Assembly (NCBI RefSeq): GCF_024448955.1
Contig: NZ_JAMOIH010000007.1
Location: 124,001 to 188,000, forward strand
Direction: 5' to 3'
Source: Stutzerimonas stutzeri
GTDB lineage: Bacteria; Pseudomonadota; Gammaproteobacteria; Pseudomonadales; Pseudomonadaceae
Length of the DNA: 64,000 bases
The notes beneath the pieces are model-generated. The model searched no databases, was not told the origin of the DNA, and saw only the letters and a list, made by a program, of their open reading frames with translations. The translations under genes were made by a program, and so were the position numbers. Every line of letters begins with the position of its first letter. Positions within the stretch are counted from its first letter, which is position 1. This document shows, piece by piece, positions 1 through 64,000 of this stretch.

Positions 1-575
1 CGCTGTTCCAACGCCTGCGCCGCATGGCACCGAACGTGAAGATCGAAAGCATGCTGGCCAAGCGCCGCGAGACCACCAAGGAACTGGCTGCCGGCCGCCT
101 GGACTTTGCCATGGACGCACCGCTCAACACCGACCCACAGGTGCGCCATGTCAAGTTGCTGGAAGACAGCTACGTTTGCGCGATGCGCCGCGGACATCCG
201 CTGGCCAAGGACAAGCTGAGCATCGAGGAATACCTGTCGCTGTCGCATATTCATATTTCCAGCCGGCGCAGCGGTCTGGGCATGGTCGATCTAGCGCTGG
301 GCAAGATGGGCCTGCAGCGCAAGATCGCTCTACGCTCGCAGCACTACATGATGGCCACGCAGGTGATTCAGCACACCGATATGGCGGTGACCGTGCCGGA
401 GCGTTTCGCCCGTCGCCACGATCTGCATCAGGTGCCACTGCCGGTGGATATTCCACCATTGGAAACGCACATTTACTGGCACGAAAGCACCGATCAGGAC
501 CCGGCCAACCGCTGGATGCGCGAGCAGATGATCGAGATCGCCCAGCAGGTCACCGCGGCGCAGCAGGCCGACTAA
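1..575 (+). CDS. LysR-family transcriptional regulator, C-terminal part (5' end outside window)
   Basis: The reading frame is open from the first bases of the window (codons begin at base 3), so the start and the DNA-binding helix-turn-helix lie to the left. What remains, about 190 residues, looks like the effector-binding domain of a LysR regulator: a lobe with the pattern AAGRLDFAMDAPL, then the LEDSYVCAMRRGHPLAK segment typical of this family, and a late VTVPERFA segment. The ligand cannot be read from the sequence. It ends tail to tail with gntR, about 50 bases away, and the gap holds only a weak CCGGCA/TGCCGG inverted repeat. Family assignment is firm; target genes are unknown. Confidence 0.85.
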   Translation, partial: LFQRLRRMAPNVKIESMLAKRRETTKELAAGRLDFAMDAPLNTDPQVRHVKLLEDSYVCAMRRGHPLAKDKLSIEEYLSLSHIHISSRRSGLGMVDLALGKMGLQRKIALRSQHYMMATQVIQHTDMAVTVPERFARRHDLHQVPLPVDIPPLETHIYWHESTDQDPANRWMREQMIEIAQQVTAAQQAD

Positions 576-624
576 CAGCCCTGCTGTGATGGAGCCGGCA
601 AGCGCAAAGCCTGCCGGTCGTGCC

Positions 625-1644
625 TCACGCGCTTTCGCGCATTACCACTTCGAACCCCACATCGATCCGCCGTTGCGTTGGCGTTTCGCCGCGCATCAGG
701 CTGAGCAGCATCTGCCCGGCCAGCGTGCCGATCTCGCCACGGATGGTGCGTACAGTCGTCAGCGCCGGGTGCATCCAAGCGGCGGCTGGCAGGTCGTTGA
801 AACCGGCAATGGCCAAGCGCCCAGGAACGGCCAGCTGCAACTGGCGGGCACGGAACAGCGCCCCCAGCGCCAGGTCGTCGTTATTGAAGAAGATCGCATC
901 GATGCCTGGCTGCTGGGCCAGTAGCCTGTCCAGCAGTTCGGCGCCAAGGCCGATGGAGGACACCTCCGGCGTCAGCAGTTCTAGCGCGGGGTCATAGCGG
1001 GACGCCTCGCGCATCGCCTTCCGATAACCTTCGGCACGCTGCAGGGTACGCGGGTCGAGCTGCGCAGCGGCGAAGGCGATGGTGCGGTAACCACGCTCGA
1101 GCAGCTTGCGGGTCATGGCGGCGCCTGCCTCGAATTGCGAAAAACCGACGCAGTAGTCCTCTTGTGCATCGCTCAGCTCCATCAGCGTGACGATGGGGCT
1201 GGTGTAGCTGTCCAGCACTTCGCGCGCGGCATCGCTGCGCTGGAAGCCGGTGACCAGAAGCCCCGCCGGCTGATGGGCCAGATAGGCACGCAACAGACGC
1301 TCGTCTTCCTCCGGACGATAGTGACTGACGCCGATCATCAGCTCATACCCGGCCGGCATCAGGACTCGCTGAACCGCCTCGACGGTATCGACGAATACGG
1401 CGTTCGACAGTGAAGGGATGATCACAGCTACGAGGTTCGACCTTGCACTGGCAAGGCTTCGCGCCGCGGTATGCGGTACGTAGCCCAGCGCTTTGACCGC
1501 AGCCATGACACGCTCGCGCAGCGCATCGGACACCCGCTCCGGTTGCGACAGCGCACGCGAAGCGGACATCAAGGAACAACCAGCACTGCGAGCCACATCG
1601 GACAATGTGACCCGCTCCAGAGAGCGGCGACGGCGAGAGCTCAT
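625..1644 (-). CDS. gntR: LacI/GalR-family repressor, probable gluconate regulator GntR
   Basis: A 339-residue LacI-family repressor. An arginine-rich N-terminus leads into a LacI helix-turn-helix at about residues 12-35 (VTLSDVARSAGCS...), then the hinge ending PHTAARSLAS, and a periplasmic-binding-protein-like sensor domain to the C-terminus. It is the last gene of a leftward set comprising the gluconokinase-DctQ fusion, dctM and dctP. That position and the LacI-type palindromes in the set suggest a gluconate or 6-phosphogluconate responsive repressor controlling its own operon. The start ATG has no strong ribosome binding site. Family call is certain; the ligand is inferred from the gluconokinase. 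PtxS-like regulators are the main alternative. Confidence 0.85.
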   Translation of the reverse strand: MSSRRRRSLERVTLSDVARSAGCSLMSASRALSQPERVSDALRERVMAAVKALGYVPHTAARSLASARSNLVAVIIPSLSNAVFVDTVEAVQRVLMPAGYELMIGVSHYRPEEDERLLRAYLAHQPAGLLVTGFQRSDAAREVLDSYTSPIVTLMELSDAQEDYCVGFSQFEAGAAMTRKLLERGYRTIAFAAAQLDPRTLQRAEGYRKAMREASRYDPALELLTPEVSSIGLGAELLDRLLAQQPGIDAIFFNNDDLALGALFRARQLQLAVPGRLAIAGFNDLPAAAWMHPALTTVRTIRGEIGTLAGQMLLSLMRGETPTQRRIDVGFEVVMRESA

Positions 1645-1685
1645 AGCGGGATCCAGCGGCGAGGGGCGGGAATTCTATACGGGAG

Positions 1686-1703
1686 GCGCCCCCGAAGGGG
1701 CGC
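1686..1703. other. GC-rich stem-loop between dctP and gntR
   Basis: GCGCCCC, a CGAA loop and GGGGCGC form a perfect 7-bp hairpin just after the dctP stop codon. There is no run of T on either side, so it is more likely an mRNA-stabilising or processing hairpin between the abundant binding-protein message and gntR than a complete terminator. Confidence 0.5.
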
Positions 1704-1709
1704 GCCCGA

Positions 1710-2726
1710 TCACTTCGGTGCTTTCGCGATTTCCGCCTGAACTTCGTTGAACAGCGGTTCACCGACCGTATCGATCACGGTCTGAATTGCCGGTTTGGCC
1801 TGCTCGCGCATACGCTGGATTTCTTCAGGGCTGACCTTGTTGATCTCCATGCCGTGCTCTTCGATTTGCGCCAAGGCTTCGCGGGCTTCGGCACGAGTAT
1901 CTTCGCGCTCCGAGTCGCGCGACTTCTTCGCCGCGTCCATGATGATGCCCTGCTCGGTCTCGGAGAGCCCGTCCCACCAGCGCTTGGACGCCGTAACGAT
2001 CCATGGGCTGTAGACATGATTGGTCACGCTCAGGTACTTCTGCACCTCATAGAACTTCGAGGAAAGGATGGTGTTGTAGGGGTTTTCCTGACCGTCGACC
2101 GCCTTGGTTTCCAGCGCGGTGAACAGCTCGGAGAACGGCAGCGGGACCGCATTGGCGCCCATCTGCTTGAAGGTGTCGATGAACACCGGATTTGGCATCA
2201 CGCGTAGCTTGATGCCGTTGAAGTCTTCCATCTTCTCGACCGGACGCACGTTGTTGGTGAGGTTGCGGAAGCCGTTTTCCCAGTAGACCAGGCCGACCAA
2301 CCCCTTCTCTTCCAGCGCGTCCATGACCTTCTGCCCGACCGGGCCATCGAGCACGTAATCCGCCTGCTTCTCGCTTTCAAAGAGGAACGGCGTATCCCAT
2401 ACCGCCATTTCCTCGGCGATGCCCACCAGGGTGGCGGTCGAACCGACCATCATTTCCTGCGCCCCGCCCATCAGCGCGTTCTGCATCTGGTCGTCCGATC
2501 CCAGGCTGGCGGAGGCAAACGTCCGCATCTTGAGCTTGCCGTCGGACGCCTTGGCGATTTCTTCGGCAAGCAGCTTCGCCGCCCTGCCCTGGTTGCTGTC
2601 TTCGTTGAGTCCATAACCGAAGCGGATCATTCGTGAACGAACGTCGTCAGCCGCCTGCGCGCTGACCGCGGTGATGGCGCTACCGAGCGTGGTGGCCGCC
2701 AGGGCCGCTATGAGAAATCGTTTCAT
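1710..2726 (-). CDS. dctP: TRAP transporter solute-binding protein, DctP type
   Basis: A 338-residue periplasmic binding protein of the DctP family. The N-terminus (MKRFLIAALAATTLGSA...) is a typical Sec signal peptide ending near AQAA. The mature part shows DctP hallmarks: the FGYGLNEDSNQGRAA opening, the central GIKLRVMPNPVF segment containing the conserved arginine that binds the ligand carboxylate, and FTALETKAVDGQENP. An AAGG ribosome site precedes the ATG. It is encoded after the matching permease genes dctQ (fused to gluconokinase) and dctM, so the three make a complete TRAP system. Gluconate or a related sugar acid is the likely substrate, inferred from the fused kinase. Confidence 0.93.
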   Translation of the reverse strand: MKRFLIAALAATTLGSAITAVSAQAADDVRSRMIRFGYGLNEDSNQGRAAKLLAEEIAKASDGKLKMRTFASASLGSDDQMQNALMGGAQEMMVGSTATLVGIAEEMAVWDTPFLFESEKQADYVLDGPVGQKVMDALEEKGLVGLVYWENGFRNLTNNVRPVEKMEDFNGIKLRVMPNPVFIDTFKQMGANAVPLPFSELFTALETKAVDGQENPYNTILSSKFYEVQKYLSVTNHVYSPWIVTASKRWWDGLSETEQGIIMDAAKKSRDSEREDTRAEAREALAQIEEHGMEINKVSPEEIQRMREQAKPAIQTVIDTVGEPLFNEVQAEIAKAPK

Positions 2727-2823
2727 GCTGTCTTACCTTTTGTTGTTGTGGATGGAATGAAGGTGAAGCTTTTCTCGCCAAGGCGAAACCTAAATGCCGC
2801 TGCGGAACGAGTACCTGCCCCGA

Positions 2824-4101
2824 TCAGCGCAACCATTGCAGCGGCACGGTGATAATCGATGGCACGGCTACCAGCAGTGCGACGATCAGCAAATAAATAA
2901 CGAAGAATGGGATCACTCCGCGCACCAGTGTCTCCATGCGCAACCTGCCGATACCCCCGACAACGTTCAGCACAGTGCCCACCGGCGGCGTAATTAAACC
3001 GATGGAGCCGATCAATACGAACATCACGCCGAAGTACACCGGATCGATACCAGCTTTGACCGCGATAGGTGCCAGCACTGGTCCAAGGATGAGAATGGTC
3101 GGTGTCAGATCGAGCACCATGCCAATCGCGATCATCAGCACCATGATGGCAACCATCAGCAGCTTCGGATCTTGCGCCAGCGGGCCGAGCATCATGGCGA
3201 TCTCGTCCGGCAACTGCGCCAGCGTGATCATGTACCCGGAAACGATTGCGGCGGCGCAGAGGAACATCACTGACGCCGTGGTACGGCTCGCGCGGGTCAG
3301 CACTTCTATTACGCCGCGCCAGTTGAGTTCGCGATACAGCAGGGTCGAAACGGCAAGCGCATAAACCGCTGCCACCACTGCTGCCTCGGTTGGCGTGAAC
3401 AACCCGCCACGCAAGCCGCCGACGATAATTACCGGAAGCATCAAGGCGGCTGCTCCGTCGACCAGCGCCTTGCGCCGCTCGGCACGGGTGGCTTTTTCCT
3501 GTTGGGGTTCGTCGATCTTGCGTGCGATCAGCGTCCAGGCCACCACAAGTCCAGCCCCCATGATCAAACCGGGCACCATACCGGCGAGGAACAGCTGACT
3601 GATCGATGTGTTGGTCACCACGCCATAAATCACGAAAGGCATCGAGGGCGGAATGATCGGAGCGATAATGCCGCCAGCTGCTACCAGACCCGATGACGAA
3701 CTCAGTGGATAACCGCGCTCGCGCATCATCGGCAGCAACAGCGTGGCCAGCGCCGCGGTGTCCGCCAGTGCCGAGCCGGACATACTTGCCAGCAGCACCG
3801 AGGCAGCAATCGCAACATACCCAAGCCCACCGCGCTTGTGGCCGAAATAGGCCTGCGCCATGTTGATGATCCGGCGAGAAATGCCGCCGGCATTCATCAA
3901 TTCACCGGCAAGAATGAAGAACGGCACGGCCAGCAGTGGAAAGCTGTCAGCACCGGCCTGAAGGTTCTGGGCCAGCAACTGCACATCCCAGAAATCCAGA
4001 TACCACATCAGCACCGCACCAGTGAGAATCAGCGCGAATGCGATCGGCATGCCGAAGGCCATGAAGCCAAACAGTGAAGAAAGGAAGACGACGACAGTCA
4101 T
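2824..4101 (-). CDS. dctM: TRAP transporter large permease, DctM type
   Basis: A 425-residue, very hydrophobic protein with about 12 membrane segments, the normal size for a DctM subunit, which forms the sodium-coupled transport channel. Recognisable DctM segments include FPLLAVPFFILAGELMNAGG near residue 55, the GGIIAPIIPPSMPFVIYG segment, and GLITPPVGTVLNVVGG near the C-terminus. GAGG precedes the ATG at a suitable distance. It lies 43 bases after the gluconokinase-DctQ stop codon and 97 bases before dctP, consistent with one transcript. Confidence 0.95.
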   Translation of the reverse strand: MTVVVFLSSLFGFMAFGMPIAFALILTGAVLMWYLDFWDVQLLAQNLQAGADSFPLLAVPFFILAGELMNAGGISRRIINMAQAYFGHKRGGLGYVAIAASVLLASMSGSALADTAALATLLLPMMRERGYPLSSSSGLVAAGGIIAPIIPPSMPFVIYGVVTNTSISQLFLAGMVPGLIMGAGLVVAWTLIARKIDEPQQEKATRAERRKALVDGAAALMLPVIIVGGLRGGLFTPTEAAVVAAVYALAVSTLLYRELNWRGVIEVLTRASRTTASVMFLCAAAIVSGYMITLAQLPDEIAMMLGPLAQDPKLLMVAIMVLMIAIGMVLDLTPTILILGPVLAPIAVKAGIDPVYFGVMFVLIGSIGLITPPVGTVLNVVGGIGRLRMETLVRGVIPFFVIYLLIVALLVAVPSIITVPLQWLR

Positions 4102-4144
4102 GTACGGTCCTCAGGCGGGCATTGCCCATGTTGTTATCGAAAAG

Positions 4145-5287
4145 TCAGTCGGCCGTTACATTGGCGTCGGCGGCATGCGGCTGGGGCTGTCCGCGCCATA
4201 CGTTCACGAGTTGCAAAAGCGCCAGGACCGTCAGTGCGATCATGCTGGCCATCACCGGTAGCATCGCTACTGCCAGCGGATAGCCCACTACCGGGCTATT
4301 GATGTTCCAGCCGAACTGCATCTGGTTCCATCCGCCCATAGCAGCCATGCCGCTGGCGACGGCCACCATCAGCCAGCTGACCGAATCGACCAAACGGCGA
4401 AACAACTTTGGAAAACGATCACGGATCATGCTGAAAGCCATCAGCTCTCCACGGCGCATGCTCGACGCGACGCCAACGAAGACCAACCAGACGAAGGCCA
4501 ATCGCGAAAGCTCCTCGGCGCCAGTCCAACCGGTACCGAAGGCATAACGCAGCACCACGCTGCTAAACACCACGATCACCATAAAAGCGAGCAAGCCCGC
4601 CATCAGCCAATCGGTGATCCGATCGAAGCTCTGCGCTATTTTTCCGCTGTAGATGGGTGCGCTAGTCAACTCAGCGCCGCGCGCCAGCTCTGTGTTAGCG
4701 CTATCAAGCGGGCGTGCGGAAAGATCCTCGCGATCGGCGATTTCAAGTCCAGAATCACGCTGCATCCAGCTGACGATTTCTCCGAGGACCTGCTCGCGCG
4801 ACTGGCTGGCATCGACTACCAGCACACCGGGTTCGCCTTCCGGCGACTCGAGTGTGGCGAACTGGCTGTCCACCAAAGAAATCGGCATGAAATGTCCAGC
4901 ACGGCCACCCACGCGCTGAACGGCCGTGTCGTAATCGATGGACAGATGCGCGAAACGCAAGGTGGGAACCGCATCGCGCAATAGATCACGGTAGCGGCGC
5001 TTGAGCGCTGAACAGGCCAGCACGAAGCCGACGTCGTCTTCGATTGCCTTTTGCATCTCGATGATGAGCTTCTGCAGCCACTCGACACGATCAGTGTCGG
5101 ATAGCGGCGTGCCCGCGCGCATACGGGCAACGTTCTCTTCGGGATGGAAATTATCGGCTTCGATATGACGAAAACCCAATGCTTCGGCGACGGCATGGCT
5201 GGTGTCGGTCTTGCCCGAACCGCTGACGCCCATAACCACCAGCGCGCGGCTGGCGACGGGAATGTCGCTATGGGAGTGGAAATCCAC
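4145..5287 (-). CDS. Gluconokinase fused to TRAP small permease (GntK-DctQ fusion)
   Basis: One uninterrupted frame encodes two proteins. Residues about 11-178 are a gluconokinase: P-loop GVSGSGKT at 20-27, then EADNFHP and the CSALKRRYRD segment typical of GntK. A linker (about 179-222) leads into a DctQ subunit with four membrane helices (about 227-250, 263-277, 300-320, 336-362), including the RYAFGTGWTGAEELSR segment. The GTG at 5287 is chosen as start because GGAGAG lies six bases upstream. An in-frame ATG at 5353 lies inside a putative operator and lacks a ribosome site. A kinase on the cytoplasmic N-terminus of DctQ fits DctQ topology and would put phosphorylation at the entry pore. 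Separate proteins are the norm; a sequencing frameshift could mimic this, but both halves are intact. Confidence 0.9.
   Translation of the reverse strand: MDFHSHSDIPVASRALVVMGVSGSGKTDTSHAVAEALGFRHIEADNFHPEENVARMRAGTPLSDTDRVEWLQKLIIEMQKAIEDDVGFVLACSALKRRYRDLLRDAVPTLRFAHLSIDYDTAVQRVGGRAGHFMPISLVDSQFATLESPEGEPGVLVVDASQSREQVLGEIVSWMQRDSGLEIADREDLSARPLDSANTELARGAELTSAPIYSGKIAQSFDRITDWLMAGLLAFMVIVVFSSVVLRYAFGTGWTGAEELSRLAFVWLVFVGVASSMRRGELMAFSMIRDRFPKLFRRLVDSVSWLMVAVASGMAAMGGWNQMQFGWNINSPVVGYPLAVAMLPVMASMIALTVLALLQLVNVWRGQPQPHAADANVTAD
4693..4706. promoter_or_regulatory. Candidate GntR operator inside the fusion linker codons
   Basis: TGTTAGCGCTATCA (plus strand) matches the ideal palindrome TGTTAGCGCTAACA at 13 of 14 positions and shares the full TAGCGCTA core with the promoter-proximal site about 640 bases away. 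It lies within codons for Asp-Ser-Ala-Asn, in the linker between the kinase and the DctQ membrane domain. A CG-centred palindrome is usual for LacI-family operators. Binding is inferred. Confidence 0.5.
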
Positions 5288-5338
5288 TATCGGCTCTCCA
5301 GCAGCATCAATGTGCCGCGTTATGATTGTTGAGCCGGA

Positions 5339-5352
5339 TGGTAGCGCTAACA
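5339..5352. promoter_or_regulatory. Candidate GntR operator at the gluconate operon promoter
   Basis: TGGTAGCGCTAACA matches the palindrome TGTTAGCGCTAACA at 13 of 14 positions, with a perfect 8-bp core TAGCGCTA centred on CG. It lies about 50 bases upstream of the GTG start of the kinase fusion and just downstream of an AT-rich TTATAGTA stretch that could be the -10 region, the expected place for a repressor site. From memory, Pseudomonas GntR sites contain a TAGCGCT core. Confidence 0.6.
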
Positions 5353-5368
5353 TATTTTTACTATAACT

Positions 5369-5401
5369 ACCGTTCGTCGCTTTTCGACTCGGCCGAACGG
5401 T
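5369..5401. promoter_or_regulatory. 8-bp inverted repeat in the divergent gntK/ppiC promoter region
   Basis: ACCGTTCG and CGAACGGT are separated by 17 bases. The repeat lies upstream of the putative gluconate promoter and of the ppiC promoter, so it could be an activator site or a hairpin. No family was recognised. Confidence 0.35.
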
Positions 5402-5444
5402 CGCTTTGAATGCCTTGGTGCTTCGGTTTTGCCCACGTGCTGAC

Positions 5445-5450
5445 TACAAT
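5445..5450 (+). promoter_or_regulatory. Candidate -10 box for ppiC
   Basis: TACAAT about 25 bases before the ppiC start codon matches a sigma-70 -10 hexamer. The matching -35 region is weak. Confidence 0.4.
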
Positions 5451-5476
5451 CGCCGCCGCATCCGAGGAGACCTGTA

Positions 5477-5755
5477 ATGCCCAAAGCCATGGCACGCCAC
5501 ATCCTGGTAAAGACCGAAGCCGAAGCGGCGCAACTGAAAAAGCGCATCGCCAATGGCGAAGCCTTCGACGTGCTGGCGAAGAAGTATTCGACCTGCCCGT
5601 CCGGCAAGAAAGGTGGCGACCTGGGCGAGGTGCGCCCCGGCCAGATGTCACGCAGCATCGATCAGGTGATTTTCAAGAAACCGTTGCGTGAAGTGCATGG
5701 GCCAGTGAAAAGTCAGTTCGGCTATCACTTGGTGCAGGTCTTCTATCGCGACTGA
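5477..5755 (+). CDS. ppiC: Peptidyl-prolyl cis-trans isomerase, parvulin type (PpiC)
   Basis: A 92-residue stand-alone parvulin, the usual length for cytoplasmic PpiC, which speeds proline isomerisation during folding. Family signatures are all present: ARHILVKTEAEA at the start, FDVLAKKYSTCPSGKKGGDLG in the middle, and VKSQFGYHLVQV at the end. There is no signal peptide. GAGGAG lies a suitable distance before the ATG. It is divergent from the gluconate operon and convergent with zapE, with which it shares a palindromic stop-codon region. Confidence 0.95.
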   Translation: MPKAMARHILVKTEAEAAQLKKRIANGEAFDVLAKKYSTCPSGKKGGDLGEVRPGQMSRSIDQVIFKKPLREVHGPVKSQFGYHLVQVFYRD

Positions 5756-5779
5756 GAATTCTCAGTTCTCAGTTCTCAG
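5751..5779. repeat. 16-bp palindrome plus three TTCTCAG repeats across the ppiC/zapE stop codons
   Basis: ACTGAGAATTCTCAGT is a perfect palindrome containing the ppiC stop codon. It runs into three head-to-tail TTCTCAG units (5759-5779), the second and third of which cover the zapE stop. Because the unit is seven bases, gain or loss of a copy would change the zapE C-terminal frame. Confidence 0.8.
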
Positions 5780-6896
5780 TACCGAAGCGCTGCAGCTGCA
5801 TCTCCCGCAGCCGGCTCAGCGTGCGGCGAAAGGCGAACGAGAGATAGCCCTGGGTATAGAGCTCGTCCATCGGCACCTGCGCCTGCAGATACAGCGGTAC
5901 CTGACGGTCATAGCATTCATCCACCAGCGCAATGAAACGCCTGACCGCATCGTCGCGTGCGGCCAGCTTGGGCAGGTCACGGTCCCCCGCTTCCACCCGA
6001 GCGGCCGCGTCTTCGGTGCCACGAGCGATGCGCCCTTCCCTCTGCTCGCTGCCTAGCCGCGGCACTTCGCTAATCAGGATTGCGGAGAAACGGTCGCATA
6101 GCTCGATGAAATCCAGCGCAGAAAACGGCTGCTCGCATAGATCGGTGAAGCGACACCAAATTGCCGACTGGCTGCGATGCACCACCTTCAAAGATCGCCT
6201 TCCGAAAATTACGGGATCGCTGCTGACAGTGCCCTCAGCCAGCTCGTCGAACACCAGCTGCAACGCACCACTGCTTTCCCCGTCGCTGACCCAGTAACGC
6301 TGCACCACAGCGCCGGGCCGCAGGCGGTGGTCCTCGCCGCCATCCATATTCACCACATGCATATGCTGCTCGATGGCGGCAATGGCGGGCAGAAAGCGCT
6401 CTCGATTGAAGCCATCGGCATACAGCTGACTAGGCGGCTGATTGGATGTAGCGACGATCACCACGCCTTGCTCGAACATCACCTGAAACAGACGGCCCAG
6501 GATGATCGCATCGCCAATATCGGCCACGAACAGCTCATCGAAACACAGTACGCGGACCTCTTCGGCAAGCTCGCGGGCAAGCGCTTGCAGAGGATCTGCG
6601 GTGCCGTTGAGCGCGAACAGGCGCATGTGCACCCAGCGCATGAAGTGATGGAAATGCAGCCGACGGGACGGCACGTGCAAGCTGCGATGGAAGATATCCA
6701 TCAGCCAGGTCTTGCCACGCCCCACCGGTCCCCAGAGATAAATACCCGGTGGCGACGCTCCGATAGCGTCGGGCTGATGCAACGCCTGGTGACAGGTCTG
6801 CAGCAGCTCGACGGCACGCAGCTGCGCGGCATCGCTAACGAACCCGCCGCGGACCATGGCCTGCTGATACCGGGCAAGCGGAGAAGCGTGATCCAT
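5769..6896 (-). CDS. zapE: Cell-division protein ZapE (AFG1-like ATPase)
   Basis: A 375-residue P-loop ATPase of the AFG1/ZapE family, associated with the Z-ring in proteobacteria. The Walker A motif is GPVGRGKT at 56-63, the Walker B is LCFDE at 117-121, and GRLFQVMFEQGVVIVATSNQPP is the usual sensor region. The open frame extends 157 codons further upstream, but that extension is low-complexity and antisense-like. The ATG giving MDHASPLARYQ matches the family N-terminus and is chosen. The final codons overlap a heptamer repeat. Confidence 0.9.
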   Translation of the reverse strand: MDHASPLARYQQAMVRGGFVSDAAQLRAVELLQTCHQALHQPDAIGASPPGIYLWGPVGRGKTWLMDIFHRSLHVPSRRLHFHHFMRWVHMRLFALNGTADPLQALARELAEEVRVLCFDELFVADIGDAIILGRLFQVMFEQGVVIVATSNQPPSQLYADGFNRERFLPAIAAIEQHMHVVNMDGGEDHRLRPGAVVQRYWVSDGESSGALQLVFDELAEGTVSSDPVIFGRRSLKVVHRSQSAIWCRFTDLCEQPFSALDFIELCDRFSAILISEVPRLGSEQREGRIARGTEDAAARVEAGDRDLPKLAARDDAVRRFIALVDECYDRQVPLYLQAQVPMDELYTQGYLSFAFRRTLSRLREMQLQRFGTEN

Positions 6897-6970
6897 GAAA
6901 ATAGCCGACGTCAAAGTTGACCGCGATGGTAGCCGAGCGATGCACGAAGCACAGCCGTAGACGCAGTCGA

Positions 6971-7882
6971 TCAGAGGCGTCCCGGCACAGCCATGAGCCT
7001 CTCCGCCTGTTGGCGAACCTGGGCCAGCAATTCCAATTGCGCAGCCGACGAGGCTTCCTGGGCGCGCACCAGTGCGTACAGCGGCACCGGAATCATCGGT
7101 TCCAGCGGCCGCGCCTGCATGGCGTGATCCCCGCCGGCCAGCGCCGTAAGCGGATCGACCAAAGCCAGCCCCTGCCCGGCCGCCACCAGCGAACGCGCCA
7201 ACTGGTAGGTCTGCACCCAGGTACTGATACGCGGCGGCGGATCGAGCTCTTCGAGGTGTCCGCGCAGCAGGCCGCCCAGCGCATCGCGGGTGTCCAGTCC
7301 GATCAGCGGCGCATCGGCCAACTCCTCCAGTCGCAAGGGGCACGCCAGCTCGGCAGCGGACCACCAATTGGCCGGCGCGATCACCATCATCTGCCCCTGC
7401 GCGAGCACCTCGCTGCTCAAGCCAGGGTGCTCAACCGACTGCAAGGTCAGCCCAAGATCGGCTTCGCGCAGCAACAAGGCCTCAACGATTTCCGCCGTGT
7501 GCTGGGTGGCGAGCTGACAGGGCGTGCTGGCGAAGCGCTCCCGCCAGCAGCGCAACGCTTCTGGCAGCAGCACCTGGGCCAGCGCGGGTGTGCAGATCAG
7601 CCGCAACGCCCGCTCTTCACCACGGCCGAGATTACCGGCCAGACGCCGAAGGCTCTGCAAGTCTGCAGCCAAGCGTTCGGTTTCCTGTTGCAGGATGCGC
7701 GCCTCGGCGGTCGGCTGCAGCTTGCCGCGCACCCGACTGAACAGCGCGAAGCCGAGCTGCTGCTCGGCGTGCTTGAGAATCTTGCTCGCCGCAGGCTGAG
7801 AGATATGCAGCAGCTGCGCGGCGGCGGTCAGGCTGCCGGTTTGCAGGATGGCCTGGAACAGTTCGATGTGGCGAAGGCGCAT
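6971..7882 (-). CDS. LysR-family regulator, divergent from a D-amino-acid dehydrogenase
   Basis: A 303-residue LysR regulator of normal length. The start MRLRHIELFQA is the standard LysR N-terminus; the frame is open further upstream but that extension would be atypical. The helix-turn-helix is GSLTAAAQLLHISQPAASKILKH, and a binding domain follows. It is divergently arranged with the dadA-like gene, with about 125 bases between the starts, so it probably controls that gene together with ridA and the TAXI gene. The inducer may be an amino acid, as for other LysR-dehydrogenase pairs; this is inference. Confidence 0.9.
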   Translation of the reverse strand: MRLRHIELFQAILQTGSLTAAAQLLHISQPAASKILKHAEQQLGFALFSRVRGKLQPTAEARILQQETERLAADLQSLRRLAGNLGRGEERALRLICTPALAQVLLPEALRCWRERFASTPCQLATQHTAEIVEALLLREADLGLTLQSVEHPGLSSEVLAQGQMMVIAPANWWSAAELACPLRLEELADAPLIGLDTRDALGGLLRGHLEELDPPPRISTWVQTYQLARSLVAAGQGLALVDPLTALAGGDHAMQARPLEPMIPVPLYALVRAQEASSAAQLELLAQVRQQAERLMAVPGRL

Positions 7883-8007
7883 GCAAAGATCCCCAGATTG
7901 ACGGGCCGAAGCATAACCCCAGGTTATGGGTTGCCTCCAACCTTTCATTGGCCGCTTCGCTGGTGTCGGACCTAGGCTTCCGTCATCCATTTTCACGGAG
8001 CGGCACG

Positions 8008-9252
8008 ATGCGAATTGCGGTAATCGGCGGCGGCGTCATCGGGCTGACCACGGCCTATGCACTGGTGCGCCAAGGCCATCAGGTCGAGCTGATCGAGAAA
8101 CGCGATCAGGTGGCGCTGGAGACCAGCTTCGCCAATGGTGGCCAGCTGAGTTATCGCTACGTATCGCCGCTGGCCGATGCCGGTGTGCCCTTGCAGGCGC
8201 TCGGCTGGATGTTCCGCGGCAACGATGCCCCACTGCGTTTCCGGCCCAAGATGAGCATGCAGCAGTGGCGCTGGTGCTCGCGTTTCCTGCTCGCCTGCCG
8301 CCGCTCGACCAATAAGCGCAACGCCTCCCACTTGCTGCGCCTGGCCCTTCATAGCCAGCAGGTGTTGCGCAACTGGCGCGAACAGGACGGCTTGGACGAC
8401 TTCGCCTGGCGCGCCAACGGCAAGCTGGTGATCTACCGCGACCGTGCCAGCTTGGACAAAGCCGCCTCAGGTCTGAGTAACGAAGGCAATCAGCAGCTGT
8501 TCGATGCCGATCAATGCGCAGCCATTGAGCCCGCATTGCAGCCTTTGGCTGGCGCCCTACAAGGGGGCATCTACTCGCCCGGCGACGAAGTCGCGGACTG
8601 TCACCTGTTCTGCCGACGGTTGCTGGAACGGCTTAGCAAGTCGCCCAACTTTCACCTGCACAGCGGTCAGACGGTCAATACATTGCGCAGCGAGCATGGC
8701 CGCGTACGCGCGGTGGTGCTCGGCAACGACGAACTGACCGTGGATCACCTAGTGATCGCCGCCGGCGCTGCCAGTGTGGCGCTGCTGCGACCGCTCGGCA
8801 TCGAATTGCCGATCTACCCACTCAAGGGGTACAGCCTGACGTTGCCGTTGCGCAGCCATGCCGGAATCCCTGATACCAACGTCACCGACTACGACAACAA
8901 GGTGGTTTACGCGCGCCTCGGCGATAACTTGCGAGTGGCGGCGATGGTCGATATCGGCGGCTGGGATGCGAGCCTGGATCAGGGGCGGATCGCCATGCTG
9001 CAGCACCTCGCCAGCGAGACCTTTCCCGCCGCGGGGGACTATCGCAGCGCTACCCAGTGGGCGGGCCTGCGCCCGGCGACGCCAGAGGGTACGCCGCTGC
9101 TCGGCGCGACTACGCTCGACAATCTCTGGCTCAACGTCGGCCATGGCAGCCTTGGTTTCACCTTGGCCTGCGGCAGCGCCGACCTGCTTTGTGGTCTGAT
9201 TGGCGACCAGCGCCCTGCCGTTGCGCTGGATGGTCTGACCCTCGCGTCCTGA
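8008..9252 (+). CDS. FAD-dependent D-amino acid dehydrogenase (DadA family)
   Basis: A 414-residue flavoprotein of the DAO/DadA family. The N-terminal dinucleotide motif is IAVIGGGVIGLTTAYAL, followed by ELIEKRD, and the C-terminal half has the GLRPATPEGTPLLGAT and NVGHGSLGFTLACGSADL segments that close the FAD site in DadA. The product would be an imino or keto acid with electrons passed to the respiratory chain. GGAG lies seven bases before the ATG; an in-frame ATG 60 bases upstream lacks support. RidA next door would hydrolyse the imino acid. Substrate is unknown; it may be a DadA paralogue rather than the D-alanine enzyme, because no dadX racemase is adjacent. Confidence 0.88.
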   Translation: MRIAVIGGGVIGLTTAYALVRQGHQVELIEKRDQVALETSFANGGQLSYRYVSPLADAGVPLQALGWMFRGNDAPLRFRPKMSMQQWRWCSRFLLACRRSTNKRNASHLLRLALHSQQVLRNWREQDGLDDFAWRANGKLVIYRDRASLDKAASGLSNEGNQQLFDADQCAAIEPALQPLAGALQGGIYSPGDEVADCHLFCRRLLERLSKSPNFHLHSGQTVNTLRSEHGRVRAVVLGNDELTVDHLVIAAGAASVALLRPLGIELPIYPLKGYSLTLPLRSHAGIPDTNVTDYDNKVVYARLGDNLRVAAMVDIGGWDASLDQGRIAMLQHLASETFPAAGDYRSATQWAGLRPATPEGTPLLGATTLDNLWLNVGHGSLGFTLACGSADLLCGLIGDQRPAVALDGLTLAS

Positions 9253-9278
9253 TTTGCATTACTTCAAGAGGAATACGT

Positions 9279-9632
9279 ATGACCCTGCAACGCATCGAGA
9301 CCAACGAACGCATGTCCGCCGCCGTGACCTTTGCCAACCTGGTATTTCTGGCCGGACAGGTGCCGGATGACCGTAGCGAAGATGTCGCCGGGCAGACCCG
9401 CCAGGTGCTGGCTAAGATCGATAGGCTGCTGGCCGCGGCCAGCTCCGATCGCTCGCGGACGCTGAGCGCGCAGATCTGGTTGAAGAACATCGACGCCGAC
9501 TTCGCGGCGATGAACGCTGTGTGGAGCGAATGGTTGCCCGCCGGTTGCGCGCCGGCCAGGGCCACCGTCGAAGCGCGCCTCGCTTCTGCGGACGTGCTCG
9601 TGGAAATCATGGTGATCGCCGCCAGCGCCTGA
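9279..9632 (+). CDS. RidA-family imine deaminase
   Basis: A 117-residue protein of the RidA/YjgF family, whose trimers hydrolyse reactive 2-imino acids to keto acids and ammonia. The segment VTFANLVFLAGQVPDD and the APARATVEARLA segment carrying the conserved arginine are recognisable. AAGAGGA precedes the ATG, 26 bases after the dehydrogenase stop. The pairing is functionally sensible: the dehydrogenase makes an imino acid and RidA clears it. It is slightly shorter than the main RidA, so probably a locus-specific paralogue. Confidence 0.9.
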   Translation: MTLQRIETNERMSAAVTFANLVFLAGQVPDDRSEDVAGQTRQVLAKIDRLLAAASSDRSRTLSAQIWLKNIDADFAAMNAVWSEWLPAGCAPARATVEARLASADVLVEIMVIAASA

Positions 9633-9750
9633 GCGGTTCCTCCGTAGCAGAGCTGGCAGCGATGCCCGATAAGCCGCCGTCGCCGTGATGGACGACACGT
9701 GAGCTGACCCCTTGTTTCACCAATAACAACAACATGAGAGGGATTCGACG

Positions 9751-10722
9751 ATGAATCAGAGTATCCGTATCGGTCTGCTGGGCTGTGCCTTGGCAGGCTC
9801 GCTGAGTGCAACCACGGCTGTGGCCCAAGAGCGCTTCGTCACCATCGGCACCGGTGGCCAGACCGGCGTCTACTACACCGCTGGACAATCGGTGTGCCGC
9901 CTGCTCAATCGCGCCGAGGTGCAGCCGGCGATCAAGTGCAACGCGCCGTCCACCGCCGGCAGCGTCACCAATATCGTTTCGTTGCGCAACGGCGAATATG
10001 AGTTCGGCTTCATCCAGTCCGACCATCAGCACAAAGCGCTGAAGGGGCTCGCGCCGTTCGACAAGGACGGTCCGATTGATGAGCTTCGGGCGGTGTTCTC
10101 CTTGCAGACAGAAATCCTCACGGTGGTGGCCCGAGCCGACAGTGGCATCAAGACATTCGATGATCTCAAGGGCAAGCGAGTGAACATCGGCGTGCCGGGC
10201 TCCGGCAGCCGCGACACCTTCGACGAGGTGATGAAGGCCAAGGGTTGGACCAACGCCGACTTCTCTCTGGCCGGCGAACTCAAGCCCGCGGAAATGGCTT
10301 CGGCGCTCGGCGACAACAACCTCGACGCCATCACCTACGTGGTCGGCCATCCCAGCGGCGCCATTCAGGAGGCGCTGACCAATGTCGAGGCCGAGCTGAT
10401 TCCGGTCAGCGGTGCGGAAATCGAGAAGTTTCTCCAGGGTGCCGATTACTACACCGCCGCCGAAATTCCAGCTGGACTCTACCCAGGCGTGGATGCGGCG
10501 GTGCCTTCGATTGGCGGCAAGGCCGTGCTGGCGACCACCGCTAAGGCCGACCCGGAAGTGGTGTATCAGCTGGTCAAATCAGTGTTCGACAACCTAGAAC
10601 GATTCAAGCGCCTGCATCCTGCCTTCGCCAATCTGGAAGCCAAGGACATGATCCGCGTCGGCCTCACCGCGCCGCTGCACGAGGGTGCCGAGCGGTTCTA
10701 TAAGGAGAAAGGCTGGTTGTGA
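9751..10722 (+). CDS. TAXI-type TRAP transporter solute-binding protein
   Basis: A 323-residue periplasmic binding protein of the TAXI family. A signal peptide ends near AVAQ, followed by ERFVTIGTGGQTGVYYTAGQSVCRLLN, the family signature opening, and later FDDLKGKRVNIGVPGSGSRDTFDEVM. GAGAGGGA precedes the ATG. TAXI proteins normally work with a large fused DctQM permease encoded next door, but no intact permease gene follows; only a short coupled ORF does. The location after dadA-like and ridA genes suggests an amino acid or related acid as ligand. Confidence 0.92.
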   Translation: MNQSIRIGLLGCALAGSLSATTAVAQERFVTIGTGGQTGVYYTAGQSVCRLLNRAEVQPAIKCNAPSTAGSVTNIVSLRNGEYEFGFIQSDHQHKALKGLAPFDKDGPIDELRAVFSLQTEILTVVARADSGIKTFDDLKGKRVNIGVPGSGSRDTFDEVMKAKGWTNADFSLAGELKPAEMASALGDNNLDAITYVVGHPSGAIQEALTNVEAELIPVSGAEIEKFLQGADYYTAAEIPAGLYPGVDAAVPSIGGKAVLATTAKADPEVVYQLVKSVFDNLERFKRLHPAFANLEAKDMIRVGLTAPLHEGAERFYKEKGWL

Positions 10723-10877
10723 CCGAATTGCGCTGCTCTGACAGGGCGGCGCTTTCCATCAATGCCGTGCAGCTCACTGACGATGCAGGCAAGGTGAGCG
10801 TCCCACGGCACTTAGGCGTCTGGATCCTCGCAGTCATCCGTCGCGCCGCAGCGATGGCATTCCCTGATCGATGGTAG
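10719..10877 (+). pseudogene. 52-codon ORF coupled to the TAXI gene, possible stump of a TRAP permease
   Basis: A GTG at 10719 overlaps the TAXI stop codon by four bases (GTGA), with AAGGAG upstream, and opens a frame of 52 codons ending TAG. The product starts VTELRCSDRAALSIN, continues with acidic residues, then PRHLGVWILAVIRR as if approaching a membrane helix, and stops at PDRW. A polar stretch before a first helix is what a fused TAXI-type permease has at its N-terminus, and such genes usually overlap the binding-protein gene. I infer a deletion that removed the permease. It could instead be a genuine small protein or chance. Confidence 0.4.
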
Positions 10878-10930
10878 TGACCATCGCGTTTACCCGCCTC
10901 GCTTTATCTTTCTTGCCGCGCAGCCTTGGT

Positions 10931-10963
10931 GGCTGATCTTGATGGCTGATCTTGATGGCTGAT
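10931..10963. repeat. 13-bp tandem repeat, about 2.5 copies
   Basis: GGCTGATCTTGAT occurs twice head to tail, followed by GGCTGAT of a third copy, in the non-coding stretch between the possible permease stump and ybiT. The rest of that gap (10878-11124) holds a possible -10 box, TACAAT, about 100 bases before ybiT, and nothing else recognised. Confidence 0.85.
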
Positions 10964-11124
10964 GGCGCAGCCGACCGAACGGACACGCGAAGCCCTGTCG
11001 AATCGCGGCCATCCGCACTACAATGCACGCCCTTTACGCAACTCGCCTCTCGCACCGGTCGGATCGACCGGGCTTGGTCGCGTCTGTGCCGCACCCCGGC
11101 CTCTCTGAAACCCAGGACACCGCT

Positions 11125-12711
11125 TTGATCTCCACAGCTAACATCACCATGCAATTCGGCGCTAAGCCTCTGTTCGAGAACGTTTCCGTCAAGTTCGGCA
11201 ACGGCAATCGCTACGGCCTGATCGGCGCCAACGGCTGCGGCAAGTCGACGTTCATGAAAATCCTCGGCGGCGATCTGGAGCCTTCCGGTGGCCAGGTGAT
11301 GCTCGAACCCAACGTACGTCTGGGTAAGCTGCGCCAGGATCAGTTCGCCTACGAAGACTTCAATGTCATCGACACGGTGATCATGGGTCACGAGGAGCTG
11401 TGGAAGGTCAAGGCCGAGCGCGAGCGTATCTATTCGCTGCCGGAAATGAGCGAGGAGGACGGCATGGCCGTGGCCGAGCTGGAAACCGAGTTCGCCGAGC
11501 TGGACGGCTACACCGCCGAATCCCGCGCCGGCGAGCTGCTGCTGGGCCTGGGCATTCCGCTGGAGCAGCACTTCGGCCCGATGAGCGAAGTGGCGCCCGG
11601 TTGGAAGCTGCGCGTGCTGCTGGCCCAGGCGCTGTTTTCCGACCCGGAAGTGCTGCTGCTGGACGAACCGACCAACCACCTGGATATCAACACCATCCGC
11701 TGGCTGGAAGACATTCTCAAAGTCCGCAACGGCACCATGATCATCATTTCCCACGACCGGCACTTCCTAAACAGCGTGTGCACGCACATGGCCGACCTGG
11801 ATTACGGTGAGCTGCGTCTGTTCCCCGGCAACTACGACGAGTACATGACCGCGGCCACCCAAAGCCGCGAGCGCCTGCTGTCAGACAACGCCAAGAAGAA
11901 AGCGCAGATTGCCGAACTACAAACCTTCGTCAGCCGCTTCTCGGCCAACGCCTCAAAAGCCAAGCAGGCCACCTCGCGCGCCAAGCTGATCGACAAAATC
12001 CAGCTCGACGAAGTCAAACCGTCCAGCCGCGTCAGCCCGTTCATTCGCTTCGAGCAGACCAAGAAACTGCACCGTCAGGCCGTGACGGTAGAAAGCCTGG
12101 CCAAGGGCTTCGACGGCAAGCCACTATTCAAGAACTTCAGCTTCACTGTCGAAGCCGGTGAGCGCGTCGCTATCATCGGCCCCAACGGCATCGGCAAGAC
12201 CACGCTGCTGCGTACTTTGGTCGGCGACCTTCAGCCGGATGCCGGCTCGGTGAAGTGGACCGAAAGCGCTGACGTCGGCTATTACGCGCAAGATCATGCC
12301 GAAGATTTCGAAGATGACGCGACCCTCTTCGACTGGATGGGCCAGTGGACCCAAGGCGGCGAGCAGCTGGTGCGCGGCACTCTCGGCCGCATGCTGTTCT
12401 CCAACGACGAAATCCTGAAATCGGTGCGAGTAATTTCCGGTGGCGAGCAGGGCCGCATGCTGTTCGGCAAGTTGATCCTGCAAAAGCCCAACGTGCTGGT
12501 GATGGACGAACCGACTAACCACCTGGACATGGAATCCATCGAGGCGCTGAACCTGGCGCTAGAGAACTATCCGGGTACGCTGATCTTCGTCAGCCATGAC
12601 CGCGAGTTCGTAGGCTCGCTGGCCACGCGCATCATCGAGCTGTCCGAGTCGGGCGTGACCGACTTTAGCGGCACCTACGATGATTACCTGCGCAGCCTCG
12701 GCGTGATCTAA
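11125..12711 (+). CDS. ybiT: ABC-F family ATPase, YbiT type
   Basis: A 528-residue soluble protein with two ABC ATPase domains and no membrane part, the ABC-F ribosome-associated class. Domain 1 has Walker [10 protein letters not shown] and Walker [13 protein letters not shown] charged linker follows (about 245-320), and domain 2 has GPNGIGKTT and [10 protein letters not shown]. Near-identity of long stretches to E. coli YbiT, such as [22 protein letters not shown], makes the subgroup call firm. The start is a TTG giving (M)[11 protein letters not shown], aligned with the YbiT N-terminus; the frame is open upstream but that region does not fit the family. Role: probably ribosome rescue or translation-factor-like activity. 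Confidence 0.92.
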
Positions 12712-12730
12712 CGGATCGCAGCGATAGAAG

Positions 12731-12756
12731 ACGCCCCGCTAGCACGGGGCGTTTTT
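12731..12756 (+). terminator. Rho-independent terminator of ybiT
   Basis: ACGCCCCG and CGGGGCGT form an 8-bp stem around a six-base loop, followed by TTTTT, 20 bases after the ybiT stop. Confidence 0.9.
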
Positions 12757-12800
12757 GCATCTGTACCCAGTTGTCGCCTCCAGCTTCGCCTGAGCCTGGA

Positions 12801-13490
12801 TCAAATCTGCGGCAATAATCGGTGGAGGCGCTGGAGATACAGATAGTCGAACCACGCAACCTGATGCGCGATGACGATCAGCCAGAACACCAGCTGGAAC
12901 GACAGTTTGCGGGTTTTGTGTCGCAACCATTGCTGGGCGATCAATGCGCCCGGCCAGCCACCGAGTAATTCGACCAGATGCAGCCGCGCCTCGGGTGTGC
13001 GCCAACCACTGCGCAACGCGCGGCGTTTGTCATGCAGATACAGCCCAAAGGCCAGCAAACTAGCCAGTACGTATGCGAACAGCGGCCAGTTGCTGCCCTG
13101 CTCCGCCAATCGAAGGCTGCCGAGCGCAGGCAGCAGACAGAGCGGGAACAACCCCAGCGCTTTCAATAGCGGCTGCTGCAACGGACCGTTACGGCGTGCG
13201 CGCGGCGCGGGCTTCACAGACTGCGTGGGGCGGGATTTCGGCAGGGACGGTTTGCGGCGTATGGCTGGTTCGTCGAGGGAAAGCGGCGCATCAAGCCGGA
13301 TATGCGTAGCACGCAGGCGCCCGGCCTTGTCGGGTTCGCTCAGATACAGCACCCGGTCGCCTTGCACCGGGCGACGCACGCCACGCATGGCCGAGATATG
13401 GGCGAAGACATCACCACTACCCTGCTCTGGCCGGATGAAGCCAAATCCTTTTTGGTCATCCCAGCTTTTAAGCTGACCGCGTAATTCCAT
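12801..13490 (-). CDS. Cold-shock domain plus DUF1294 membrane protein
   Basis: A 229-residue two-part protein. Residues 1-68 are a cold-shock nucleic-acid-binding domain with RNP1 GFGFIRPE and RNP2 VFAHIS. A basic, proline-rich linker (about 70-105) leads to a C-terminal DUF1294 domain with about four hydrophobic helices and the usual YLHDKRRAL and HLVELLGGWPGALIAQQWLRHKT segments. The combination is widespread in gammaproteobacteria but its role is unknown; tethering RNA to the membrane is a guess. It is convergent with ybiT. Confidence 0.92.
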   Translation of the reverse strand: MELRGQLKSWDDQKGFGFIRPEQGSGDVFAHISAMRGVRRPVQGDRVLYLSEPDKAGRLRATHIRLDAPLSLDEPAIRRKPSLPKSRPTQSVKPAPRARRNGPLQQPLLKALGLFPLCLLPALGSLRLAEQGSNWPLFAYVLASLLAFGLYLHDKRRALRSGWRTPEARLHLVELLGGWPGALIAQQWLRHKTRKLSFQLVFWLIVIAHQVAWFDYLYLQRLHRLLPQI

Positions 13491-13562
13491 GACGGGTGAT
13501 CCGGTTGGCAGGGACCGGGATTCTAATGCGTCGCTCGGTTCATGACGAGCCGCCCCAACCGC

Positions 13563-14537
13563 TTATCGGGGTGATGCGTAGCGGCGCTCGAGGAAACCCA
13601 GCAACAGTCGGTTGACCTGTTCGGGCTGCTCGCTCTGTACCCAGTGGCCACAGTCGCTGAGCAGGTGCTGCTCGAGGTCTGGGACCCAGGAGGGCATCTT
13701 CTGCAGCGTATGCGCTTCTAGCGTGCCTACCGGGTCCTTGTCGCCCAGCAGGAAAAGTGCTGGCTGCTCGGCCTTGCGCTCGGCCAGCGGCGCGGTTCGC
13801 TCCCAGTTACGTTCGAAATTCCGATACCAGTTCAGCGCACCGCGAAATCCACGCCCCTCGAAGGTCCGTACGTAGACGGCAAAGGCTTCCGGATCACACC
13901 AAGCCGGCGGCGAGCCGGGATCCTGCATGCCGAGATAGAGCGTGCTGCCGGCAGGCTTGTCTTGCAGGAAAAAGTTCTTCGGGACGGCCGCCGAGGTGTT
14001 ATGCATCATCATCCTCAAGGTGCGCGGAATGTCCGGATCCAGCTCGGCCTCGGCAACGCCTGGCTGCTGAAAATAAAGGATGTAGTGGAAGCGATCGGAG
14101 AACTGGCTGCGGATGATGTCGATGGCGGGCTTCTTCGGGCGGCCGCCATAAGGTACGGCCATGGCAGCCACGGCGCGGACCCGCTCCGGCTCGAGGAGTG
14201 CCAGGTGCCATGCAACCGGTGCACCCCAGTCATGCCCTATCACGGCCACCGAGCGGTGCCCGAGCTGGTCCATCGCTGCCTGGATATCGCTACATACGGT
14301 GATCAGATCGTAATCCGCAACGTCATCCGGGGCGCTGCTTTGGCCGTAGCCGCGCATCTCCGGAACCAGCACCCGGTAGCCTGCGTCGGCCAACGGCTGA
14401 ATCTGATGTCGCCACGAGTACCAGCTTTCAGGGAAGCCGTGCAGCAACCAGGCCACTAGGCCCTCTGTCGGCCCGGCGCTATAAACGCTAAGCGTAATGC
14501 CATTGACCGACAGCAGTTGGTGTTCGTATTCGTGCAC
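13563..14537 (-). CDS. Alpha/beta hydrolase, epoxide-hydrolase-like
   Basis: A 324-residue alpha/beta hydrolase. HGFPESWYSWRHQ is the oxyanion-hole motif, GHDWGAPVAWHLA holds the nucleophile (Asp rather than Ser), and the C-terminal DCGHWVQSEQPEQV holds the catalytic His. HGFPESW together with GHDWG is characteristic of soluble epoxide hydrolases, though fluoroacetate dehalogenase relatives share it. The GTG at 14537 is preferred because AAGGAG precedes it by six bases; a TTG six codons earlier overlaps that site. The 3' end of uppP's neighbour region is 32 bases upstream. Substrate unknown. Confidence 0.85.
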   Translation of the reverse strand: MHEYEHQLLSVNGITLSVYSAGPTEGLVAWLLHGFPESWYSWRHQIQPLADAGYRVLVPEMRGYGQSSAPDDVADYDLITVCSDIQAAMDQLGHRSVAVIGHDWGAPVAWHLALLEPERVRAVAAMAVPYGGRPKKPAIDIIRSQFSDRFHYILYFQQPGVAEAELDPDIPRTLRMMMHNTSAAVPKNFFLQDKPAGSTLYLGMQDPGSPPAWCDPEAFAVYVRTFEGRGFRGALNWYRNFERNWERTAPLAERKAEQPALFLLGDKDPVGTLEAHTLQKMPSWVPDLEQHLLSDCGHWVQSEQPEQVNRLLLGFLERRYASPR

Positions 14538-14569
14538 GGAGCGCTCCTTCAGCAATGGCCTTCAGGCGC

Positions 14570-15400
14570 TCAACCCGCCGCGGTGCTCCAGTCGATCAGG
14601 CTGAACTGCCAAGTCGCCAGGATGATGATGCCGAAGACGATTCGGTACCAGGCAAATGCCGCATAGCTATGGTTGCCTATGAATTTCAGCAATGCCCGTA
14701 CCGCCAGCATCGCGAAGATGAACGATGTGACGAAGCCTATCGCGAACACCGGAAAGTCGCCCGGCTGGAACAGCTCGCGGTATTTGTAGCCCGAGTACAC
14801 TGCGGCGCCAACCATGGTCGGCATCGCCAGAAAGAAAGAAAACTCGGTAGCTGCCTTGCGCGACAGTCCGAATAGCAGACCACCGATGATGGTGGCGCCA
14901 GAGCGCGAGGTACCCGGAATAAGCGCAAGGCATTGAGCGAAACCGACCTTCAACGCGTGGGTCCAGCGCATGTTGTCGACGGTTTCGGCTTGCACTTCAT
15001 GCCGGCGCTTTTCCGCCCAGAGCATCACCACGCCACCGATGACCAGCGCGGTCGCCACGGTGATTGGGTTGAACAGATATTCATGAATCAGGTCAGCGAA
15101 GGCCACACCCAGTACCACAGCCGGCATGAATGCCACCAGCAGATTGGCGGTGAACTTCTGCGCTTGCCGCTCTTTAGGCAAGCCGACCACGACGTCGATG
15201 ATCTTGCGGCGGTATTCCCAAACCACAGCCAGAATCGCGCCCAGCTGAATGATGATATTGAAAGCAAGCGCCCGTTCGCCACCGAACCCGATCAGGTCGG
15301 CAACGATGATCTGGTGTCCGGTGCTGGAGACCGGCAGGAACTCCGTGATGCCCTCAACCACCCCTAGAAGCAACGCCTGAAAAGCAACCCAAAGATCCAT
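14570..15400 (-). CDS. uppP: Undecaprenyl-diphosphatase UppP (BacA)
   Basis: A 276-residue inner-membrane enzyme that recycles the lipid carrier of peptidoglycan synthesis by removing a phosphate from undecaprenyl diphosphate; overexpression gives bacitracin resistance. Both catalytic motifs are intact: [14 protein letters not shown] near residue 16 and [13 protein letters not shown] near residue 160. Eight or so hydrophobic helices and normal length. The 282 bases upstream, before the chemoreceptor gene, hold no gene or clear signal that I can see apart from a T-rich run. Confidence 0.96.
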
Positions 15401-15682
15401 CTACTCCCCAATAGCGGTGCAGACCACCGCGCTCGAATATGCAACGAAGGTATATGTCAGATAGCCACTCAGGGCGCTGTTCTGACTCGTTGGTGCCAAG
15501 TAAATTCAATGCATCGACATGCGGCGCTCATCTTTTTTTTAGAGCAGCCGAAAAGCTATTCGATGGCCCAGCAGTAGACGCTGGGGTCTTGCGACTCATC
15601 AGGCAGGCACGGCGCCAAGCTCCCTGCGAAGCAATGCACGAATAATAATTAAGAGAAGTCTTCAACAGGAGCATACAAACTC

Positions 15683-17317
15683 ATGAATCTGCTAAGAAAT
15701 TTTCCGATCAGCAAACGCCTTTGGCTGATCCCGGCGTTAGCAATCGCCATGCTTTTCATCCTGGGCCTGTTGATGATCCAGCAAGTGCGGACCGACCTGT
15801 ACAAAGGCAAGCAGGTCATGACGCAAAACATCGTCGAGACCGCCAACGGCATTCTCAGCCATTACCAGCAACTCGAAGCGAACGGCTCGCTGAGTACTGC
15901 CGAGGCGCAAAAGGCGGCGATGGACCAGATTCGCCTGCTCCGCTATGGGCAGGACGATTACTTCTGGATCAACGACATGAAGCCAACAATGCTCATGCAT
16001 CCGATGAAGCCGGAGCTCGATGGCCAGGACCTGTCCAAGACCAAGGATCCGAACGGCAAGGAGCTGTTCAACGAAATGGTTCGGGTTGCACAGCGTCAGG
16101 GCGCGGGTCTGGTGGACTATCAATGGGCGAAGCCGGGAGAGGTAGATCCCGTACCGAAGATTTCCTATGTCGAACTGTTCAAGCCCTGGGGTTGGATCAT
16201 CGGCACGGGCATCTATGTTGACGATGTCGAGGCAGAGTTCCAGCGTTATGTGGTTCGCTTTTCGATCATTGGCTTGGTGATCGCCTCGCTGATGGCCGTG
16301 CTGGTCGCCATTCTGATCCGCAGCATTACCAAACCGCTGCGCGATTCCATGCAAGCCATGGCCAACATAGCCAGCGGCGAAGCCGACCTCACGCGTAGCC
16401 TCGACGTCTCGGGCAATGACGAGTTGACGACCTTGAGTCGTGACTTCAACACCTTTACCCAAAAGCTCCGTACGGTCATCACCCAACTGTTCGAAACGTC
16501 GGGCTCGCTAGACCAGTCATCCAACGCCCTCGGTGGGCTGGCCGGCCAGGCCCACAAACAAAGCCAGCAGCAATCCCAGCAGATGGAGCTGGTCGCCACG
16601 GCCATCAACGAAGTGACTTACGCGGTACAGGAAGTGGCAAAGAATGCCGAGCATGCTTCGAACGAGGTGAACGACGCGGAGAAGCAGGCCGATCTAGGGC
16701 AGCGCAATATCGACGCCAGCCTGCAACAAATCGATCAACTGTCGACGACGATCAAAGAGGCGGTTGGGGTGATTCAATCGCTGGCCGAAGAAACCACCCA
16801 GATCGGCTCGGTCCTCGAAGTCATCGGGTCGATTGCCGAACAGACCAATCTCCTCGCGCTAAACGCCGCAATCGAGGCGGCACGTGCCGGCGAACAGGGA
16901 CGCGGTTTTGCCGTTGTGGCTGACGAGGTCCGCCTGTTGGCGCAGCGCACCCAGACCTCGACAGCGGAAATTCACACGATGATCGAACGCCTGCAGAAGA
17001 ACTCGGGAGCTGCAGTCACCGTCATCATGAATAGCAGTCGCGCCTCACAGGCTACAGTTGAACAGGCCAGTCAGGCCGGTGAGAGCCTTGGCCAGATCGC
17101 TCAGGCGCTGCGCAATCTGTCAGGTCTGAATGCTTCGATTGCCAGTGCGACGTTACAGCAGAGCCACGTCGTCGAGGACATCAATCAGAACGTCACTCAG
17201 GCAGCCGGACTGGCGCAGGAAAGCACCCTGGCTGCCGAACAATCGAGCGCGGCAGGCAAACAACTTGGTGATTTGGCAGAACAGTTGAATCGATTGCTCA
17301 AGCAATTCAAAGTCTGA
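15683..17317 (+). CDS. Methyl-accepting chemotaxis protein with a single Cache domain
   Basis: A 544-residue chemoreceptor. Helix 1 spans about 12-33. The periplasmic sensor (about 35-190) is a single Cache type, recognisable by [19 protein letters not shown] and [25 protein letters not shown]. Helix 2 is at about 193-215, followed by a HAMP domain and a long coiled-coil signalling domain. The highly conserved tip [32 protein letters not shown] that contacts CheA/CheW is intact. There is no C-terminal CheR-binding pentapeptide. CAGGAG lies 11 bases before the ATG. Related receptors often sense organic acids; the ligand here is unknown. It is a single-gene unit. Confidence 0.95.
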
Positions 17318-17345
17318 CCGTAGACTTACCGCTGATAGTTCGTAT

Positions 17346-17375
17346 GGCCAGTTCCCAAAGGAACTGGCCTTTTTT
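17346..17375 (+). terminator. Rho-independent terminator of the chemoreceptor gene
   Basis: GGCCAGTTCC and GGAACTGGCC form a perfect 10-bp stem around CAAA, followed by six T. Confidence 0.95.
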
Positions 17376-17683
17376 ATTTCGACCATCTACTGCGACTTTT
17401 CGCCACGCTCCAAGTACTCAAAACGGAACGCCAAGCGTAAAGATGACTGCCCTTGAACTGCTGCAGGCCAGGCAGCATCAGGCTTTCATGGCCCGATTAA
17501 TCCAAACCTCGCGCCCGCAACTAATCCTATACCTTCGGCTAATTGCAAAAATCTCCAGCAATTACGAACTGTCTGTGTGACTTATCAGTCCTCTGTGTAC
17601 ATCAATGGATATGTAAGCCAATGCCGGCAGCCTGGCGGCAGGCTCAATCCGAATTTTGGTATCACCTAGAGAGACATGCCCCC
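17376..17683. other. Gene-free stretch of about 310 bases
   Basis: No ORF here has a plausible ribosome site and family-like sequence. A small GCCTG/CAGGC hairpin lies at 17630-17643. The stretch presumably carries the promoter of the small protein gene that follows, but I see no convincing -35/-10 pair. Confidence 0.5.
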
Positions 17684-17953
17684 ATGAACAGCCCCCTTCG
17701 TTTCAACGACGCCCTTCTTATTACTGACCGCGCCTTCAAGCCGTTCCAGTGCGTCGCCTGGACGCTGCTCGAAGGCAACGGCGACCTCAGCATCACCGTC
17801 GTGGATGGCAGCGAGTCTCGCGCTGTCGGCCATTGCAAACTGTCCAGCAATGTCTATTCCGATCCGGTCAAGCTTGGCAAATCCTTAGAGCAGGCACGGG
17901 CCGACCTGAGCCGTCAGGGCGTTCACTTCGCCCCCTGGCACATGCCCGAATAA
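17684..17953 (+). CDS. Small conserved-looking protein, paralogue of the one at 18415
   Basis: An 89-residue soluble protein with no recognised domain. It aligns along its length with the 95-residue product two genes downstream: both have a hydrophobic-Ile-[Thr/Ser]-x-x-Ala-Phe-x-Pro segment near residue 15, a central beta-rich region, then Tyr-x-x-Pro, LxxLLE-like, AR, LS, and end [HS]xx-Pro-Trp-[His/Ser]-Met-Pro-Glu. This resembles the small one-domain DUF proteins common in Pseudomonas, but I cannot name the family. The ATG follows a weak GAGAGA; no better in-frame start exists. A strong hairpin terminator follows directly. Confidence 0.75.
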   Translation: MNSPLRFNDALLITDRAFKPFQCVAWTLLEGNGDLSITVVDGSESRAVGHCKLSSNVYSDPVKLGKSLEQARADLSRQGVHFAPWHMPE

Positions 17954-17970
17954 GCATCGGCTTCGAAAGC

Positions 17971-18003
17971 AAAAGGCCCGGCTGCGTAAGCGCCGGGCCT
18001 TTT
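17971..18003. terminator. Bidirectional rho-independent terminator
   Basis: AAAAGGCCCGGC and GCCGGGCCTTTT form a perfect 12-bp stem around a nine-base loop, with A and T runs that let it work on both strands. Confidence 0.92.
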
Positions 18004-18107
18004 GCGTTGTGTTCGCGGTACCACCACGCATCGCCGCCCCGCTTGTTCGACTGATCCATTCGCCTGTTTCACGGTCCCAGCAATAAGTGAATCAAAAGGA
18101 GCGAGCC

Positions 18108-18389
18108 ATGAAAGGTGCAGAAGCCTACGTCAATGATCAGTGGCATAGCAGCGGGCTGGCAAATCTGCCAGAAGGTCCCGAAGCGCATTGCATTACTTTG
18201 AAATTCATCATTCCCCGCGATGCTCAATTCACCGGACTGCTCAATCATGTGTGCGAAGTCGCGCAACGGCGGCTGAGCGAGTTCTATGAAGGGCGCAAGG
18301 TAACGCACAAACCAGTGGTGGGTTCGGTCGTCGGGGACGGTAGCGGTGATGGCGTAGACCTCGTTTTCGATGTCGCCCCCGCAAGCTGA
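18108..18389 (+). CDS. Small protein of unknown function
   Basis: A 93-residue soluble protein starting MKGAEAYVNDQWHSSGL. I recognise no family. AAGGAG sits eight bases before the chosen ATG, which settles the start. It has a HCITLKFIIPRD beta-like segment, a helix rich in Arg/Glu, and a Gly/Asp-rich tail (VVGDGSGDGVDLVFDV). It lies between two paralogous small proteins and 25 bases before the second, so probably shares their transcript. Confidence 0.7.
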   Translation: MKGAEAYVNDQWHSSGLANLPEGPEAHCITLKFIIPRDAQFTGLLNHVCEVAQRRLSEFYEGRKVTHKPVVGSVVGDGSGDGVDLVFDVAPAS

Positions 18390-18414
18390 GCAGCTATCAC
18401 GAGGGAGCGGAACC

Positions 18415-18702
18415 ATGACCAGTCAACAGCTCACACTCGACGAAGCCATGCGTATCAGCGAGATGGCCTTTCTACCCTGCCACGTCACCACCGTGGCGGA
18501 TCATGAGGACGCCAGCTTTTCGCTGCGAGTAACCAACGCAGCGGGCGATGAAGTTCTTTCCATTGCGCATATCGCACGCTCCCAATACGCGACGCCGCTG
18601 CACCTCGCCGGGCTGCTGGAACATGCGCGTCTGCAGCTCAGCAAGGACGGAATATCGCTGAGCCCGTGGTCCATGCCTGAGCAACCGGGTATCACCGGAT
18701 AA
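18415..18702 (+). CDS. Small conserved-looking protein, paralogue of the one at 17684
   Basis: A 95-residue soluble protein starting MTSQQLTLDEAMRIS, with GAGGGAG upstream of the ATG. It shares the length pattern and C-terminal Pro-Trp-Ser-Met-Pro-Glu block with the 89-residue protein upstream but adds a six-residue tail. Function unknown. It precedes the DUF421 membrane protein gene by 25 bases and is likely cotranscribed with it. Confidence 0.75.
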   Translation: MTSQQLTLDEAMRISEMAFLPCHVTTVADHEDASFSLRVTNAAGDEVLSIAHIARSQYATPLHLAGLLEHARLQLSKDGISLSPWSMPEQPGITG

Positions 18703-18727
18703 CCACCCTCACCTGCCGAGACACTGA

Positions 18728-19420
18728 ATGACTCCTTTCGATTGGCAGCGCATGCTGCTGGATAGCTTTCCTCCGATGTTTATCGCTGAGGTGGCGCTAC
18801 GGGCGTTTTTTGCCTTCTGTGCGGTTTTTCTGTTTTTGAAGATCAGCGGGCGTCGCGGTATCAGGCAGCTGTCGCTGTTCGAACTGGTAGTGATCCTGAC
18901 CCTCGGTTCCGCCGCCGGTGATGTGTCGTTTTATGAGGATGTGCCGCTGCTGCCCGTTGCCGCGGTGTTCATTACTCTGTTGGGGCTTTACCGGCTCACG
19001 GTATGGGCGTCGGGCCACAGCGAGCGATTCTCAAACTGGATGGAAGGCAAGCCGGTAACAATCATCAAGGACGGGCTGTATGAGCTGAACAGCCTGGAAG
19101 GATTGAACATTTCGTCCGATGAATTCTTCATGGAGTTGCGCCAGCAAGGCGTCGAGCACCTGGGGCAGGTTCGCCTGGGCATTCTTGAAACAGACGGCGA
19201 CGTGAGCCTTTTTTTCAACGACGACGACTCGATACGCCCCGGGTTACCGGTTCTACCCACAGAGTACCGGCCTGCCTATCAGCAGGCGCCCTCCAGCGGT
19301 CTATATGCCTGCACGCGCTGCGGATACCCGCAAGTGATCGGCGAACAGCAGCAGGCGACTTGTCCTCGTTGCCAGAACCAGCACTGGTGCATTGCGCTGA
19401 GCAATCCGCGCTTGCGCTGA
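18728..19420 (+). CDS. DUF421/YetF-family membrane protein with C-terminal zinc ribbon
   Basis: A 230-residue protein. Three hydrophobic helices (about 18-38, 48-66, 73-95) are followed by a soluble DUF421 domain with GKPVTIIKDGLYELNSLEGLNISSDEFFMELRQQGV, the YetF-like signature. The unusual part is the C-terminus, where C195-x2-C198 and C212-x2-C215 form a rubredoxin-like zinc ribbon with a further Cys at 221. Standard YetF proteins end before this. It sits in a group of small genes ahead of a type IB topoisomerase, a context suggesting envelope or stress roles; no precise function is known. Confidence 0.88.
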   Translation: MTPFDWQRMLLDSFPPMFIAEVALRAFFAFCAVFLFLKISGRRGIRQLSLFELVVILTLGSAAGDVSFYEDVPLLPVAAVFITLLGLYRLTVWASGHSERFSNWMEGKPVTIIKDGLYELNSLEGLNISSDEFFMELRQQGVEHLGQVRLGILETDGDVSLFFNDDDSIRPGLPVLPTEYRPAYQQAPSSGLYACTRCGYPQVIGEQQQATCPRCQNQHWCIALSNPRLR

Positions 19421-19484
19421 CATGCGGCACGAACCCACTCCGCCTACATCGGTCACTTATAAAGACGGTCCGCGCGACGAGTCA

Positions 19485-19504
19485 CGCAGCGCGGCTGCGC
19501 TTTT
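19485..19504 (+). terminator. Probable terminator after the DUF421 gene
   Basis: CGCAGC, a GCG loop and GCTGCG are followed by CTTTT. The stem is short but GC-rich and sits 65 bases after the stop codon, just before the next small ORF. Confidence 0.55.
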
Positions 19505-19528
19505 CACTCGCGATTCAGGAGCATTCCT

Positions 19529-19693
19529 ATGCTAGGCGACTATTCCTCGATAAATGAACATCTCGAAACCGCACGAAAGCACGCTGACCATGCTGAGACA
19601 AGCGCGGATCCTGCGATTTATCGCGAAGCGATCGACGAGTTGGTAGCCGCGATAAGGCTGTTAATGCGTAACAGCCAGGAAAAGGAAAGCTGA
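19529..19693 (+). CDS. 54-residue small protein, function unknown
   Basis: An ATG with AGGAG seven bases upstream opens a 54-codon frame: MLGDYSSINEHLETARKH..., ending MRNSQEKES. It is strongly charged, predicted helical throughout, with no membrane segment or Cys. Codon use looks like its neighbours. The strong ribosome site and position between a terminator and the topoisomerase gene make it a credible gene that automated callers might skip. No family recognised. Confidence 0.65.
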   Translation: MLGDYSSINEHLETARKHADHAETSADPAIYREAIDELVAAIRLLMRNSQEKES

Positions 19694-19794
19694 TCGCACT
19701 ATGCGCCGGCTCTCGCCGGGTATGTTGCGGTCCCTGACCAGGCTTGCCGGCCACGCCGTCCGGGGCCGAATGATGTTTGAAAGAGGAGTTTCGA

Positions 19795-20898
19795 ATGCTG
19801 GTCGATCAGAGCAGTGAGACTCCTCTAGGCTCGGCGGAAGGCGTGCGCCCGGTGCCAGCGGACGAGCAGCACGATACGGGCACTCCCCTGTGCCCCCCGC
19901 TTCCTACCGATCTTCATTACGTCGACGACCGCAGTCCCGGCATCAGTCGCCGCGTGTTGAGAGGGAAATTTGCGTACTTTTTGCCAAGCGGCGAGCGCAT
20001 TCGTGATGCGGCAGAGATTTCGCGGATCAACAAGCTGGCTATTCCTCCCGCTTATACCGACGTCTGGATATGCCCAGATCCGCAAGGCCATATGCAGGCC
20101 ACCGGGCGCGATGCACGCGGTCGCAAACAATATCGCTATCACGCTCGCTGGCGGGAAATTCGCGACAGCAACAAGTACGAACGCATCTTGGCGTTCGGTG
20201 CGGCCCTACCCAGGCTGCGTGCTCGCCTGGAGCAACAACTGTCCTTGCGCGGCATGCCGCGGGAGAAGGTCATGGCGCTTGTCGTGCAACTGCTCGAATC
20301 GACGTTGATCCGTGTCGGCAACTCACGATACGCGCGGGACAATCGCTCCTACGGTCTGACGACGTTGCGCACGCGCCATGTGGATGTACGGGGCGCGGCG
20401 ATTCGCTTTCAATTTCGCGGCAAGAGCGGCGTAGAGCATCAGGTCACGCTGAGGAATCAGAGACTGGCGCGCATCATGCGCCGCTGCATGGAGCTGTCCG
20501 GCCAACATCTCTTCCAGTATCTGGACGAAGACGGTCAGTGCCATCCGGTCAGTTCAAGCGACGTGAATCAATTCCTGCAGGATATGACCGGTGGCGACTT
20601 CACGGCTAAGGACTATCGCACCTGGGCAGGCAGCGCGCTGGCCCTTGAGTATTTGCGAAAGTGTGATTGGCAACCGGAAGCGGTTGCGCGCCGCAATCTG
20701 GTCGAAACGGTCAAGGATGTCTCCCGACAGCTGGGTAACACACCAGCGGTGTGTCGCCAGTGCTACATACACCCCGACGTGCTCGATGCCTTTGTTTCCG
20801 GTGAACTTGCGCGGCTGCCCAAAGCGCGAAAACGTAAATGGTTGAGCAGCGCGGAGGTCACGCTTCTGAATTTTCTTACCGACCGCAATCCGGTGTGA
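19795..20898 (+). CDS. DNA topoisomerase IB (poxvirus/eukaryote-like)
   Basis: A 367-residue type IB topoisomerase, which relaxes supercoils through a 3'-phosphotyrosine nick. The catalytic domain is complete: RYARDNRSYGLTTLRTRHV with the first arginine, KDYRTWAGSALALEYL with the second, and LGNTPAVCRQCYIHPDVLDAF with the catalytic Tyr at about 324. Length is close to the Deinococcus enzyme. The ATG at 19795 has AGAGGAG six bases upstream; an earlier TTG overlaps that site and is rejected. Its stop lies only five bases from the convergent diguanylate cyclase gene. Bacterial copies are patchily distributed and thought to be acquired. Confidence 0.93.
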   Translation: MLVDQSSETPLGSAEGVRPVPADEQHDTGTPLCPPLPTDLHYVDDRSPGISRRVLRGKFAYFLPSGERIRDAAEISRINKLAIPPAYTDVWICPDPQGHMQATGRDARGRKQYRYHARWREIRDSNKYERILAFGAALPRLRARLEQQLSLRGMPREKVMALVVQLLESTLIRVGNSRYARDNRSYGLTTLRTRHVDVRGAAIRFQFRGKSGVEHQVTLRNQRLARIMRRCMELSGQHLFQYLDEDGQCHPVSSSDVNQFLQDMTGGDFTAKDYRTWAGSALALEYLRKCDWQPEAVARRNLVETVKDVSRQLGNTPAVCRQCYIHPDVLDAFVSGELARLPKARKRKWLSSAEVTLLNFLTDRNPV

Positions 20899-20903
20899 CG
20901 CAC

Positions 20904-21857
20904 TTACTGGTAAAGCGTCACCCGGTTGCGCCCCGCTGATTTGGAGGCATACAGCGCGCTATCGGCCCGCTCGATCAATTGCGCATAGCCACTTGTGGGC
21001 TGGCTGAGATCGGCGACGCCAAGGCTGACGGTAAAGCGAATGCTATGACCTTCGTAGACAACTTCAAGCGCCTCGATGGATTGACGCAGCCTTTCGGCGA
21101 CTGATACTGCGCCCTCACTATCGGTATCGGGCAGCAACACCACGAATTCTTCGCCGCCGTAGCGCCCTGCGATATCAGCGTCCCGCATGCTGTTACGAAT
21201 GACGTCAGCCGTTTGCTGGATAACGGCATCGCCAGTCTGATGGCCGTAGGTGTCGTTGATCTTCTTGAAATGGTCAATGTCGAACATCACCAGCGCCGCG
21301 TTGCGATCGTAGCGGCGATGCCGTGCATATTCCTGACGCAGCATCTCTTCCCAATGCCCTCGGTTGAACAGACCTGTCAGGCGGTCGGTGCTCGATAGCC
21401 GTTGCAGCTCCCGGTTCGCCGCTTGCAGCTGGCGGCGGTTGGTTGCGACATCGGTCACGTCATAGATGATCAGGCAAATCTGCTCGATACCGCCGCCGAG
21501 CCCCTTCAACGGCAGCAGTGTGGTGTTCTGATACATGAAATCTTCTAGCCCGGTGATCGGCTGGTAATTCTTGAACCGCAGCAGGTACGGACGCTGCTCC
21601 CAGACGGTGAATGAAGGCGTGCCGAGCGTTGCGACGTTCTCTACCTTACGCCGGAACCACTGCTCGTCGACTTCCGGAAACAGCTCGAAGAATGATTTCT
21701 TTCGTGCTTCTTCGGGTAACCGCCCGGATCGGTTCTCCATGAACGTATTCCACACATCGATGCGGTATTGGCGATCCAGCACCACAACCCCAACGTCAAT
21801 GCTCTGAACGATTGCCAGCAGCCAGTGAAGTTCGCTCAGATTGTTCGAGTCGGACAT
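20904..21857 (-). CDS. PAS-GGDEF diguanylate cyclase
   Basis: A 317-residue protein. Residues about 10-130 form a PAS-like sensor (VVVLDRQYRIDVWNTFME...), a short coiled linker follows, and the C-terminal GGDEF domain has its active-site GGEEF at 234-238, with RDAD exactly five residues before as the inhibitory site. Both are intact, so it should make cyclic di-GMP and be feedback-inhibited. There is no signal peptide or membrane helix, so the sensor is cytoplasmic. The start overlaps the end region of the upstream response regulator gene with two bases between them, so the two are surely cotranscribed. Confidence 0.94.
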   Translation of the reverse strand: MSDSNNLSELHWLLAIVQSIDVGVVVLDRQYRIDVWNTFMENRSGRLPEEARKKSFFELFPEVDEQWFRRKVENVATLGTPSFTVWEQRPYLLRFKNYQPITGLEDFMYQNTTLLPLKGLGGGIEQICLIIYDVTDVATNRRQLQAANRELQRLSSTDRLTGLFNRGHWEEMLRQEYARHRRYDRNAALVMFDIDHFKKINDTYGHQTGDAVIQQTADVIRNSMRDADIAGRYGGEEFVVLLPDTDSEGAVSVAERLRQSIEALEVVYEGHSIRFTVSLGVADLSQPTSGYAQLIERADSALYASKSAGRNRVTLYQ

Positions 21858-21859
21858 GC

Positions 21860-22858
21860 TCAGTCCATCAGGTACGCGAGTTTACGGGACAGCAGCTCAA
21901 CTGAATCTTCGGTGAACAGCAACAGCAGGTCGAAATGTACATCGTGAGCTTCAATGCTGTAGCTGATTTCCACCGCAAGGGTGTTTTTCCAGCGTTGGCG
22001 GTTCACGCGGATGAGCTCATCGATCGAGGCGTGCTGGCCCAGCACTTGCGGATGCCCCTGGGAAAACACGACATCGATCTGATCGGCGATACCGCTCAGG
22101 CATGCGCTGATCAACAGACTCGACAGATCGAGCAGCATCTCAAGTTCGCGGTAATCCTCCGTGCCCATCAAGACCGCCATATCGGCCATTTCCGAGTCAT
22201 GAAAGATCAGCAACGCCTCGCCGGCAATACCGCTGCCAATATATCCCTGGCAGACGGCCGTGAGCTTGTCCCCTTGAGCCGCGTCGGCAAGCGCCATATG
22301 CAGTTCGCCGACTTCGAAAATGTTCACATTGGGAACAGGCAACTGAACGAAAACGCCGAGAACTCGCGCCAGGAGCGCTGCTGCACGTCCCATCGCGACG
22401 TTCACCACTTCGCGAAACGCGTCGCGAAATGGGATCTGTCCGGTATTCCTTTGACCAAGCGAAGGCATTTCATCGCCTAACAACACTAAGCTTGCCAGCG
22501 TCTGTTGCAGATGTACCGGATCGGCGGGTTTGCGGATGAATGCAAGCGCACCCAACTCCAGCACGCGTCGCACGGCCTCGTCCTGAACGTCCGCCGAGAT
22601 GACGATGACTTTGCATTCGAGGCATTCGTCGCGAAGCGCGCCAAGCACCTGATAACCGTCCATGTCCGGCATCGTCAGATCGAGCAGTAGCGCATCGATA
22701 CCGCCTTCACGAATACGTTCGAGCGCCTCACGGCCACTCGACGCCTGGTGAGTATCCAGTGGCCAGGCAGCCGGAAGCGCACGCAGTAGCTGCTTGCGCG
22801 CCAGGCTCGAATCATCGCAAATCAAAAGGGAAACGGCAGACATGCAGCGCTCGCTCAC
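21860..22858 (-). CDS. Response regulator with a CheC/CheX-like output domain
   Basis: A 332-residue protein: a receiver domain (about 8-128) with acidic pocket DD at 15-16, phosphoacceptor Asp60 in LLLDLTMPD, and conserved Lys in FIRKPADP. The C-terminal part (about 145-332) resembles the CheC/CheX/FliY phosphatase fold, with a FREVVNVAMGRAAALLARVLG segment carrying the Glu-x2-Asn motif; the second motif is degenerate. GTG at 22858 is chosen since GGAGG lies eight bases upstream; the ATG five codons on lacks this. Coupled to the cyclase gene downstream, it may tune phosphorylation signals feeding cyclic di-GMP output. Confidence 0.88.
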   Translation of the reverse strand: MSERCMSAVSLLICDDSSLARKQLLRALPAAWPLDTHQASSGREALERIREGGIDALLLDLTMPDMDGYQVLGALRDECLECKVIVISADVQDEAVRRVLELGALAFIRKPADPVHLQQTLASLVLLGDEMPSLGQRNTGQIPFRDAFREVVNVAMGRAAALLARVLGVFVQLPVPNVNIFEVGELHMALADAAQGDKLTAVCQGYIGSGIAGEALLIFHDSEMADMAVLMGTEDYRELEMLLDLSSLLISACLSGIADQIDVVFSQGHPQVLGQHASIDELIRVNRQRWKNTLAVEISYSIEAHDVHFDLLLLFTEDSVELLSRKLAYLMD

Positions 22859-22982
22859 GTGGTCAGCCTCCAGAACCTGAACAGCTTATCCCAGCAAACG
22901 AGCGCCGTGGCGGCGACACACAACGGTAATAGCATTTAGCCACACAACTGGCGGAAACGCCCACCGTTTAGGCGGTTAAGCC

Positions 22983-23567
22983 TTAATAGTAGGCGTTATC
23001 ACGATTGGTATGGTCAGTTACGTCACGCACGCCTTTGAGCTCGGGAATCCGCTCCAGCAGAGTTTTTTCGATACCTTCCTTGAGCGTAACGTCAGCCTGT
23101 CCACATCCTTGGCAGCCGCCGCCGAACTGCAGCACAGCCACTCCTTCGTCGACCACGTCGATCAAAGTGACCTGGCCACCGTGGCTGGCAAGCCCCGGGT
23201 TGATTTCGGTTTGCAGGTAGTAGTTGATTCGCTCGTTCAACGGGCTGTCTTCGTTGACCATGGGCACCTTGGCATTGGGTGCCTTGATGGTCAGCTGGCC
23301 GCCCATGCGATCGGTGGCGTAATCCACCAAAGCGTCTTCCAGAAAGGGCTCGCTGACACCATCGATCCACGCCGTGAAACGCTTTAGCGCAATCGCAACG
23401 TCATCCGGCTTTTCTTCCCCAGGCTTGCAATAAGCGATGCAGGTTTCGGCGTATGGCGTACCGGGCTGAGTGATGAAGACCCGGATGCCAATTCCGGTGG
23501 TGTTCTGCTTTTCGAGCAGCTCGGCCAAGTAATCGTGTGCAGCTTCGGTAATGGTAATGGCGCTCAT
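22983..23567 (-). CDS. nfuA: Fe-S cluster carrier NfuA
   Basis: A 194-residue protein with a degenerate A-type N-terminal domain and a C-terminal Nfu domain whose CQGCG supplies Cys152 and Cys155 for a bridging 4Fe-4S cluster in the dimer. Length and layout match E. coli NfuA, which delivers clusters to target enzymes, especially under oxidative stress. AGGAG precedes the ATG; upstream in-frame codons are not needed. Single-gene unit divergent from metH. The gap of about 280 bases between them holds no recognised riboswitch or RNA. Confidence 0.97.
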
Positions 23568-23850
23568 GGGAACTCCTCTCATACATGCCCGGCAGTGTAC
23601 GCCAACCAATGCGCAGGATAAAGTCCTAGCGTTTTAGTAGGAAATACCGCCATGACCATGATCCCGGTGGCTTGCGCTCGCTTTGCAGCGCAACGTTGTC
23701 CTGCTTTTACGCCTCGGTTATTTAAGCGTGGATTCATCCCTTCCGCTCCGCAACTCAACATGAGCAAATCTCATTCAAATCCTCGAGCGATCAAAAAGCG
23801 TGCAGCTTTGTTATCATTCCCGGTCCCGTAATCAGCTCCAGGTAGTTCCC

Positions 23851-26800
23851 ATGTTTGACCGCAACGCCCGTCTCCAGGCACTCCAGCAGGCGCTCAAGGA
23901 GCGCATCCTGATTCTCGACGGCGGCATGGGCACCATGATCCAGAGCTACAAACTGGAGGAGTCCGATTACCGCGGCGAGCGTTTCGCCGATTGGCCGCAG
24001 GATCTCAAAGGCAACAACGACCTGTTGATCCTCACTCGCCCTGACGCCATTAGCGCGATCGAGACGGCGTACTTCGACGCCGGCGCGGATATCGTCGAAA
24101 CCAATACCTTCAACGCCACCCGCGTGTCCCAAGCTGATTACGGCATGGAAGAGCTGGTTTACGAGTTGAACGTCGAAGGCGCCCGCCTCGCCCGCCAGGC
24201 AGCCGATGCGAAGACGGCGGAAACACCGGACAAACCCCGTTTCGTCGCCGGCGTGCTCGGCCCGACCAGCCGCACCTGTTCGCTATCGCCCGACGTGAAC
24301 AACCCGGGCTATCGCAACGTCACCTTCGATGAATTGGTGGAGAACTACACCGAAGCCACCCGCGGCCTGATCGAAGGCGGCTCGGATCTGATTCTGATCG
24401 AGACCATCTTCGACACGCTCAACGCGAAAGCCGCAATCTTTGCCGTACAAGGCGTGTTCGAAGAGCTCGGCTTCGAGTTGCCGATCATGATCTCCGGCAC
24501 CATCACCGATGCCTCCGGCCGCACGCTGTCCGGACAAACCACCGAGGCCTTTTGGAACTCCATACGTCACGCCAAACCGATCTCCGTCGGATTGAACTGC
24601 GCGCTGGGCGCCAAGGAGCTGCGGCCCTATCTGGAAGAGCTGTCGAACAAGGCCGAGACCCATGTTTCGGCGCACCCCAACGCCGGCTTGCCGAACGCCT
24701 TCGGTGAGTACGATGAAAGTCCCGAAGAAATGGCTCGGGTCGTCGAAGAGTTTGCCGCCAGCGGCTTCCTCAATATCGTCGGCGGTTGCTGCGGCACGAC
24801 GCCCGCCCATATCGAGGCGATTGCCAAAGCCGTCGCCAAATACGCGCCGCGAGCAATCCCCGATATACCTAAGGCGTGCCGGCTGTCAGGCCTGGAGCCT
24901 TTCACGATTGACCGCAGTTCGCTGTTCGTCAACGTTGGCGAGCGGACCAACATCACCGGTTCGGCAAAATTTGCCCGCCTGGTTCGCGAGGAAAACTACA
25001 CCGAAGCCCTGGAAGTCGCCCTGCAACAGGTAGAAGCCGGCGCCCAGGTGATCGACATCAACATGGACGAGGGCATGCTGGATTCGAAGAAGGCCATGGT
25101 GACCTTCCTCAATCTGATCGCCGGCGAACCCGACATTTCCCGCGTGCCGATCATGATCGACTCCTCCAAATGGGAGGTAATCGAGGCGGGCCTGAAATGC
25201 ATCCAGGGCAAAGGCATCGTCAACTCGATTTCCATGAAGGAAGGCGTCGAGGCTTTCAAGCATCATGCCCGCCTGTGCAAGCGCTACGGCGCCGCCGTGG
25301 TGGTAATGGCCTTCGATGAGGCCGGCCAGGCCGACACCGCCGCACGCAAGCGCGAGATCTGCCAGCGCAGCTACGACATTCTGGTCAACGAGGTGGGCTT
25401 CCCGCCGGAAGACATCATTTTCGACCCGAACATCTTCGCCATCGCCACCGGCATTGAGGAACACAACAACTACGCCGTGGATTTCATCGAAGCCTGCGCC
25501 TACATCCGCGACAACCTTCCCTACGCATTGACTTCCGGCGGCGTGTCGAACGTGTCGTTCTCGTTCCGCGGCAACAACCCGGTGCGCGAGGCGATCCATT
25601 CGGTCTTCCTCTATTACGCCATCCAGAACGGCCTGACGATGGGCATCGTCAACGCCGGACAGCTGGAGATTTATGACGAAATTCCAAAGGTGCTTCGTGA
25701 TTCCGTCGAGGATGTGGTGCTCAATCGCACGCCCAATGGCACCGAGGCGCTACTGGCCATTGCCGATGAGTTCAAGGGCGATGGCAGTGTCAAGGAAGCG
25801 GAAACCGAGGAGTGGCGTAGCTATAGCGTCGAGAAACGACTGGAACATGCCCTGGTCAAGGGCATCACCACGCACATCGTCCAAGACACCGAAGAATTCC
25901 GTCTGCTATGCGCCCGTCCTATTGAGGTTATCGAAGGTCCGCTGATGGCCGGCATGAACGTGGTCGGCGACCTGTTCGGTTCGGGCAAGATGTTCCTGCC
26001 GCAGGTGGTCAAATCGGCGCGCGTGATGAAGCAGGCGGTCGCGCACCTGATCCCATTCATCGAAGCTGAAAAAGGCGATAAGCCAGAGGCCAAGGGCAAG
26101 ATCCTCATGGCCACGGTCAAGGGCGACGTGCATGACATTGGCAAGAACATCGTCGGCGTGGTGCTCGGTTGCAACGGCTACGACGTGGTCGACATGGGCG
26201 TGATGGTCCCGGCGGAGAAAATTCTGCAGACCGCCATCGCCGAGAAGTGCGACATCATTGGCCTGTCCGGTCTAATCACCCCGTCGCTGGATGAAATGGT
26301 GCATGTGGCCAGGGAAATGCAGCGCCAAAACTTCAGCCTGCCCCTGATGATCGGCGGTGCTACGACGTCCAAGGCCCACACCGCTGTAAAGATCGATCCA
26401 CACTACAAGAACGATGCCGTGGTCTACGTCACCGACGCCTCGCGCGCGGTGGGTGTCGCCACGACGCTGTTGTCGAAGGAACTGAAGCCGGCCTTCGCCA
26501 CGAAAACTCGCGAAGAATACGCGATGATCCGCGAGCGCACCGCCAACCGCAGCGCCCGCACCGAACGCCTCACATACGCCAAAGCCATCGCCGCCAAACC
26601 CAAGTTCGACTGGAGCGATTACTCGCCGATCAAACCGACCTTCACGGGTCGGAAGGTGCTTGAGGATATCGACCTGCGCACCCTGGTCGATTACATCGAC
26701 TGGACGCCGTTCTTCATTGCCTGGGATCTGGCCGGAAAATATCCACGCATTCTCGAGGACGAAGTCGTCGGTGAAGCCGCTACCGCACTGTTTGGTGATG

Positions 26801-27543
26801 CTCAGGCGATCCTCAACAAGTTGATCGACGAAAAGCTGATTAAGGCTCGTGCCGTATTCGGGTTCTGGCCCGCCAATCAGGTCGACGAAGACGACATCGA
26901 AGTCTTTGCCGACGGCGGAGAAACCTTGGCAACCCTGCACCATCTGCGCCAGCAGACGGTGAAGACCGACGGCAAGCCGAACTTCTCCCTGGCCGATTTC
27001 GTCGCGCCGAAGGACAGTGGCGTGACTGACTATATTGGCGGCTTCATTACCACTGCCGGCATCGGGGCCGAAGAGGTCGCCAAGGCCTATCAGGAAGCCG
27101 GCGATGACTACAACTCGATCATGGTGAAAGCGCTCGCCGATCGCCTGGCCGAAGCCTGTGCCGAATGGCTGCATGAGCAGGTGCGCAAGTCCTGGTGGGG
27201 CTATGCGCCGGAAGAGCAGCTGAGCAATGAGGAACTGATCAAGGAACAATACAAAGGCATCCGCCCTGCACCCGGCTACCCCGCTTGCCCCGACCATACC
27301 GAAAAGAGCGCCCTGTTCCAGTTGCTCAATGCCGATGGCATCAGCCAGGTCACGCTGACCGAACATTTCGCGATGTTCCCAACGGCAGCCGTCAGCGGCT
27401 GGTACTTCGCACATCCGCAGGCGCAATACTTTGCGGTCGGCAAAATCGACAAGGATCAGACCGAAAGCTACAGCAAACGCAAAGGTCAGGAACTGGCCGT
27501 GACCGAGCGCTGGTTGATGCCTAACCTGGGATACGACGACTAA
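23851..27543 (+). CDS. metH: Cobalamin-dependent methionine synthase MetH
   Basis: A 1230-residue four-module enzyme that makes methionine from homocysteine and methyl-tetrahydrofolate. The homocysteine domain (about 1-330) has zinc ligands in GLNCALGA and GGCCGTTP. The folate domain (about 355-620) starts with [16 protein letters not shown]. The B12 domain has DVHDIGKN with the axial His761. The C-terminal reactivation domain (about 905-1230) has [15 protein letters not shown]. Length matches E. coli (1227). The ATG giving [12 protein letters not shown] is chosen on alignment; its ribosome site is weak (AGGT). No B12 or SAH riboswitch was seen upstream, so regulation may be by a MetR-like factor. 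Confidence 0.98.
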
Positions 27544-27561
27544 CGAAGCAATGTTGGCCTG

Positions 27562-27595
27562 TACGAGCGGGAGTAACGTGTGGCTCTCGCTCGTA
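27562..27595. other. 12-bp stem-loop after metH
   Basis: TACGAGCGGGAG pairs with CTCTCGCTCGTA through 11 Watson-Crick pairs and one G-T wobble, around a ten-base loop. There is no T run, so it is a weak terminator or an mRNA-end-protecting hairpin, possibly a REP-like element. Confidence 0.5.
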
Positions 27596-27678
27596 AAGGC
27601 ACATACTGAAGGGCCCCTGCTGCGCAGTTAGCGAGCCGCTCCTACCTATTTATCCTGTCGTTTATGTGGACACCAACC

Positions 27679-28011
27679 ATGCCCGCCTCGCCCCTCTATC
27701 TCCTTGACCAGCTCGAAAATGCCGACATGCTCGAAATCGACGGACTGCATGCATTCGAATTCAGTCTCAACGACGAACTGCTGGATCGCGCCGAAGCAGC
27801 AGCGCTCGCCGACGAGCCCTTTTCTAGCGAAGAAATAGTGCTGCGGATCGAGTCGCTGGACGGGCGTGAACGGCGCCGATGGGCGTTCAGCTACAACGCC
27901 GTGATGGAAGCGCAACACGATGTCGAAGATGACAGCTGGATGCTCGGCGAACCGCCTCAACATCGCCTCAAATGCCTGGGTGCGATCAGCGCTTGCAGCG
28001 AAGACGAATGA
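27679..28011 (+). CDS. Small acidic hypothetical protein downstream of metH
   Basis: A 110-residue acidic soluble protein (MPASPLYLLDQLENADML...). It looks like a conserved hypothetical seen next to metH in Pseudomonas, but I cannot name the family firmly. There are no membrane segments; it has predicted helices up front and a Trp/Tyr-containing beta region (RRRWAFSYNAVMEAQHD). Neither this ATG nor the one five codons earlier has a clear ribosome site; the shorter is chosen because the earlier extension adds nothing family-like. Confidence 0.7.
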   Translation: MPASPLYLLDQLENADMLEIDGLHAFEFSLNDELLDRAEAAALADEPFSSEEIVLRIESLDGRERRRWAFSYNAVMEAQHDVEDDSWMLGEPPQHRLKCLGAISACSEDE

Positions 28012-28202
28012 CAACGGAACAAACGGTTCATGCGCGCCAGCAAATCCTGACTAAAGCAGACGTCGCGCGCACCCGGTCGATTCCAGGGTCCTACAAGCCG
28101 GCCTGCAGGCACTCCGGGCCTCTATGCTACTTCGCTTGCTCAGGTACTTGGAGCGCAACTGCCTACCATCTTTTCGCGATCTGACTTCCAAGTGATTCTT
28201 CA

Positions 28203-29099
28203 TTGAGCCTAACGAGACGGCGTCTTATCTCAGCTGCAGCCAGCCTCGCCGCCGGTAGCGTTTGCGCGTCCATGCTTTCGGATAGCGGTACGAACGATGC
28301 CTCGGAAAACGTCTTCATCCGTAAGGTAATGGAGCTGGAAGCCAGACTCGGTGCTCGCATCGGCGCGGTAGTCAGAAGCTCGCACGCTATGCACTGGGCG
28401 TACCGGGCAGATGAGCGCTTCCCCATGTGCAGTACCTTCAAGCTGCTCGCCTCAGGTAGCCTGCTGGCTCAAGTGGATGCAGGTCGAGAGCAACTCGATC
28501 GGATCATCCGTTTCGAGATTGCCGATGTCGTCGACTACTCGCCGATTACGAAAAGCCAGGCCGGTGGTGATGGTATGACCCTCGCTCAGCTTTGCGAGGC
28601 TGCGTTGACGCACAGCGACAACACGGCGGGCAACCTCATACTCGAGCAGATCGGCGGGCCAGGTGGGGTCACCGAATTTGCTCGGTCGCTCGGCGACACG
28701 ATGACCCGGCTCGATCGCTGGGAAACCGAGCTCAACGAAGCGACACCCGGCGATCCGCGAGATACCACGACGCCAGCCGCCATGGCGCACTGCGTCGATG
28801 TCATGTTGTTCGGGGGTGCCCTCTCCGCTTCATCACAACAACAGCTGACTGATTGGCTGGTAGCCAACAAAACTGGCGATGCCAAGTTGCGAGCCAGCAT
28901 GCCAGCCAGTTGGAGGATCGGCGACAAGACCGGTGGAGGCGATCACGGAACCATGAACGACGTGGCCGTCATCTGGCCGCCGCAACAACATCCCTTGATC
29001 GTCAGCATTTATATGACCGAGACGGTCGCCTCGTTCGACGACCGCAACGCGGCGTTTGCCGAGCTGGGTAGGACGCTTTACGAACTGTTCGCGGTGTGA
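28203..29099 (+). CDS. Class A beta-lactamase, probably Tat-exported
   Basis: A 298-residue serine beta-lactamase with all class A elements: STFK with catalytic Ser77 (Ambler 70), SDN at 138-140 (130 loop), ETELN at 174-178 with the Glu166 equivalent, and KTG at 242-244 followed by GGG. A Cys precedes the active Ser, as in L2 and CTX-M enzymes, but no partner Cys follows KTG, so no carbapenemase-type disulfide is evident. The N-terminus TRRRLISAAASLAAG is a twin-arginine-like signal. The only start upstream of it is a TTG without a ribosome site, since TGA lies six codons before, so expression may be low. No AmpR-type regulator is adjacent. Substrate range cannot be read from sequence. Confidence 0.92.
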   Translation: MSLTRRRLISAAASLAAGSVCASMLSDSGTNDASENVFIRKVMELEARLGARIGAVVRSSHAMHWAYRADERFPMCSTFKLLASGSLLAQVDAGREQLDRIIRFEIADVVDYSPITKSQAGGDGMTLAQLCEAALTHSDNTAGNLILEQIGGPGGVTEFARSLGDTMTRLDRWETELNEATPGDPRDTTTPAAMAHCVDVMLFGGALSASSQQQLTDWLVANKTGDAKLRASMPASWRIGDKTGGGDHGTMNDVAVIWPPQQHPLIVSIYMTETVASFDDRNAAFAELGRTLYELFAV

Positions 29100-29172
29100 G
29101 CCGGCACAAGGCTGGCGTTGCGAGCCGTCTCAGCTAACGTTGCGCTATTCCACCATAGAGCGAAGGCAAACC

Positions 29173-29631
29173 ATGCAACCTGAGATCCAGCGAGCCGAAC
29201 ATGCCAACGTAGACGGCGTTGCCCGGCTATTCGATGCCTATCGGGTGTTCTACGGCCAACCCTCCAATCTCGAGTTGGCCCGCAACTTTATCGCCGAACG
29301 CATCGGTAATGACGAGTCAGTGATCTTCTACGCGAGGGACGCAGCTGGAAGCTATATAGGCTTCACTCAGCTTTACCCCATCTTCTCGTCCATCTCCGCG
29401 CGCCGCTCGTGGATATTGAATGATCTCTATGTGGCCGAAAGCGCCCGAGGCCGGGGCGTCGGGCGGATGCTAATGAACCACGCCCGTGAGCACGCAATCG
29501 TAACTGGCGCCACGGGCCTGTCGCTTGAAACAGCCAAGACCAATACCGGCGCCCAGCGCCTCTACGAGTCGTTGGGATATGCCAAGGATGACGAGTTCTA
29601 CAGCTATTTTCTCGACCTAAGCGAGGGTTGA
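29173..29631 (+). CDS. GNAT-family N-acetyltransferase
   Basis: A 152-residue single-domain GNAT acetyltransferase. Motif A is LYVAESARGRGVGRMLMNHAREHA, with the RGRGVG acetyl-CoA pyrophosphate loop, and motif B is LETAKTNTGAQRLYESLGYAKDDEFYSYFL. The substrate is unknown; small molecules or protein N-termini are possible. AAGG precedes the ATG. It follows the beta-lactamase by 73 bases in the same direction; this could be a shared transcript, but nothing shows that it modifies antibiotics. Confidence 0.9.
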   Translation: MQPEIQRAEHANVDGVARLFDAYRVFYGQPSNLELARNFIAERIGNDESVIFYARDAAGSYIGFTQLYPIFSSISARRSWILNDLYVAESARGRGVGRMLMNHAREHAIVTGATGLSLETAKTNTGAQRLYESLGYAKDDEFYSYFLDLSEG

Positions 29632-29637
29632 CGCAGG

Positions 29638-30549
29638 TTATTCATGGCTTTCGCCACGCCGCAGCAACAGCGAGATAGCCAGGACCACCATCAGGCTACC
29701 CGGTAGCCAGTGCCAACCGATCCGTTGTGGTTGGGTGACAAACAGCAGCACCATCGACACGAACGGGACCAGATAGCTATAAGCAGTGACCGCGCCTGGT
29801 GTCAGCACCGCCGTGGCCCGCTGCTGCAGAAAGAAGGTCATGCCGCTCGAGAACACGCCCAGATAGATGACCAACGCCGTATCCATCAGGTCCATCCGAG
29901 TCAATGCAGCCGGCTGCTCCCAGATCAGCCCCAGCATACCGATCAGAATCGCGCCCATGAACAGACTCCAGAAAGTCCGCAACCCTGCCTGCCGGGCCAG
30001 TACGCCACGATGCAAGCCCCACTTGCTCAACACCGGATACAACGCTGAGGCGATGCAGCCGAAAAAGAATGCCAGTTCGCCAAAGCCGAATTTCAGCTCG
30101 GAGAGATCCCCGTTGTTTTCAGCGAGAGCAAGACCGAGGGCACCGAATGCGCCCAACGCGAGGATCGCCAGTAGCCGCCCCGCCGCTTGCTCGACACCCA
30201 AGCCACGGCCAATGCAGTAGGCCAGCAGCGGCACACTGACGAACAGCGTGGCCATCGACAACGCGCTGACACGGTGCGCGGCCCAGAACATCGTGCCGAA
30301 GAAGCCAGCCAGACTCAGGCCCATCAGCGCATACAGCAGCAGCCCCGGAAGGCTCGGCCAGCGCTCTTCCTGTCGCCATAGCAACGGGAGCAACGCCAAC
30401 GCGGCAATGCTGAAGCGGATGGCGGTCAATAGCAGCGGCGGCAGCCCTTCGCTCATCAGCCCCACCGCGGGAAAGGACAAACCAACGAACAACGCCCAGA
30501 GCACCATTCCCAGGTGCGCACGGGTAACGCCATGGATTGTGTTAGTCAT
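29638..30549 (-). CDS. EamA/DMT-family exporter
   Basis: A 303-residue inner-membrane protein with ten hydrophobic helices in two homologous EamA halves, the drug/metabolite transporter superfamily. The start ATG overlaps the marR stop codon by eight bases, so translation is coupled to the regulator. A MarR regulator with an exporter usually means efflux of an aromatic acid, drug or metabolite; the substrate is unknown. The open frame extends 14 codons upstream but the ATG at the overlap is preferred. Confidence 0.9.
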   Translation of the reverse strand: MTNTIHGVTRAHLGMVLWALFVGLSFPAVGLMSEGLPPLLLTAIRFSIAALALLPLLWRQEERWPSLPGLLLYALMGLSLAGFFGTMFWAAHRVSALSMATLFVSVPLLAYCIGRGLGVEQAAGRLLAILALGAFGALGLALAENNGDLSELKFGFGELAFFFGCIASALYPVLSKWGLHRGVLARQAGLRTFWSLFMGAILIGMLGLIWEQPAALTRMDLMDTALVIYLGVFSSGMTFFLQQRATAVLTPGAVTAYSYLVPFVSMVLLFVTQPQRIGWHWLPGSLMVVLAISLLLRRGESHE

Positions 30550-31057
30550 CGCCCTGCTCCTCCAGCGCCAGCAGCAGCGTGCGCAATCCACTCGCCAAGG
30601 CCCGCTTCTGTTCCTGATCGAGCGGCGCCTGCATGCGATGCAGGGTCGCCAGGTACTCGTCGAGACAACCGAGCAGCACGGCCTGCCCTTCGTCGCTGAG
30701 GCGGATCAACAGGCTGCGGCGGTCTGCCGGATTGGCGACACGCTGAATCAGCCCCGCGGCTTCAAGACGATCGAGCCGATTGGTCATCGCACCAGAGCTG
30801 AGCACCGCGGCGTGGCGAAGCGCGTTTGGAGTCAGCCCCTGTGGCTGACCGGCACGATAGAGCGTGGCGAGCAGATCGAACTCGCCGTCATGCAGATCAT
30901 GCTTGCGAAACACCGCGGCAATGCTGCGGTTGAGATATTTGGAAAGCCGAAATACACGCGTAAAGATCGCCATCGGCGATGCGTCGCTCTCAGGACGCAC
31001 GTTCTGCCACTGAGCGAGCACGCCATCGACGTGATCGCCAACCTTCGACTTACGCAT
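30542..31057 (-). CDS. MarR-family transcriptional regulator
   Basis: A 171-residue winged-helix regulator. The core is FDLLATLYRAGQPQGLTPNALRHAAVLSSGAMTNRLDRLEAAGLIQRVANPADRRSLL condensed in standard MarR order: helix-turn-helix, then the wing with ADRRS. GGAG lies eight bases before the ATG, settling the start over an earlier TTG. An AT-rich palindrome sits about 22 bases upstream, as expected for autoregulation. It is coupled to the exporter gene, and is probably its repressor, relieved by an aromatic or xenobiotic ligand. Confidence 0.93.
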   Translation of the reverse strand: MRKSKVGDHVDGVLAQWQNVRPESDASPMAIFTRVFRLSKYLNRSIAAVFRKHDLHDGEFDLLATLYRAGQPQGLTPNALRHAAVLSSGAMTNRLDRLEAAGLIQRVANPADRRSLLIRLSDEGQAVLLGCLDEYLATLHRMQAPLDQEQKRALASGLRTLLLALEEQGDD

Positions 31058-31078
31058 AGATAGCTCCAATAAAAGAAT

Positions 31079-31090
31079 CTTTATGTAAAG
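31079..31090. promoter_or_regulatory. Candidate MarR operator
   Basis: CTTTATGTAAAG is a perfect 5+5 inverted repeat around TG in an AT-rich island that stands out from the GC-rich surroundings, just upstream of the marR-type gene. MarR proteins bind short AT-rich palindromes near their own promoters. Confidence 0.5.
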
Positions 31091-31203
31091 CTAAATAGGC
31101 GCAGCACAGAAGGCAAGCGCTAACGCCGCATACACGAACGGGGCGACGAATGACACTTGGTCGGCTGGATAACCGGACGCGCAAGCGCATCCGAGCGAAA
31201 TGG

Positions 31204-31506
31204 CTACTTCAGCCCAGAGGGCGAATTACGGACGATTTTGATCGAATGCGTGAGCGCTGGTTTACGGGTAACGCTGATGGCTTTGCGCGTTACGGTGTCG
31301 ATGGTGATGTTCCAGAATCCCGTGTTGGGCACCTTGATCCTTGCCGGAAACTTGTCGAAGGCGCCGCCGTGATAGGTATGTCGGCCGCCATTTCTGAAAC
31401 TGCGGAAATTCTTGTCGTTCATCAGACGAATATTGCAGGGCTGCGAACATTCGATGATCACGAAGTCGTCTTCGTTGAGGTGCTCGCGCTGGTGAATGAA
31501 CTTCAT
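31204..31506 (-). CDS. DUF1883-domain protein
   Basis: A 100-residue protein matching the DUF1883 pattern: MKFIHQREHLNEDDFVIIECS, then FRNGGRHTYHGGAFDKFPARI and GFWNITIDTV. The ATG at 31506 has GGAG six bases before and starts exactly where the domain does; a longer open frame upstream is discarded. A beta-rich single domain, sometimes found fused to TIR or other domains elsewhere, but alone here. Function unknown. Confidence 0.88.
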   Translation of the reverse strand: MKFIHQREHLNEDDFVIIECSQPCNIRLMNDKNFRSFRNGGRHTYHGGAFDKFPARIKVPNTGFWNITIDTVTRKAISVTRKPALTHSIKIVRNSPSGLK

Positions 31507-31710
31507 GTACCGCTCCGGACCGCGTTGCTGGCAAAGGCGCAGATTACCACGGCCGCATCCGCCACTGGGTGAGTCGAGCGCTGGCTCGCATTGACCCGCT
31601 GACGCGTCTGCGACGATATTTTCCGCTGTCCTTCGACGCCAAGCCGCCTGCACAATCGGCTCTGGCGCTCCAGCGCCAGTCATCATTCTGTCGATCAAGG
31701 ATAACCGCGC

Positions 31711-32859
31711 ATGTCTGCGGCAAGTCTCTCTGCCGATGCCGCTTCGCCAGTTGCTCGCCGCGCCACCCGCGTCGGCTTTTTCATGGCCGGGTTCGGCCTG
31801 TCCGTCTGGGCGCCGCTGGTGCCGTACGTACGTGAGCGCATCGAAATGAGCGATGCACTGTTCGGCACGCTACTGTTGTGCATCGGTATCGGCTCGCTGT
31901 CATGGATGCCACTTTCCGGATTGCTGGTGACCCGCTACGGGATTCGCCCGGTCGTGCTTTCCAGCGTAGCGTTATTACTCGTCGCCCTGGGCGGCATGGC
32001 CGCGACCGAATCGATCTGGATGCTCGCACTGGCGCTGTTCTTTTTCGGTGGCAGTCTTGGCGTCATCGACGTGGTGCTTAACATCCAGGGCGTAATGATC
32101 GAGCGCGACACCGGCAAACGACACATGTCGAACTTTCACGGCATGTTCAGCCTGGGTTCGATTTGCGGTGCACTGGCACTCACCGTCGCTCTGACGCTAG
32201 GTCTCGCGCCGCTAACCGGTACCCTGTTGATGATTGCCGTCATCACAGTGGCGAACCTTGTCGTGACACCCGGATTTCTGCGGGACAAAGCACCGGCCGG
32301 CGGGGTCGCCTTCATTCGCCCAACTGGCATGGTGCTGCTGGTCGGCGCTCTGTGCTTCGTCGTTTATCTGGCCGAGGGTGCGATCCTGGACTGGAGCGCG
32401 CTTTACCTCACCGAACAAAAAGCTCTGGAAACCGCCAAAGGCGGACTCGGCTATGCAAGCTTCGCACTGATGGTGACGATCGGCCGCTTCGCCGGCGGCC
32501 CCGTAGTCAACGCGCTGGGAACGGCGCGCGTGATCGGTTTCGGAGGCCTGGTTGCGGCGATAGGCATCGCCCTGAGCCTCGTGACCGAACACTGGGCACT
32601 TGCGCTCATCGGTTATGGCCTTTGTGGCCTGGGCTGCGCCAATGTCTCGCCCGTGCTGATCTCATCCCTGAGCCGGCAGCGCAGCATGCCAGTGCATCAG
32701 GCCATCACTGCCGCGACCACCATTGGCTTCGCCGGGGTGCTGGCCGGCCCGGCGCTGATCGGCATCATTGCTCACTATGGTTCCCTGACCCTCGCCTTTG
32801 GCCTTCTTGCGGTGCTGCTGGCCAGCCTTGCACTGGGCGGTCGCCGCTTCAACGAATGA
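31711..32859 (+). CDS. MFS transporter (YbjJ-like)
   Basis: A 382-residue major facilitator with 12 hydrophobic helices. RYGIRPVV in the loop between helices 2 and 3 corresponds to the MFS signature. Helix 1 (VGFFMAGFGLSVWAPLVPYVR) and NIQGVMIERDTGKRHMSNFHGMFSLGSI resemble the YbjJ-type sugar/metabolite exporters. AAGGATAAC precedes the ATG. Substrate unknown. Confidence 0.9.
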   Translation: MSAASLSADAASPVARRATRVGFFMAGFGLSVWAPLVPYVRERIEMSDALFGTLLLCIGIGSLSWMPLSGLLVTRYGIRPVVLSSVALLLVALGGMAATESIWMLALALFFFGGSLGVIDVVLNIQGVMIERDTGKRHMSNFHGMFSLGSICGALALTVALTLGLAPLTGTLLMIAVITVANLVVTPGFLRDKAPAGGVAFIRPTGMVLLVGALCFVVYLAEGAILDWSALYLTEQKALETAKGGLGYASFALMVTIGRFAGGPVVNALGTARVIGFGGLVAAIGIALSLVTEHWALALIGYGLCGLGCANVSPVLISSLSRQRSMPVHQAITAATTIGFAGVLAGPALIGIIAHYGSLTLAFGLLAVLLASLALGGRRFNE

Positions 32860-32913
32860 TCATCGAGACGCGGAGCTGCTTACCCCACTACAGACCCGCT
32901 CGCGCCCTTTGGC

Positions 32914-32919
32914 TAGAAT
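32914..32919 (+). promoter_or_regulatory. -10 box placed for a very short leader on the rlmN-like mRNA
   Basis: TAGAAT lies nine bases before the ATG of the rlmN-like gene, so transcription would begin within about five bases of the start codon. No Shine-Dalgarno sequence is present. The -35 region is weak. Confidence 0.5.
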
Positions 32920-32928
32920 GCGCGCCTT

Positions 32929-33981
32929 ATGCGCATCCACGATATTCACCAACAGCTCGCCGAAATTGGTGCCAAGCCCGTCCACATCGGTCGGGTCACG
33001 CGTGCCTGGCTCAAAGGCCAGGCGCTGGACATCGGTACCCGGCATCAGAAAACCGAAGACTTTCTGCCGCTATCGGTACGCAACAGCCTCCCCGCCGTCA
33101 GCGAAACCATTGAACGCCTGGCCCGGCTGCGCTCCGAGCATCCAGGTAATGACGGTTCCGCGCGTTTGCTGGTGGAACTGGCTGACGGTCAGATGGTGGA
33201 AAGCGTCCTCCTGCCTCGCGATGGTCTATGCGTCTCCAGCCAGGTCGGTTGTGCGGTCGGCTGCGTGTTCTGCATGACGGGCAAAAGCGGCCTGCTGCGC
33301 CAGCTAGGCAGTGCCGAGATCGTCGCCCAGGTCGCCCTTGCGCGGCGCTTCCGCCCGGTAAAGAAGGTCGTGTTCATGGGCATGGGCGAGCCGGCCCATA
33401 ACCTCGATAACGTGCTCGAAGCCATCGACCTGCTGGGCACCGACGGCGGCATCGGCCACAAGAATTTGGTGTTTTCCACCGTGGGTGATCCGCGCGTATT
33501 CGAGCGCTTGCCCCAGCAGAAGATACGTCCTGCGCTGGCGCTATCGCTGCACAGCACCGATGCGGCGCTACGCCGCGAGTTGCTGCCCCGAGCACCGGTG
33601 TTCGACCCTGCCGAGCTGGTCGAACTGGGTGAGACCTATGCGCGCCTGATCGACTATCCGATTCAGTACCAGTGGACGCTGCTCAAGGGCATCAACGACA
33701 GCCAGTACGAAATGGACGGCATCATCCGGCTGCTCAAGGGGAAATTCGCGATCATGAATGTGATTCCCTACAACAGCCTCGACGACGATGAATTTCAGCG
33801 CCCCACCGCTGATCGCATCCATCAGATCATGCGTTACCTGCACCAGAACGGCGTTTTGACCAAGGTACGTAACTCTGCCGGCCAGGACATCGATGGCGGC
33901 TGCGGGCAACTACGCGCCCGCGCTGAACGCGCCATCCGTAAACGGCAAGAACCAACGGAAGAGCCTGCATCAACGGGCTGA
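32929..33981 (+). CDS. RlmN-like radical-SAM RNA methyltransferase (paralogue)
   Basis: A 350-residue radical-SAM enzyme of the RlmN/Cfr family. The cluster-binding motif is CAVGCVFC (Cys-x3-Cys-x2-Cys), followed by FMGMGEPAHNLDNV, and the C-terminal SAGQDIDGGCGQLR carries the Cys used as methyl carrier or resolving partner. The N-terminus is shorter and different from standard RlmN, so this is probably the second family member found in Pseudomonas near cysI, with the true rlmN elsewhere. The target base is not certain: 23S A2503 by analogy, possibly another RNA. Confidence 0.85.
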   Translation: MRIHDIHQQLAEIGAKPVHIGRVTRAWLKGQALDIGTRHQKTEDFLPLSVRNSLPAVSETIERLARLRSEHPGNDGSARLLVELADGQMVESVLLPRDGLCVSSQVGCAVGCVFCMTGKSGLLRQLGSAEIVAQVALARRFRPVKKVVFMGMGEPAHNLDNVLEAIDLLGTDGGIGHKNLVFSTVGDPRVFERLPQQKIRPALALSLHSTDAALRRELLPRAPVFDPAELVELGETYARLIDYPIQYQWTLLKGINDSQYEMDGIIRLLKGKFAIMNVIPYNSLDDDEFQRPTADRIHQIMRYLHQNGVLTKVRNSAGQDIDGGCGQLRARAERAIRKRQEPTEEPASTG

Positions 33982-34084
33982 CGGAACGCCGGAGTTTCTT
34001 CAGTGTCGTAGCGCACTGACCCGCTGGCCGCCTTGGCAGCAATACCTCTTTTTCGCCGCGACAGTCAGCTCGCACGGAAACCGC

Positions 34085-35425
34085 ATGCACACACTGGCAC
34101 AACTGAAGAGCGGGCAACTGAAAGGTGCCACGCGAGTGGATCTGTCGGAACAGCTCGAAATCTTTCCCAGCGAGATTTTCGACCTGGCCGATAGCCTGGA
34201 AGTCCTCAACCTTTCGGGCAACCGACTCAGCAGCCTGCCGCCTGATCTATGGCGGCTACACAAGCTGCGCATTCTGTTTTGCTCGGACAATGCATTCACC
34301 GAGGTTCCGGCGGCGCTCGGCAAGTGCCTGAATCTGGAGATGATCGGTTTCAAGGCCAACCGTATCCAGCGTCTGCCCGCCGAGGCGCTGCCACCCAAGC
34401 TCCGCTGGTTGATTCTCACCGACAATCAGCTCGAATCCCTGCCCGATGAGATAGGTCGCTGCACGCGGCTGCAAAAGCTGATGCTCGCCGGCAATCGACT
34501 GCAAGTACTACCCGAAGGCCTATCTCGCTGTCATCACCTGGAACTGCTGCGCATTGCCGCGAACCGCCTGCCTGCACTGCCCGACTGGCTGCTGAGCATG
34601 CCTCGGCTGACCTGGCTCGCATTTGCCGGCAATCCGTTCAGCGACTCGATCGAGGCAGAGACGTTGGGGCGGCATCCGCTGCCGCCGATCGGTCGTGATG
34701 AGATCTCGCTGGGTGACATACTCGGTCAGGGCGCTTCCGGCGTCATTCATCAGGCCCATTGGCAGTACGGCAACCAGGCACCACGGCCAATGGCGGTCAA
34801 GTTATTCAAAGGCAATGTGACCAGCGATGGGCTGCCGCACAGCGAGATGGCCGCATGCATCGCTGCCGGCGAGCATCCCAATCTGATCGGTATCGCCGGG
34901 CCGCTGGCCGAAAGTGCCGATACACTGCCGGGTTTGCTCATGGAGCTCATCGCATCGTCCTACCAGCCACTGGCCGGACCACCATCGCTCGCCAGCTGCA
35001 CCCGCGATTGCTACGAAACGGAGCGACATTTTTCGGTTAGCCAAGTGCTACGCATCGCCACTCGCGTGACCTCGGCGGTCAGCCATATTCATCAGCGTGG
35101 GATTCTTCATGGTGATCTATACGGCCATAACCTGTTGGTCGACCCGAACGGGAACACGTTGCTGAGCGACTTCGGCGCGGCCTCCTTCTACGCGCCTCAA
35201 AGCACCCAAGGGCAGTCGCTCGAGCGACTCGAAGTGCGAGCATTTGGCTGCTTGCTGGAAGAATTGCTGGAGCACTGTGGCGCTACCGATGGCCTGCAAG
35301 TTCAACGACTTCAGGCTCTGCAGCGCCGATGCATGTTGGACAACCCAGCGCTTAGGCCTAATTTCAGCGAGCTGCACCATGAATTGGTACATATCGACCA
35401 CGTCAGCCCCGTTCCGGCCAGTTAG
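34085..35425 (+). CDS. Leucine-rich-repeat protein kinase
   Basis: A 446-residue protein. Residues about 38-185 hold about six or seven leucine-rich repeats of the short bacterial type (LxxLxLxxNxLxxLP). A eukaryote-like kinase domain covers about 206-438: glycine loop GQGASG at 214-219, Lys239 in AVKLF, catalytic loop HGDLYGHN at 342-349 (HGD in place of HRD), and DFG at 362-364. All catalytic residues seem present, so it may be active. No signal peptide or membrane segment; cytoplasmic. The ribosome site is weak and start choice uncertain by some codons. Possible role: signalling through protein-protein contacts, unproven. Confidence 0.9.
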   Translation: MHTLAQLKSGQLKGATRVDLSEQLEIFPSEIFDLADSLEVLNLSGNRLSSLPPDLWRLHKLRILFCSDNAFTEVPAALGKCLNLEMIGFKANRIQRLPAEALPPKLRWLILTDNQLESLPDEIGRCTRLQKLMLAGNRLQVLPEGLSRCHHLELLRIAANRLPALPDWLLSMPRLTWLAFAGNPFSDSIEAETLGRHPLPPIGRDEISLGDILGQGASGVIHQAHWQYGNQAPRPMAVKLFKGNVTSDGLPHSEMAACIAAGEHPNLIGIAGPLAESADTLPGLLMELIASSYQPLAGPPSLASCTRDCYETERHFSVSQVLRIATRVTSAVSHIHQRGILHGDLYGHNLLVDPNGNTLLSDFGAASFYAPQSTQGQSLERLEVRAFGCLLEELLEHCGATDGLQVQRLQALQRRCMLDNPALRPNFSELHHELVHIDHVSPVPAS

Positions 35426-35472
35426 TTGCATAAGGTTGCGTCTAATTCCTGTACTGACGGAAACCTGACGCT

Positions 35473-35922
35473 ATGCTTCCTTCCGACTCTGACAACGACA
35501 GCTCCGCCCTATACCCAGCTACTGAAAACGCCGCTGCGCTAAAGCATGACCCGTTCATCATTGGCTTGAAGCAGCGTCTACCCGAAGCGCTTCGCGAGAG
35601 CTTCACCGAACAGCAACTGTTAGGACTTCGTAGCGCCTTCGCCACACGCTCATGGGCACGGCACAAAATCGATCTGCGCGGCACCTTCCGTATTTGGAAC
35701 AACCAGTATTATTTCGTCCTGGTCGGAGGGCGTAACAAGCGCGGGCTGACGCGGGGCCAGCGCAACCTGTCGTTGGTGACCAAAGCCATCGCGATCACCT
35801 TGTTCCTGTTCTTCTCCGTACTGGTGGGACTGGTCGTGCTCTACTTGCTCAAGTCGGCACTCGGCATCAACCTGCTACCGAATCATTCCTTTGGCCTTTG
35901 GGACTGGTTCAAGGGCCATTGA
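35473..35922 (+). CDS. Hypothetical protein with one C-terminal membrane helix
   Basis: A 149-residue protein with a variable acidic N-terminus, a conserved-looking soluble region (LPEALRESFTEQQLLGLRSAFATRSWARHKIDLRGTF reading across residues about 36-72 in order), a basic patch RNKRGLTRGQR, and one membrane helix at about 104-127. No function known. In pseudomonads similar proteins lie next to small membrane proteins, as here. Ribosome site weak. Name by description only. Confidence 0.7.
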   Translation: MLPSDSDNDSSALYPATENAAALKHDPFIIGLKQRLPEALRESFTEQQLLGLRSAFATRSWARHKIDLRGTFRIWNNQYYFVLVGGRNKRGLTRGQRNLSLVTKAIAITLFLFFSVLVGLVVLYLLKSALGINLLPNHSFGLWDWFKGH

Positions 35923-36011
35923 ACCCAGGCCCGGACCATGGGATTACCTGTGCCGTCCCGCATCGCTGAATACTGACTAGACTTCTGATAGGCGATAGCT
36001 TTGAGGTGTCT

Positions 36012-36230
36012 ATGAGCGACGAACAAGAGCGCAAATCTCTAACCCTGCGGCAAATGCTGCAAAGCATTCTGGCCGGCGCACTGGGGGTGCAAAGCGGCAA
36101 GAATCAAGCTCGCGACTTCAGTCACGGCAAGCCCAGTCACTTCATCCTGCTGGGTCTGGGTTTTACCGTGGTGTTTGTCTTGGTGATTCTCGGCGTAGTC
36201 AAACTAGTGCTCTATCTCGTGGGGCTGTAA
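36012..36230 (+). CDS. DUF2970 small membrane protein
   Basis: A 72-residue protein starting MSDEQERKSLTLRQM. The LQSILAGALGVQSGKNQARDF segment and a single C-terminal helix (about 46-70) match the DUF2970 family. GAGG lies five bases before the ATG, which decides it over an overlapping GTG. Function unknown; likely anchored to the inner membrane with its N-terminus inside. Confidence 0.85.
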   Translation: MSDEQERKSLTLRQMLQSILAGALGVQSGKNQARDFSHGKPSHFILLGLGFTVVFVLVILGVVKLVLYLVGL

Positions 36231-36247
36231 ATCGGCGCGCGCTGCCG

Positions 36248-36361
36248 TTACTGATGGCTGACCCAGAAAATCGCCGTCGCTACCGCCAGAAGAATCAGAA
36301 CGAAAATGGCGGCAGCGTCTGCCCTACTGTCATTACCACGCTGATTGGAAGGCTCCGACAT
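36248..36361 (-). CDS. 37-residue single-helix membrane protein
   Basis: Reading leftward, an ATG with AAGGGG upstream opens 37 codons: MSEPSNQRGNDSRADAAA, then IFVLILLAVATAIFWVSHQ and stop. The polar N-terminus and one membrane helix make a convincing small membrane protein that is too short for most callers. It is convergent with the DUF2970 gene, with 17 bases between the stops. The 224 bases from here to cysI include an AT-rich stretch likely to carry the cysI promoter. Confidence 0.7.
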   Translation of the reverse strand: MSEPSNQRGNDSRADAAAIFVLILLAVATAIFWVSHQ

Positions 36362-36585
36362 AAGCTGTTTCCCCTTGTTGTTGAGAGCTCGTCTGCTTGC
36401 AGTTAAGACCACGCAAGCGAGGCGCTCAAGGCAAGCGGTTTAAATGCTTAAAAAGCAGCGTTTCGTTCTAAACATATTCCCAAACATCACTTTTGCGTAT
36501 AAACGCTAGCTGGTATCTTGCTGCCTCCCTGATGGGTGCGCGGCCGTGCGCGCGACAAGCTGTAGACAGCCTGAACAGGACTCTT

Positions 36586-38244
36586 ATGTACGTTTACGAC
36601 CAATACGATCAGCAGATCGTAAAAGAACGCGTCAACCAGTTCCGCGAACAGACCCGCCGTTACCTCGCCGGTGAACTGACCGACCCTGAATTCCTGCCGC
36701 TGCGCCTGCAGAATGGCCTGTATATCCAGCGCTACGCACCGATGCTCCGCATTGCCGTGCCCTATGGCCTGCTCTCCTCGACACAGATTCGCAAACTGGC
36801 CGAAATCACGCGCAAGTACGACAAGGGTTATGCCCACATCAGTACCCGTACCAATGTGCAATTGAACTGGCCAGATCTCGAGGATGTTCCGGAAATTCTC
36901 GCCGAACTCTCGACGGTGCAGATGCACGCAATCCAGACCAGCGGCAACTGCATCCGCAACACCACCACCGACCAGTTCGCCGGTGTCGCCAAAGACGAGC
37001 TGGTCGACCCGCGTCCGTGGTGCGAAATCATCCGCCAATGGTCGACCTTCCACCCAGAGTTCGTTCGCCTGCCTCGTAAGTTCAAGATCGCGATCAACGG
37101 TGCGGTAAGCGATCGCGCGGCGATCGGCGTGCACGATATCGGACTTGAGGCGGTGAAGAACGCCGAAGGCGAACTGGGCTTCCGCGTCGCTGTTGGTGGT
37201 GGTTTGGGGCGTACCCCCATCATTGGGAGCTTCATCAATGAGTTCTTGCCTTGGAAGCATCTGTTGACCTATCTCGAAGCCATCCTGCGTGTGTACAACC
37301 GCTATGGCCGTCGTGACAACAAGTTCAAGGCGCGTATTAAGATCCTGGTCAAGGCTCTGACGCCGGCAGTCTTCGCAGAACGTGTCGATGCCGAGTGGGA
37401 ACATCTCAAGGACGGTCCCAGCACCTTGAACGATGAGGAAGTCCAACGGGTCAGCCAGTATTTCGTCGATCCTCCATACAAGACTCTGGATGATCAGGAC
37501 GATGCCCTCCGCCAGCTAGACGCCGAGCACACCGGCTTTGCCCGCTGGCGCGAGCGCAACGTGGTAGCGCATAAGAAACCCGGTTACGCGGCGGTCACGC
37601 TGTCGCTGAAGAGCACCGGCGTTGCGCCCGGCGACGTCACCGACAAGCAGCTGGACATGATCGCCGATCTCGCCGACCGCTACAGCTTCGGCGAAGTACG
37701 CAACTCGCACGAACAGAACATGATCCTCGCCGACGTCGAGCAATCGCGCCTGTTCGAGCTATGGCACGAGCTGCGTGAATTGGGCGTCGCCACGCCGAAC
37801 ATCGGCTTGCTCACTGACATCATTTGCTGCCCAGGCGGTGACTTCTGTTCGCTGGCCAATGCCAAGTCGCTCCCGATTGCCGACGCCATCCAGCGTCGCT
37901 TCGATGACCTTGATTATCTGTTCGACATCGGCGATCTGGACCTGAACATATCTGGCTGCATGAATGCCTGCGGCCACCATCATGTCGGTCACATCGGCAT
38001 CCTTGGCGTCGACAAGAAGGGCGCCGAGTTCTACCAGGTTTCGGTTGGCGGCAGCTCGGGGCGCGATACCACCCTTGGCCAGATCCTCGGCCCGTCCTTC
38101 GCCCAGGACGCGATGCCCGACGTCATCGAAAAAATCATTGCCGTCTACGTGGAGCAACGTAACGAAGATGAACAGTTTCTCGACACCTTCCGCCGCATCG
38201 GCATCGATCCTTTCAAGGAGCGCGTCTATGCAGCGAATCATTAA
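36586..38244 (+). CDS. cysI: Sulfite reductase hemoprotein (CysI family)
   Basis: A 552-residue siroheme/4Fe-4S reductase turning sulfite into sulfide in cysteine synthesis. The cluster ligands are Cys415, Cys421, Cys458 and Cys462 (Cys-x5-Cys and Cys-x3-Cys), in CCPGGDFC and CMNACGHH. Two ferrodoxin-like repeats precede these, with STRTNVQLNW and the SGNCIRNTTTD substrate region. CAGGA precedes the ATG. The following DUF934 gene overlaps by 17 bases. Upstream is an AT-rich region with TATAAA that may be a CysB-controlled promoter; no site could be proved by eye. The electron donor is not evident: no cysJ is adjacent. Confidence 0.95.
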   Translation: MYVYDQYDQQIVKERVNQFREQTRRYLAGELTDPEFLPLRLQNGLYIQRYAPMLRIAVPYGLLSSTQIRKLAEITRKYDKGYAHISTRTNVQLNWPDLEDVPEILAELSTVQMHAIQTSGNCIRNTTTDQFAGVAKDELVDPRPWCEIIRQWSTFHPEFVRLPRKFKIAINGAVSDRAAIGVHDIGLEAVKNAEGELGFRVAVGGGLGRTPIIGSFINEFLPWKHLLTYLEAILRVYNRYGRRDNKFKARIKILVKALTPAVFAERVDAEWEHLKDGPSTLNDEEVQRVSQYFVDPPYKTLDDQDDALRQLDAEHTGFARWRERNVVAHKKPGYAAVTLSLKSTGVAPGDVTDKQLDMIADLADRYSFGEVRNSHEQNMILADVEQSRLFELWHELRELGVATPNIGLLTDIICCPGGDFCSLANAKSLPIADAIQRRFDDLDYLFDIGDLDLNISGCMNACGHHHVGHIGILGVDKKGAEFYQVSVGGSSGRDTTLGQILGPSFAQDAMPDVIEKIIAVYVEQRNEDEQFLDTFRRIGIDPFKERVYAANH

Positions 38245-38728
38245 GCACGATCAGGTCGTCGACGAGACCTGGCACCTGCTGCCCAGTGACGCCGCCCTGA
38301 CGGACGTGCCGAACAGCGACGATGTAATCGTGCCGATGCGGCTTTGGACCGATCACGCCCATGCCCTCAAGGTGCGTGATGGCGGCCTGGGCATCTGGCT
38401 GGAGGCCGACGAAGCCATCGAGGACATCGTCGACGATCTCGAACACTTCCAGGTCGTGGCGCTGAATTTCCCGGTGTTTACTGACGGTCGTCATTTCTCC
38501 AGTGCGCGCCTGTTACGTGAACGCTACGGCTACAAAGGGGAAATTCGTGCCATTGGCGACGTGCTGCGCGATCAGCTGTTTCTCATGCGCCGCTGTGGTT
38601 TCGATGCCTATGCCGTACGCGCCGATCGCGACCCCTACGATGCATTGGAAGGTCTGAAGGATTTCTCGGTGACGTACCAGTCCGCCGTGGATGAGCCGCT
38701 GCCACTGTTCCGTCGCCGACAGGGCTGA
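38228..38728 (+). CDS. DUF934 protein linked to sulfite reductase
   Basis: A 166-residue protein that overlaps cysI by 17 bases, so their translation is coupled. It has the DUF934 pattern: DVIVPMRLW, then LNFPVFTDGRHFSSARLLRERYGYKGEIRAIGDVLRDQLFLMRRCGFDAY in the middle. The family is found almost always next to sulfite reductase and is presumed to assist sulfite reduction, perhaps as partner for electron transfer, but its activity is not known. A strong terminator follows. Confidence 0.92.
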   Translation: MQRIIKHDQVVDETWHLLPSDAALTDVPNSDDVIVPMRLWTDHAHALKVRDGGLGIWLEADEAIEDIVDDLEHFQVVALNFPVFTDGRHFSSARLLRERYGYKGEIRAIGDVLRDQLFLMRRCGFDAYAVRADRDPYDALEGLKDFSVTYQSAVDEPLPLFRRRQG

Positions 38729-38740
38729 TTCAGCTGTACA

Positions 38741-38768
38741 AAAAACCCGCCGTTTGGCGGGTTTTTTT
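38741..38768. terminator. Rho-independent terminator of cysI-DUF934
   Basis: AAAAACCCGCC, a GTTT loop and GGCGGGTTTTTTT form a strong stem with T run rightward and an A/T mirror that also serves leftward transcription. Confidence 0.95.
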
Positions 38769-38769
38769 G

Positions 38770-38868
38770 TCACTGATACATCCAGAAGTTGGGATGTTCG
38801 ATTTGGGCGACTTTGGCTGGCTGCTTCCTGCCGAACGTTTCCATGATTTTTTCTGCCAGTGCTTTCAT
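38770..38868 (-). CDS. Possible 32-residue small protein
   Basis: An ATG preceded by AGGA opens 32 codons leftward: MKALAEKIMETFGRKQPAK, then VAQIEHPNFWMYQ. Basic, amphipathic, ending in aromatic residues. The stop codon abuts the shared terminator, which would serve it as well. Credible as a small gene but not recognised, and short enough to be chance. Confidence 0.4.
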   Translation of the reverse strand: MKALAEKIMETFGRKQPAKVAQIEHPNFWMYQ

Positions 38869-38956
38869 GACCAATTCCTGTTGCGTTGAAGTGGCGCTAG
38901 CTTCTCGCAAACAACTGCCGCAACGAAATCGGTTCTGGCTATACAGCCAATAGCGT

Positions 38957-39949
38957 TCAGTCGAGCCGCACCAGCATTCGTCCTGTTTGTTGGCCCGCCA
39001 GCATTCGCTCGATCGCCTGTGGCAGTTCTTCCATGGAAATTTCCTGCACCAGTTCATTCAGGTTCGGTAGCTTCCATTGGGTCGACAACTTGTCCCACAT
39101 CGAAGCCTTCGTGCTTCTTGGAATCTCGACCGAGTCGACGCCAAGCAGATTCACGCCGCGAAGGATGAACGGCAGTACATTGGCTTGGAAATTCGTTCCA
39201 GCGGTCAGGCCACAGCAAGCGACACTGGCACCGCGCTGCAGAGACTTGATGACGTTGAACAGAATGTCGCCACCCACGGTATCGACAGCACCCGCCCATT
39301 GCTCCTTGAGCATCGGTTTTTCGGTGCCGGATTGCAGCACGCTACGCTCGATCACCTGCGTGGCGCCAAGGCTGGTCAGAAACTGCGTCTGTTCGACTTT
39401 GCCCGTCACGGCGGCCACGTTGTAGCCGAGCCGGGACAGCAATGCGACCGCGATACTGCCAACGCCTCCGGTCGCGCCAGTCACCAGAACTGGCGCGTCG
39501 CCCGGCACGAGGCCCGCCCGCTCAAGCTTGTCCACGCAAAGCGCAGCGGTCAGGCCTGCGGTTCCGAGGGCCATCGCTTCACGCAAGGAGAGTCCGGACG
39601 GACGCTTGATCACCCACGTCGCCGGCACACGAATGAGCTGGCCGAAGCCGCCTGCTGTGTTCATTCCCAGGTCATAACCGGTAACGATCACCTCGTCACC
39701 TTCGGAGTAGCCCGAGGCACTCGACTCGACGACGATGCCTGCTGCGTCGATGCCTGGCGTATGCGGGTAGTTACGAGTGACGCCGCGATTGCCGCTGGCG
39801 GACAGGGCATCTTTGTAGTTCAGCGATGAGTAGCTGACGCGAATCAGCACCTCGCCAGCGGGCAGTTCGCTAACCTCCCGCTCGATGATGCGCGTTTCGA
39901 AACGACCCTCTGCGCTTTCGCTGGTTTGAAGTGCCTTGAAGCTACTCAT
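38957..39949 (-). CDS. Acrylyl-CoA reductase / YhdH-type quinone oxidoreductase family
   Basis: A 330-residue zinc-free medium-chain dehydrogenase/reductase. SSLNYKDALSASG and PGIDAAGIVVES open the catalytic domain; LVTGATGGVGSIAVALLSRLGYNVAAVTGK is the NADPH-binding Rossmann motif. These are typical for the YhdH/AcuI group, which reduces acrylyl-CoA to propionyl-CoA and protects against acrylate. GAGGGG lies before the ATG, 10 bases after sohB, so the two are cotranscribed. Substrate by family; not proven. Confidence 0.9.
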   Translation of the reverse strand: MSSFKALQTSESAEGRFETRIIEREVSELPAGEVLIRVSYSSLNYKDALSASGNRGVTRNYPHTPGIDAAGIVVESSASGYSEGDEVIVTGYDLGMNTAGGFGQLIRVPATWVIKRPSGLSLREAMALGTAGLTAALCVDKLERAGLVPGDAPVLVTGATGGVGSIAVALLSRLGYNVAAVTGKVEQTQFLTSLGATQVIERSVLQSGTEKPMLKEQWAGAVDTVGGDILFNVIKSLQRGASVACCGLTAGTNFQANVLPFILRGVNLLGVDSVEIPRSTKASMWDKLSTQWKLPNLNELVQEISMEELPQAIERMLAGQQTGRMLVRLD

Positions 39950-39959
39950 CAGTTACCCC

Positions 39960-40985
39960 TCATTGCCAGAATCGTTGTTCATTGAGTCGTGTCCAGCCCT
40001 TTAGCAGGCCGTGCTCAAGGGTAGCGCTGGCGGCCATGCCGAACCGCTCGGGTAGGCTCTTCTTCTCCGCGTAATGCAGTTGGAATAAGTCCGCTTCGCG
40101 AGCCCGGGCAGCCAGGTATTCATCGCTGGTCTTCAACTCGTCAACCAACCGCTTGCCGAGGGCCGCGATACCGAGCCAGACCTCGCCAGTGGCGACATCA
40201 TCGATCGACACTTGCTGGCGATACCGCGCGACAAAATTCTTGAACAGTTCGTGTGTCGTTTCCAAATCGTCCTGGAACTTCTCCCGCCCTTTCTCGGTGT
40301 TTTCGCCAAAAATCGTCAGAGTTCGCTTGTATTCACCAGCGGTCAGCACCTCGACATCGACATCGTGCTTCTTCAGTAGCCGATGCACGTTCGGCAACTG
40401 GGCGACAACACCGATGGAGCCAAGGATTGCAAAAGGTGCGCTGAGAATTTTCTGGCCGATGCACGCCATCATGTACCCGCCGCTTGCGGCGACCTTGTCG
40501 ACGCACACCGTCAGCGGAACGCCCGCATCACGGATGCGAACCAGCTGCGAGGCAGCGAGCCCATAACCGTGAACCATGCCGCCGCCGCTTTCCAGGCGGA
40601 GAACGACCTCGTCCTGCGGCGTAGCGAGGGTCAGCAGTGCGGTAATTTCATGACGAAGGTTGTCGACCGCCGACGCCTTGATGTCTCCATCGAAATCGAG
40701 CACAAACACCCGCGGACGGCTCTCCAGATTTTTCTTTGCCAGCTTGGCGGCTTTGGCCTCACGCTTGCGCTGCAGCTTGAGCTGATCCTTGTCGACCAAC
40801 GATTGCTCGAGGCGCTCACGCATCGATTTGTAAAAGTCGTTCAACTTATGGACTTCGAGGTGGCCGCCCGAATGCCGAGACCGCCCACGCCGCAACGAGG
40901 CGAGCGCAATAAGCACCACCAGCACAGCAACCACCAAGGTTACGGTCTTCGCCAGAAAGCTTGCATAGTCAGCAAGAAAGTCCAC
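39960..40985 (-). CDS. sohB: Inner-membrane protease SohB
   Basis: A 341-residue S49 serine protease. One N-terminal helix (about 8-28) anchors it; a Lys-rich coil follows, then the protease domain with the catalytic Ser in DKVAASGGYMMACIG and the general-base Lys in LTAGEYKRTL. Length and sequence match E. coli SohB (349). The GTG at 40985 has AGGAGG four bases upstream and gives (M)DFLADYASFLAK, the family N-terminus; an earlier in-frame start is rejected. Function in the cell is a membrane-associated quality-control peptidase. Confidence 0.95.
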   Translation of the reverse strand: MDFLADYASFLAKTVTLVVAVLVVLIALASLRRGRSRHSGGHLEVHKLNDFYKSMRERLEQSLVDKDQLKLQRKREAKAAKLAKKNLESRPRVFVLDFDGDIKASAVDNLRHEITALLTLATPQDEVVLRLESGGGMVHGYGLAASQLVRIRDAGVPLTVCVDKVAASGGYMMACIGQKILSAPFAILGSIGVVAQLPNVHRLLKKHDVDVEVLTAGEYKRTLTIFGENTEKGREKFQDDLETTHELFKNFVARYRQQVSIDDVATGEVWLGIAALGKRLVDELKTSDEYLAARAREADLFQLHYAEKKSLPERFGMAASATLEHGLLKGWTRLNEQRFWQ

Positions 40986-41165
40986 AGATCCTCCTAGGAT
41001 TAAAGGGTCGCCAGCAGAGACGCAGCGTGGCACAAACCGGCCAAGCATACCGAGTACTCGTCTATCTGAGCCAGCAGAGCTCAATTCAAACAAACGTATG
41101 ATTTATCGTTGACACTCCAGAACGATCCCCCTACCCTCGCGAAAACAGGGGACCTGGAGCGGAGC

Positions 41166-41879
41166 ATGGGTAGTATCTACCTGATCAGACATGGTCAGGC
41201 GTCGTTTGGCGCGGACAACTACGATGTGCTCTCACCGCTCGGCTTTCAGCAATCAGCTGCGTTGGGCAATTATTTCAACCAACTGGATATTCGCTTCGAC
41301 CGCTGCTTGAGTGGAGAGTTGGAGCGTCAGCAGGACACGGCGAAGACGACTCTTGAGCGCATGAGTTCTTGCCAAGACAGGCCGTTGCCGCCACTGGAAA
41401 TAGATCCAGCCTTCAATGAGTTTCATGCCGACGAGGTGATTCGTGCGCACATGGCCGATCTGCTGGCCTTCGAACCCAAGGCTATGCAAATCCTTGCCAA
41501 CGCAGCCGATCACCGGGCCGAATTTCAACGCCTGTTTCAGTACGTCATTCAGCGCTGGGTGTCTGGCGAACATGAAAAGGACGACCTGGAAAGCTGGCAG
41601 TGTTTCATCGACCGCGTTCAGGACGGCCTGAACCGGCTACTCGACCAGGCAGACAAAAAAGACCGTATCGCCGTCTTCACATCTGGCGGCACCATTACGG
41701 CACTGCTTCAATTGGTCATCGGTGTGCCGCCCATCAAGGCGTTCGAATTGAACTGGCAGATCGTCAACACCTCACTCAGTCGACTCAGATTCCGTGATCG
41801 TGATGTCGCGCTGGCGACGTTCAATAGTCATGTACATCTGGATCTGATGAAAAATCCGGAGCTCGTCACCTACCGATAA
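41166..41879 (+). CDS. Histidine phosphatase family protein
   Basis: A 237-residue branch-1 histidine phosphatase. IYLIRHGQASFG holds the RHG catalytic motif with the phospho-accepting His, and FTSGGTITALLQLVIG corresponds to the second motif region, but with Ser-Gly in place of the usual His, so the fourth pocket residue is not clear and activity should not be assumed. GGAG occurs upstream of the ATG. It is divergent from sohB and leads a run of genes tied to lipid or acyl-CoA metabolism. Confidence 0.88.
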   Translation: MGSIYLIRHGQASFGADNYDVLSPLGFQQSAALGNYFNQLDIRFDRCLSGELERQQDTAKTTLERMSSCQDRPLPPLEIDPAFNEFHADEVIRAHMADLLAFEPKAMQILANAADHRAEFQRLFQYVIQRWVSGEHEKDDLESWQCFIDRVQDGLNRLLDQADKKDRIAVFTSGGTITALLQLVIGVPPIKAFELNWQIVNTSLSRLRFRDRDVALATFNSHVHLDLMKNPELVTYR

Positions 41880-41941
41880 GCTCCAGCCGCCTGCAGCCCG
41901 AGGCTGCATGTTTATTCCACGACAACAAAGGGACATATCCG

Positions 41942-42256
41942 ATGAGCAACGTCGACGAAACCATTCAGGGCATGAAGGCCAAGTTCAATCCCAGCGCTGC
42001 GGCCGGCCTGGATCTGGTTTTCCAGTTCAACATTACCGATGCAGAGAACTACTACCTCGTCGTCAAAGACGGCACCTGCGACTTCCACAAAGGTGAGTCT
42101 GCCGACGCCAACGTAACGCTGATCATGGATAGCGAAACCATGCAGGGCGTCATCAGCGGCGAAACCGACGGCATGCAGGCATTCATGGCCGGCAAGCTGC
42201 GCGCCGAGGGCGACATGATGCTTGCTCTGAAGCTGAGCGAACTGTTCCCGGCCTGA
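41942..42256 (+). CDS. SCP2 sterol/lipid-carrier domain protein
   Basis: A 104-residue single SCP2 domain: MKAKFNPSAAAGLDLVFQFNIT, DANVTLIMDSETMQGVISGETDGMQAFMAGKLRAEGDMMLALKL read in order. The AFMAGKLRAEGDM stretch is the strongest signature. Such proteins bind fatty acyl-CoA or other hydrophobic ligands in the cytoplasm. AAAGGGA precedes the ATG. It sits 62 bases after the phosphatase and probably shares its transcript, ending at a strong terminator. Confidence 0.94.
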   Translation: MSNVDETIQGMKAKFNPSAAAGLDLVFQFNITDAENYYLVVKDGTCDFHKGESADANVTLIMDSETMQGVISGETDGMQAFMAGKLRAEGDMMLALKLSELFPA

Positions 42257-42270
42257 TCAGCCGTTGCGTA

Positions 42271-42302
42271 AAAAGCCGAAGTCGCATGACTTCGGCTTTT
42301 TT
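42271..42302 (+). terminator. Rho-independent terminator after the SCP2 gene
   Basis: AAAAGCCGAAGTC, GCAT and GACTTCGGCTTTTTT form a perfect stem with T run. The 190 bases that follow, up to the phosphotransferase gene, hold no recognised gene. Confidence 0.95.
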
Positions 42303-42492
42303 ATGCGCTTTTTACGGACGTTCATGCATTAGGCAGCTTGATTACACGGCAACACCCCGGCCAATAACAACGCACTTTGCTTGGTGATGCCCGTACCGCA
42401 CATTAGATTACGAACGCCGAATGGTCAGAGGGTATCGAATGCGCGCCTGCCAATGACCTGCTCATCGGCATCGATTATAAAAAGGGACAAGC

Positions 42493-43560
42493 ATGGCATT
42501 AACAGATCAGACCAGCCGCATACGAGACGGTGAAGAGCTGCCTACCGACGTCATCGACCAGTACCTGAAAGGCCAGATTTCTGGTCTGGAAGGCACACCG
42601 GATATCACGCAGTTCCCAGGGGGCGCGTCCAACCTGACTTATCTGCTGGAATATCCGAAGCAGGAGTTCGTGCTACGTCGCCCTCCGTTTGGCCACAAGG
42701 CCAAGTCGGCACACGACATGGGCCGCGAGTATCGGATTCTCAATCAGCTAAACGCTGGTTTTCCATACTGTCCCAAAGCCTATGCGTATTGCACTGACGA
42801 GACGCTTATAGGTGCCGAGTTCTATGTCATGGAGCGCGTCAAGGGCATCATCTTGCGAGAGGATATTCCCGCCGAGCTGGGCTTCACCCCAGACCAAACG
42901 ACCGCGCTGTGCAAAAGCTTCGTCGACAAGTTCGTCGAGCTCCACAACGTCGATTACAACAGCTGCGGCCTGGGCGACCTGGGCAAACCCGAAGGTTACG
43001 TGCAACGTCAGATCAACGGCTGGATCGACCGTTACGAGCGGGCGATCACGCCTGACGCACCCGCCTGGGGACAGGTAAAGGCCTGGCTGCGCGATAAGAT
43101 GCCAGCGGATCATCACAAGCCGGCAATCGTTCACAACGACTACCGATTCGACAATGTGATTCTCAGCCCAGATAACCCAATGGAGATCATCGGCGTCCTG
43201 GACTGGGAAATGACTACCCTTGGTGACCCACTGATGGATCTGGGTAATACGCTCGCTTATTGGATCGAAGCGACGGATCCGCCTCCTATGCAGTTGATCC
43301 GCAAGCAGCCCAGCAACGCTCCAGGCATGCTGACTCGCCAGCAATTCGTCGATTACTACGCCGAGCGTGCTGGCATTCGCATCGACAACTTCGACTACTA
43401 CTACACCTACGGCCTGTTCCGCCTCGCCGCTATCGTGCAGCAGATCTACTACCGCTATTTCCATGGCCAGACACAGGACAAGCGGTTCGCGAGGTTCGTT
43501 CAAATGAACGCCCTGCTCGAGCATGTGAGCCTGCAGGTCATTAACAAATCGAAGCTGTAA
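42493..43560 (+). CDS. APH-like phosphotransferase (ACAD10/11-type)
   Basis: A 355-residue aminoglycoside-phosphotransferase-fold protein. IVHNDYRFDNVIL is the catalytic loop (the Asp in HND), and VLDWEMTTLGDPLMDLGNTLAYW is the metal-binding segment. FPGGASNLTYLLEYPKQEFVLRRPP is the nucleotide loop typical of the group related to the N-terminus of human ACAD10/11, which acts on hydroxyacyl-CoAs in fatty-acid breakdown. AAGGGA precedes the ATG. Followed after 26 bases by an SDR gene. An antibiotic-resistance role is unlikely. Confidence 0.9.
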   Translation: MALTDQTSRIRDGEELPTDVIDQYLKGQISGLEGTPDITQFPGGASNLTYLLEYPKQEFVLRRPPFGHKAKSAHDMGREYRILNQLNAGFPYCPKAYAYCTDETLIGAEFYVMERVKGIILREDIPAELGFTPDQTTALCKSFVDKFVELHNVDYNSCGLGDLGKPEGYVQRQINGWIDRYERAITPDAPAWGQVKAWLRDKMPADHHKPAIVHNDYRFDNVILSPDNPMEIIGVLDWEMTTLGDPLMDLGNTLAYWIEATDPPPMQLIRKQPSNAPGMLTRQQFVDYYAERAGIRIDNFDYYYTYGLFRLAAIVQQIYYRYFHGQTQDKRFARFVQMNALLEHVSLQVINKSKL

Positions 43561-43586
43561 CACAGCTCACCAAGAGGAAAGTTTCC

Positions 43587-44354
43587 ATGAGCAAAACCAC
43601 TCTGTTCGATCTGGACGGCAAGATCGCGTTCGTCTCGGGTGCCAGCCGCGGTATTGGCGAAGCGATTGCCAAGCTTCTGGCTCAGCAAGGTGCCCACGTC
43701 ATTGTTTCCAGCCGCAAGATCGAAGGCTGCCAGGCTGTCGCGGATGCAATCGTTGCCGCGGGTGGCAAGGCGACGCCGGTGGCCTGCCACATTGGTGAGC
43801 TGGAGCAGATCCAGGCCGTCTTCGCTCAGATTCGGGAGCAGTTTGGCCGGCTGGATATTCTGGTCAACAACGCAGCGACCAACCCGCAGTTCTGCCACAT
43901 CCTCGATACCGACGTCTCGGCATTCCAAAAGACCGTCGACGTGAACATTCGCGGTTATTTCTTCATGTCCGTCGAGGCTGGTAAGTTGATGCGCGAGCAT
44001 GGTGGCGGCAGCATCATCAACGTTGCGTCCATCAACGGCGTGACACCAGGCAATTTCCAGGGGATCTATTCGGTCACCAAGGCCGCGGTCATCAACATGA
44101 CCAAGGCTTTTGCCAAGGAATGCGCACCGCAGGGCATTCGCTGCAACGCTTTGCTACCAGGCCTGACTGACACCAAGTTCGCCTCGGCACTGGTCAAGAA
44201 CGACTCGATCCGTGAAGAAGCGCTGCGTCATATCCCGCTGCATCGCGTCGCCGACCCAAGTGAAATGGCCGGTGCCGTCCTGTATCTGGCCAGCGATGCA
44301 TCGAGCTACACCACCGGCTTGTCGCTCAACGTGGACGGCGGCTACCTTGCCTGA
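43587..44354 (+). CDS. Short-chain dehydrogenase/reductase
   Basis: A 255-residue classical SDR. VSGASRGIGEAIAKLL is the NAD(P)-binding motif, LVNNAATNP the NNAG-like motif, and YSVTKAAV holds the Tyr-x3-Lys catalytic pair. GGYLA is the typical end. AGAGGAAAG precedes the ATG. With the phosphotransferase it probably processes a hydroxyacyl intermediate; substrate and cofactor preference are unknown. A terminator follows. Confidence 0.94.
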   Translation: MSKTTLFDLDGKIAFVSGASRGIGEAIAKLLAQQGAHVIVSSRKIEGCQAVADAIVAAGGKATPVACHIGELEQIQAVFAQIREQFGRLDILVNNAATNPQFCHILDTDVSAFQKTVDVNIRGYFFMSVEAGKLMREHGGGSIINVASINGVTPGNFQGIYSVTKAAVINMTKAFAKECAPQGIRCNALLPGLTDTKFASALVKNDSIREEALRHIPLHRVADPSEMAGAVLYLASDASSYTTGLSLNVDGGYLA

Positions 44355-44371
44355 TCAGGCTTAAACGACGA

Positions 44372-44396
44372 AAGGGAACCTAGGGTTCCCTTTTTT
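44372..44396 (+). terminator. Rho-independent terminator after the SDR gene
   Basis: AAGGGAACC and GGTTCCCTT form a 9-bp stem around a three-base loop, followed by a run of T. Confidence 0.9.
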
Positions 44397-44410
44397 CTGA
44401 GTCCTCGACG

Positions 44411-45058
44411 TCACCAATTCTTCATTGCCTGCTCGGCAGCGGTATTCGCCGGCTTCGCCCGCAATCCGGTGGGAGCCATCTCCAATGTATAGACAGCGCC
44501 ATCAGCGATTGGCAGATAGCTGATTCGCCGGGCCTGCGCCTCGAACATCAGTGATGCGCAGCGACAACGCTGCAGCCAGTTCCAGAAATCCACTCCGCCC
44601 CAGCTATGTCCGAGCTCGACGTACGGATGATGAGCCTGATTCTGCTGCTCGACGGCCAGGTAACGCCCCGAAAGCTTCTCAAGTCGGTAGCCGGGCTTCA
44701 AACCAATCAATGCCGCCAAACCCTTCCAGTGAAGCGCCCGCAAATCGAGTTGCCAGAGATCGCCTTCCAGCGTGACAAAGCGGACATGCTTATCTTCCTC
44801 GATCCTGACTTGGTAGCGCTGTTGACCATCGGCCTGAAATGACAGCGAAGCCAGCGGCTTGCCCTGGGCGAGGGGCTGATAAGTTTTGACGTCCCAGGCA
44901 ACCAGGCCGATCAGCCCAGCCAGCGCGAGGACCAGCATACCGAAGGTGCCGCGCAACCAGCCAAGCAGCCAATTTCCGCCAAACAGCATGCGTACCGCTA
45001 TCAGTGCAATGATGAACGCGACTAGCGCGACAACCACTGCCAGCCCCAGATATTGCAT
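44411..45058 (-). CDS. Hypothetical inner-membrane protein with soluble C-terminus
   Basis: A 215-residue protein. Two hydrophobic helices (about 3-25 and 33-57) are followed by a roughly 155-residue extracytoplasmic-looking domain rich in aromatic and beta residues (RYQVRIEEDKHVRFVTLEGDLWQLDLRALHWKG region). GGAAGG precedes the ATG. A conserved pseudomonad hypothetical from its look; no function can be given. It is convergent with the SDR gene across a terminator. Confidence 0.8.
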   Translation of the reverse strand: MQYLGLAVVVALVAFIIALIAVRMLFGGNWLLGWLRGTFGMLVLALAGLIGLVAWDVKTYQPLAQGKPLASLSFQADGQQRYQVRIEEDKHVRFVTLEGDLWQLDLRALHWKGLAALIGLKPGYRLEKLSGRYLAVEQQNQAHHPYVELGHSWGGVDFWNWLQRCRCASLMFEAQARRISYLPIADGAVYTLEMAPTGLRAKPANTAAEQAMKNW

Positions 45059-45278
45059 GACCCGCCTTCCCTACAAACCTGACGGGGCATTATCCGCAGC
45101 CCCATATCATGCATCCAGCGACAGATCGGAACAGTGGCAACGAGTCGACATTCTGCTGCCTTTCTCTTGGTGAACAGCAAGGAAGCCGTGTTGAACGGCA
45201 TGCCATTGGCTTATCACGATGCAAACGGCATCATGCATCGCCTGTGATCTCCTTGTTCGCTCACGAGAACCCATACCG

Positions 45279-46055
45279 ATGCTTGAATTCGCTGCGGACC
45301 CTCTGGTGCTGGCCGCCCTCATGGCCGTAGCCTTTCTAGCAGGGTTCATCGATGCGATTGCCGGTGGGGGTGGGCTATTGACGCTACCCGCATTGCTGAC
45401 TGCGGGCCTGCCGCCGCATCTGGTTCTCGGCACCAACAAACTGTCTGCGACATTCGGCTCGGCCATGGCGAGCTACACCTTTTATCGCCGCAAGCTGTTT
45501 GATCCGGCGCAATGGCGATTCGCGCTCGTGGCCACCGCCATCGGAGCAGCGCTGGGTGCTGGACTGGCACATTTGATCCCGGCTCATTGGCTTAATCAAC
45601 TGCTGCCTTTGGTGGTTTTCGGCTGCGGACTGTATCTGCTTTTTGGTCGTGTTCCGACCACGCCACGAGCTGAGGCTGCGCCAATTGGCAAGCGCCGCCA
45701 ATGGCCACAAGGCCTGACGCTGGGTTTCTACGATGGCATAGCCGGCCCCGGTACCGGGGCATTCTGGACGGTCAGCAACATGCTTCTTTACCCACTCGAC
45801 CTGCTCAGGGCCAGCGGCGTGGCACGCAGCATGAACTTCGTTAGCAACGGTGTCGCACTCGCCGTGTTCATCATCAGCGGCCACGTTGCCTGGGCGTTGG
45901 GTATCGGGATGGGTATCGCCTTGATGGGCGGCGCCTACCTTGGCGCACGCACGGCGATCCAGGGCGGATCAAGGTTCATCCGGCCGATCTTCATTTCGGT
46001 CGTACTGGTTCTGAGCCTGCGGTTAGCCTGGCAGCATTGGTTCGGGGCGGCCTAG
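45279..46055 (+). CDS. TSUP-family (TauE/SafE, YfcA-like) transporter
   Basis: A 258-residue membrane protein with about eight helices. [28 protein letters not shown] near the start and [15 protein letters not shown] in the middle are the paired TauE/SafE motifs. This family exports or imports small sulfur-containing or organic anions. The ATG giving [12 protein letters not shown] matches the family N-terminus; its ribosome site is weak. The 3' end overlaps the convergent nudC gene by 33 bases. Confidence 0.93.
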
Positions 46056-46856
46056 CCGTTGCGCCAGATACAGCTCGATCAGGTAACGTGCTATGGATTT
46101 TTGGGCCGGGAGCGCGGGCAGATCATGGATGGAGAACCAGCCGGCATCTTCGATCTCTTCAGGTTGCATCACGATTTCACCTGACGCGTAGTCGGCATGA
46201 AACCCCAGCATGAGCGAGTGCGGAAACGGCCAGCCCTGGCTGCAAATGTACCGAGGCTCTTGGATCGAAACGCCTACCTCTTCATGCACTTCGCGTCGAA
46301 CACATTGCTCCACCGATTCGCCCGGTTCAACGAAGCCTGCCAGCGTACTGTAGACACCCGGTGCGAACCGCGGTGAACGGGCCAGCAGCAGTTCGTCGCC
46401 ACGGGTGACAAGAACGATCATACTCGGGGAGATGCGCGGGTAATGATGAATGCCACAGGTCTCGCATTGCATCGCCCGCTCCGTCGGATGCTGACGCATC
46501 GGGTTGCCGCAACTGCCGCAGAAACGATGATGATTGGCCCAAGTGCCGATCTGTGCCGCGAAGCCCAGCATGCGGAATCTGTCGGTATCGTCATCCTGCA
46601 TCATGAGTTGCCGCAGACTTTGCCAGGCCGCACCTGGCACCTCGACCGGATGCGCCAATTCCAGCAAAAACACCTGGTCACCGTCGAAATAGCCCAAGCC
46701 CTGCTCGCTGAGCAGCGGTAGCTCGAGGCGTTTGAGCCAGCCTCTCGGAAACAGCACGCCATTGGCGTCGAAAAGAAAGCCATGCTGGCAATGTACGACC
46801 GCCCACCCGCCTTCGCCCGCAGGGTCAAGCAATGCCGGCTGCCAGCGCAAGCTCAT
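46023..46856 (-). CDS. nudC: NADH pyrophosphatase / NAD-cap decapping enzyme NudC
   Basis: A 277-residue Nudix hydrolase. Zinc ribbon: CGSCG...CETCG (two Cys-x2-Cys pairs). Nudix box: [22 protein letters not shown] with the catalytic glutamates. The [14 protein letters not shown] motif specific to NudC is present. It cuts NADH and removes NAD caps from RNA. The ATG overlaps the fimL stop codon by one base (TGATG), so the two are cotranscribed and coupled. Confidence 0.97.
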
Positions 46857-48538
46857 CAGGCCGCCACCGGAAGACCCAATGCCTTGACGCTCTCGGTCGC
46901 GAGGTCCAGCACGCTGGCACGTGAATCGTCACGCCGCAGTATCGCTCCGCCGTCGAGGTAGTACTCAAGGCTGGTCAGCGCATCAGCCAGTGTCTCGAGC
47001 GTTTGCTCAGAGGGCATCTGCACGCCTTCGAGCATCTGTTTCTGAATGAAGTCAGCGCATGCACCGATCAGCTCGGCGGCGCGATTCTGCTCCAAGAAGT
47101 GCAGCCCGCCACGAACCGCCATCAGACTGAAGGGGACGTTAGCCAGATGCAGCTTCTCTCCGTTGGATTCCAGATAGGCAGTAATGGCGCGCTTGGCCAA
47201 TGCCAAGCCTGCGGTCGCTTCTCCGATGACAACGATGCAAGCTTCGGTGAGCTGGTGATTGGCGAACGCTTCGGCTTCATGACCTGGCTGTGCAATTTGC
47301 GGGCGCGTATCACGACGCTCGCCGCGCTCCAGGCTTGCAACCATGCTTTCGACGTATAGCACCGCATCGGCCAATTTGAGCAAAGCCGGCGAATCCGGTG
47401 CCTCCCCCGCGCTCCAGCTCGACACTGTCGCGAGCTGTGCATGCAAGGTGCTTGATGCCGAAGACAGACCGACCATTCCCAAGGTCTTTGCCAGTTTGCC
47501 CAGCAGGCTGTGCAGAGTGGCATAGGATTCGGCCGGAGCCGTTTGTCTTTCGATGAGGTCGAGCAGATCCTTGAGGCTTGCCAGTTCCTCGCGAATCGCC
47601 GATGACAACGAGCGCATCACTGCCTGACCGGGACCGGCAAGACGCTGGGACTCGTCCTCGAGAAGGTGATCGGTAAAGGGAAGCGGGCCAAGAGAAAAGA
47701 TTTCCCGAACCTGGGTAGCCATGGGTCCGTTACTTTCTGCCAGTGCAACCAGATACAGCAGCTCTTTGAGCAGAACACGCGGCGGCTCGTAGGTAGCATT
47801 GCCGGTGAGCTGTCGAAGCTCACGGTCGAGCCTGGAGAACAACTGTTTGCGCGATTGACGAGGGAGCAGCTGACCATCCAGCTGCGCCTCCACAGCTGCG
47901 CTACCCAGCCAGCACAGACGCCCTGCAGGCGTACTGGCGAACAGCAGATCCAAGCGGCTAAGCGCCCGTGCCATAAGCTTGAGGCTCGCCGCAGCGTTGT
48001 CTTCGCGAATGAAGCCAAGCAGACCGACTTGATACATCTGGCGCAAACGCCGAGCTTCGGTCGCTCGTACGGCAGGCTCCCGCACCGCTGCAACCACCGG
48101 AGGCCGGGCATGGTCTAGCCGAGCGCTGAAGAAAAAGCTTTCGGGCAACGGTGATTGCTCGCTGGCAAGGCGCAACGCATTGATCGCCGGGAGTAACAGT
48201 TCAGGCATTTCCTGACGAGTCGCGTCGACGCTTTCCAGGTAGCGCTCCAGCACGTACAGCGCGTTGCTCAGCGCGGCCAGCTGCGTATCGCGCTCGCCGC
48301 CCGCGCCAACCGGAATATCAGTTGCCAGCTGAAGCATTTCCTGTGCGAGCAGCTCGGCTCCCGTCAACTCGATGAGCTTAAGGGTCCCGCGAACCTGTTT
48401 GAGATTTTCGACAGCCTGTTGCAGCAGGCTGCCGTTATTACGGTCGATGATGAAATGCTCGAGGCTCTGCTCGGCCTCCTCCATGGTGGCGAACAACTCA
48501 TCGCGAACCAGGCTGAGTGAAGTAGCTCCGGTAACCAT
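46856..48538 (-). CDS. fimL: Type IV pilus / cAMP signalling scaffold FimL
   Basis: A 560-residue protein with the all-helical, Hpt-like architecture of FimL, the homologue of the N-terminal part of ChpA that lacks the phosphorylatable histidines. In P. aeruginosa FimL links the pilus chemosensory system to cAMP production and twitching. Leu/Ala-rich helices, length and position next to nudC and the crotonase gene support the call. GTG or ATG start within [20 protein letters not shown]. No membrane segments or signal peptide; cytoplasmic, polar in relatives. Confidence 0.85.
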
Positions 48539-48575
48539 GCCTAGCGCGCCTCCCGCGCAACGTTTAGATGGTTCA

Positions 48576-49388
48576 TCAGTCGGCGAAATCCGGTTTCTGT
48601 TTGCTCATATGAGCGGCCATGGCGACTTTGAGATCGGCCGACTGAAGCATTGCCGCATTCCAGGTAGCGATGTACTCGAGGCCATCGTCGACACGGTGGT
48701 CACGCATATAGCGGATCATTTGTTTGGTGCCGCGAATAGCGACCGGCGACTTCGCGGCGATCTCAGCCGCGAGTGCGAATACGGCAGCCATGAGGGCGGG
48801 TTGGTCGGTATACGCCCGATTGACCAAACCAATGGACTGCGCTTCCTGTCCATCTACGCTTCGTCCGGTATAGGCGAGTTCGCGCATCATTCCATCGCCG
48901 ATGATCCGCGGCAGGCGTTGCAGCGTGCCGACATCCGCAGCCATGCCCATGTCGATCTCCTTGATGGAGAATTGCGCATCGAGCGTGCTGTAACGCATAT
49001 CGCATGCGGCGATGAGATCTATTGCACCGCCGATGCAATAACCCTGGATGGCTGCGATAACCGGCTTTCGGCAGTTATCCACTGTATTGAACGAGGCCTG
49101 AAGCTTAAGTATCTGGCGGCGCAGGCTTTCTGCGTTGCGCCCGATATCCGTGCCCATCTGCATGGCGGCTTGTGCCAGCAACTGAAGATCGATACCGGCC
49201 GAAAAATGTTTGCCCTCTCCGGACAACACGACCACCCTTACCTCATCCGTATCGTCAATCCATTGAAAGATCTCAACGATTTCGCTCCAGAACGCAGCGT
49301 TCATGGCGTTGAGCTTGTCCGGCCGGTTGATCGCTACATAAGCGACTTTGTCCTTCAACTCCACACGGAAGGCTTGGTATTCAGTCAC
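48576..49388 (-). CDS. Crotonase, dienoyl-CoA-isomerase-like
   Basis: A 270-residue enoyl-CoA hydratase/isomerase. The oxyanion-hole segments are FSAGIDLQLLAQ and QGYCIGGAIDL. KEIDMGMAADVGTLQRLP places Glu144 and Asp152 eight residues apart, the pattern used by delta3,5-delta2,4-dienoyl-CoA isomerase (ECH1), so isomerisation of unsaturated acyl-CoAs is more likely than plain hydration. GTG start with GAGG upstream. It follows ldcA in the same direction, separated by two hairpins; cotranscription is uncertain. Confidence 0.88.
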   Translation of the reverse strand: MTEYQAFRVELKDKVAYVAINRPDKLNAMNAAFWSEIVEIFQWIDDTDEVRVVVLSGEGKHFSAGIDLQLLAQAAMQMGTDIGRNAESLRRQILKLQASFNTVDNCRKPVIAAIQGYCIGGAIDLIAACDMRYSTLDAQFSIKEIDMGMAADVGTLQRLPRIIGDGMMRELAYTGRSVDGQEAQSIGLVNRAYTDQPALMAAVFALAAEIAAKSPVAIRGTKQMIRYMRDHRVDDGLEYIATWNAAMLQSADLKVAMAAHMSKQKPDFAD

Positions 49389-49409
49389 GCTATCATCCTC
49401 GACAGCCGA

Positions 49410-49456
49410 GGCACCTCAGTGCCTGAAACAGTGGGACAGTCCCTCCCCAGGGACTG
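49410..49456. other. Two tandem hairpins between ldcA and the crotonase gene
   Basis: GGCAC-CTCA-GTGCC (49410-49423) and CAGTCCCT-CCCC-AGGGACTG (49437-49456) are both perfect. Neither has a strong T run. They may weaken read-through from ldcA or shape the crotonase leader. Confidence 0.55.
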
Positions 49457-49575
49457 CTCTCAGCCGAACAACTATAACAACAGCCGGGTGAAAGTCGATG
49501 CAGGAGGTTGTGATCCAGCCCACGGCCTTGCGCAACATCAGCTTTGACATTCGGCGATACCGGCAAGGCGGCCAA

Positions 49576-51828
49576 TCAACCTTCCAAGATGCAATCGACC
49601 GTATAGCGCATGCCGTCCGGATGATCCTCAAGCTGCAGCCCATGGACATCGGCATCGAAGCCCGGAAAGCGCGCGGCGAAACGTTGCGCGAATTGGAGGT
49701 AGTCGAGTATCGAGCGCGTCTCGGCAGTGAACCGCTCGCCTGGCATGATCAGCGGAATCCCAGGCGGATAAGGCACCAGCATCACAGCGGCGATACGGCC
49801 CTCCAGCGCTTCGATGGGCACCGCCTCCACCTCGCCACGGACCAGCTTGTCATAGGCATCAGCCGGTTTCATCGCCAACGCCGGTAGCGCCGTATACATC
49901 CGCCGCATGGCTCTGGCGGTCGCATTCTCCCGATAGCAGTCATGCAACGAATCGCAGAGGTCTCGCAGCCCCATGCCGACGTACTGGCTGCCGCCGGCCT
50001 GCACTACGGAGGGCAGTGCATCACACAGCGGTACGTTGTTGTCATAGTGCCGTTTGAACTCCAGCAGCTCGGTTAGCAAAGTGCTCCACTTGCCTTTGGT
50101 GATCCCCATGGAAAACAAAACAAGGATCGAGTAGAGACCAGTTTTTTCCACCACCAAGCCTCGCTCCCAGAGAAATTTGCTGACGACGGCCGCGGGAATA
50201 CCCCGCTCGCCGAGCTTGCCACCGGCGGTAAGCCCCGGAGTGACCAACGTGACCTTGATCGGATCGAGCAGCACGTAGTCATTCACGACGTCGCCGAAAC
50301 CATGCCAGTCCGCTTCAGGCTCCAGCAACCAGTCCGCCGTGACCAGCTCGTCGGCCCCGTCCGCCGCCGTGGGCTGCCAGATGCTGAACCACCAGTCGCC
50401 CGCAGGTAGATGCTGCCGAAGATTGGCCAGCGCTCGCCGAAAGCTCAGCGCCTCGTCGAAGGTCTCCTGAATCAACGAGCGGCCAGCAGGGCCTTCCATC
50501 ATGGCCGAAGCCACATCGAGCGATGCGAGGATGCCGTATTGTGGCGACGTCGAGATATGCATCATGAAGGCTTCATTGAAGCGATCTCGATCCAGCTGTC
50601 GCTGCTTGCTATCGAGCACATGGATCATCGAGGCCTGGCTGAACGCCGCCAGCACCTTGTGCGTCGAGTGGGTGGTGAACACCAGGGGCCCTTGCTCACG
50701 CGTGTCCATTCCATAGCGGCCGTCATAGAACTCGTGAAACGCGGCATAGGCGTACCAGGCCTCGTCGAAATGCAGCACATCGACGCTGTTCCCGAGGGTT
50801 CGCTTGATCAGGTTGGCGTTATAACAGAGGCCGTCGTAGGTGGAGTTGGTCACGACCGCCAGCTTCACCCTCGGCGCACGCCCGCGGGTCAGCGGGTTGG
50901 CATCGATCTTGGCCTGTATCGACGCCTGTGAAAACTCCTCGAGCGGGATGGGGCCGATGATGCCGAGTTCGTTGCGTGATGGCACCAGATAGAGCGGAAT
51001 CGCGCCGGTCATGATGATCGAGTGCAGTATCGACTTGTGGCAGTTACGGTCCACCAGTACGAGGTCGTCGCGCGCCACCATCGAGTGCCAGACGATCTTG
51101 TTGGCGGTCGACGTGCCATTAATGACGAAAAACGTATGATCGGCGCCAAAATTGCGCGCCGCACGCGCCTCGGCTGCCGCCAGCGGGCCTGTGTGATCGA
51201 GCAGCGAGCCGAGCTCGGGCACCGATACCGACAGATCGGATCGCAGCGTGTTTTCGCCGAAAAACTGGTGAAATGCCTGGCCGACCGGGCTCTTGCGAAA
51301 AGCAACCCCACCGCCATGACCCGGCGTGTGCCACGAATAATTCGAGTCGCCCGTATGCTGAACCAGCGCGCGGAAAAACGGGGGCAGCAGGCCCTCCAGA
51401 TAGGCGCGTGTAGCTCGTGCCACCTGCCGCGCCAGAAAAGGCACCGTATCCTCGAAGAGATACAGCAGCCCACGCAGCTCATTCAGATCGGCCATCGCTT
51501 CGGCCGGAGCGTTCTCGATGGTGATCTGCTCGCCCAACGCAAATATAGGAAGCTGTGGCGCACGACGCCGGGCAACGCGGATCAGCCCTACGACGTCCTG
51601 CAGCAGTCGCTGGTTCTCACCCGCACCTTCGGCAGCGACCAGAATGCAGGCCAAGCCATGGTGCGTCGAAGCGACGATACGGCCTTCAGCAGCGCTTGCG
51701 GTAGGAAGAATATGAAAGCCGTCGCGCTCGAGCTCAGTCGCGATTTCGCGAACCCGCTCGCCGGCGACGGTATCAGCCTTGATGTCGCGATGAACGATAA
51801 GGATGGGAAATTTCAGATCTTTGTACAT
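49576..51828 (-). CDS. ldcA: Lysine/arginine/ornithine decarboxylase (LdcA type)
   Basis: A 750-residue fold-type-I PLP decarboxylase. An N-terminal wing/receiver-like domain (about 1-130) precedes the PLP domain, with GHGGGVAF, the SNYSWHTPGH segment, and Lys391 in THSTHK as the PLP-binding residue. A C-terminal domain has YPPGIPLIMPGE. The closest named relative by position and size is P. aeruginosa LdcA, a lysine decarboxylase that supports polyamine (cadaverine) synthesis and lysine catabolism. Arginine or ornithine as substrate cannot be excluded. Confidence 0.9.
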   Translation of the reverse strand: MYKDLKFPILIVHRDIKADTVAGERVREIATELERDGFHILPTASAAEGRIVASTHHGLACILVAAEGAGENQRLLQDVVGLIRVARRRAPQLPIFALGEQITIENAPAEAMADLNELRGLLYLFEDTVPFLARQVARATRAYLEGLLPPFFRALVQHTGDSNYSWHTPGHGGGVAFRKSPVGQAFHQFFGENTLRSDLSVSVPELGSLLDHTGPLAAAEARAARNFGADHTFFVINGTSTANKIVWHSMVARDDLVLVDRNCHKSILHSIIMTGAIPLYLVPSRNELGIIGPIPLEEFSQASIQAKIDANPLTRGRAPRVKLAVVTNSTYDGLCYNANLIKRTLGNSVDVLHFDEAWYAYAAFHEFYDGRYGMDTREQGPLVFTTHSTHKVLAAFSQASMIHVLDSKQRQLDRDRFNEAFMMHISTSPQYGILASLDVASAMMEGPAGRSLIQETFDEALSFRRALANLRQHLPAGDWWFSIWQPTAADGADELVTADWLLEPEADWHGFGDVVNDYVLLDPIKVTLVTPGLTAGGKLGERGIPAAVVSKFLWERGLVVEKTGLYSILVLFSMGITKGKWSTLLTELLEFKRHYDNNVPLCDALPSVVQAGGSQYVGMGLRDLCDSLHDCYRENATARAMRRMYTALPALAMKPADAYDKLVRGEVEAVPIEALEGRIAAVMLVPYPPGIPLIMPGERFTAETRSILDYLQFAQRFAARFPGFDADVHGLQLEDHPDGMRYTVDCILEG

Positions 51829-51941
51829 GAGTGCTTCCTGAGAGCGTTCCCCTTCAGCGTAGAAGGTCCGCCCCCAAGCACCAAGCGTGAAATGCGATTG
51901 CGCCAGGCTGACGCGGCAAAACCTACGTCAGCGCTAAAGAT

Positions 51942-52703
51942 TCAAGCAGGCAAGGCTTCCGCCTCGATGTCGGCGGGGTGTTCCAGCTGAACCCAGAGCG
52001 GTGCTGCTCCCGACGCTTTTTCAATCGCCTGCATGCGCGCCGCATGTGCAGCGACTTCTTCGGCGCTGGCGCGAATGACCAAGGTTCCAGCTCTATCGGC
52101 AGGCAGACGCCGAATCGGCGTCGCCTGTTGGCGGCCGCCGTTTTCAGAATCGGCGCCGTCCCCGGCCAGGGACAGATTGGTCTGCCCGCCCGTCATCGTC
52201 AGGAAGACGTCGGCGAGAATTTCCGCATCGAGCAAAGCGCCGTGCAGATCGCGACCGGAGTTGTCTACCCCGTAACGCTTGCACAACGCATCGAGGCTAT
52301 TGCGCTGCCCCGGATGACGCTCACGGGCCATTAGCAGGGTGTCGAGAATGCTGCAGTGATCGCTCAGCTCGGCGCGATCCTGCTGTCCGAGCAGAGCGAA
52401 CTCGTTGTTGATGAAGCCGACGTCGAACGCTGCGTTGTGAATGATCAGCTGGGCGCCCTTGATGAATTCGAAGAACTCATCGGCGATATCCTTGAACCGT
52501 GGTTTATCGGTCAGGAAATCATTGGTGATGCCGTGGACCGCGATCGCGCCCTCGTCCACTTCGCGATCCGGTTGCAGATACACGTGATAATGCCGACCGG
52601 TAAGGCGGCGACCGATGACTTCGACACAGCCGATCTCGATGATCCGGTGGCCGTCGGTCACCGGCATGCCAGTGGTTTCGGTATCCAGCACTACGCTACG
52701 CAT
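51942..52703 (-). CDS. dnaQ: DNA polymerase III epsilon subunit
   Basis: A 253-residue 3'-5' proofreading exonuclease. Exo I is LDTETTGM (Asp7, Glu9), Exo II is HNAAFDVGFINNEF, and Exo III is HGALLDAEILADV. The clamp-binding QTNLSLA segment follows the exonuclease, then the C-terminal tail that binds the alpha subunit. Standard length. It is the third gene of a methyltransferase-rnhA-dnaQ operon, 11 bases after rnhA. Confidence 0.97.
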   Translation of the reverse strand: MRSVVLDTETTGMPVTDGHRIIEIGCVEVIGRRLTGRHYHVYLQPDREVDEGAIAVHGITNDFLTDKPRFKDIADEFFEFIKGAQLIIHNAAFDVGFINNEFALLGQQDRAELSDHCSILDTLLMARERHPGQRNSLDALCKRYGVDNSGRDLHGALLDAEILADVFLTMTGGQTNLSLAGDGADSENGGRQQATPIRRLPADRAGTLVIRASAEEVAAHAARMQAIEKASGAAPLWVQLEHPADIEAEALPA

Positions 52704-52714
52704 ATTTCACTCAC

Positions 52715-53167
52715 TCAAGCGGTTTGTCGTTTGGCCTGCACTACGCCGCGATTGGCCAGAAGATCGGCGCGCTCGTTACCCGGGTGGCCGGTATGCCCGC
52801 GCACCCACTGCCAGCTCACCTGATGACGATTGACCTGCTCATCCAGCAATCGCCATAGATCAGCATTTTTTACCGGTTGCTTGGTAGCTGTCTTCCAGCC
52901 GCGCTTCTTCCAGTTGGGCATCCAGTCGTTGATGCCCTGCATGACATATTGGGAGTCGGTTACCAATCGCACCGGGCATGACCTTTTCAGCTCCTCCAAT
53001 GCGCGAATCGCCGCCATCAGCTCCATACGGTTGTTGGTAGTGCCCGCTTCGCCCCCCCAAAGTTCGCGCTCTACACCTTTATAGATAAGCAGCGCGCCCC
53101 AGCCACCGGGACCAGGATTACCCTTGCAGGCGCCATCTGTGTATATCTCGACTATGTCATCACTCAT
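52715..53167 (-). CDS. rnhA: Ribonuclease HI
   Basis: A 150-residue RNase HI that cuts RNA in RNA-DNA hybrids. The four catalytic acids are visible: Asp11 in [11 protein letters not shown], Glu in RMELMAA, Asp in VTDSQYV, and Asp in ERADLLAN near the end. Length matches E. coli (155). It sits between a methyltransferase gene (15 bases) and dnaQ (11 bases), a widely conserved order. Confidence 0.98.
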
Positions 53168-53182
53168 GAAGGATGTTCGACC

Positions 53183-53938
53183 TTACTGTTCGGCATCGCG
53201 GCGGCTGACTTTCGCCACCGGCATTGGTAACAGCTGACCCATACGCTCCCGACGACTTTGCCGCAGAGGACGCAGCCCCACCATCAGCTTTCGCGCCACC
53301 AGCAGGTAGAAACCGCCAGTAGGCATTTGCAGCCGTTGGCCGGCGATCTCCATACCGGACAATCGCGCCTGCCAAGCGCTCGAAGAAAGCGGCGGACAAT
53401 AGCACCCGAACCGACGTTTCTCCAGTGCGAATCCGAGCAGGTTCAGCCAATCGCCGACGCGTGTGGGGCGGATGCAACGAGCGTGGCGAAAGGCCTTGCG
53501 TGACAGCAAACGCGCCGCCCCCCAGGCACTCCACGGATTGACCCCGACGATCACCAGATGGCCGCCCGGCCGAACGCTACGAGCTGCTTCGCGCAGCAAG
53601 GCATGCGGTGACAGGCTGAAGTCGAGGCCATGCTGAACCACGACGACATCAGCGGCATGTTCACCGATCGGCCAAGATTGCTCTTCGCAAACGATCTCGA
53701 CTCCGGGAAGCGGCGGCCCCAGCCGGACACTGCGCTTGATTTTTTGCGACTCGATCGGAGCGCTTGCAAAAGGGCCGTAGTGCACCAGATAACTGCCAAA
53801 ACAACGCGATAGCTGTTGATCGATCGCCTGCTGCTCCTGCGTCAGCAATTGACGGCCCGACGGGCTGTCGAACCAGGCGCTGGCATCGTTCATTAGCGAC
53901 AGCCAGCGGTCATCCGACTTGGTACAAGACTCACTCAT
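53183..53938 (-). CDS. SAM-dependent methyltransferase, YafS-like
   Basis: A 251-residue class I methyltransferase-like protein. A weak motif I lies around ADVVVVQHGLDF, followed by LLREAARSVRPGGHLVIVGVNPWS, the post-motif typical of the Methyltransf_11 group. The N-terminus (MSESCTKSDDRWLSLMNDASAWFDSPSGRQLL) matches the family upstream of rnhA. The substrate is unknown. It is the first gene of the leftward operon with rnhA and dnaQ, divergent from gloB. Confidence 0.88.
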   Translation of the reverse strand: MSESCTKSDDRWLSLMNDASAWFDSPSGRQLLTQEQQAIDQQLSRCFGSYLVHYGPFASAPIESQKIKRSVRLGPPLPGVEIVCEEQSWPIGEHAADVVVVQHGLDFSLSPHALLREAARSVRPGGHLVIVGVNPWSAWGAARLLSRKAFRHARCIRPTRVGDWLNLLGFALEKRRFGCYCPPLSSSAWQARLSGMEIAGQRLQMPTGGFYLLVARKLMVGLRPLRQSRRERMGQLLPMPVAKVSRRDAEQ

Positions 53939-53953
53939 GGTTAGCCTCCGTTC

Positions 53954-53973
53954 ATCGGTTCGGCCGAACCGAT
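53954..53973. promoter_or_regulatory. 20-bp perfect palindrome in the methyltransferase/gloB promoter region
   Basis: CGGTTCGGCCGAACCG with matching flanks (ATC...GAT) is a perfect palindrome 15 bases upstream of the methyltransferase start and about 75 bases before gloB. A further half-site-like CGGTTC lies at 53987. It could bind a regulator dimer or form a cruciform or hairpin; no family was recognised. Confidence 0.5.
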
Positions 53974-54049
53974 AAATGCTACCGGTCGGTTCAACTTTCC
54001 AGTTCGACTGCTAGGATGCGCCTTTGCTAATGACTTGGCGACCGGTCCC

Positions 54050-54829
54050 ATGTTGAAAATCGAAGCACTGCCCGCGTTCATCGACAACTACATATGGCTG
54101 CTCCTGGATCCTGAGCAACGTCGCTGCGTAGCGGTGGACCCAGGCGATGCCGCCCCCGTTCAGACGTGGCTGGACGCGCATCCCGACTGGCGTCTGACCG
54201 ATATATTGATAACCCATCACCACCACGATCATGTGGGCGGGGTGCAGCAACTCAAGACCCGACATGGAGCCAGGATCTACGGCCCGGCCGCAGAGAATAT
54301 TCCTGCCCGGGACGAGGCTCTAGTCGATGGACAACGCATCCGCATCCTCGATCACGATCTAGACGTCATCGATGTACCCGGCCATACCAGCGGCCATATC
54401 GCCTACTATCATGACAACCCTCAGGATCCTTGGCTGCTGAGCGGCGACACCCTCTTTGCCGCAGGCTGCGGTCGCCTTTTCGAGGGGACCGCAGCCCAGA
54501 TGTTCAACTCACTAGGACGACTGGCAGCGCTGCCGGCGCAAACACGCGTTTATTGCACGCACGAATACACCTTGAGCAATTTGCGTTTTGCCCAAGCGGT
54601 CGAGCCGGGCAACCCGGCGATTGCCGAGCGCCTCGAACGAGTCGTCCAGATGCGTGAGGCGAAACGCATCACCCTCCCCTCTGATCTACGCACCGAGCTG
54701 GCCACAAATCCCTTTCTGCGTAGCACCGAGCCGGTCGTGGCCGCTGCGGCAAGCCGACACGCAGGGCGCGAACTTGCCACAGCGGAAGCCGTTTTCGCGG
54801 CCCTGCGTGCCTGGAAAGATAGCTTCTGA
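54050..54829 (+). CDS. gloB: Hydroxyacylglutathione hydrolase (glyoxalase II)
   Basis: A 259-residue metallo-beta-lactamase-fold enzyme that hydrolyses S-lactoylglutathione in methylglyoxal detoxification. [10 protein letters not shown] is the two-metal-binding motif; VPGHTSGH and [17 protein letters not shown] supply further ligands; [13 protein letters not shown] is the family's C-terminal signature. Usual length. The ATG giving [10 protein letters not shown] aligns with the family; there is no ribosome site, and a TTG five codons earlier is an alternative start. TAGGAT may be the -10 box. Confidence 0.96.
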
Positions 54830-54928
54830 CGGAGTCGACCATTCCCCAAAAACAGGTTCGTCGGGTTGACCCACCGGAACGGCATTCCTACACTCCCTCG
54901 AATTTGCGCCAAGGGAACCCTTCAGCCA

Positions 54929-56476
54929 ATGCCGTCTGACTCTTCGAACAGCCCTCATCCGGACGCCTTGGCAGCCTCCGGCCGGGCCCTGGCGCTAGCA
55001 ATCTGTCTCGCCATTACGGGCTGCCAGAGCACCGCGCCGCGTGCGCCGACCGGCAGCGATATCCAGACGCGAGCGGTGCCACAGGTACAAGAAACGCTGT
55101 GGCTCACCCAGGCGCCCGCCGTACCGACGCATTCCGACGTCTGGGATCGCATCAGACATGGGTTCAAGCTCCAAGATTATCTGGGCAGCAATCCGCGTAT
55201 CGAGCAGCAGCGCCTCCTGTTCTCCAGCCGGACGAACTCCATCGAGATCGCCAGCGAGCGAGGCAGTCCCTACATCCACTACATCGTCGAGCAGCTGGAA
55301 GAGCGCGACATGCCGCTCGAACTGGCACTGTTGCCGATAATCGAGAGCGCCTATAACCCGTTCGCGTACTCTCCAGCCAAGGCCATGGGCCTGTGGCAGT
55401 TCATTCCCGCTACTGGCCGGCACTTCAACCTGCAGCAAACCAGCTGGTATGACGGCAGGCGCGACATTACCGCCTCCACCGCCGCAGCGTTGCGCTACCT
55501 GACCTATCTGCATGGCCTGTTCAACGACGACTGGCTGCTGGCCTTGGCGGCCTACAACGCAGGCGAAGGAACCGTCAGCCGAGCGATCGAGCGCAACCAG
55601 AAACTCGGCTTGCCGACCGACTACTGGAATCTGCCCCTGCCCCAAGAAACGCGCGATTACGTGCCAAAACTGCTGGCGCTTTCGCAGATGGTGCAGAGCC
55701 CCGAGGCATACGGCCTCAATCTGAACCCGATCGCCAACGAACCCTACTTCGAAGTCGTCGCACTCAAGCAACGCATGGATCTCGCGAGAGTCGCCGAAAT
55801 GGCGAACATGGAGGAAGACGAGATCTACCAGTTGAACCCGGCGTTTACCCGCCGCATCACACTGGATGGTCCGCAGCACCTCCTGGTCCCGAGTGACAAG
55901 GTCGAGATGTTCTCGGCCAACCTGGCATTGATGAAGCCACAGGATTTGGTTGACTGGCAGCAATACAAGGTGCGCCCCGGCGACACGCTCGGAGCGATCG
56001 CCAACAGGCATCGCCTCTCGGTCAATATCATTCGTGACATCAACCGCCTTCGAAGTGATCGCTTGCAAATCGGGCAAGTGCTGAGCATTCCTCAATCGGT
56101 TGGTACAGGACAGTCTCGAGAACTGCTGCATGCCGTTGCGAGAAGCCAGCCAGCTCCGCGCAGCTACCGAGTCCGCAAGGGCGACAATCTCTGGGATATC
56201 GCCAAGACACAGAGCGTCTCGGTAGGTGACCTGCAGCGCTGGAACAACTTATCGGGAAGCAATATCAAGGTGGGCCAGGCGCTATTTCTGCAGGCAGCCG
56301 GCAGCAATCAGCGCGCCAAACCCGCGCCGACTTATTACAAAGTCAAGAAAGGTGATTCGCTCTACGAGATTGCCAAGCGCTTCAACGTTCAGATCAATAA
56401 TCTGAAGGTTTGGAATCCCAGGGATAGCGCGATGCTCAAACCGGGGCAGACCCTTACCTTGTACCTATCTCAATAA
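54929..56476 (+). CDS. mltD: Membrane-bound lytic murein transglycosylase D
   Basis: A 515-residue lipoprotein that cuts peptidoglycan. A signal peptide ends at a lipobox (ITGC), with Cys32 as the acylated residue. The SLT domain has catalytic Glu139 in IIESAYNPFAYS and AMGLWQFIPATGRHFNL. Three LysM peptidoglycan-binding repeats follow at about 346-388, 413-455 and 470-512, each starting Tyr-[Lys/Arg]-Val-[Arg/Lys]-x-Gly-Asp. AAGGGA is 13 bases before the ATG. The frame is open upstream but the chosen start gives a proper signal peptide. It follows gloB, and may share its transcript. Confidence 0.96.
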   Translation: MPSDSSNSPHPDALAASGRALALAICLAITGCQSTAPRAPTGSDIQTRAVPQVQETLWLTQAPAVPTHSDVWDRIRHGFKLQDYLGSNPRIEQQRLLFSSRTNSIEIASERGSPYIHYIVEQLEERDMPLELALLPIIESAYNPFAYSPAKAMGLWQFIPATGRHFNLQQTSWYDGRRDITASTAAALRYLTYLHGLFNDDWLLALAAYNAGEGTVSRAIERNQKLGLPTDYWNLPLPQETRDYVPKLLALSQMVQSPEAYGLNLNPIANEPYFEVVALKQRMDLARVAEMANMEEDEIYQLNPAFTRRITLDGPQHLLVPSDKVEMFSANLALMKPQDLVDWQQYKVRPGDTLGAIANRHRLSVNIIRDINRLRSDRLQIGQVLSIPQSVGTGQSRELLHAVARSQPAPRSYRVRKGDNLWDIAKTQSVSVGDLQRWNNLSGSNIKVGQALFLQAAGSNQRAKPAPTYYKVKKGDSLYEIAKRFNVQINNLKVWNPRDSAMLKPGQTLTLYLSQ

Positions 56477-56484
56477 GGCATGGC

Positions 56485-56512
56485 GCAGGCGCGCCTATTC
56501 AACCGCGCCTGC
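56485..56512. other. Stem-loop at the convergent mltD / HDOD gene ends
   Basis: GCAGGCGCG and CGCGCCTGC form a 9-bp stem around ten bases, overlapping the stop codon of the HDOD gene. There is no T run; possibly a shared weak terminator. Confidence 0.45.
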
Positions 56513-57944
56513 TCAGCGCCTCGAGACAGCGTCCGGCCAGTTGGGCGAATCGCTGAAAAGCAACGAACTGCTCATGTTTCAACGCTCGGCTGGATATCCG
56601 ACTATCCGCGTAGAGCACACCGATTTCACGCGTACCCGCCATGATCGGTGCAATGAAGAACATGCCTTTGCCCAACTGCTGCCGAAGCGGCAATGTGACC
56701 AATTCATCGAGCTTGTAGCTTGCCGGCACGCCCATCCATAGCGGCTGGCGTTGACGCAGCACATAACTGAATATGTGCGTCTGGCTCGACGGCTCGACAG
56801 GCAGGACGAAGGTTTCGAGCCAAGGCTGTGTCTGCTCGCCAACGACGCATTTGGCACGGAACGTCGTTTGTCGATCCGCAAGAACAGTCAGCATCACGCG
56901 CTCCAACCCGGCGCCCTCATGCAAACCTTTGAGTAACGCATCGAGGATCAACGCGACGTCGCCCTGGCCGGACGCCATCATTCCGAGATCCTGCATGGTC
57001 TGTTGCATCAACAACAGATTGGGTTGCAAGTGGCTCGTTCTACGCTGCGCCTGCTGCAGCCGCACTTGTTCGGGATCGGTTGATGGGATCAGCTTGCTTA
57101 ATCGACTGGCGCCGAAGGTCGTCGCGATCTTGACCGCTTCATCGGCGCTCGCAAAGATTTGCTGCATCGCATCCGCTTCGGATATGCCGCAAAACTCGGA
57201 CAGCTCACTGACCAACTCTTCCATTCCGGAACTGCCCCATCCGTCCAGCGCAGCCGCGCTGATGCGCACCCCCAGGCTGATCGAATGCACAGCTGGATCC
57301 CGCAGATTAGCTGAACCATGAGCCAGGCTGGCGAGCTCTCCGATACTCCAGCTTTTGATCATTCCGAGATTCAACTGACGGAAACTGGTGCCGAGCACGT
57401 CTTCAACCGCCTGCTCATGATCAGTGTCGCGGGCCGCCAGAGCCTCTGCGAGCTCATCGGCCTGCACACCACCGCAACCCCAGAAGGCAAGCTCGCCGAC
57501 CTCATGCAGCAACGCCGCGATGAACACTTCTTCCTCATGTTTCGCCAGTACGTAACCGGCAATATTGCGCGCCTGCACCGCAGCGTGAAATGACCGTGCC
57601 AACAGTTCCTGCAGCTGCTGGCGCGGCGCGTGATCCATTAGCCCATCGATGAGACTGACTGAGAGACTGATCGAACGAACGTTATCGAAGCCGATCATGA
57701 CGATCGCGCGAGAAATGGTCTTGATGGTTTCCTGTGACGGGTTGTAATAGCTGCTGTTGCCAACCCGAAGCACCTTGGCCGTCAGCGCGGCGTCGCGCAG
57801 CAGGACGTCGGCAAGTTGTTGCACGGAGGCATGCTGCTGCCCCGTGAGGCGCTGCAGCTCCTGCACAACCGTTGCCAATGCGGGTAGTTCGGACTGGTTC
57901 AAGCGGTCTATCCACGCCTGCAGCCCGTAGCTGTTTTCACTCAA
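56499..57944 (-). CDS. HDOD-GAF signalling protein
   Basis: A 481-residue cytoplasmic protein. The N-terminal HDOD domain (about 15-215) has LPALATVVQELQRLT, KTISRAIVMIGFDNVRSISLS and AALLHEVGELAFWG in order; the metal-binding His-Asp pairs of true HD phosphodiesterases are incomplete, as usual for HDOD. A GAF-like domain follows (about 320-475), with GMFFIAPIMAGTREIGVLYADSR. HDOD proteins act as scaffolds in motility and cyclic di-GMP signalling. No operon partner; convergent with mltD. Confidence 0.88.
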   Translation of the reverse strand: MSENSYGLQAWIDRLNQSELPALATVVQELQRLTGQQHASVQQLADVLLRDAALTAKVLRVGNSSYYNPSQETIKTISRAIVMIGFDNVRSISLSVSLIDGLMDHAPRQQLQELLARSFHAAVQARNIAGYVLAKHEEEVFIAALLHEVGELAFWGCGGVQADELAEALAARDTDHEQAVEDVLGTSFRQLNLGMIKSWSIGELASLAHGSANLRDPAVHSISLGVRISAAALDGWGSSGMEELVSELSEFCGISEADAMQQIFASADEAVKIATTFGASRLSKLIPSTDPEQVRLQQAQRRTSHLQPNLLLMQQTMQDLGMMASGQGDVALILDALLKGLHEGAGLERVMLTVLADRQTTFRAKCVVGEQTQPWLETFVLPVEPSSQTHIFSYVLRQRQPLWMGVPASYKLDELVTLPLRQQLGKGMFFIAPIMAGTREIGVLYADSRISSRALKHEQFVAFQRFAQLAGRCLEALSRRG

Positions 57945-58063
57945 GATTGTGCGACCTCACCTAACGCCACGGCAGTTGGTAACGGGCAGTTTGCCCAGAT
58001 GGCTGGCCTTTTTCCAGCGGATACAAGCTGTTACTGTACCCGACCGAAAAGACCGAAAGCGCC

Positions 58064-59914
58064 ATGGATCGGATTCACCGTTTGATGCGACCCATCCTAT
58101 TGTTATTGAGCTGCCTGGGATTTAGCTTTCCGTCGTTCGCGACCCTCAGCGAAAGCCACGGTTATGCCCAGTTCGGCACCCTCAAGTATGCGAAAGACTT
58201 CACCCACTTCGACTGGGTGAATCCCGATGCCCCGAAGGGGGGCCGTATACGATTGATGGCTTCGGGTACGTTCGACACGCTCAACCCTTACACTTTCAAA
58301 GGGACCAGCCCAACCGCGACGCCAGGATTCTTCCAATATGGCATCAGTGAGCTGAACGAACCGTTGATGGTCGGAACGGGGGTTTATGATCCTTCCGGCG
58401 ATGAGTCTGCTTCGGCCTACGGGCTTATCGCCGAAACCATCGAGTACAGCGACAACCATAGCTGGGTGGTATTCAATCTGCGCGATTCGGCTCGCTTTCA
58501 TGATGGCCAACCGATCACGGCTTATGACGTAGCCTTTTCCTATCGTTTGCTGATCAAGGATGGTCATCCGCGCTTTCGCACCGACCTGCAAGGCATCGAG
58601 CGCGTCGACATACTGAACCGCCACCGGATTCGCTTCGTATTCGACAAGCCCGGTAACCCACTGCTGATCATGCGCCTTGGCGAACTACCGGTACTGCCAC
58701 AACATTATTGGAAAGGCCGCGATTTCCGCGCCACGACGTTCGAGCCGCCACTGGGTAGTGGCCCGTACCGCATCAGCGAGGTGCAACCGGGACGCCGGGT
58801 AACCTTCGAGCGGGTGAAGGACTGGTGGGGCGCGGAGCTTCCAGCCAACCGCGGCAAATACAATTTCAACCGTGTCGACGTCGAGTTCTATCGAGACAGC
58901 ACGGTGGCATTCGAAGCATTCAAGGTCGGCGAATTCGACTTCTACATCGAACACCAGGCGAAGAATTGGGCCAACGGTTACCAGTTTCCTGCCGTTCTGC
59001 GCGGTGACGTGATCCGCGCCGAAATCCCGCATCAGATCCCCACCCAGACGCAGGCGCTGTTCATGAACGGGCGCAGGCAGATCTTTGCCGACATCAGGGT
59101 TCGTCAGGCCTTGGGCATGATGTTCGATTTTGAATGGACCAACCGCGCGCTGTTCTATGGCGCTTATCAGCGCAGCGAAAGCTACTATCCGAACAGCGAC
59201 TTCGCGGCGACCGGCACACCGAAAGGAGGTGAATGGTTGCTGTTGTCGCCTTTCCGCGACCAGTTGCCCGCCGAACTATTCACCGAACCCTTCGAACTGC
59301 CGAAAACGGACGGGCGCGGTATTCCACGCGACACCTTGCGCGAAGCTCTCAACCTACTCGATCAAGCTGACTGGAAACTGACGGCTGATGGTCTTCACGA
59401 CCAAGCAGGCCGCGCGTTCCGGTTCGAGATCTTGCTCGTCAATCCACGACTCGAGCGCATTCTTCAGCCCTACGTGGAAAATCTGGCTCGCATTGGCATA
59501 CAGGCTCGCTTGCGTACCGTTGATAGTGCGCAGTATAAGCAGCGCCTGGATCAGTACGACTACGACATGATTCTGACAACGCTGGGTCAGAGCCTCAGCC
59601 CTGGCCTCGAACAGTGGCTGTATTTCCACTCCAGCCAGGTGAACGTCAAAGGTGGCCGCAATTACGCCGGCATCGCTAACCCATTGGTTGATGAGCTGAT
59701 CGGCAAATTGCTGGCGGCCAGAACCAGAGAAGAGCAGATCGCAGCCGCGCGCGCCATCGACCGCGTTTTGCTCTGGAATCACTACACCATCCCCAACTGG
59801 TACATCAGTTACCACCGCTTGGCGTATCGCAATCGGTTCGCCCATGTCACCACGCCGCCCTACACTCTCGGGTTACGTGCGTGGTGGCTGAAGGATCTGG
59901 AGAAGGCTCAATGA
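58064..59914 (+). CDS. yejA: Peptide ABC transporter binding protein, YejA type (first copy)
   Basis: A 616-residue family-5 extracellular binding protein. A signal peptide runs to about residue 27 (ending SFA), followed by [29 protein letters not shown], the YejA opening. LPVLPQHYWKGRDF and [10 protein letters not shown] are SBP_bac_5 landmarks. Start codon: an ATG 21 bases on would also give a signal peptide. A second binding protein gene follows, overlapping by four bases, then the permease genes. Substrate: oligopeptides, by analogy with YejABEF (which also imports microcin C). Confidence 0.92.
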   Translation: MDRIHRLMRPILLLLSCLGFSFPSFATLSESHGYAQFGTLKYAKDFTHFDWVNPDAPKGGRIRLMASGTFDTLNPYTFKGTSPTATPGFFQYGISELNEPLMVGTGVYDPSGDESASAYGLIAETIEYSDNHSWVVFNLRDSARFHDGQPITAYDVAFSYRLLIKDGHPRFRTDLQGIERVDILNRHRIRFVFDKPGNPLLIMRLGELPVLPQHYWKGRDFRATTFEPPLGSGPYRISEVQPGRRVTFERVKDWWGAELPANRGKYNFNRVDVEFYRDSTVAFEAFKVGEFDFYIEHQAKNWANGYQFPAVLRGDVIRAEIPHQIPTQTQALFMNGRRQIFADIRVRQALGMMFDFEWTNRALFYGAYQRSESYYPNSDFAATGTPKGGEWLLLSPFRDQLPAELFTEPFELPKTDGRGIPRDTLREALNLLDQADWKLTADGLHDQAGRAFRFEILLVNPRLERILQPYVENLARIGIQARLRTVDSAQYKQRLDQYDYDMILTTLGQSLSPGLEQWLYFHSSQVNVKGGRNYAGIANPLVDELIGKLLAARTREEQIAAARAIDRVLLWNHYTIPNWYISYHRLAYRNRFAHVTTPPYTLGLRAWWLKDLEKAQ

Positions 59915-61779
59915 CAAGAAACACGCGATTATCGATCCTGCATGCAGGAGTCCTTGCCGCGCTATGTCTTCTGGGCGTTGCGCAAGCGGCGCCCCGACAC
60001 GCGCTGACGCTATATGATGAGCCGCCCAAGTATCCTGCGGACTTCTCCCATTTCGACTACGTCAATCCCGACGCCCCCAAGGGCGGCACCCTTCGACAGG
60101 CCGGCTTCGGCGGTTTCGACTCGCTCAACCCCTTCATCAGTAAAGGAGTCGCCGCCGACGACATCGGTCTCATCTACGACACCCTGACGACCAACAGCCT
60201 GGATGAACCCTTCACGGTTTATGGCCTGCTTGCAGAAAAGATCGAGAAGGGTCCGAACAACGAGTGGGTTCGCTTCCATCTGCGACCCGAAGCGCGCTTT
60301 CACGACGGCGAGCCGGTTGAGGCGGAAGATGTCGTATTCACCTTCGAGACGCTGATCAGCCAGGGCGCGCCGCACTACCGCGGCTACTACGCCGACGTCG
60401 AGAAAGCCGTGGTCGAAAGCCCACGTCGCGTGCGTTTCGACTTCAAGCATGGCGGCAACCGCGAACTGCCGCTGATTCTCGGACAACTCCCGGTCCTGCC
60501 GAAGCACTGGTGGACCGAACGGGACTTCACCTCCGGCAGTATGGAGCCGCCGCTAGGCAGTGGCCCCTATCGAATCGAACGCGCGGAAGCTGGGCGCTCG
60601 GTGCGCTATGCCCGTGTCGAGGACTATTGGGGCAAGGACCTGGGCGTCAACCGCGGCTTCTACAACTTCGACCATGTGCACCACGATTACTACCGCGACA
60701 ACACCGTAGCGCTGCAGGCCTTCAAGGCCGGACATTTCGATTACTGGCTGGAAACCAGCGCGAAGAACTGGGCGACCGCCTACGATACCGACGCAGTCCG
60801 AGACGGGCGGATCATCAAGGACGAGATCGCCAATCACAATCCGCAAGGCATGCAGGGCTTCATCTTCAATACCCGCCGACAACACCTTCAGGACATCAGG
60901 GTTCGAGAAGCCCTGGCGCTGCTGTTCGATTTTGAATGGACCAATCGCCAGCTGTTCAACGGCGCCTATACCCGCACGACCAGCTACTTCGACAATTCGG
61001 AGCTCGCCTCCTCGGGCATGCCGAGCGAGAACGAGCTGAGCATTCTCGAACCCCTGCGTGGCCAGATACCCGAAGAGGTGTTCGAAAAACCCTTTGAGCT
61101 GCCCCAGACCAACGCCGACGGCATGATCCGAGAGCAGCAGCGCCGCGCGTACGAGCTGCTCACTGATGCAGGCTGGAAAATTGAAAACGATCGTATGGTG
61201 GATGCCGAGGGCAAGCCGGTAAAGCTGGAGTTTCTGCTGGTACAGGCCGACTTCGAACGGGTGCTGCTTCCGTACAAGCGCAACCTTGCCGGTCTGGGGA
61301 TCGAGCTAGAGATCCGCCGGGTCGACGTATCGCAATACATCAACCGGTTGCGCTCGCGCGACTACGACATGATCGTCAGCGGTTTCGGCCAGTCCAGCTC
61401 TCCGGGCAACGAACAGCGCGAGTATTGGCATTCAGCGAGTGCGGACAATCCCGGCAGCCGCAACTTCATTGGGCTGAAGGACCCAGCCATCGATACTCTG
61501 GTGGAAAAGCTGATCGCCGCCGACTCGCGTGAAGAGTTGATCACCCGCACCCGCGCATTGGATCGCGTCCTGCTTTGGGGGCACTACGTGATTCCGAACT
61601 GGCACATCAAGACCTGGCGCGTGGCGTACTGGAATCATCTGGCTCACCCGGAAACGACACCTCGTTACGATATCGGCCTGATGACATGGTGGCACAAGCC
61701 CAACGTCGACAGTCCCGATCCGCAAGAGCCAATCACAGAATCAGACGCCAGCGACTCCACCCGAGCGGCGGAGCGATAG
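59911..61779 (+). CDS. Peptide ABC transporter binding protein, YejA type (second copy)
   Basis: A 622-residue paralogue of the preceding protein, starting at an ATGA overlap that couples translation. A signal peptide ends near AQAA; then [30 protein letters not shown]. The two copies share landmarks such as [20 protein letters not shown] and [15 protein letters not shown], but differ widely elsewhere and in the C-terminal tail (about 20 extra acidic residues here), so they are an old duplication and probably differ in peptide preference. Two binding proteins then feed one permease. Confidence 0.92.
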
Positions 61780-61781
61780 GC

Positions 61782-62855
61782 ATGCTGGCGTACATTTTCC
61801 GACGTCTGCTGCTGATCATTCCCACCTTGTTCGGCATCCTGCTGATCAACTTCATCATCATCCAGGCCGCGCCTGGGGGGCCGGTCGAGCAGGCGATCGC
61901 CAAACTCGAAGGGTTCGAAGGCGCGACGAGCCGCATTGCGGGCGGTGGCTCCGAAGTGGCTACCGGCAGCAATAGCTATCGGGGTGCACAAGGGCTGGAC
62001 CCCGACCTGATCGCCGAGATCGAACGTCTGTACGGCTTCGACAAACCGGCACCGGAACGTTTCTGGATCATGCTCAGCAACTATCTGCGCCTGGATTTCG
62101 GCGAAAGCTTTTTCCGTGACGCCAAGGTGACCGATCTGATCATCGAAAAGATGCCGGTGTCGATCTCGCTGGGGCTATGGAGCACGCTGATCATGTATCT
62201 GGCGTCGATACCGCTGGGTATCGCCAAGGCGACTCGTCATGGCAGCCCGTTCGATGTCTGGACCAGTTCGGCGATCATCATTGGCTATGCGATACCGGCA
62301 TTTCTGTTCGCCATCCTGCTGATCGTGCTGTTTGCCGGTGGCAGCTACTGGAACTGGTTTCCGCTGCGAGGACTGTCTTCGGGCAATTTCGACGAGCTGA
62401 CGCTGGGCGGCAAGATTCTCGACTACTTCTGGCACTTGGCGCTTCCGGTCACGGCTCTGGTCATCGGCAACTTCGCGACCCTGACCCTGCTGACGAAAAA
62501 CAGCTTTCTCGACGAAATCAACAAGCAGTACGTGATCACAGCGCGGGCTAAGGGGCTGAGCAAGAATCGCGTGCTCTACGGCCATGTCTTTCGCAACGCA
62601 ATGCTGATCATCATCGCGGGTTTCCCTGCCGCCTTCATCGGTATGTTCTTCACCGGTTCGCTGTTGATCGAAGTGATCTTCTCGCTCGACGGCCTTGGCC
62701 TGCTAAGCTTCGAAGCCGCCATCAACCGCGACTATCCCGTCGTGTTCGGCACCCTCTTCCTGTTCACCCTGCTCGGCTTGGTGGTCAAGCTGATCGGTGA
62801 TCTGACCTACACACTGGTCGATCCGCGTATCGATTTCGAAAGCAGGGAGGCCTGA
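61782..62855 (+). CDS. yejB: Peptide ABC transporter permease YejB
   Basis: A 357-residue inner-membrane permease. [34 protein letters not shown] is the usual N-terminus of type-B peptide permeases; six helices follow. The EAA loop that contacts the ATPase is [20 protein letters not shown]. The ATG is two bases after the second binding protein gene and has GGAG upstream. A Gly/Ser-rich loop after helix 1 is typical for YejB. Confidence 0.96.
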
Positions 62856-62856
62856 G

Positions 62857-63876
62857 ATGCAGCTGTCGCCGCTGAATCAGCGCCGCTTCGCCCTGTTCAA
62901 AGCGCACAGGCGCGGCTGGTGGTCGCTGTGGATATTTCTCACCCTGTTCGTGCTGAGTCTCGGGGCCGAACTGATTGCCAACGACAAGCCGATCGTGGTG
63001 CGCTTCGACGGCGGCTGGTATTTCCCCGTATTCGAACGCTATCCGGAGACGGTGTTCGGCGGCGAATTCCCGCTGCAGGCCGATTACAAGGGGCCGTACA
63101 TTCAGGAGCTGATCCAAAAGAAGGACGGCTGGATGATCTGGCCACCGATTCCATTCCATCACTCCAGCATCAATTACGACCTTCAGGTGCCTGCGCCCGC
63201 CCCGCCGTCATGGAGTAATTGGCTGGGTACCGATGATCAGGGCCGCGACGTGTTGGCCCGGATCATCTACGGTTTCCGCATCTCGGTATTGTTCGCGTTG
63301 ACCCTGACGCTGATCAGTTCGGTGATAGGCGTCGTCGCCGGTGCGTTGCAGGGCTTCTACGGTGGCTGGGTGGATCTCGTCGGACAGCGGGTCCTGGAAA
63401 TCTGGTCCGGATTGCCGGTGCTCTATCTTCTCATCATCCTTGCGAGCTTCGTGCAGCCGAATTTCTGGTGGTTGCTCGGCATCATGCTGCTGTTTTCCTG
63501 GATGAGCCTGGTCGATGTCGTGCGCGCCGAGTTCCTGCGTGGACGCAACCTCGAATACGTCCGCGCCGCACGGGCGTTGGGCATGCGCAACGGCGCCATA
63601 ATGTTCCGTCACATCCTGCCGAATGCGATGGTGTCGACCATGACCTTCATGCCATTCATCCTGACCGGAGCAATCGGCACGCTAACCGCTTTGGACTTCC
63701 TTGGCTTCGGCCTGCCGCCTGGCGCCCCATCACTGGGTGAACTGGTGGCGCAAGGCAAAGCGAATCTGCAGGCGCCATGGCTTGGCATCAGTGCATTCAT
63801 GGTGCTGGCCGTCATGCTGACTCTGCTGGTATTCATCGGCGAGGCCGCTCGCGATGCCTTCGATCCAAGGAAATAG
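62857..63876 (+). CDS. yejE: Peptide ABC transporter permease YejE
   Basis: A 339-residue permease partner of YejB. One N-terminal helix (about 24-44) is followed by a periplasmic loop with NDKPIVVRFDGGWYFPVFERYPETVFGG, typical of YejE; then WLGTDDQGRDVLARIIYGFRIS opens the five-helix permease domain. The EAA loop is VRAARALGMRNGAIMFRHILPNA. GGAGG precedes the ATG, one base after the yejB stop. Confidence 0.96.
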   Translation: MQLSPLNQRRFALFKAHRRGWWSLWIFLTLFVLSLGAELIANDKPIVVRFDGGWYFPVFERYPETVFGGEFPLQADYKGPYIQELIQKKDGWMIWPPIPFHHSSINYDLQVPAPAPPSWSNWLGTDDQGRDVLARIIYGFRISVLFALTLTLISSVIGVVAGALQGFYGGWVDLVGQRVLEIWSGLPVLYLLIILASFVQPNFWWLLGIMLLFSWMSLVDVVRAEFLRGRNLEYVRAARALGMRNGAIMFRHILPNAMVSTMTFMPFILTGAIGTLTALDFLGFGLPPGAPSLGELVAQGKANLQAPWLGISAFMVLAVMLTLLVFIGEAARDAFDPRK

Positions 63877-63877
63877 C

Positions 63878-64000
63878 ATGGCTGAGAATCTGATAGAGGT
63901 CCGCGATCTGGCCGTCGAGTTCGTCACCGGGGACCGGGTTCAGCGGGTCGTCGAAGGTGTTAGCTTCGATATCCGCAAGGGCGAGACCCTGGCACTGGTG
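63878..64000 (+). CDS. yejF: Peptide ABC transporter ATPase YejF, 5' end only
   Basis: The first 41 codons of an ABC ATPase run into the window end: MAENLIEVRDLAVEF, then a VEGVSFDIRKGETLALV strand that leads directly into the Walker A loop. AAGGAA precedes the ATG, one base after the yejE stop. Position and sequence fit YejF, normally a two-ATPase-domain protein of about 530 residues; the rest lies to the right. Confidence 0.9.
   Translation, partial: MAENLIEVRDLAVEFVTGDRVQRVVEGVSFDIRKGETLALV

Follow-up and report, generated by a model that had tools for sequence, protein, structure and literature searches.

A chance reading frame behind a conserved orphan TAXI gene of Stutzerimonas stutzeri, and a claw-bearing TRAP permease as the candidate partner of its product

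The gene encoding a TAXI-type TRAP solute-binding protein in the analyzed stretch of Stutzerimonas stutzeri DNA (64,000 nucleotides, referred to as the window) is a conserved orphan and the last gene of an operon composed of LysR, DadA-like, RidA, and TAXI genes. The 52-codon ORF that overlaps its stop codon was regarded in the preliminary description as the possible stump of a deleted TRAP permease; judged by its sequence, it is a chance opening running over an RNA hairpin and not such a stump. The most convincing overall explanation, to which we assign a probability of about 0.7, combines this chance ORF with a dgu-like operon, the orphan TAXI protein of which would borrow a permease carrying a "claw" domain and encoded on another contig (C2) of the same genome.

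The operon is accompanied by a divergently oriented gene for a LysR-type regulator (positions 6971 to 7996, −; PF00126 and PF03466), which may control its transcription. The true start of this regulator is probably located about 38 codons inside the ORF, and the profile matches begin at residue 39. The gene at 7993 to 9252 (+) encodes a DadA-like FAD-dependent D-amino acid dehydrogenase (PF01266, DAO), which probably starts with the ATG of MRIAVIGGG. This protein reached 466.7 bits (cut-off 383) against the NCBIfam model PRK00711 for D-amino acid dehydrogenase, a subfamily model that is not specific for D-glutamate. It is followed by a RidA/YjgF-type protein (9279 to 9632, +), which scored above the cut-off of PF01042 and under the NCBIfam cut-offs and is presumed from its sequence to be an imine deaminase. 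The TAXI gene itself (9751 to 10722, +; PF16868, TIGR02122 above cut-off) has no neighboring permease gene.

TAXI proteins with at least 82% identity were present in 33 out of 56 genomes of the genus, the genome of the window included, and these define the 33 Stutzerimonas loci compared here. The LysR gene lies beside the operon in 32 of them and the DadA-like gene was likewise detected in 32; in both cases, the contig of the remaining locus is too short. RidA was found in 31 loci, counting L058, in which only a 42-residue RidA match was detected. The loci L063 and L067 have no RidA gene between the DadA-like gene and TAXI. A TAXI permease was not detected in any of the 33 loci within the flanks covered (2.9 to 13.4 kb downstream). 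The earlier statement that the binding protein has no transporter of its own thus holds for the window and, within these flanks, for its 32 relatives of the same genus, and the orphan state is old and conserved in Stutzerimonas. In a class-wide search with the DadA-like protein (E 1e-95), matches were obtained in 3 of 368 genomes beyond the one under study, all of them with 41% to 42% identity.

The ORF at 10719 to 10877 (+) indeed shows the features first reported for it: a GTG start, 52 codons, and the sequence GTGA shared by its start and the TAXI stop. Such an overlap takes no more than a single stop codon after a codon with a final G. When the region from 10723 to 11124 (62% G+C) was shuffled 5000 times with dinucleotide composition retained, at least 52 codons were open from GTGA in 33% of the cases. 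No coding signals were detected in the ORF: the G+C content at third codon positions is 69% versus 78% to 82% in the TAXI, DadA-like, and ABC-F genes, and none of the Pfam and NCBIfam profiles matched it. The open length of the same frame varies from 5 to at least 200 codons among the 32 relatives of the genus, with closure after 20 codons in the nearest one (locus L049, TAXI 98% identical), and the GTG start was found in 5 of the 33 loci, including the window. A small conserved protein encoded by this ORF was considered as well and rejected, since the frame is not kept among the relatives.

That a recent deletion left the ORF behind as the N-terminus of a permease has to be regarded as highly improbable. 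The overlap at GTGA is real, the ORF does contain a short hydrophobic run, and orthologous TAXI genes of some Pseudomonas directly precede a permease gene. In local alignments with 19 TAXI permease N-termini of 170 residues each, none was similar to the 52 residues beyond the range of shuffled sequences, and 44% to 99% of the shuffled ORFs scored equally well or better (fractions 0.44 to 0.99). A relic of a permease gene did not appear either. A protein profile of 18 permeases, applied in six frames to the 2.6 kb behind TAXI in all 33 loci, gave no match up to E 10, whereas the controls were recovered (C9 permease 2e-118, DctM of the window 1e-13). The corresponding DNA profile yielded negative scores throughout the same regions (E 0.65 or worse); its two matches in the window are located inside the next gene. 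The overlap with the TAXI stop, taken earlier as frequent among TRAP permease genes, is not usual in intact TAXI-permease pairs: in 29 of them, the permease begins well past TAXI, with 83 to 315 nt between the ends of the matches and not one overlap. By the same measure, the pair on contig C9 of the S. stutzeri genome, which is outside this tally, is separated by 61 nt.

Directly past the TAXI stop, the ORF covers a 10-bp hairpin (10730 to 10752, +) that resembles a terminator but is not followed by a run of five T. Its folding energy amounts to −19.8 kcal/mol (z −3.4). In nine loci, which were picked for this hairpin type, an 8-pair stem is paired to 95.8% (0 of 500 shuffles as high), and two-sided, that is compensatory, changes occur at three stem pairs (10 of 500 shuffles with as many). 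Over all 33 loci, the first 50 nt from the TAXI stop fold with z ≤ −2 in 23 and do not in 10, as measured against mononucleotide shuffles. The hairpin presumably marks the 3′ end of the operon transcript. Because a strict pattern scan requiring a T run did not find a canonical terminator at the hairpin, the structure may act as a weak terminator or as a processing or stability element.

Further downstream, three copies of a 13-bp unit form a tandem repeat (10925 to 10963, +), as the preliminary description had stated. The repeat is a local duplication; its interpretation as a deletion scar is ruled out by locus L049, in which the exact unit is absent and the spacing between TAXI and the next gene (ABC-F) is still 407 nt, compared to 406 nt in the window. 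The practically unchanged intergenic length of this nearest relative, combined with a frame of only 20 codons there, also argues against the ORF as a permease stump.

Three TAXI genes above the cut-off are encoded in the S. stutzeri genome, the assembly of which is 99.99% complete. The closest paralogue is located on contig C2, shares 65% identity with the TAXI protein of the window, and precedes a fused permease of approximately 856 residues. The third TAXI gene (33% identity; contig C9) precedes another fused permease with 704 residues in open frame. Among the TAXI permeases of the genome, the DUF3394 "claw" domain was found only in the fused permease on C2; the C9 permease did not match DUF3394. 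In the L-glutamate system of Vibrio cholerae, a contact between the claw and the binding protein VcGluP has been predicted, and in a tree of 59 the claw is restricted to the neighborhood of VcGluP (PMC11574862). The earlier idea that the orphan might share the permease of another system is therefore supported as far as sequence data can do so: a claw permease and a 65% identical paralogue exist elsewhere in the genome, and this permease is the best-supported candidate partner of the orphan TAXI protein. In locus L047 (7156 to 10036), genes for a sensor kinase and an NtrC-like regulator, both assigned by eye, immediately precede the TAXI-permease pair of C2; among the C2-pair loci compared, the two occur together with high identity in L097 only.

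Two other permeases of the genome, the fused one on C9 and a TRAP permease encoded about 6 to 7 kb upstream of the TAXI gene, exist and could in principle accept the orphan protein, but either pairing appears quite unlikely. The C9 permease comes with its own TAXI protein, only 33% identical to that of the window, and is devoid of a claw match. The upstream permease, which differs from the TAXI type and is found at this distance in 28 of the 32 relatives, belongs in the window to a separate TRAP system with its own DctP and with a DctQ that carries a kinase-like domain as a fusion; TAXI-TRAP systems, in contrast, were always found with a fused DctQM according to a review (PMC5812351). The fusion itself (4145 to 5353, −) joins a kinase-like AAA_33 domain, by eye a gluconokinase, in-frame to the small TRAP subunit DctQ and is part of a LacI/DctP/DctM gene cluster at 625 to 5353. 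It was matched in 28 of the 32 relatives, with two pieces in L068 and one stop in L061. Among the literature matches listed, none reported such a fusion in its title or at the start of its abstract.

The choice of the claw permease gains further support from genomes in which it is linked to the operon. TAXI proteins of the window type (at least 73% identity) were found in nine genomes outside the genus. In seven of these (L081 to L087), which were picked because both TAXI types lay near each other, the gene order is C2-type TAXI, LysR (−), DadA-like, RidA, window-type TAXI, and claw permease; the window-type TAXI proteins are 73% to 76% and the C2-type claw permeases 86% to 88% identical to their counterparts in the S. 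stutzeri genome. The same order of paralogue, cassette, and claw permease was seen in eight named loci of the group around Pseudomonas mendocina, six of which apparently correspond to L081 to L087 (P. composti, P. toyotomiensis, two P. mendocina, P. khazarica, and Pseudomonas sp. 8O), the two others being P. yangonensis and Pseudomonas sp. ZH-FAD. The remaining two of the nine genomes (G206 and G308) resemble Stutzerimonas: the cassette stands by itself, and the C2 pair is encoded at another site. In G384 and G366, each with a single TAXI match at E 1e-100, the cassette adjoins a more distant permease of its own (64% and 69% to 70% identity, respectively). The preliminary description looked to relatives for an intact permease at this place; none of the 33 Stutzerimonas loci has one, whereas it is present behind the orthologous TAXI gene of some Pseudomonas. 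These intermediate arrangements suggest which permease may be relevant for the orphan.

One further locus (L128, contig JAHHHI010000064.1) is filed under a cyanobacterial metagenome-assembled genome (Kaiparowitsia). It harbors a Pseudomonas-type cassette followed by a claw permease, has no C2-type TAXI gene in the 6 kb upstream, and encodes proteins 68% to 86% identical to those of the S. stutzeri genome; very likely, it is a misbinned contig of Pseudomonadaceae. All 42 genomes with a window-type TAXI, and 110 of 356 others, encode a permease closely related to that with the claw (E of at most 1e-200), a comparison over 398 pooled genomes of the family in which the lineages are not independent and common descent is ignored.

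Because a permease directly follows the orthologous TAXI gene in some Pseudomonas, a former linkage may have been lost in Stutzerimonas. If so, the loss may have preceded the diversification of the genus, and the ORF at 10719 to 10877 would not be its trace. In the TAXI tree, the cassette-linked proteins are separated from 27 paralogue rows, with G384 and G366 in between; the tree is in effect unrooted, since the outgroup branch is too long. In the permease tree, calculated by a quick method only, L128 and the mendocina-group genomes have their permeases placed among the C2-type ones, and those of G384 and G366 lie outside. Taken together, the two trees make it plausible, but do not prove, that the linkage was lost in the ancestor of Stutzerimonas. 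That the permease gene was once located directly behind TAXI and was separated from it in this ancestor by a deletion or relocation without leaving a trace has, in our estimate, slightly less than an even chance. The cassettes adjoining a permease in G384, G366, the mendocina-group genomes, and L128 speak for it, as does the separation of the cassette-linked TAXI proteins from the paralogue rows; the unreliable root of the TAXI tree speaks against it, and the mendocina group may just as well have gained the linkage. The question concerns history rather than function, and either answer is compatible with a claw permease shared by the orphan and its paralogue.

The closest structurally solved relative of the TAXI protein of the window is VcGluP (8s4j), to which it could be aligned over 296 residues without gaps. 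Nine of 13 ligand contacts of VcGluP are identical (V44, Y45, Y46, S75, Q93, E125, G156, Y200, and G203), and four are changed (S40, H123, D157, and M201). The key contacts Y45 and Q93 are kept in the TAXI protein of the window, in 44 cassette-linked rows, in two more distant rows, and in the 27 paralogue rows. Fixed differences between the 44 cassette-linked and the 27 paralogue rows were observed at contacts 75 (Ser/Gly), 157 (Ser/Gln), and 201 (Val/Phe), at which G384 and G366 side with the cassette-linked rows. The contacts of the side-chain carboxyl group are the same in both sets. In VcGluP, positions 75, 157, and 201 touch the alpha-carboxyl group, its water, and, via the main chain, the amino group (PMC11574862). 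Judged from the alignment, differences on the alpha-carbon side of the pocket could fit a changed handedness of the substrate; with 3 of 13 contacts (P 0.07), the differences are only weakly enriched there. The same study reports that binding by VcGluP was not severely reduced when S75 or M201 was replaced by alanine and that VcGluP binds D-glutamate weakly (24.5 µM; PMC11574862). The ligand of the orphan TAXI protein is most likely of the glutamate type, plausibly D-glutamate or D-glutamine.

On the basis of these data, the TAXI protein would serve as the periplasmic binding protein of a LysR-flanked catabolic operon with a plan similar to dguRABC and deliver a glutamate-type ligand to the fused TRAP permease with the claw, the gene of which is located on the other contig. 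This permease would be common to the orphan and to the paralogous TAXI protein encoded beside it. Inside the cell, the DadA-like dehydrogenase would convert the ligand by oxidation into an imine, the hydrolysis of which to the keto acid would be accelerated by RidA. A TAXI protein without any transport partner, used only for sensing or periplasmic binding, is conceivable given that a permease is not adjacent in any of the 33 Stutzerimonas loci; we consider it unlikely, since an operon of catabolic enzymes should need uptake and related loci have a permease directly behind TAXI.

The shared claw permease can be extended to a more specific proposal, which we put forward tentatively and rate at a little below one in two: one claw permease would serve two TAXI proteins, the paralogue for L-glutamate and the orphan for D-glutamate, with the handedness set by the binding protein, and D-glutamate operons would have swapped ABC-type and TRAP-type binding proteins while keeping the enzymes. 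Neither permease sharing in TAXI systems nor a D-glutamate operon that includes a TAXI gene was found in titles and abstract starts of open-access articles, among the matches listed. While the question of the stump is in itself an ordinary one, the orphan TAXI protein and the claw permease provide a concrete pair with which to ask whether a TRAP permease can be served by more than one binding protein, and a candidate substrate is suggested for a so far uncharacterized TAXI protein.

Among the systems known, the TAXI protein of Bordetella pertussis is likewise encoded at a distance from any TRAP permease gene, being coupled to gltS instead, and TAXI-GltS pairs have been described (PMC12344293). 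A GltS symporter as partner of the orphan, as proposed for Bordetella, has a negligible probability here because the S. stutzeri genome lacks a GltS family match, whereas the control search detected GltS of E. coli and Corynebacterium. As a candidate, GltS was rejected on the grounds of its absence from an assembly of this completeness. With VcGluP-VcGluQM of V. cholerae, the 9 of 13 ligand contacts are shared by the binding proteins, and a claw domain (DUF3394) is also present in the candidate partner permease. This system differs in that VcGluP has a cognate permease (PMC11574862), and the TAXI protein of the window has none adjoining.

A parallel in gene content is the dguRABC locus. It comprises genes for a dehydrogenase (DguA), a RidA protein (DguB), and a binding protein of the SBP_bac_3 type (DguC) beside that of a regulator. 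In P. aeruginosa, this locus reportedly serves D-glutamate and D-glutamine (He et al. 2014). DguR is a LysR-type regulator of dguA in D-glutamate catabolism (PMC10926688). For growth on D-glutamate, strain PAO1 requires aatJ, aatQ, and aatP, the genes of an L-glutamate ABC transporter (PMC7962211), which sets a precedent for the entry of D-glutamate via an L-glutamate transporter. A literature search for PA5082/PA5084 and the Dgu names yielded nothing usable. The proposed link between dguRABC and the operon of the window was drawn from gene content.

Nine loci of Pseudomonadaceae with a DadA-like gene (at least 54% identity) and no TAXI gene were also examined. In five of them (L102, L105, L106, L107, and L110), an SBP_bac_3-type protein is encoded directly behind RidA; judged by eye, the ORFs that follow are unlike ABC permeases, and in L110 the contig ends at this point. 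SBP_bac_3 was not matched in the other four, one of which (L108) is missing both LysR and RidA. In locus L101 (genome G074, 10880 to 13190), LysR, DadA-like, and RidA genes are followed, where a binding protein would be expected, by genes assigned by eye to a glutamine amidotransferase and to a sodium/amino acid symporter of the AGCS type, apparently a further transporter swap in this type of operon.

The operon of the window shares with dguRABC the divergent LysR gene, the DadA-like dehydrogenase, and RidA in this order. Behind RidA, dguRABC encodes an ABC-type binding protein of the SBP_bac_3 family, whereas TAXI occupies this slot in the window, for which reason the operon is termed dgu-like rather than a dgu locus. 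With a TAXI protein in place of an SBP_bac_3 protein, the permease borrowed by this operon would be of the TRAP and not of the ABC type.
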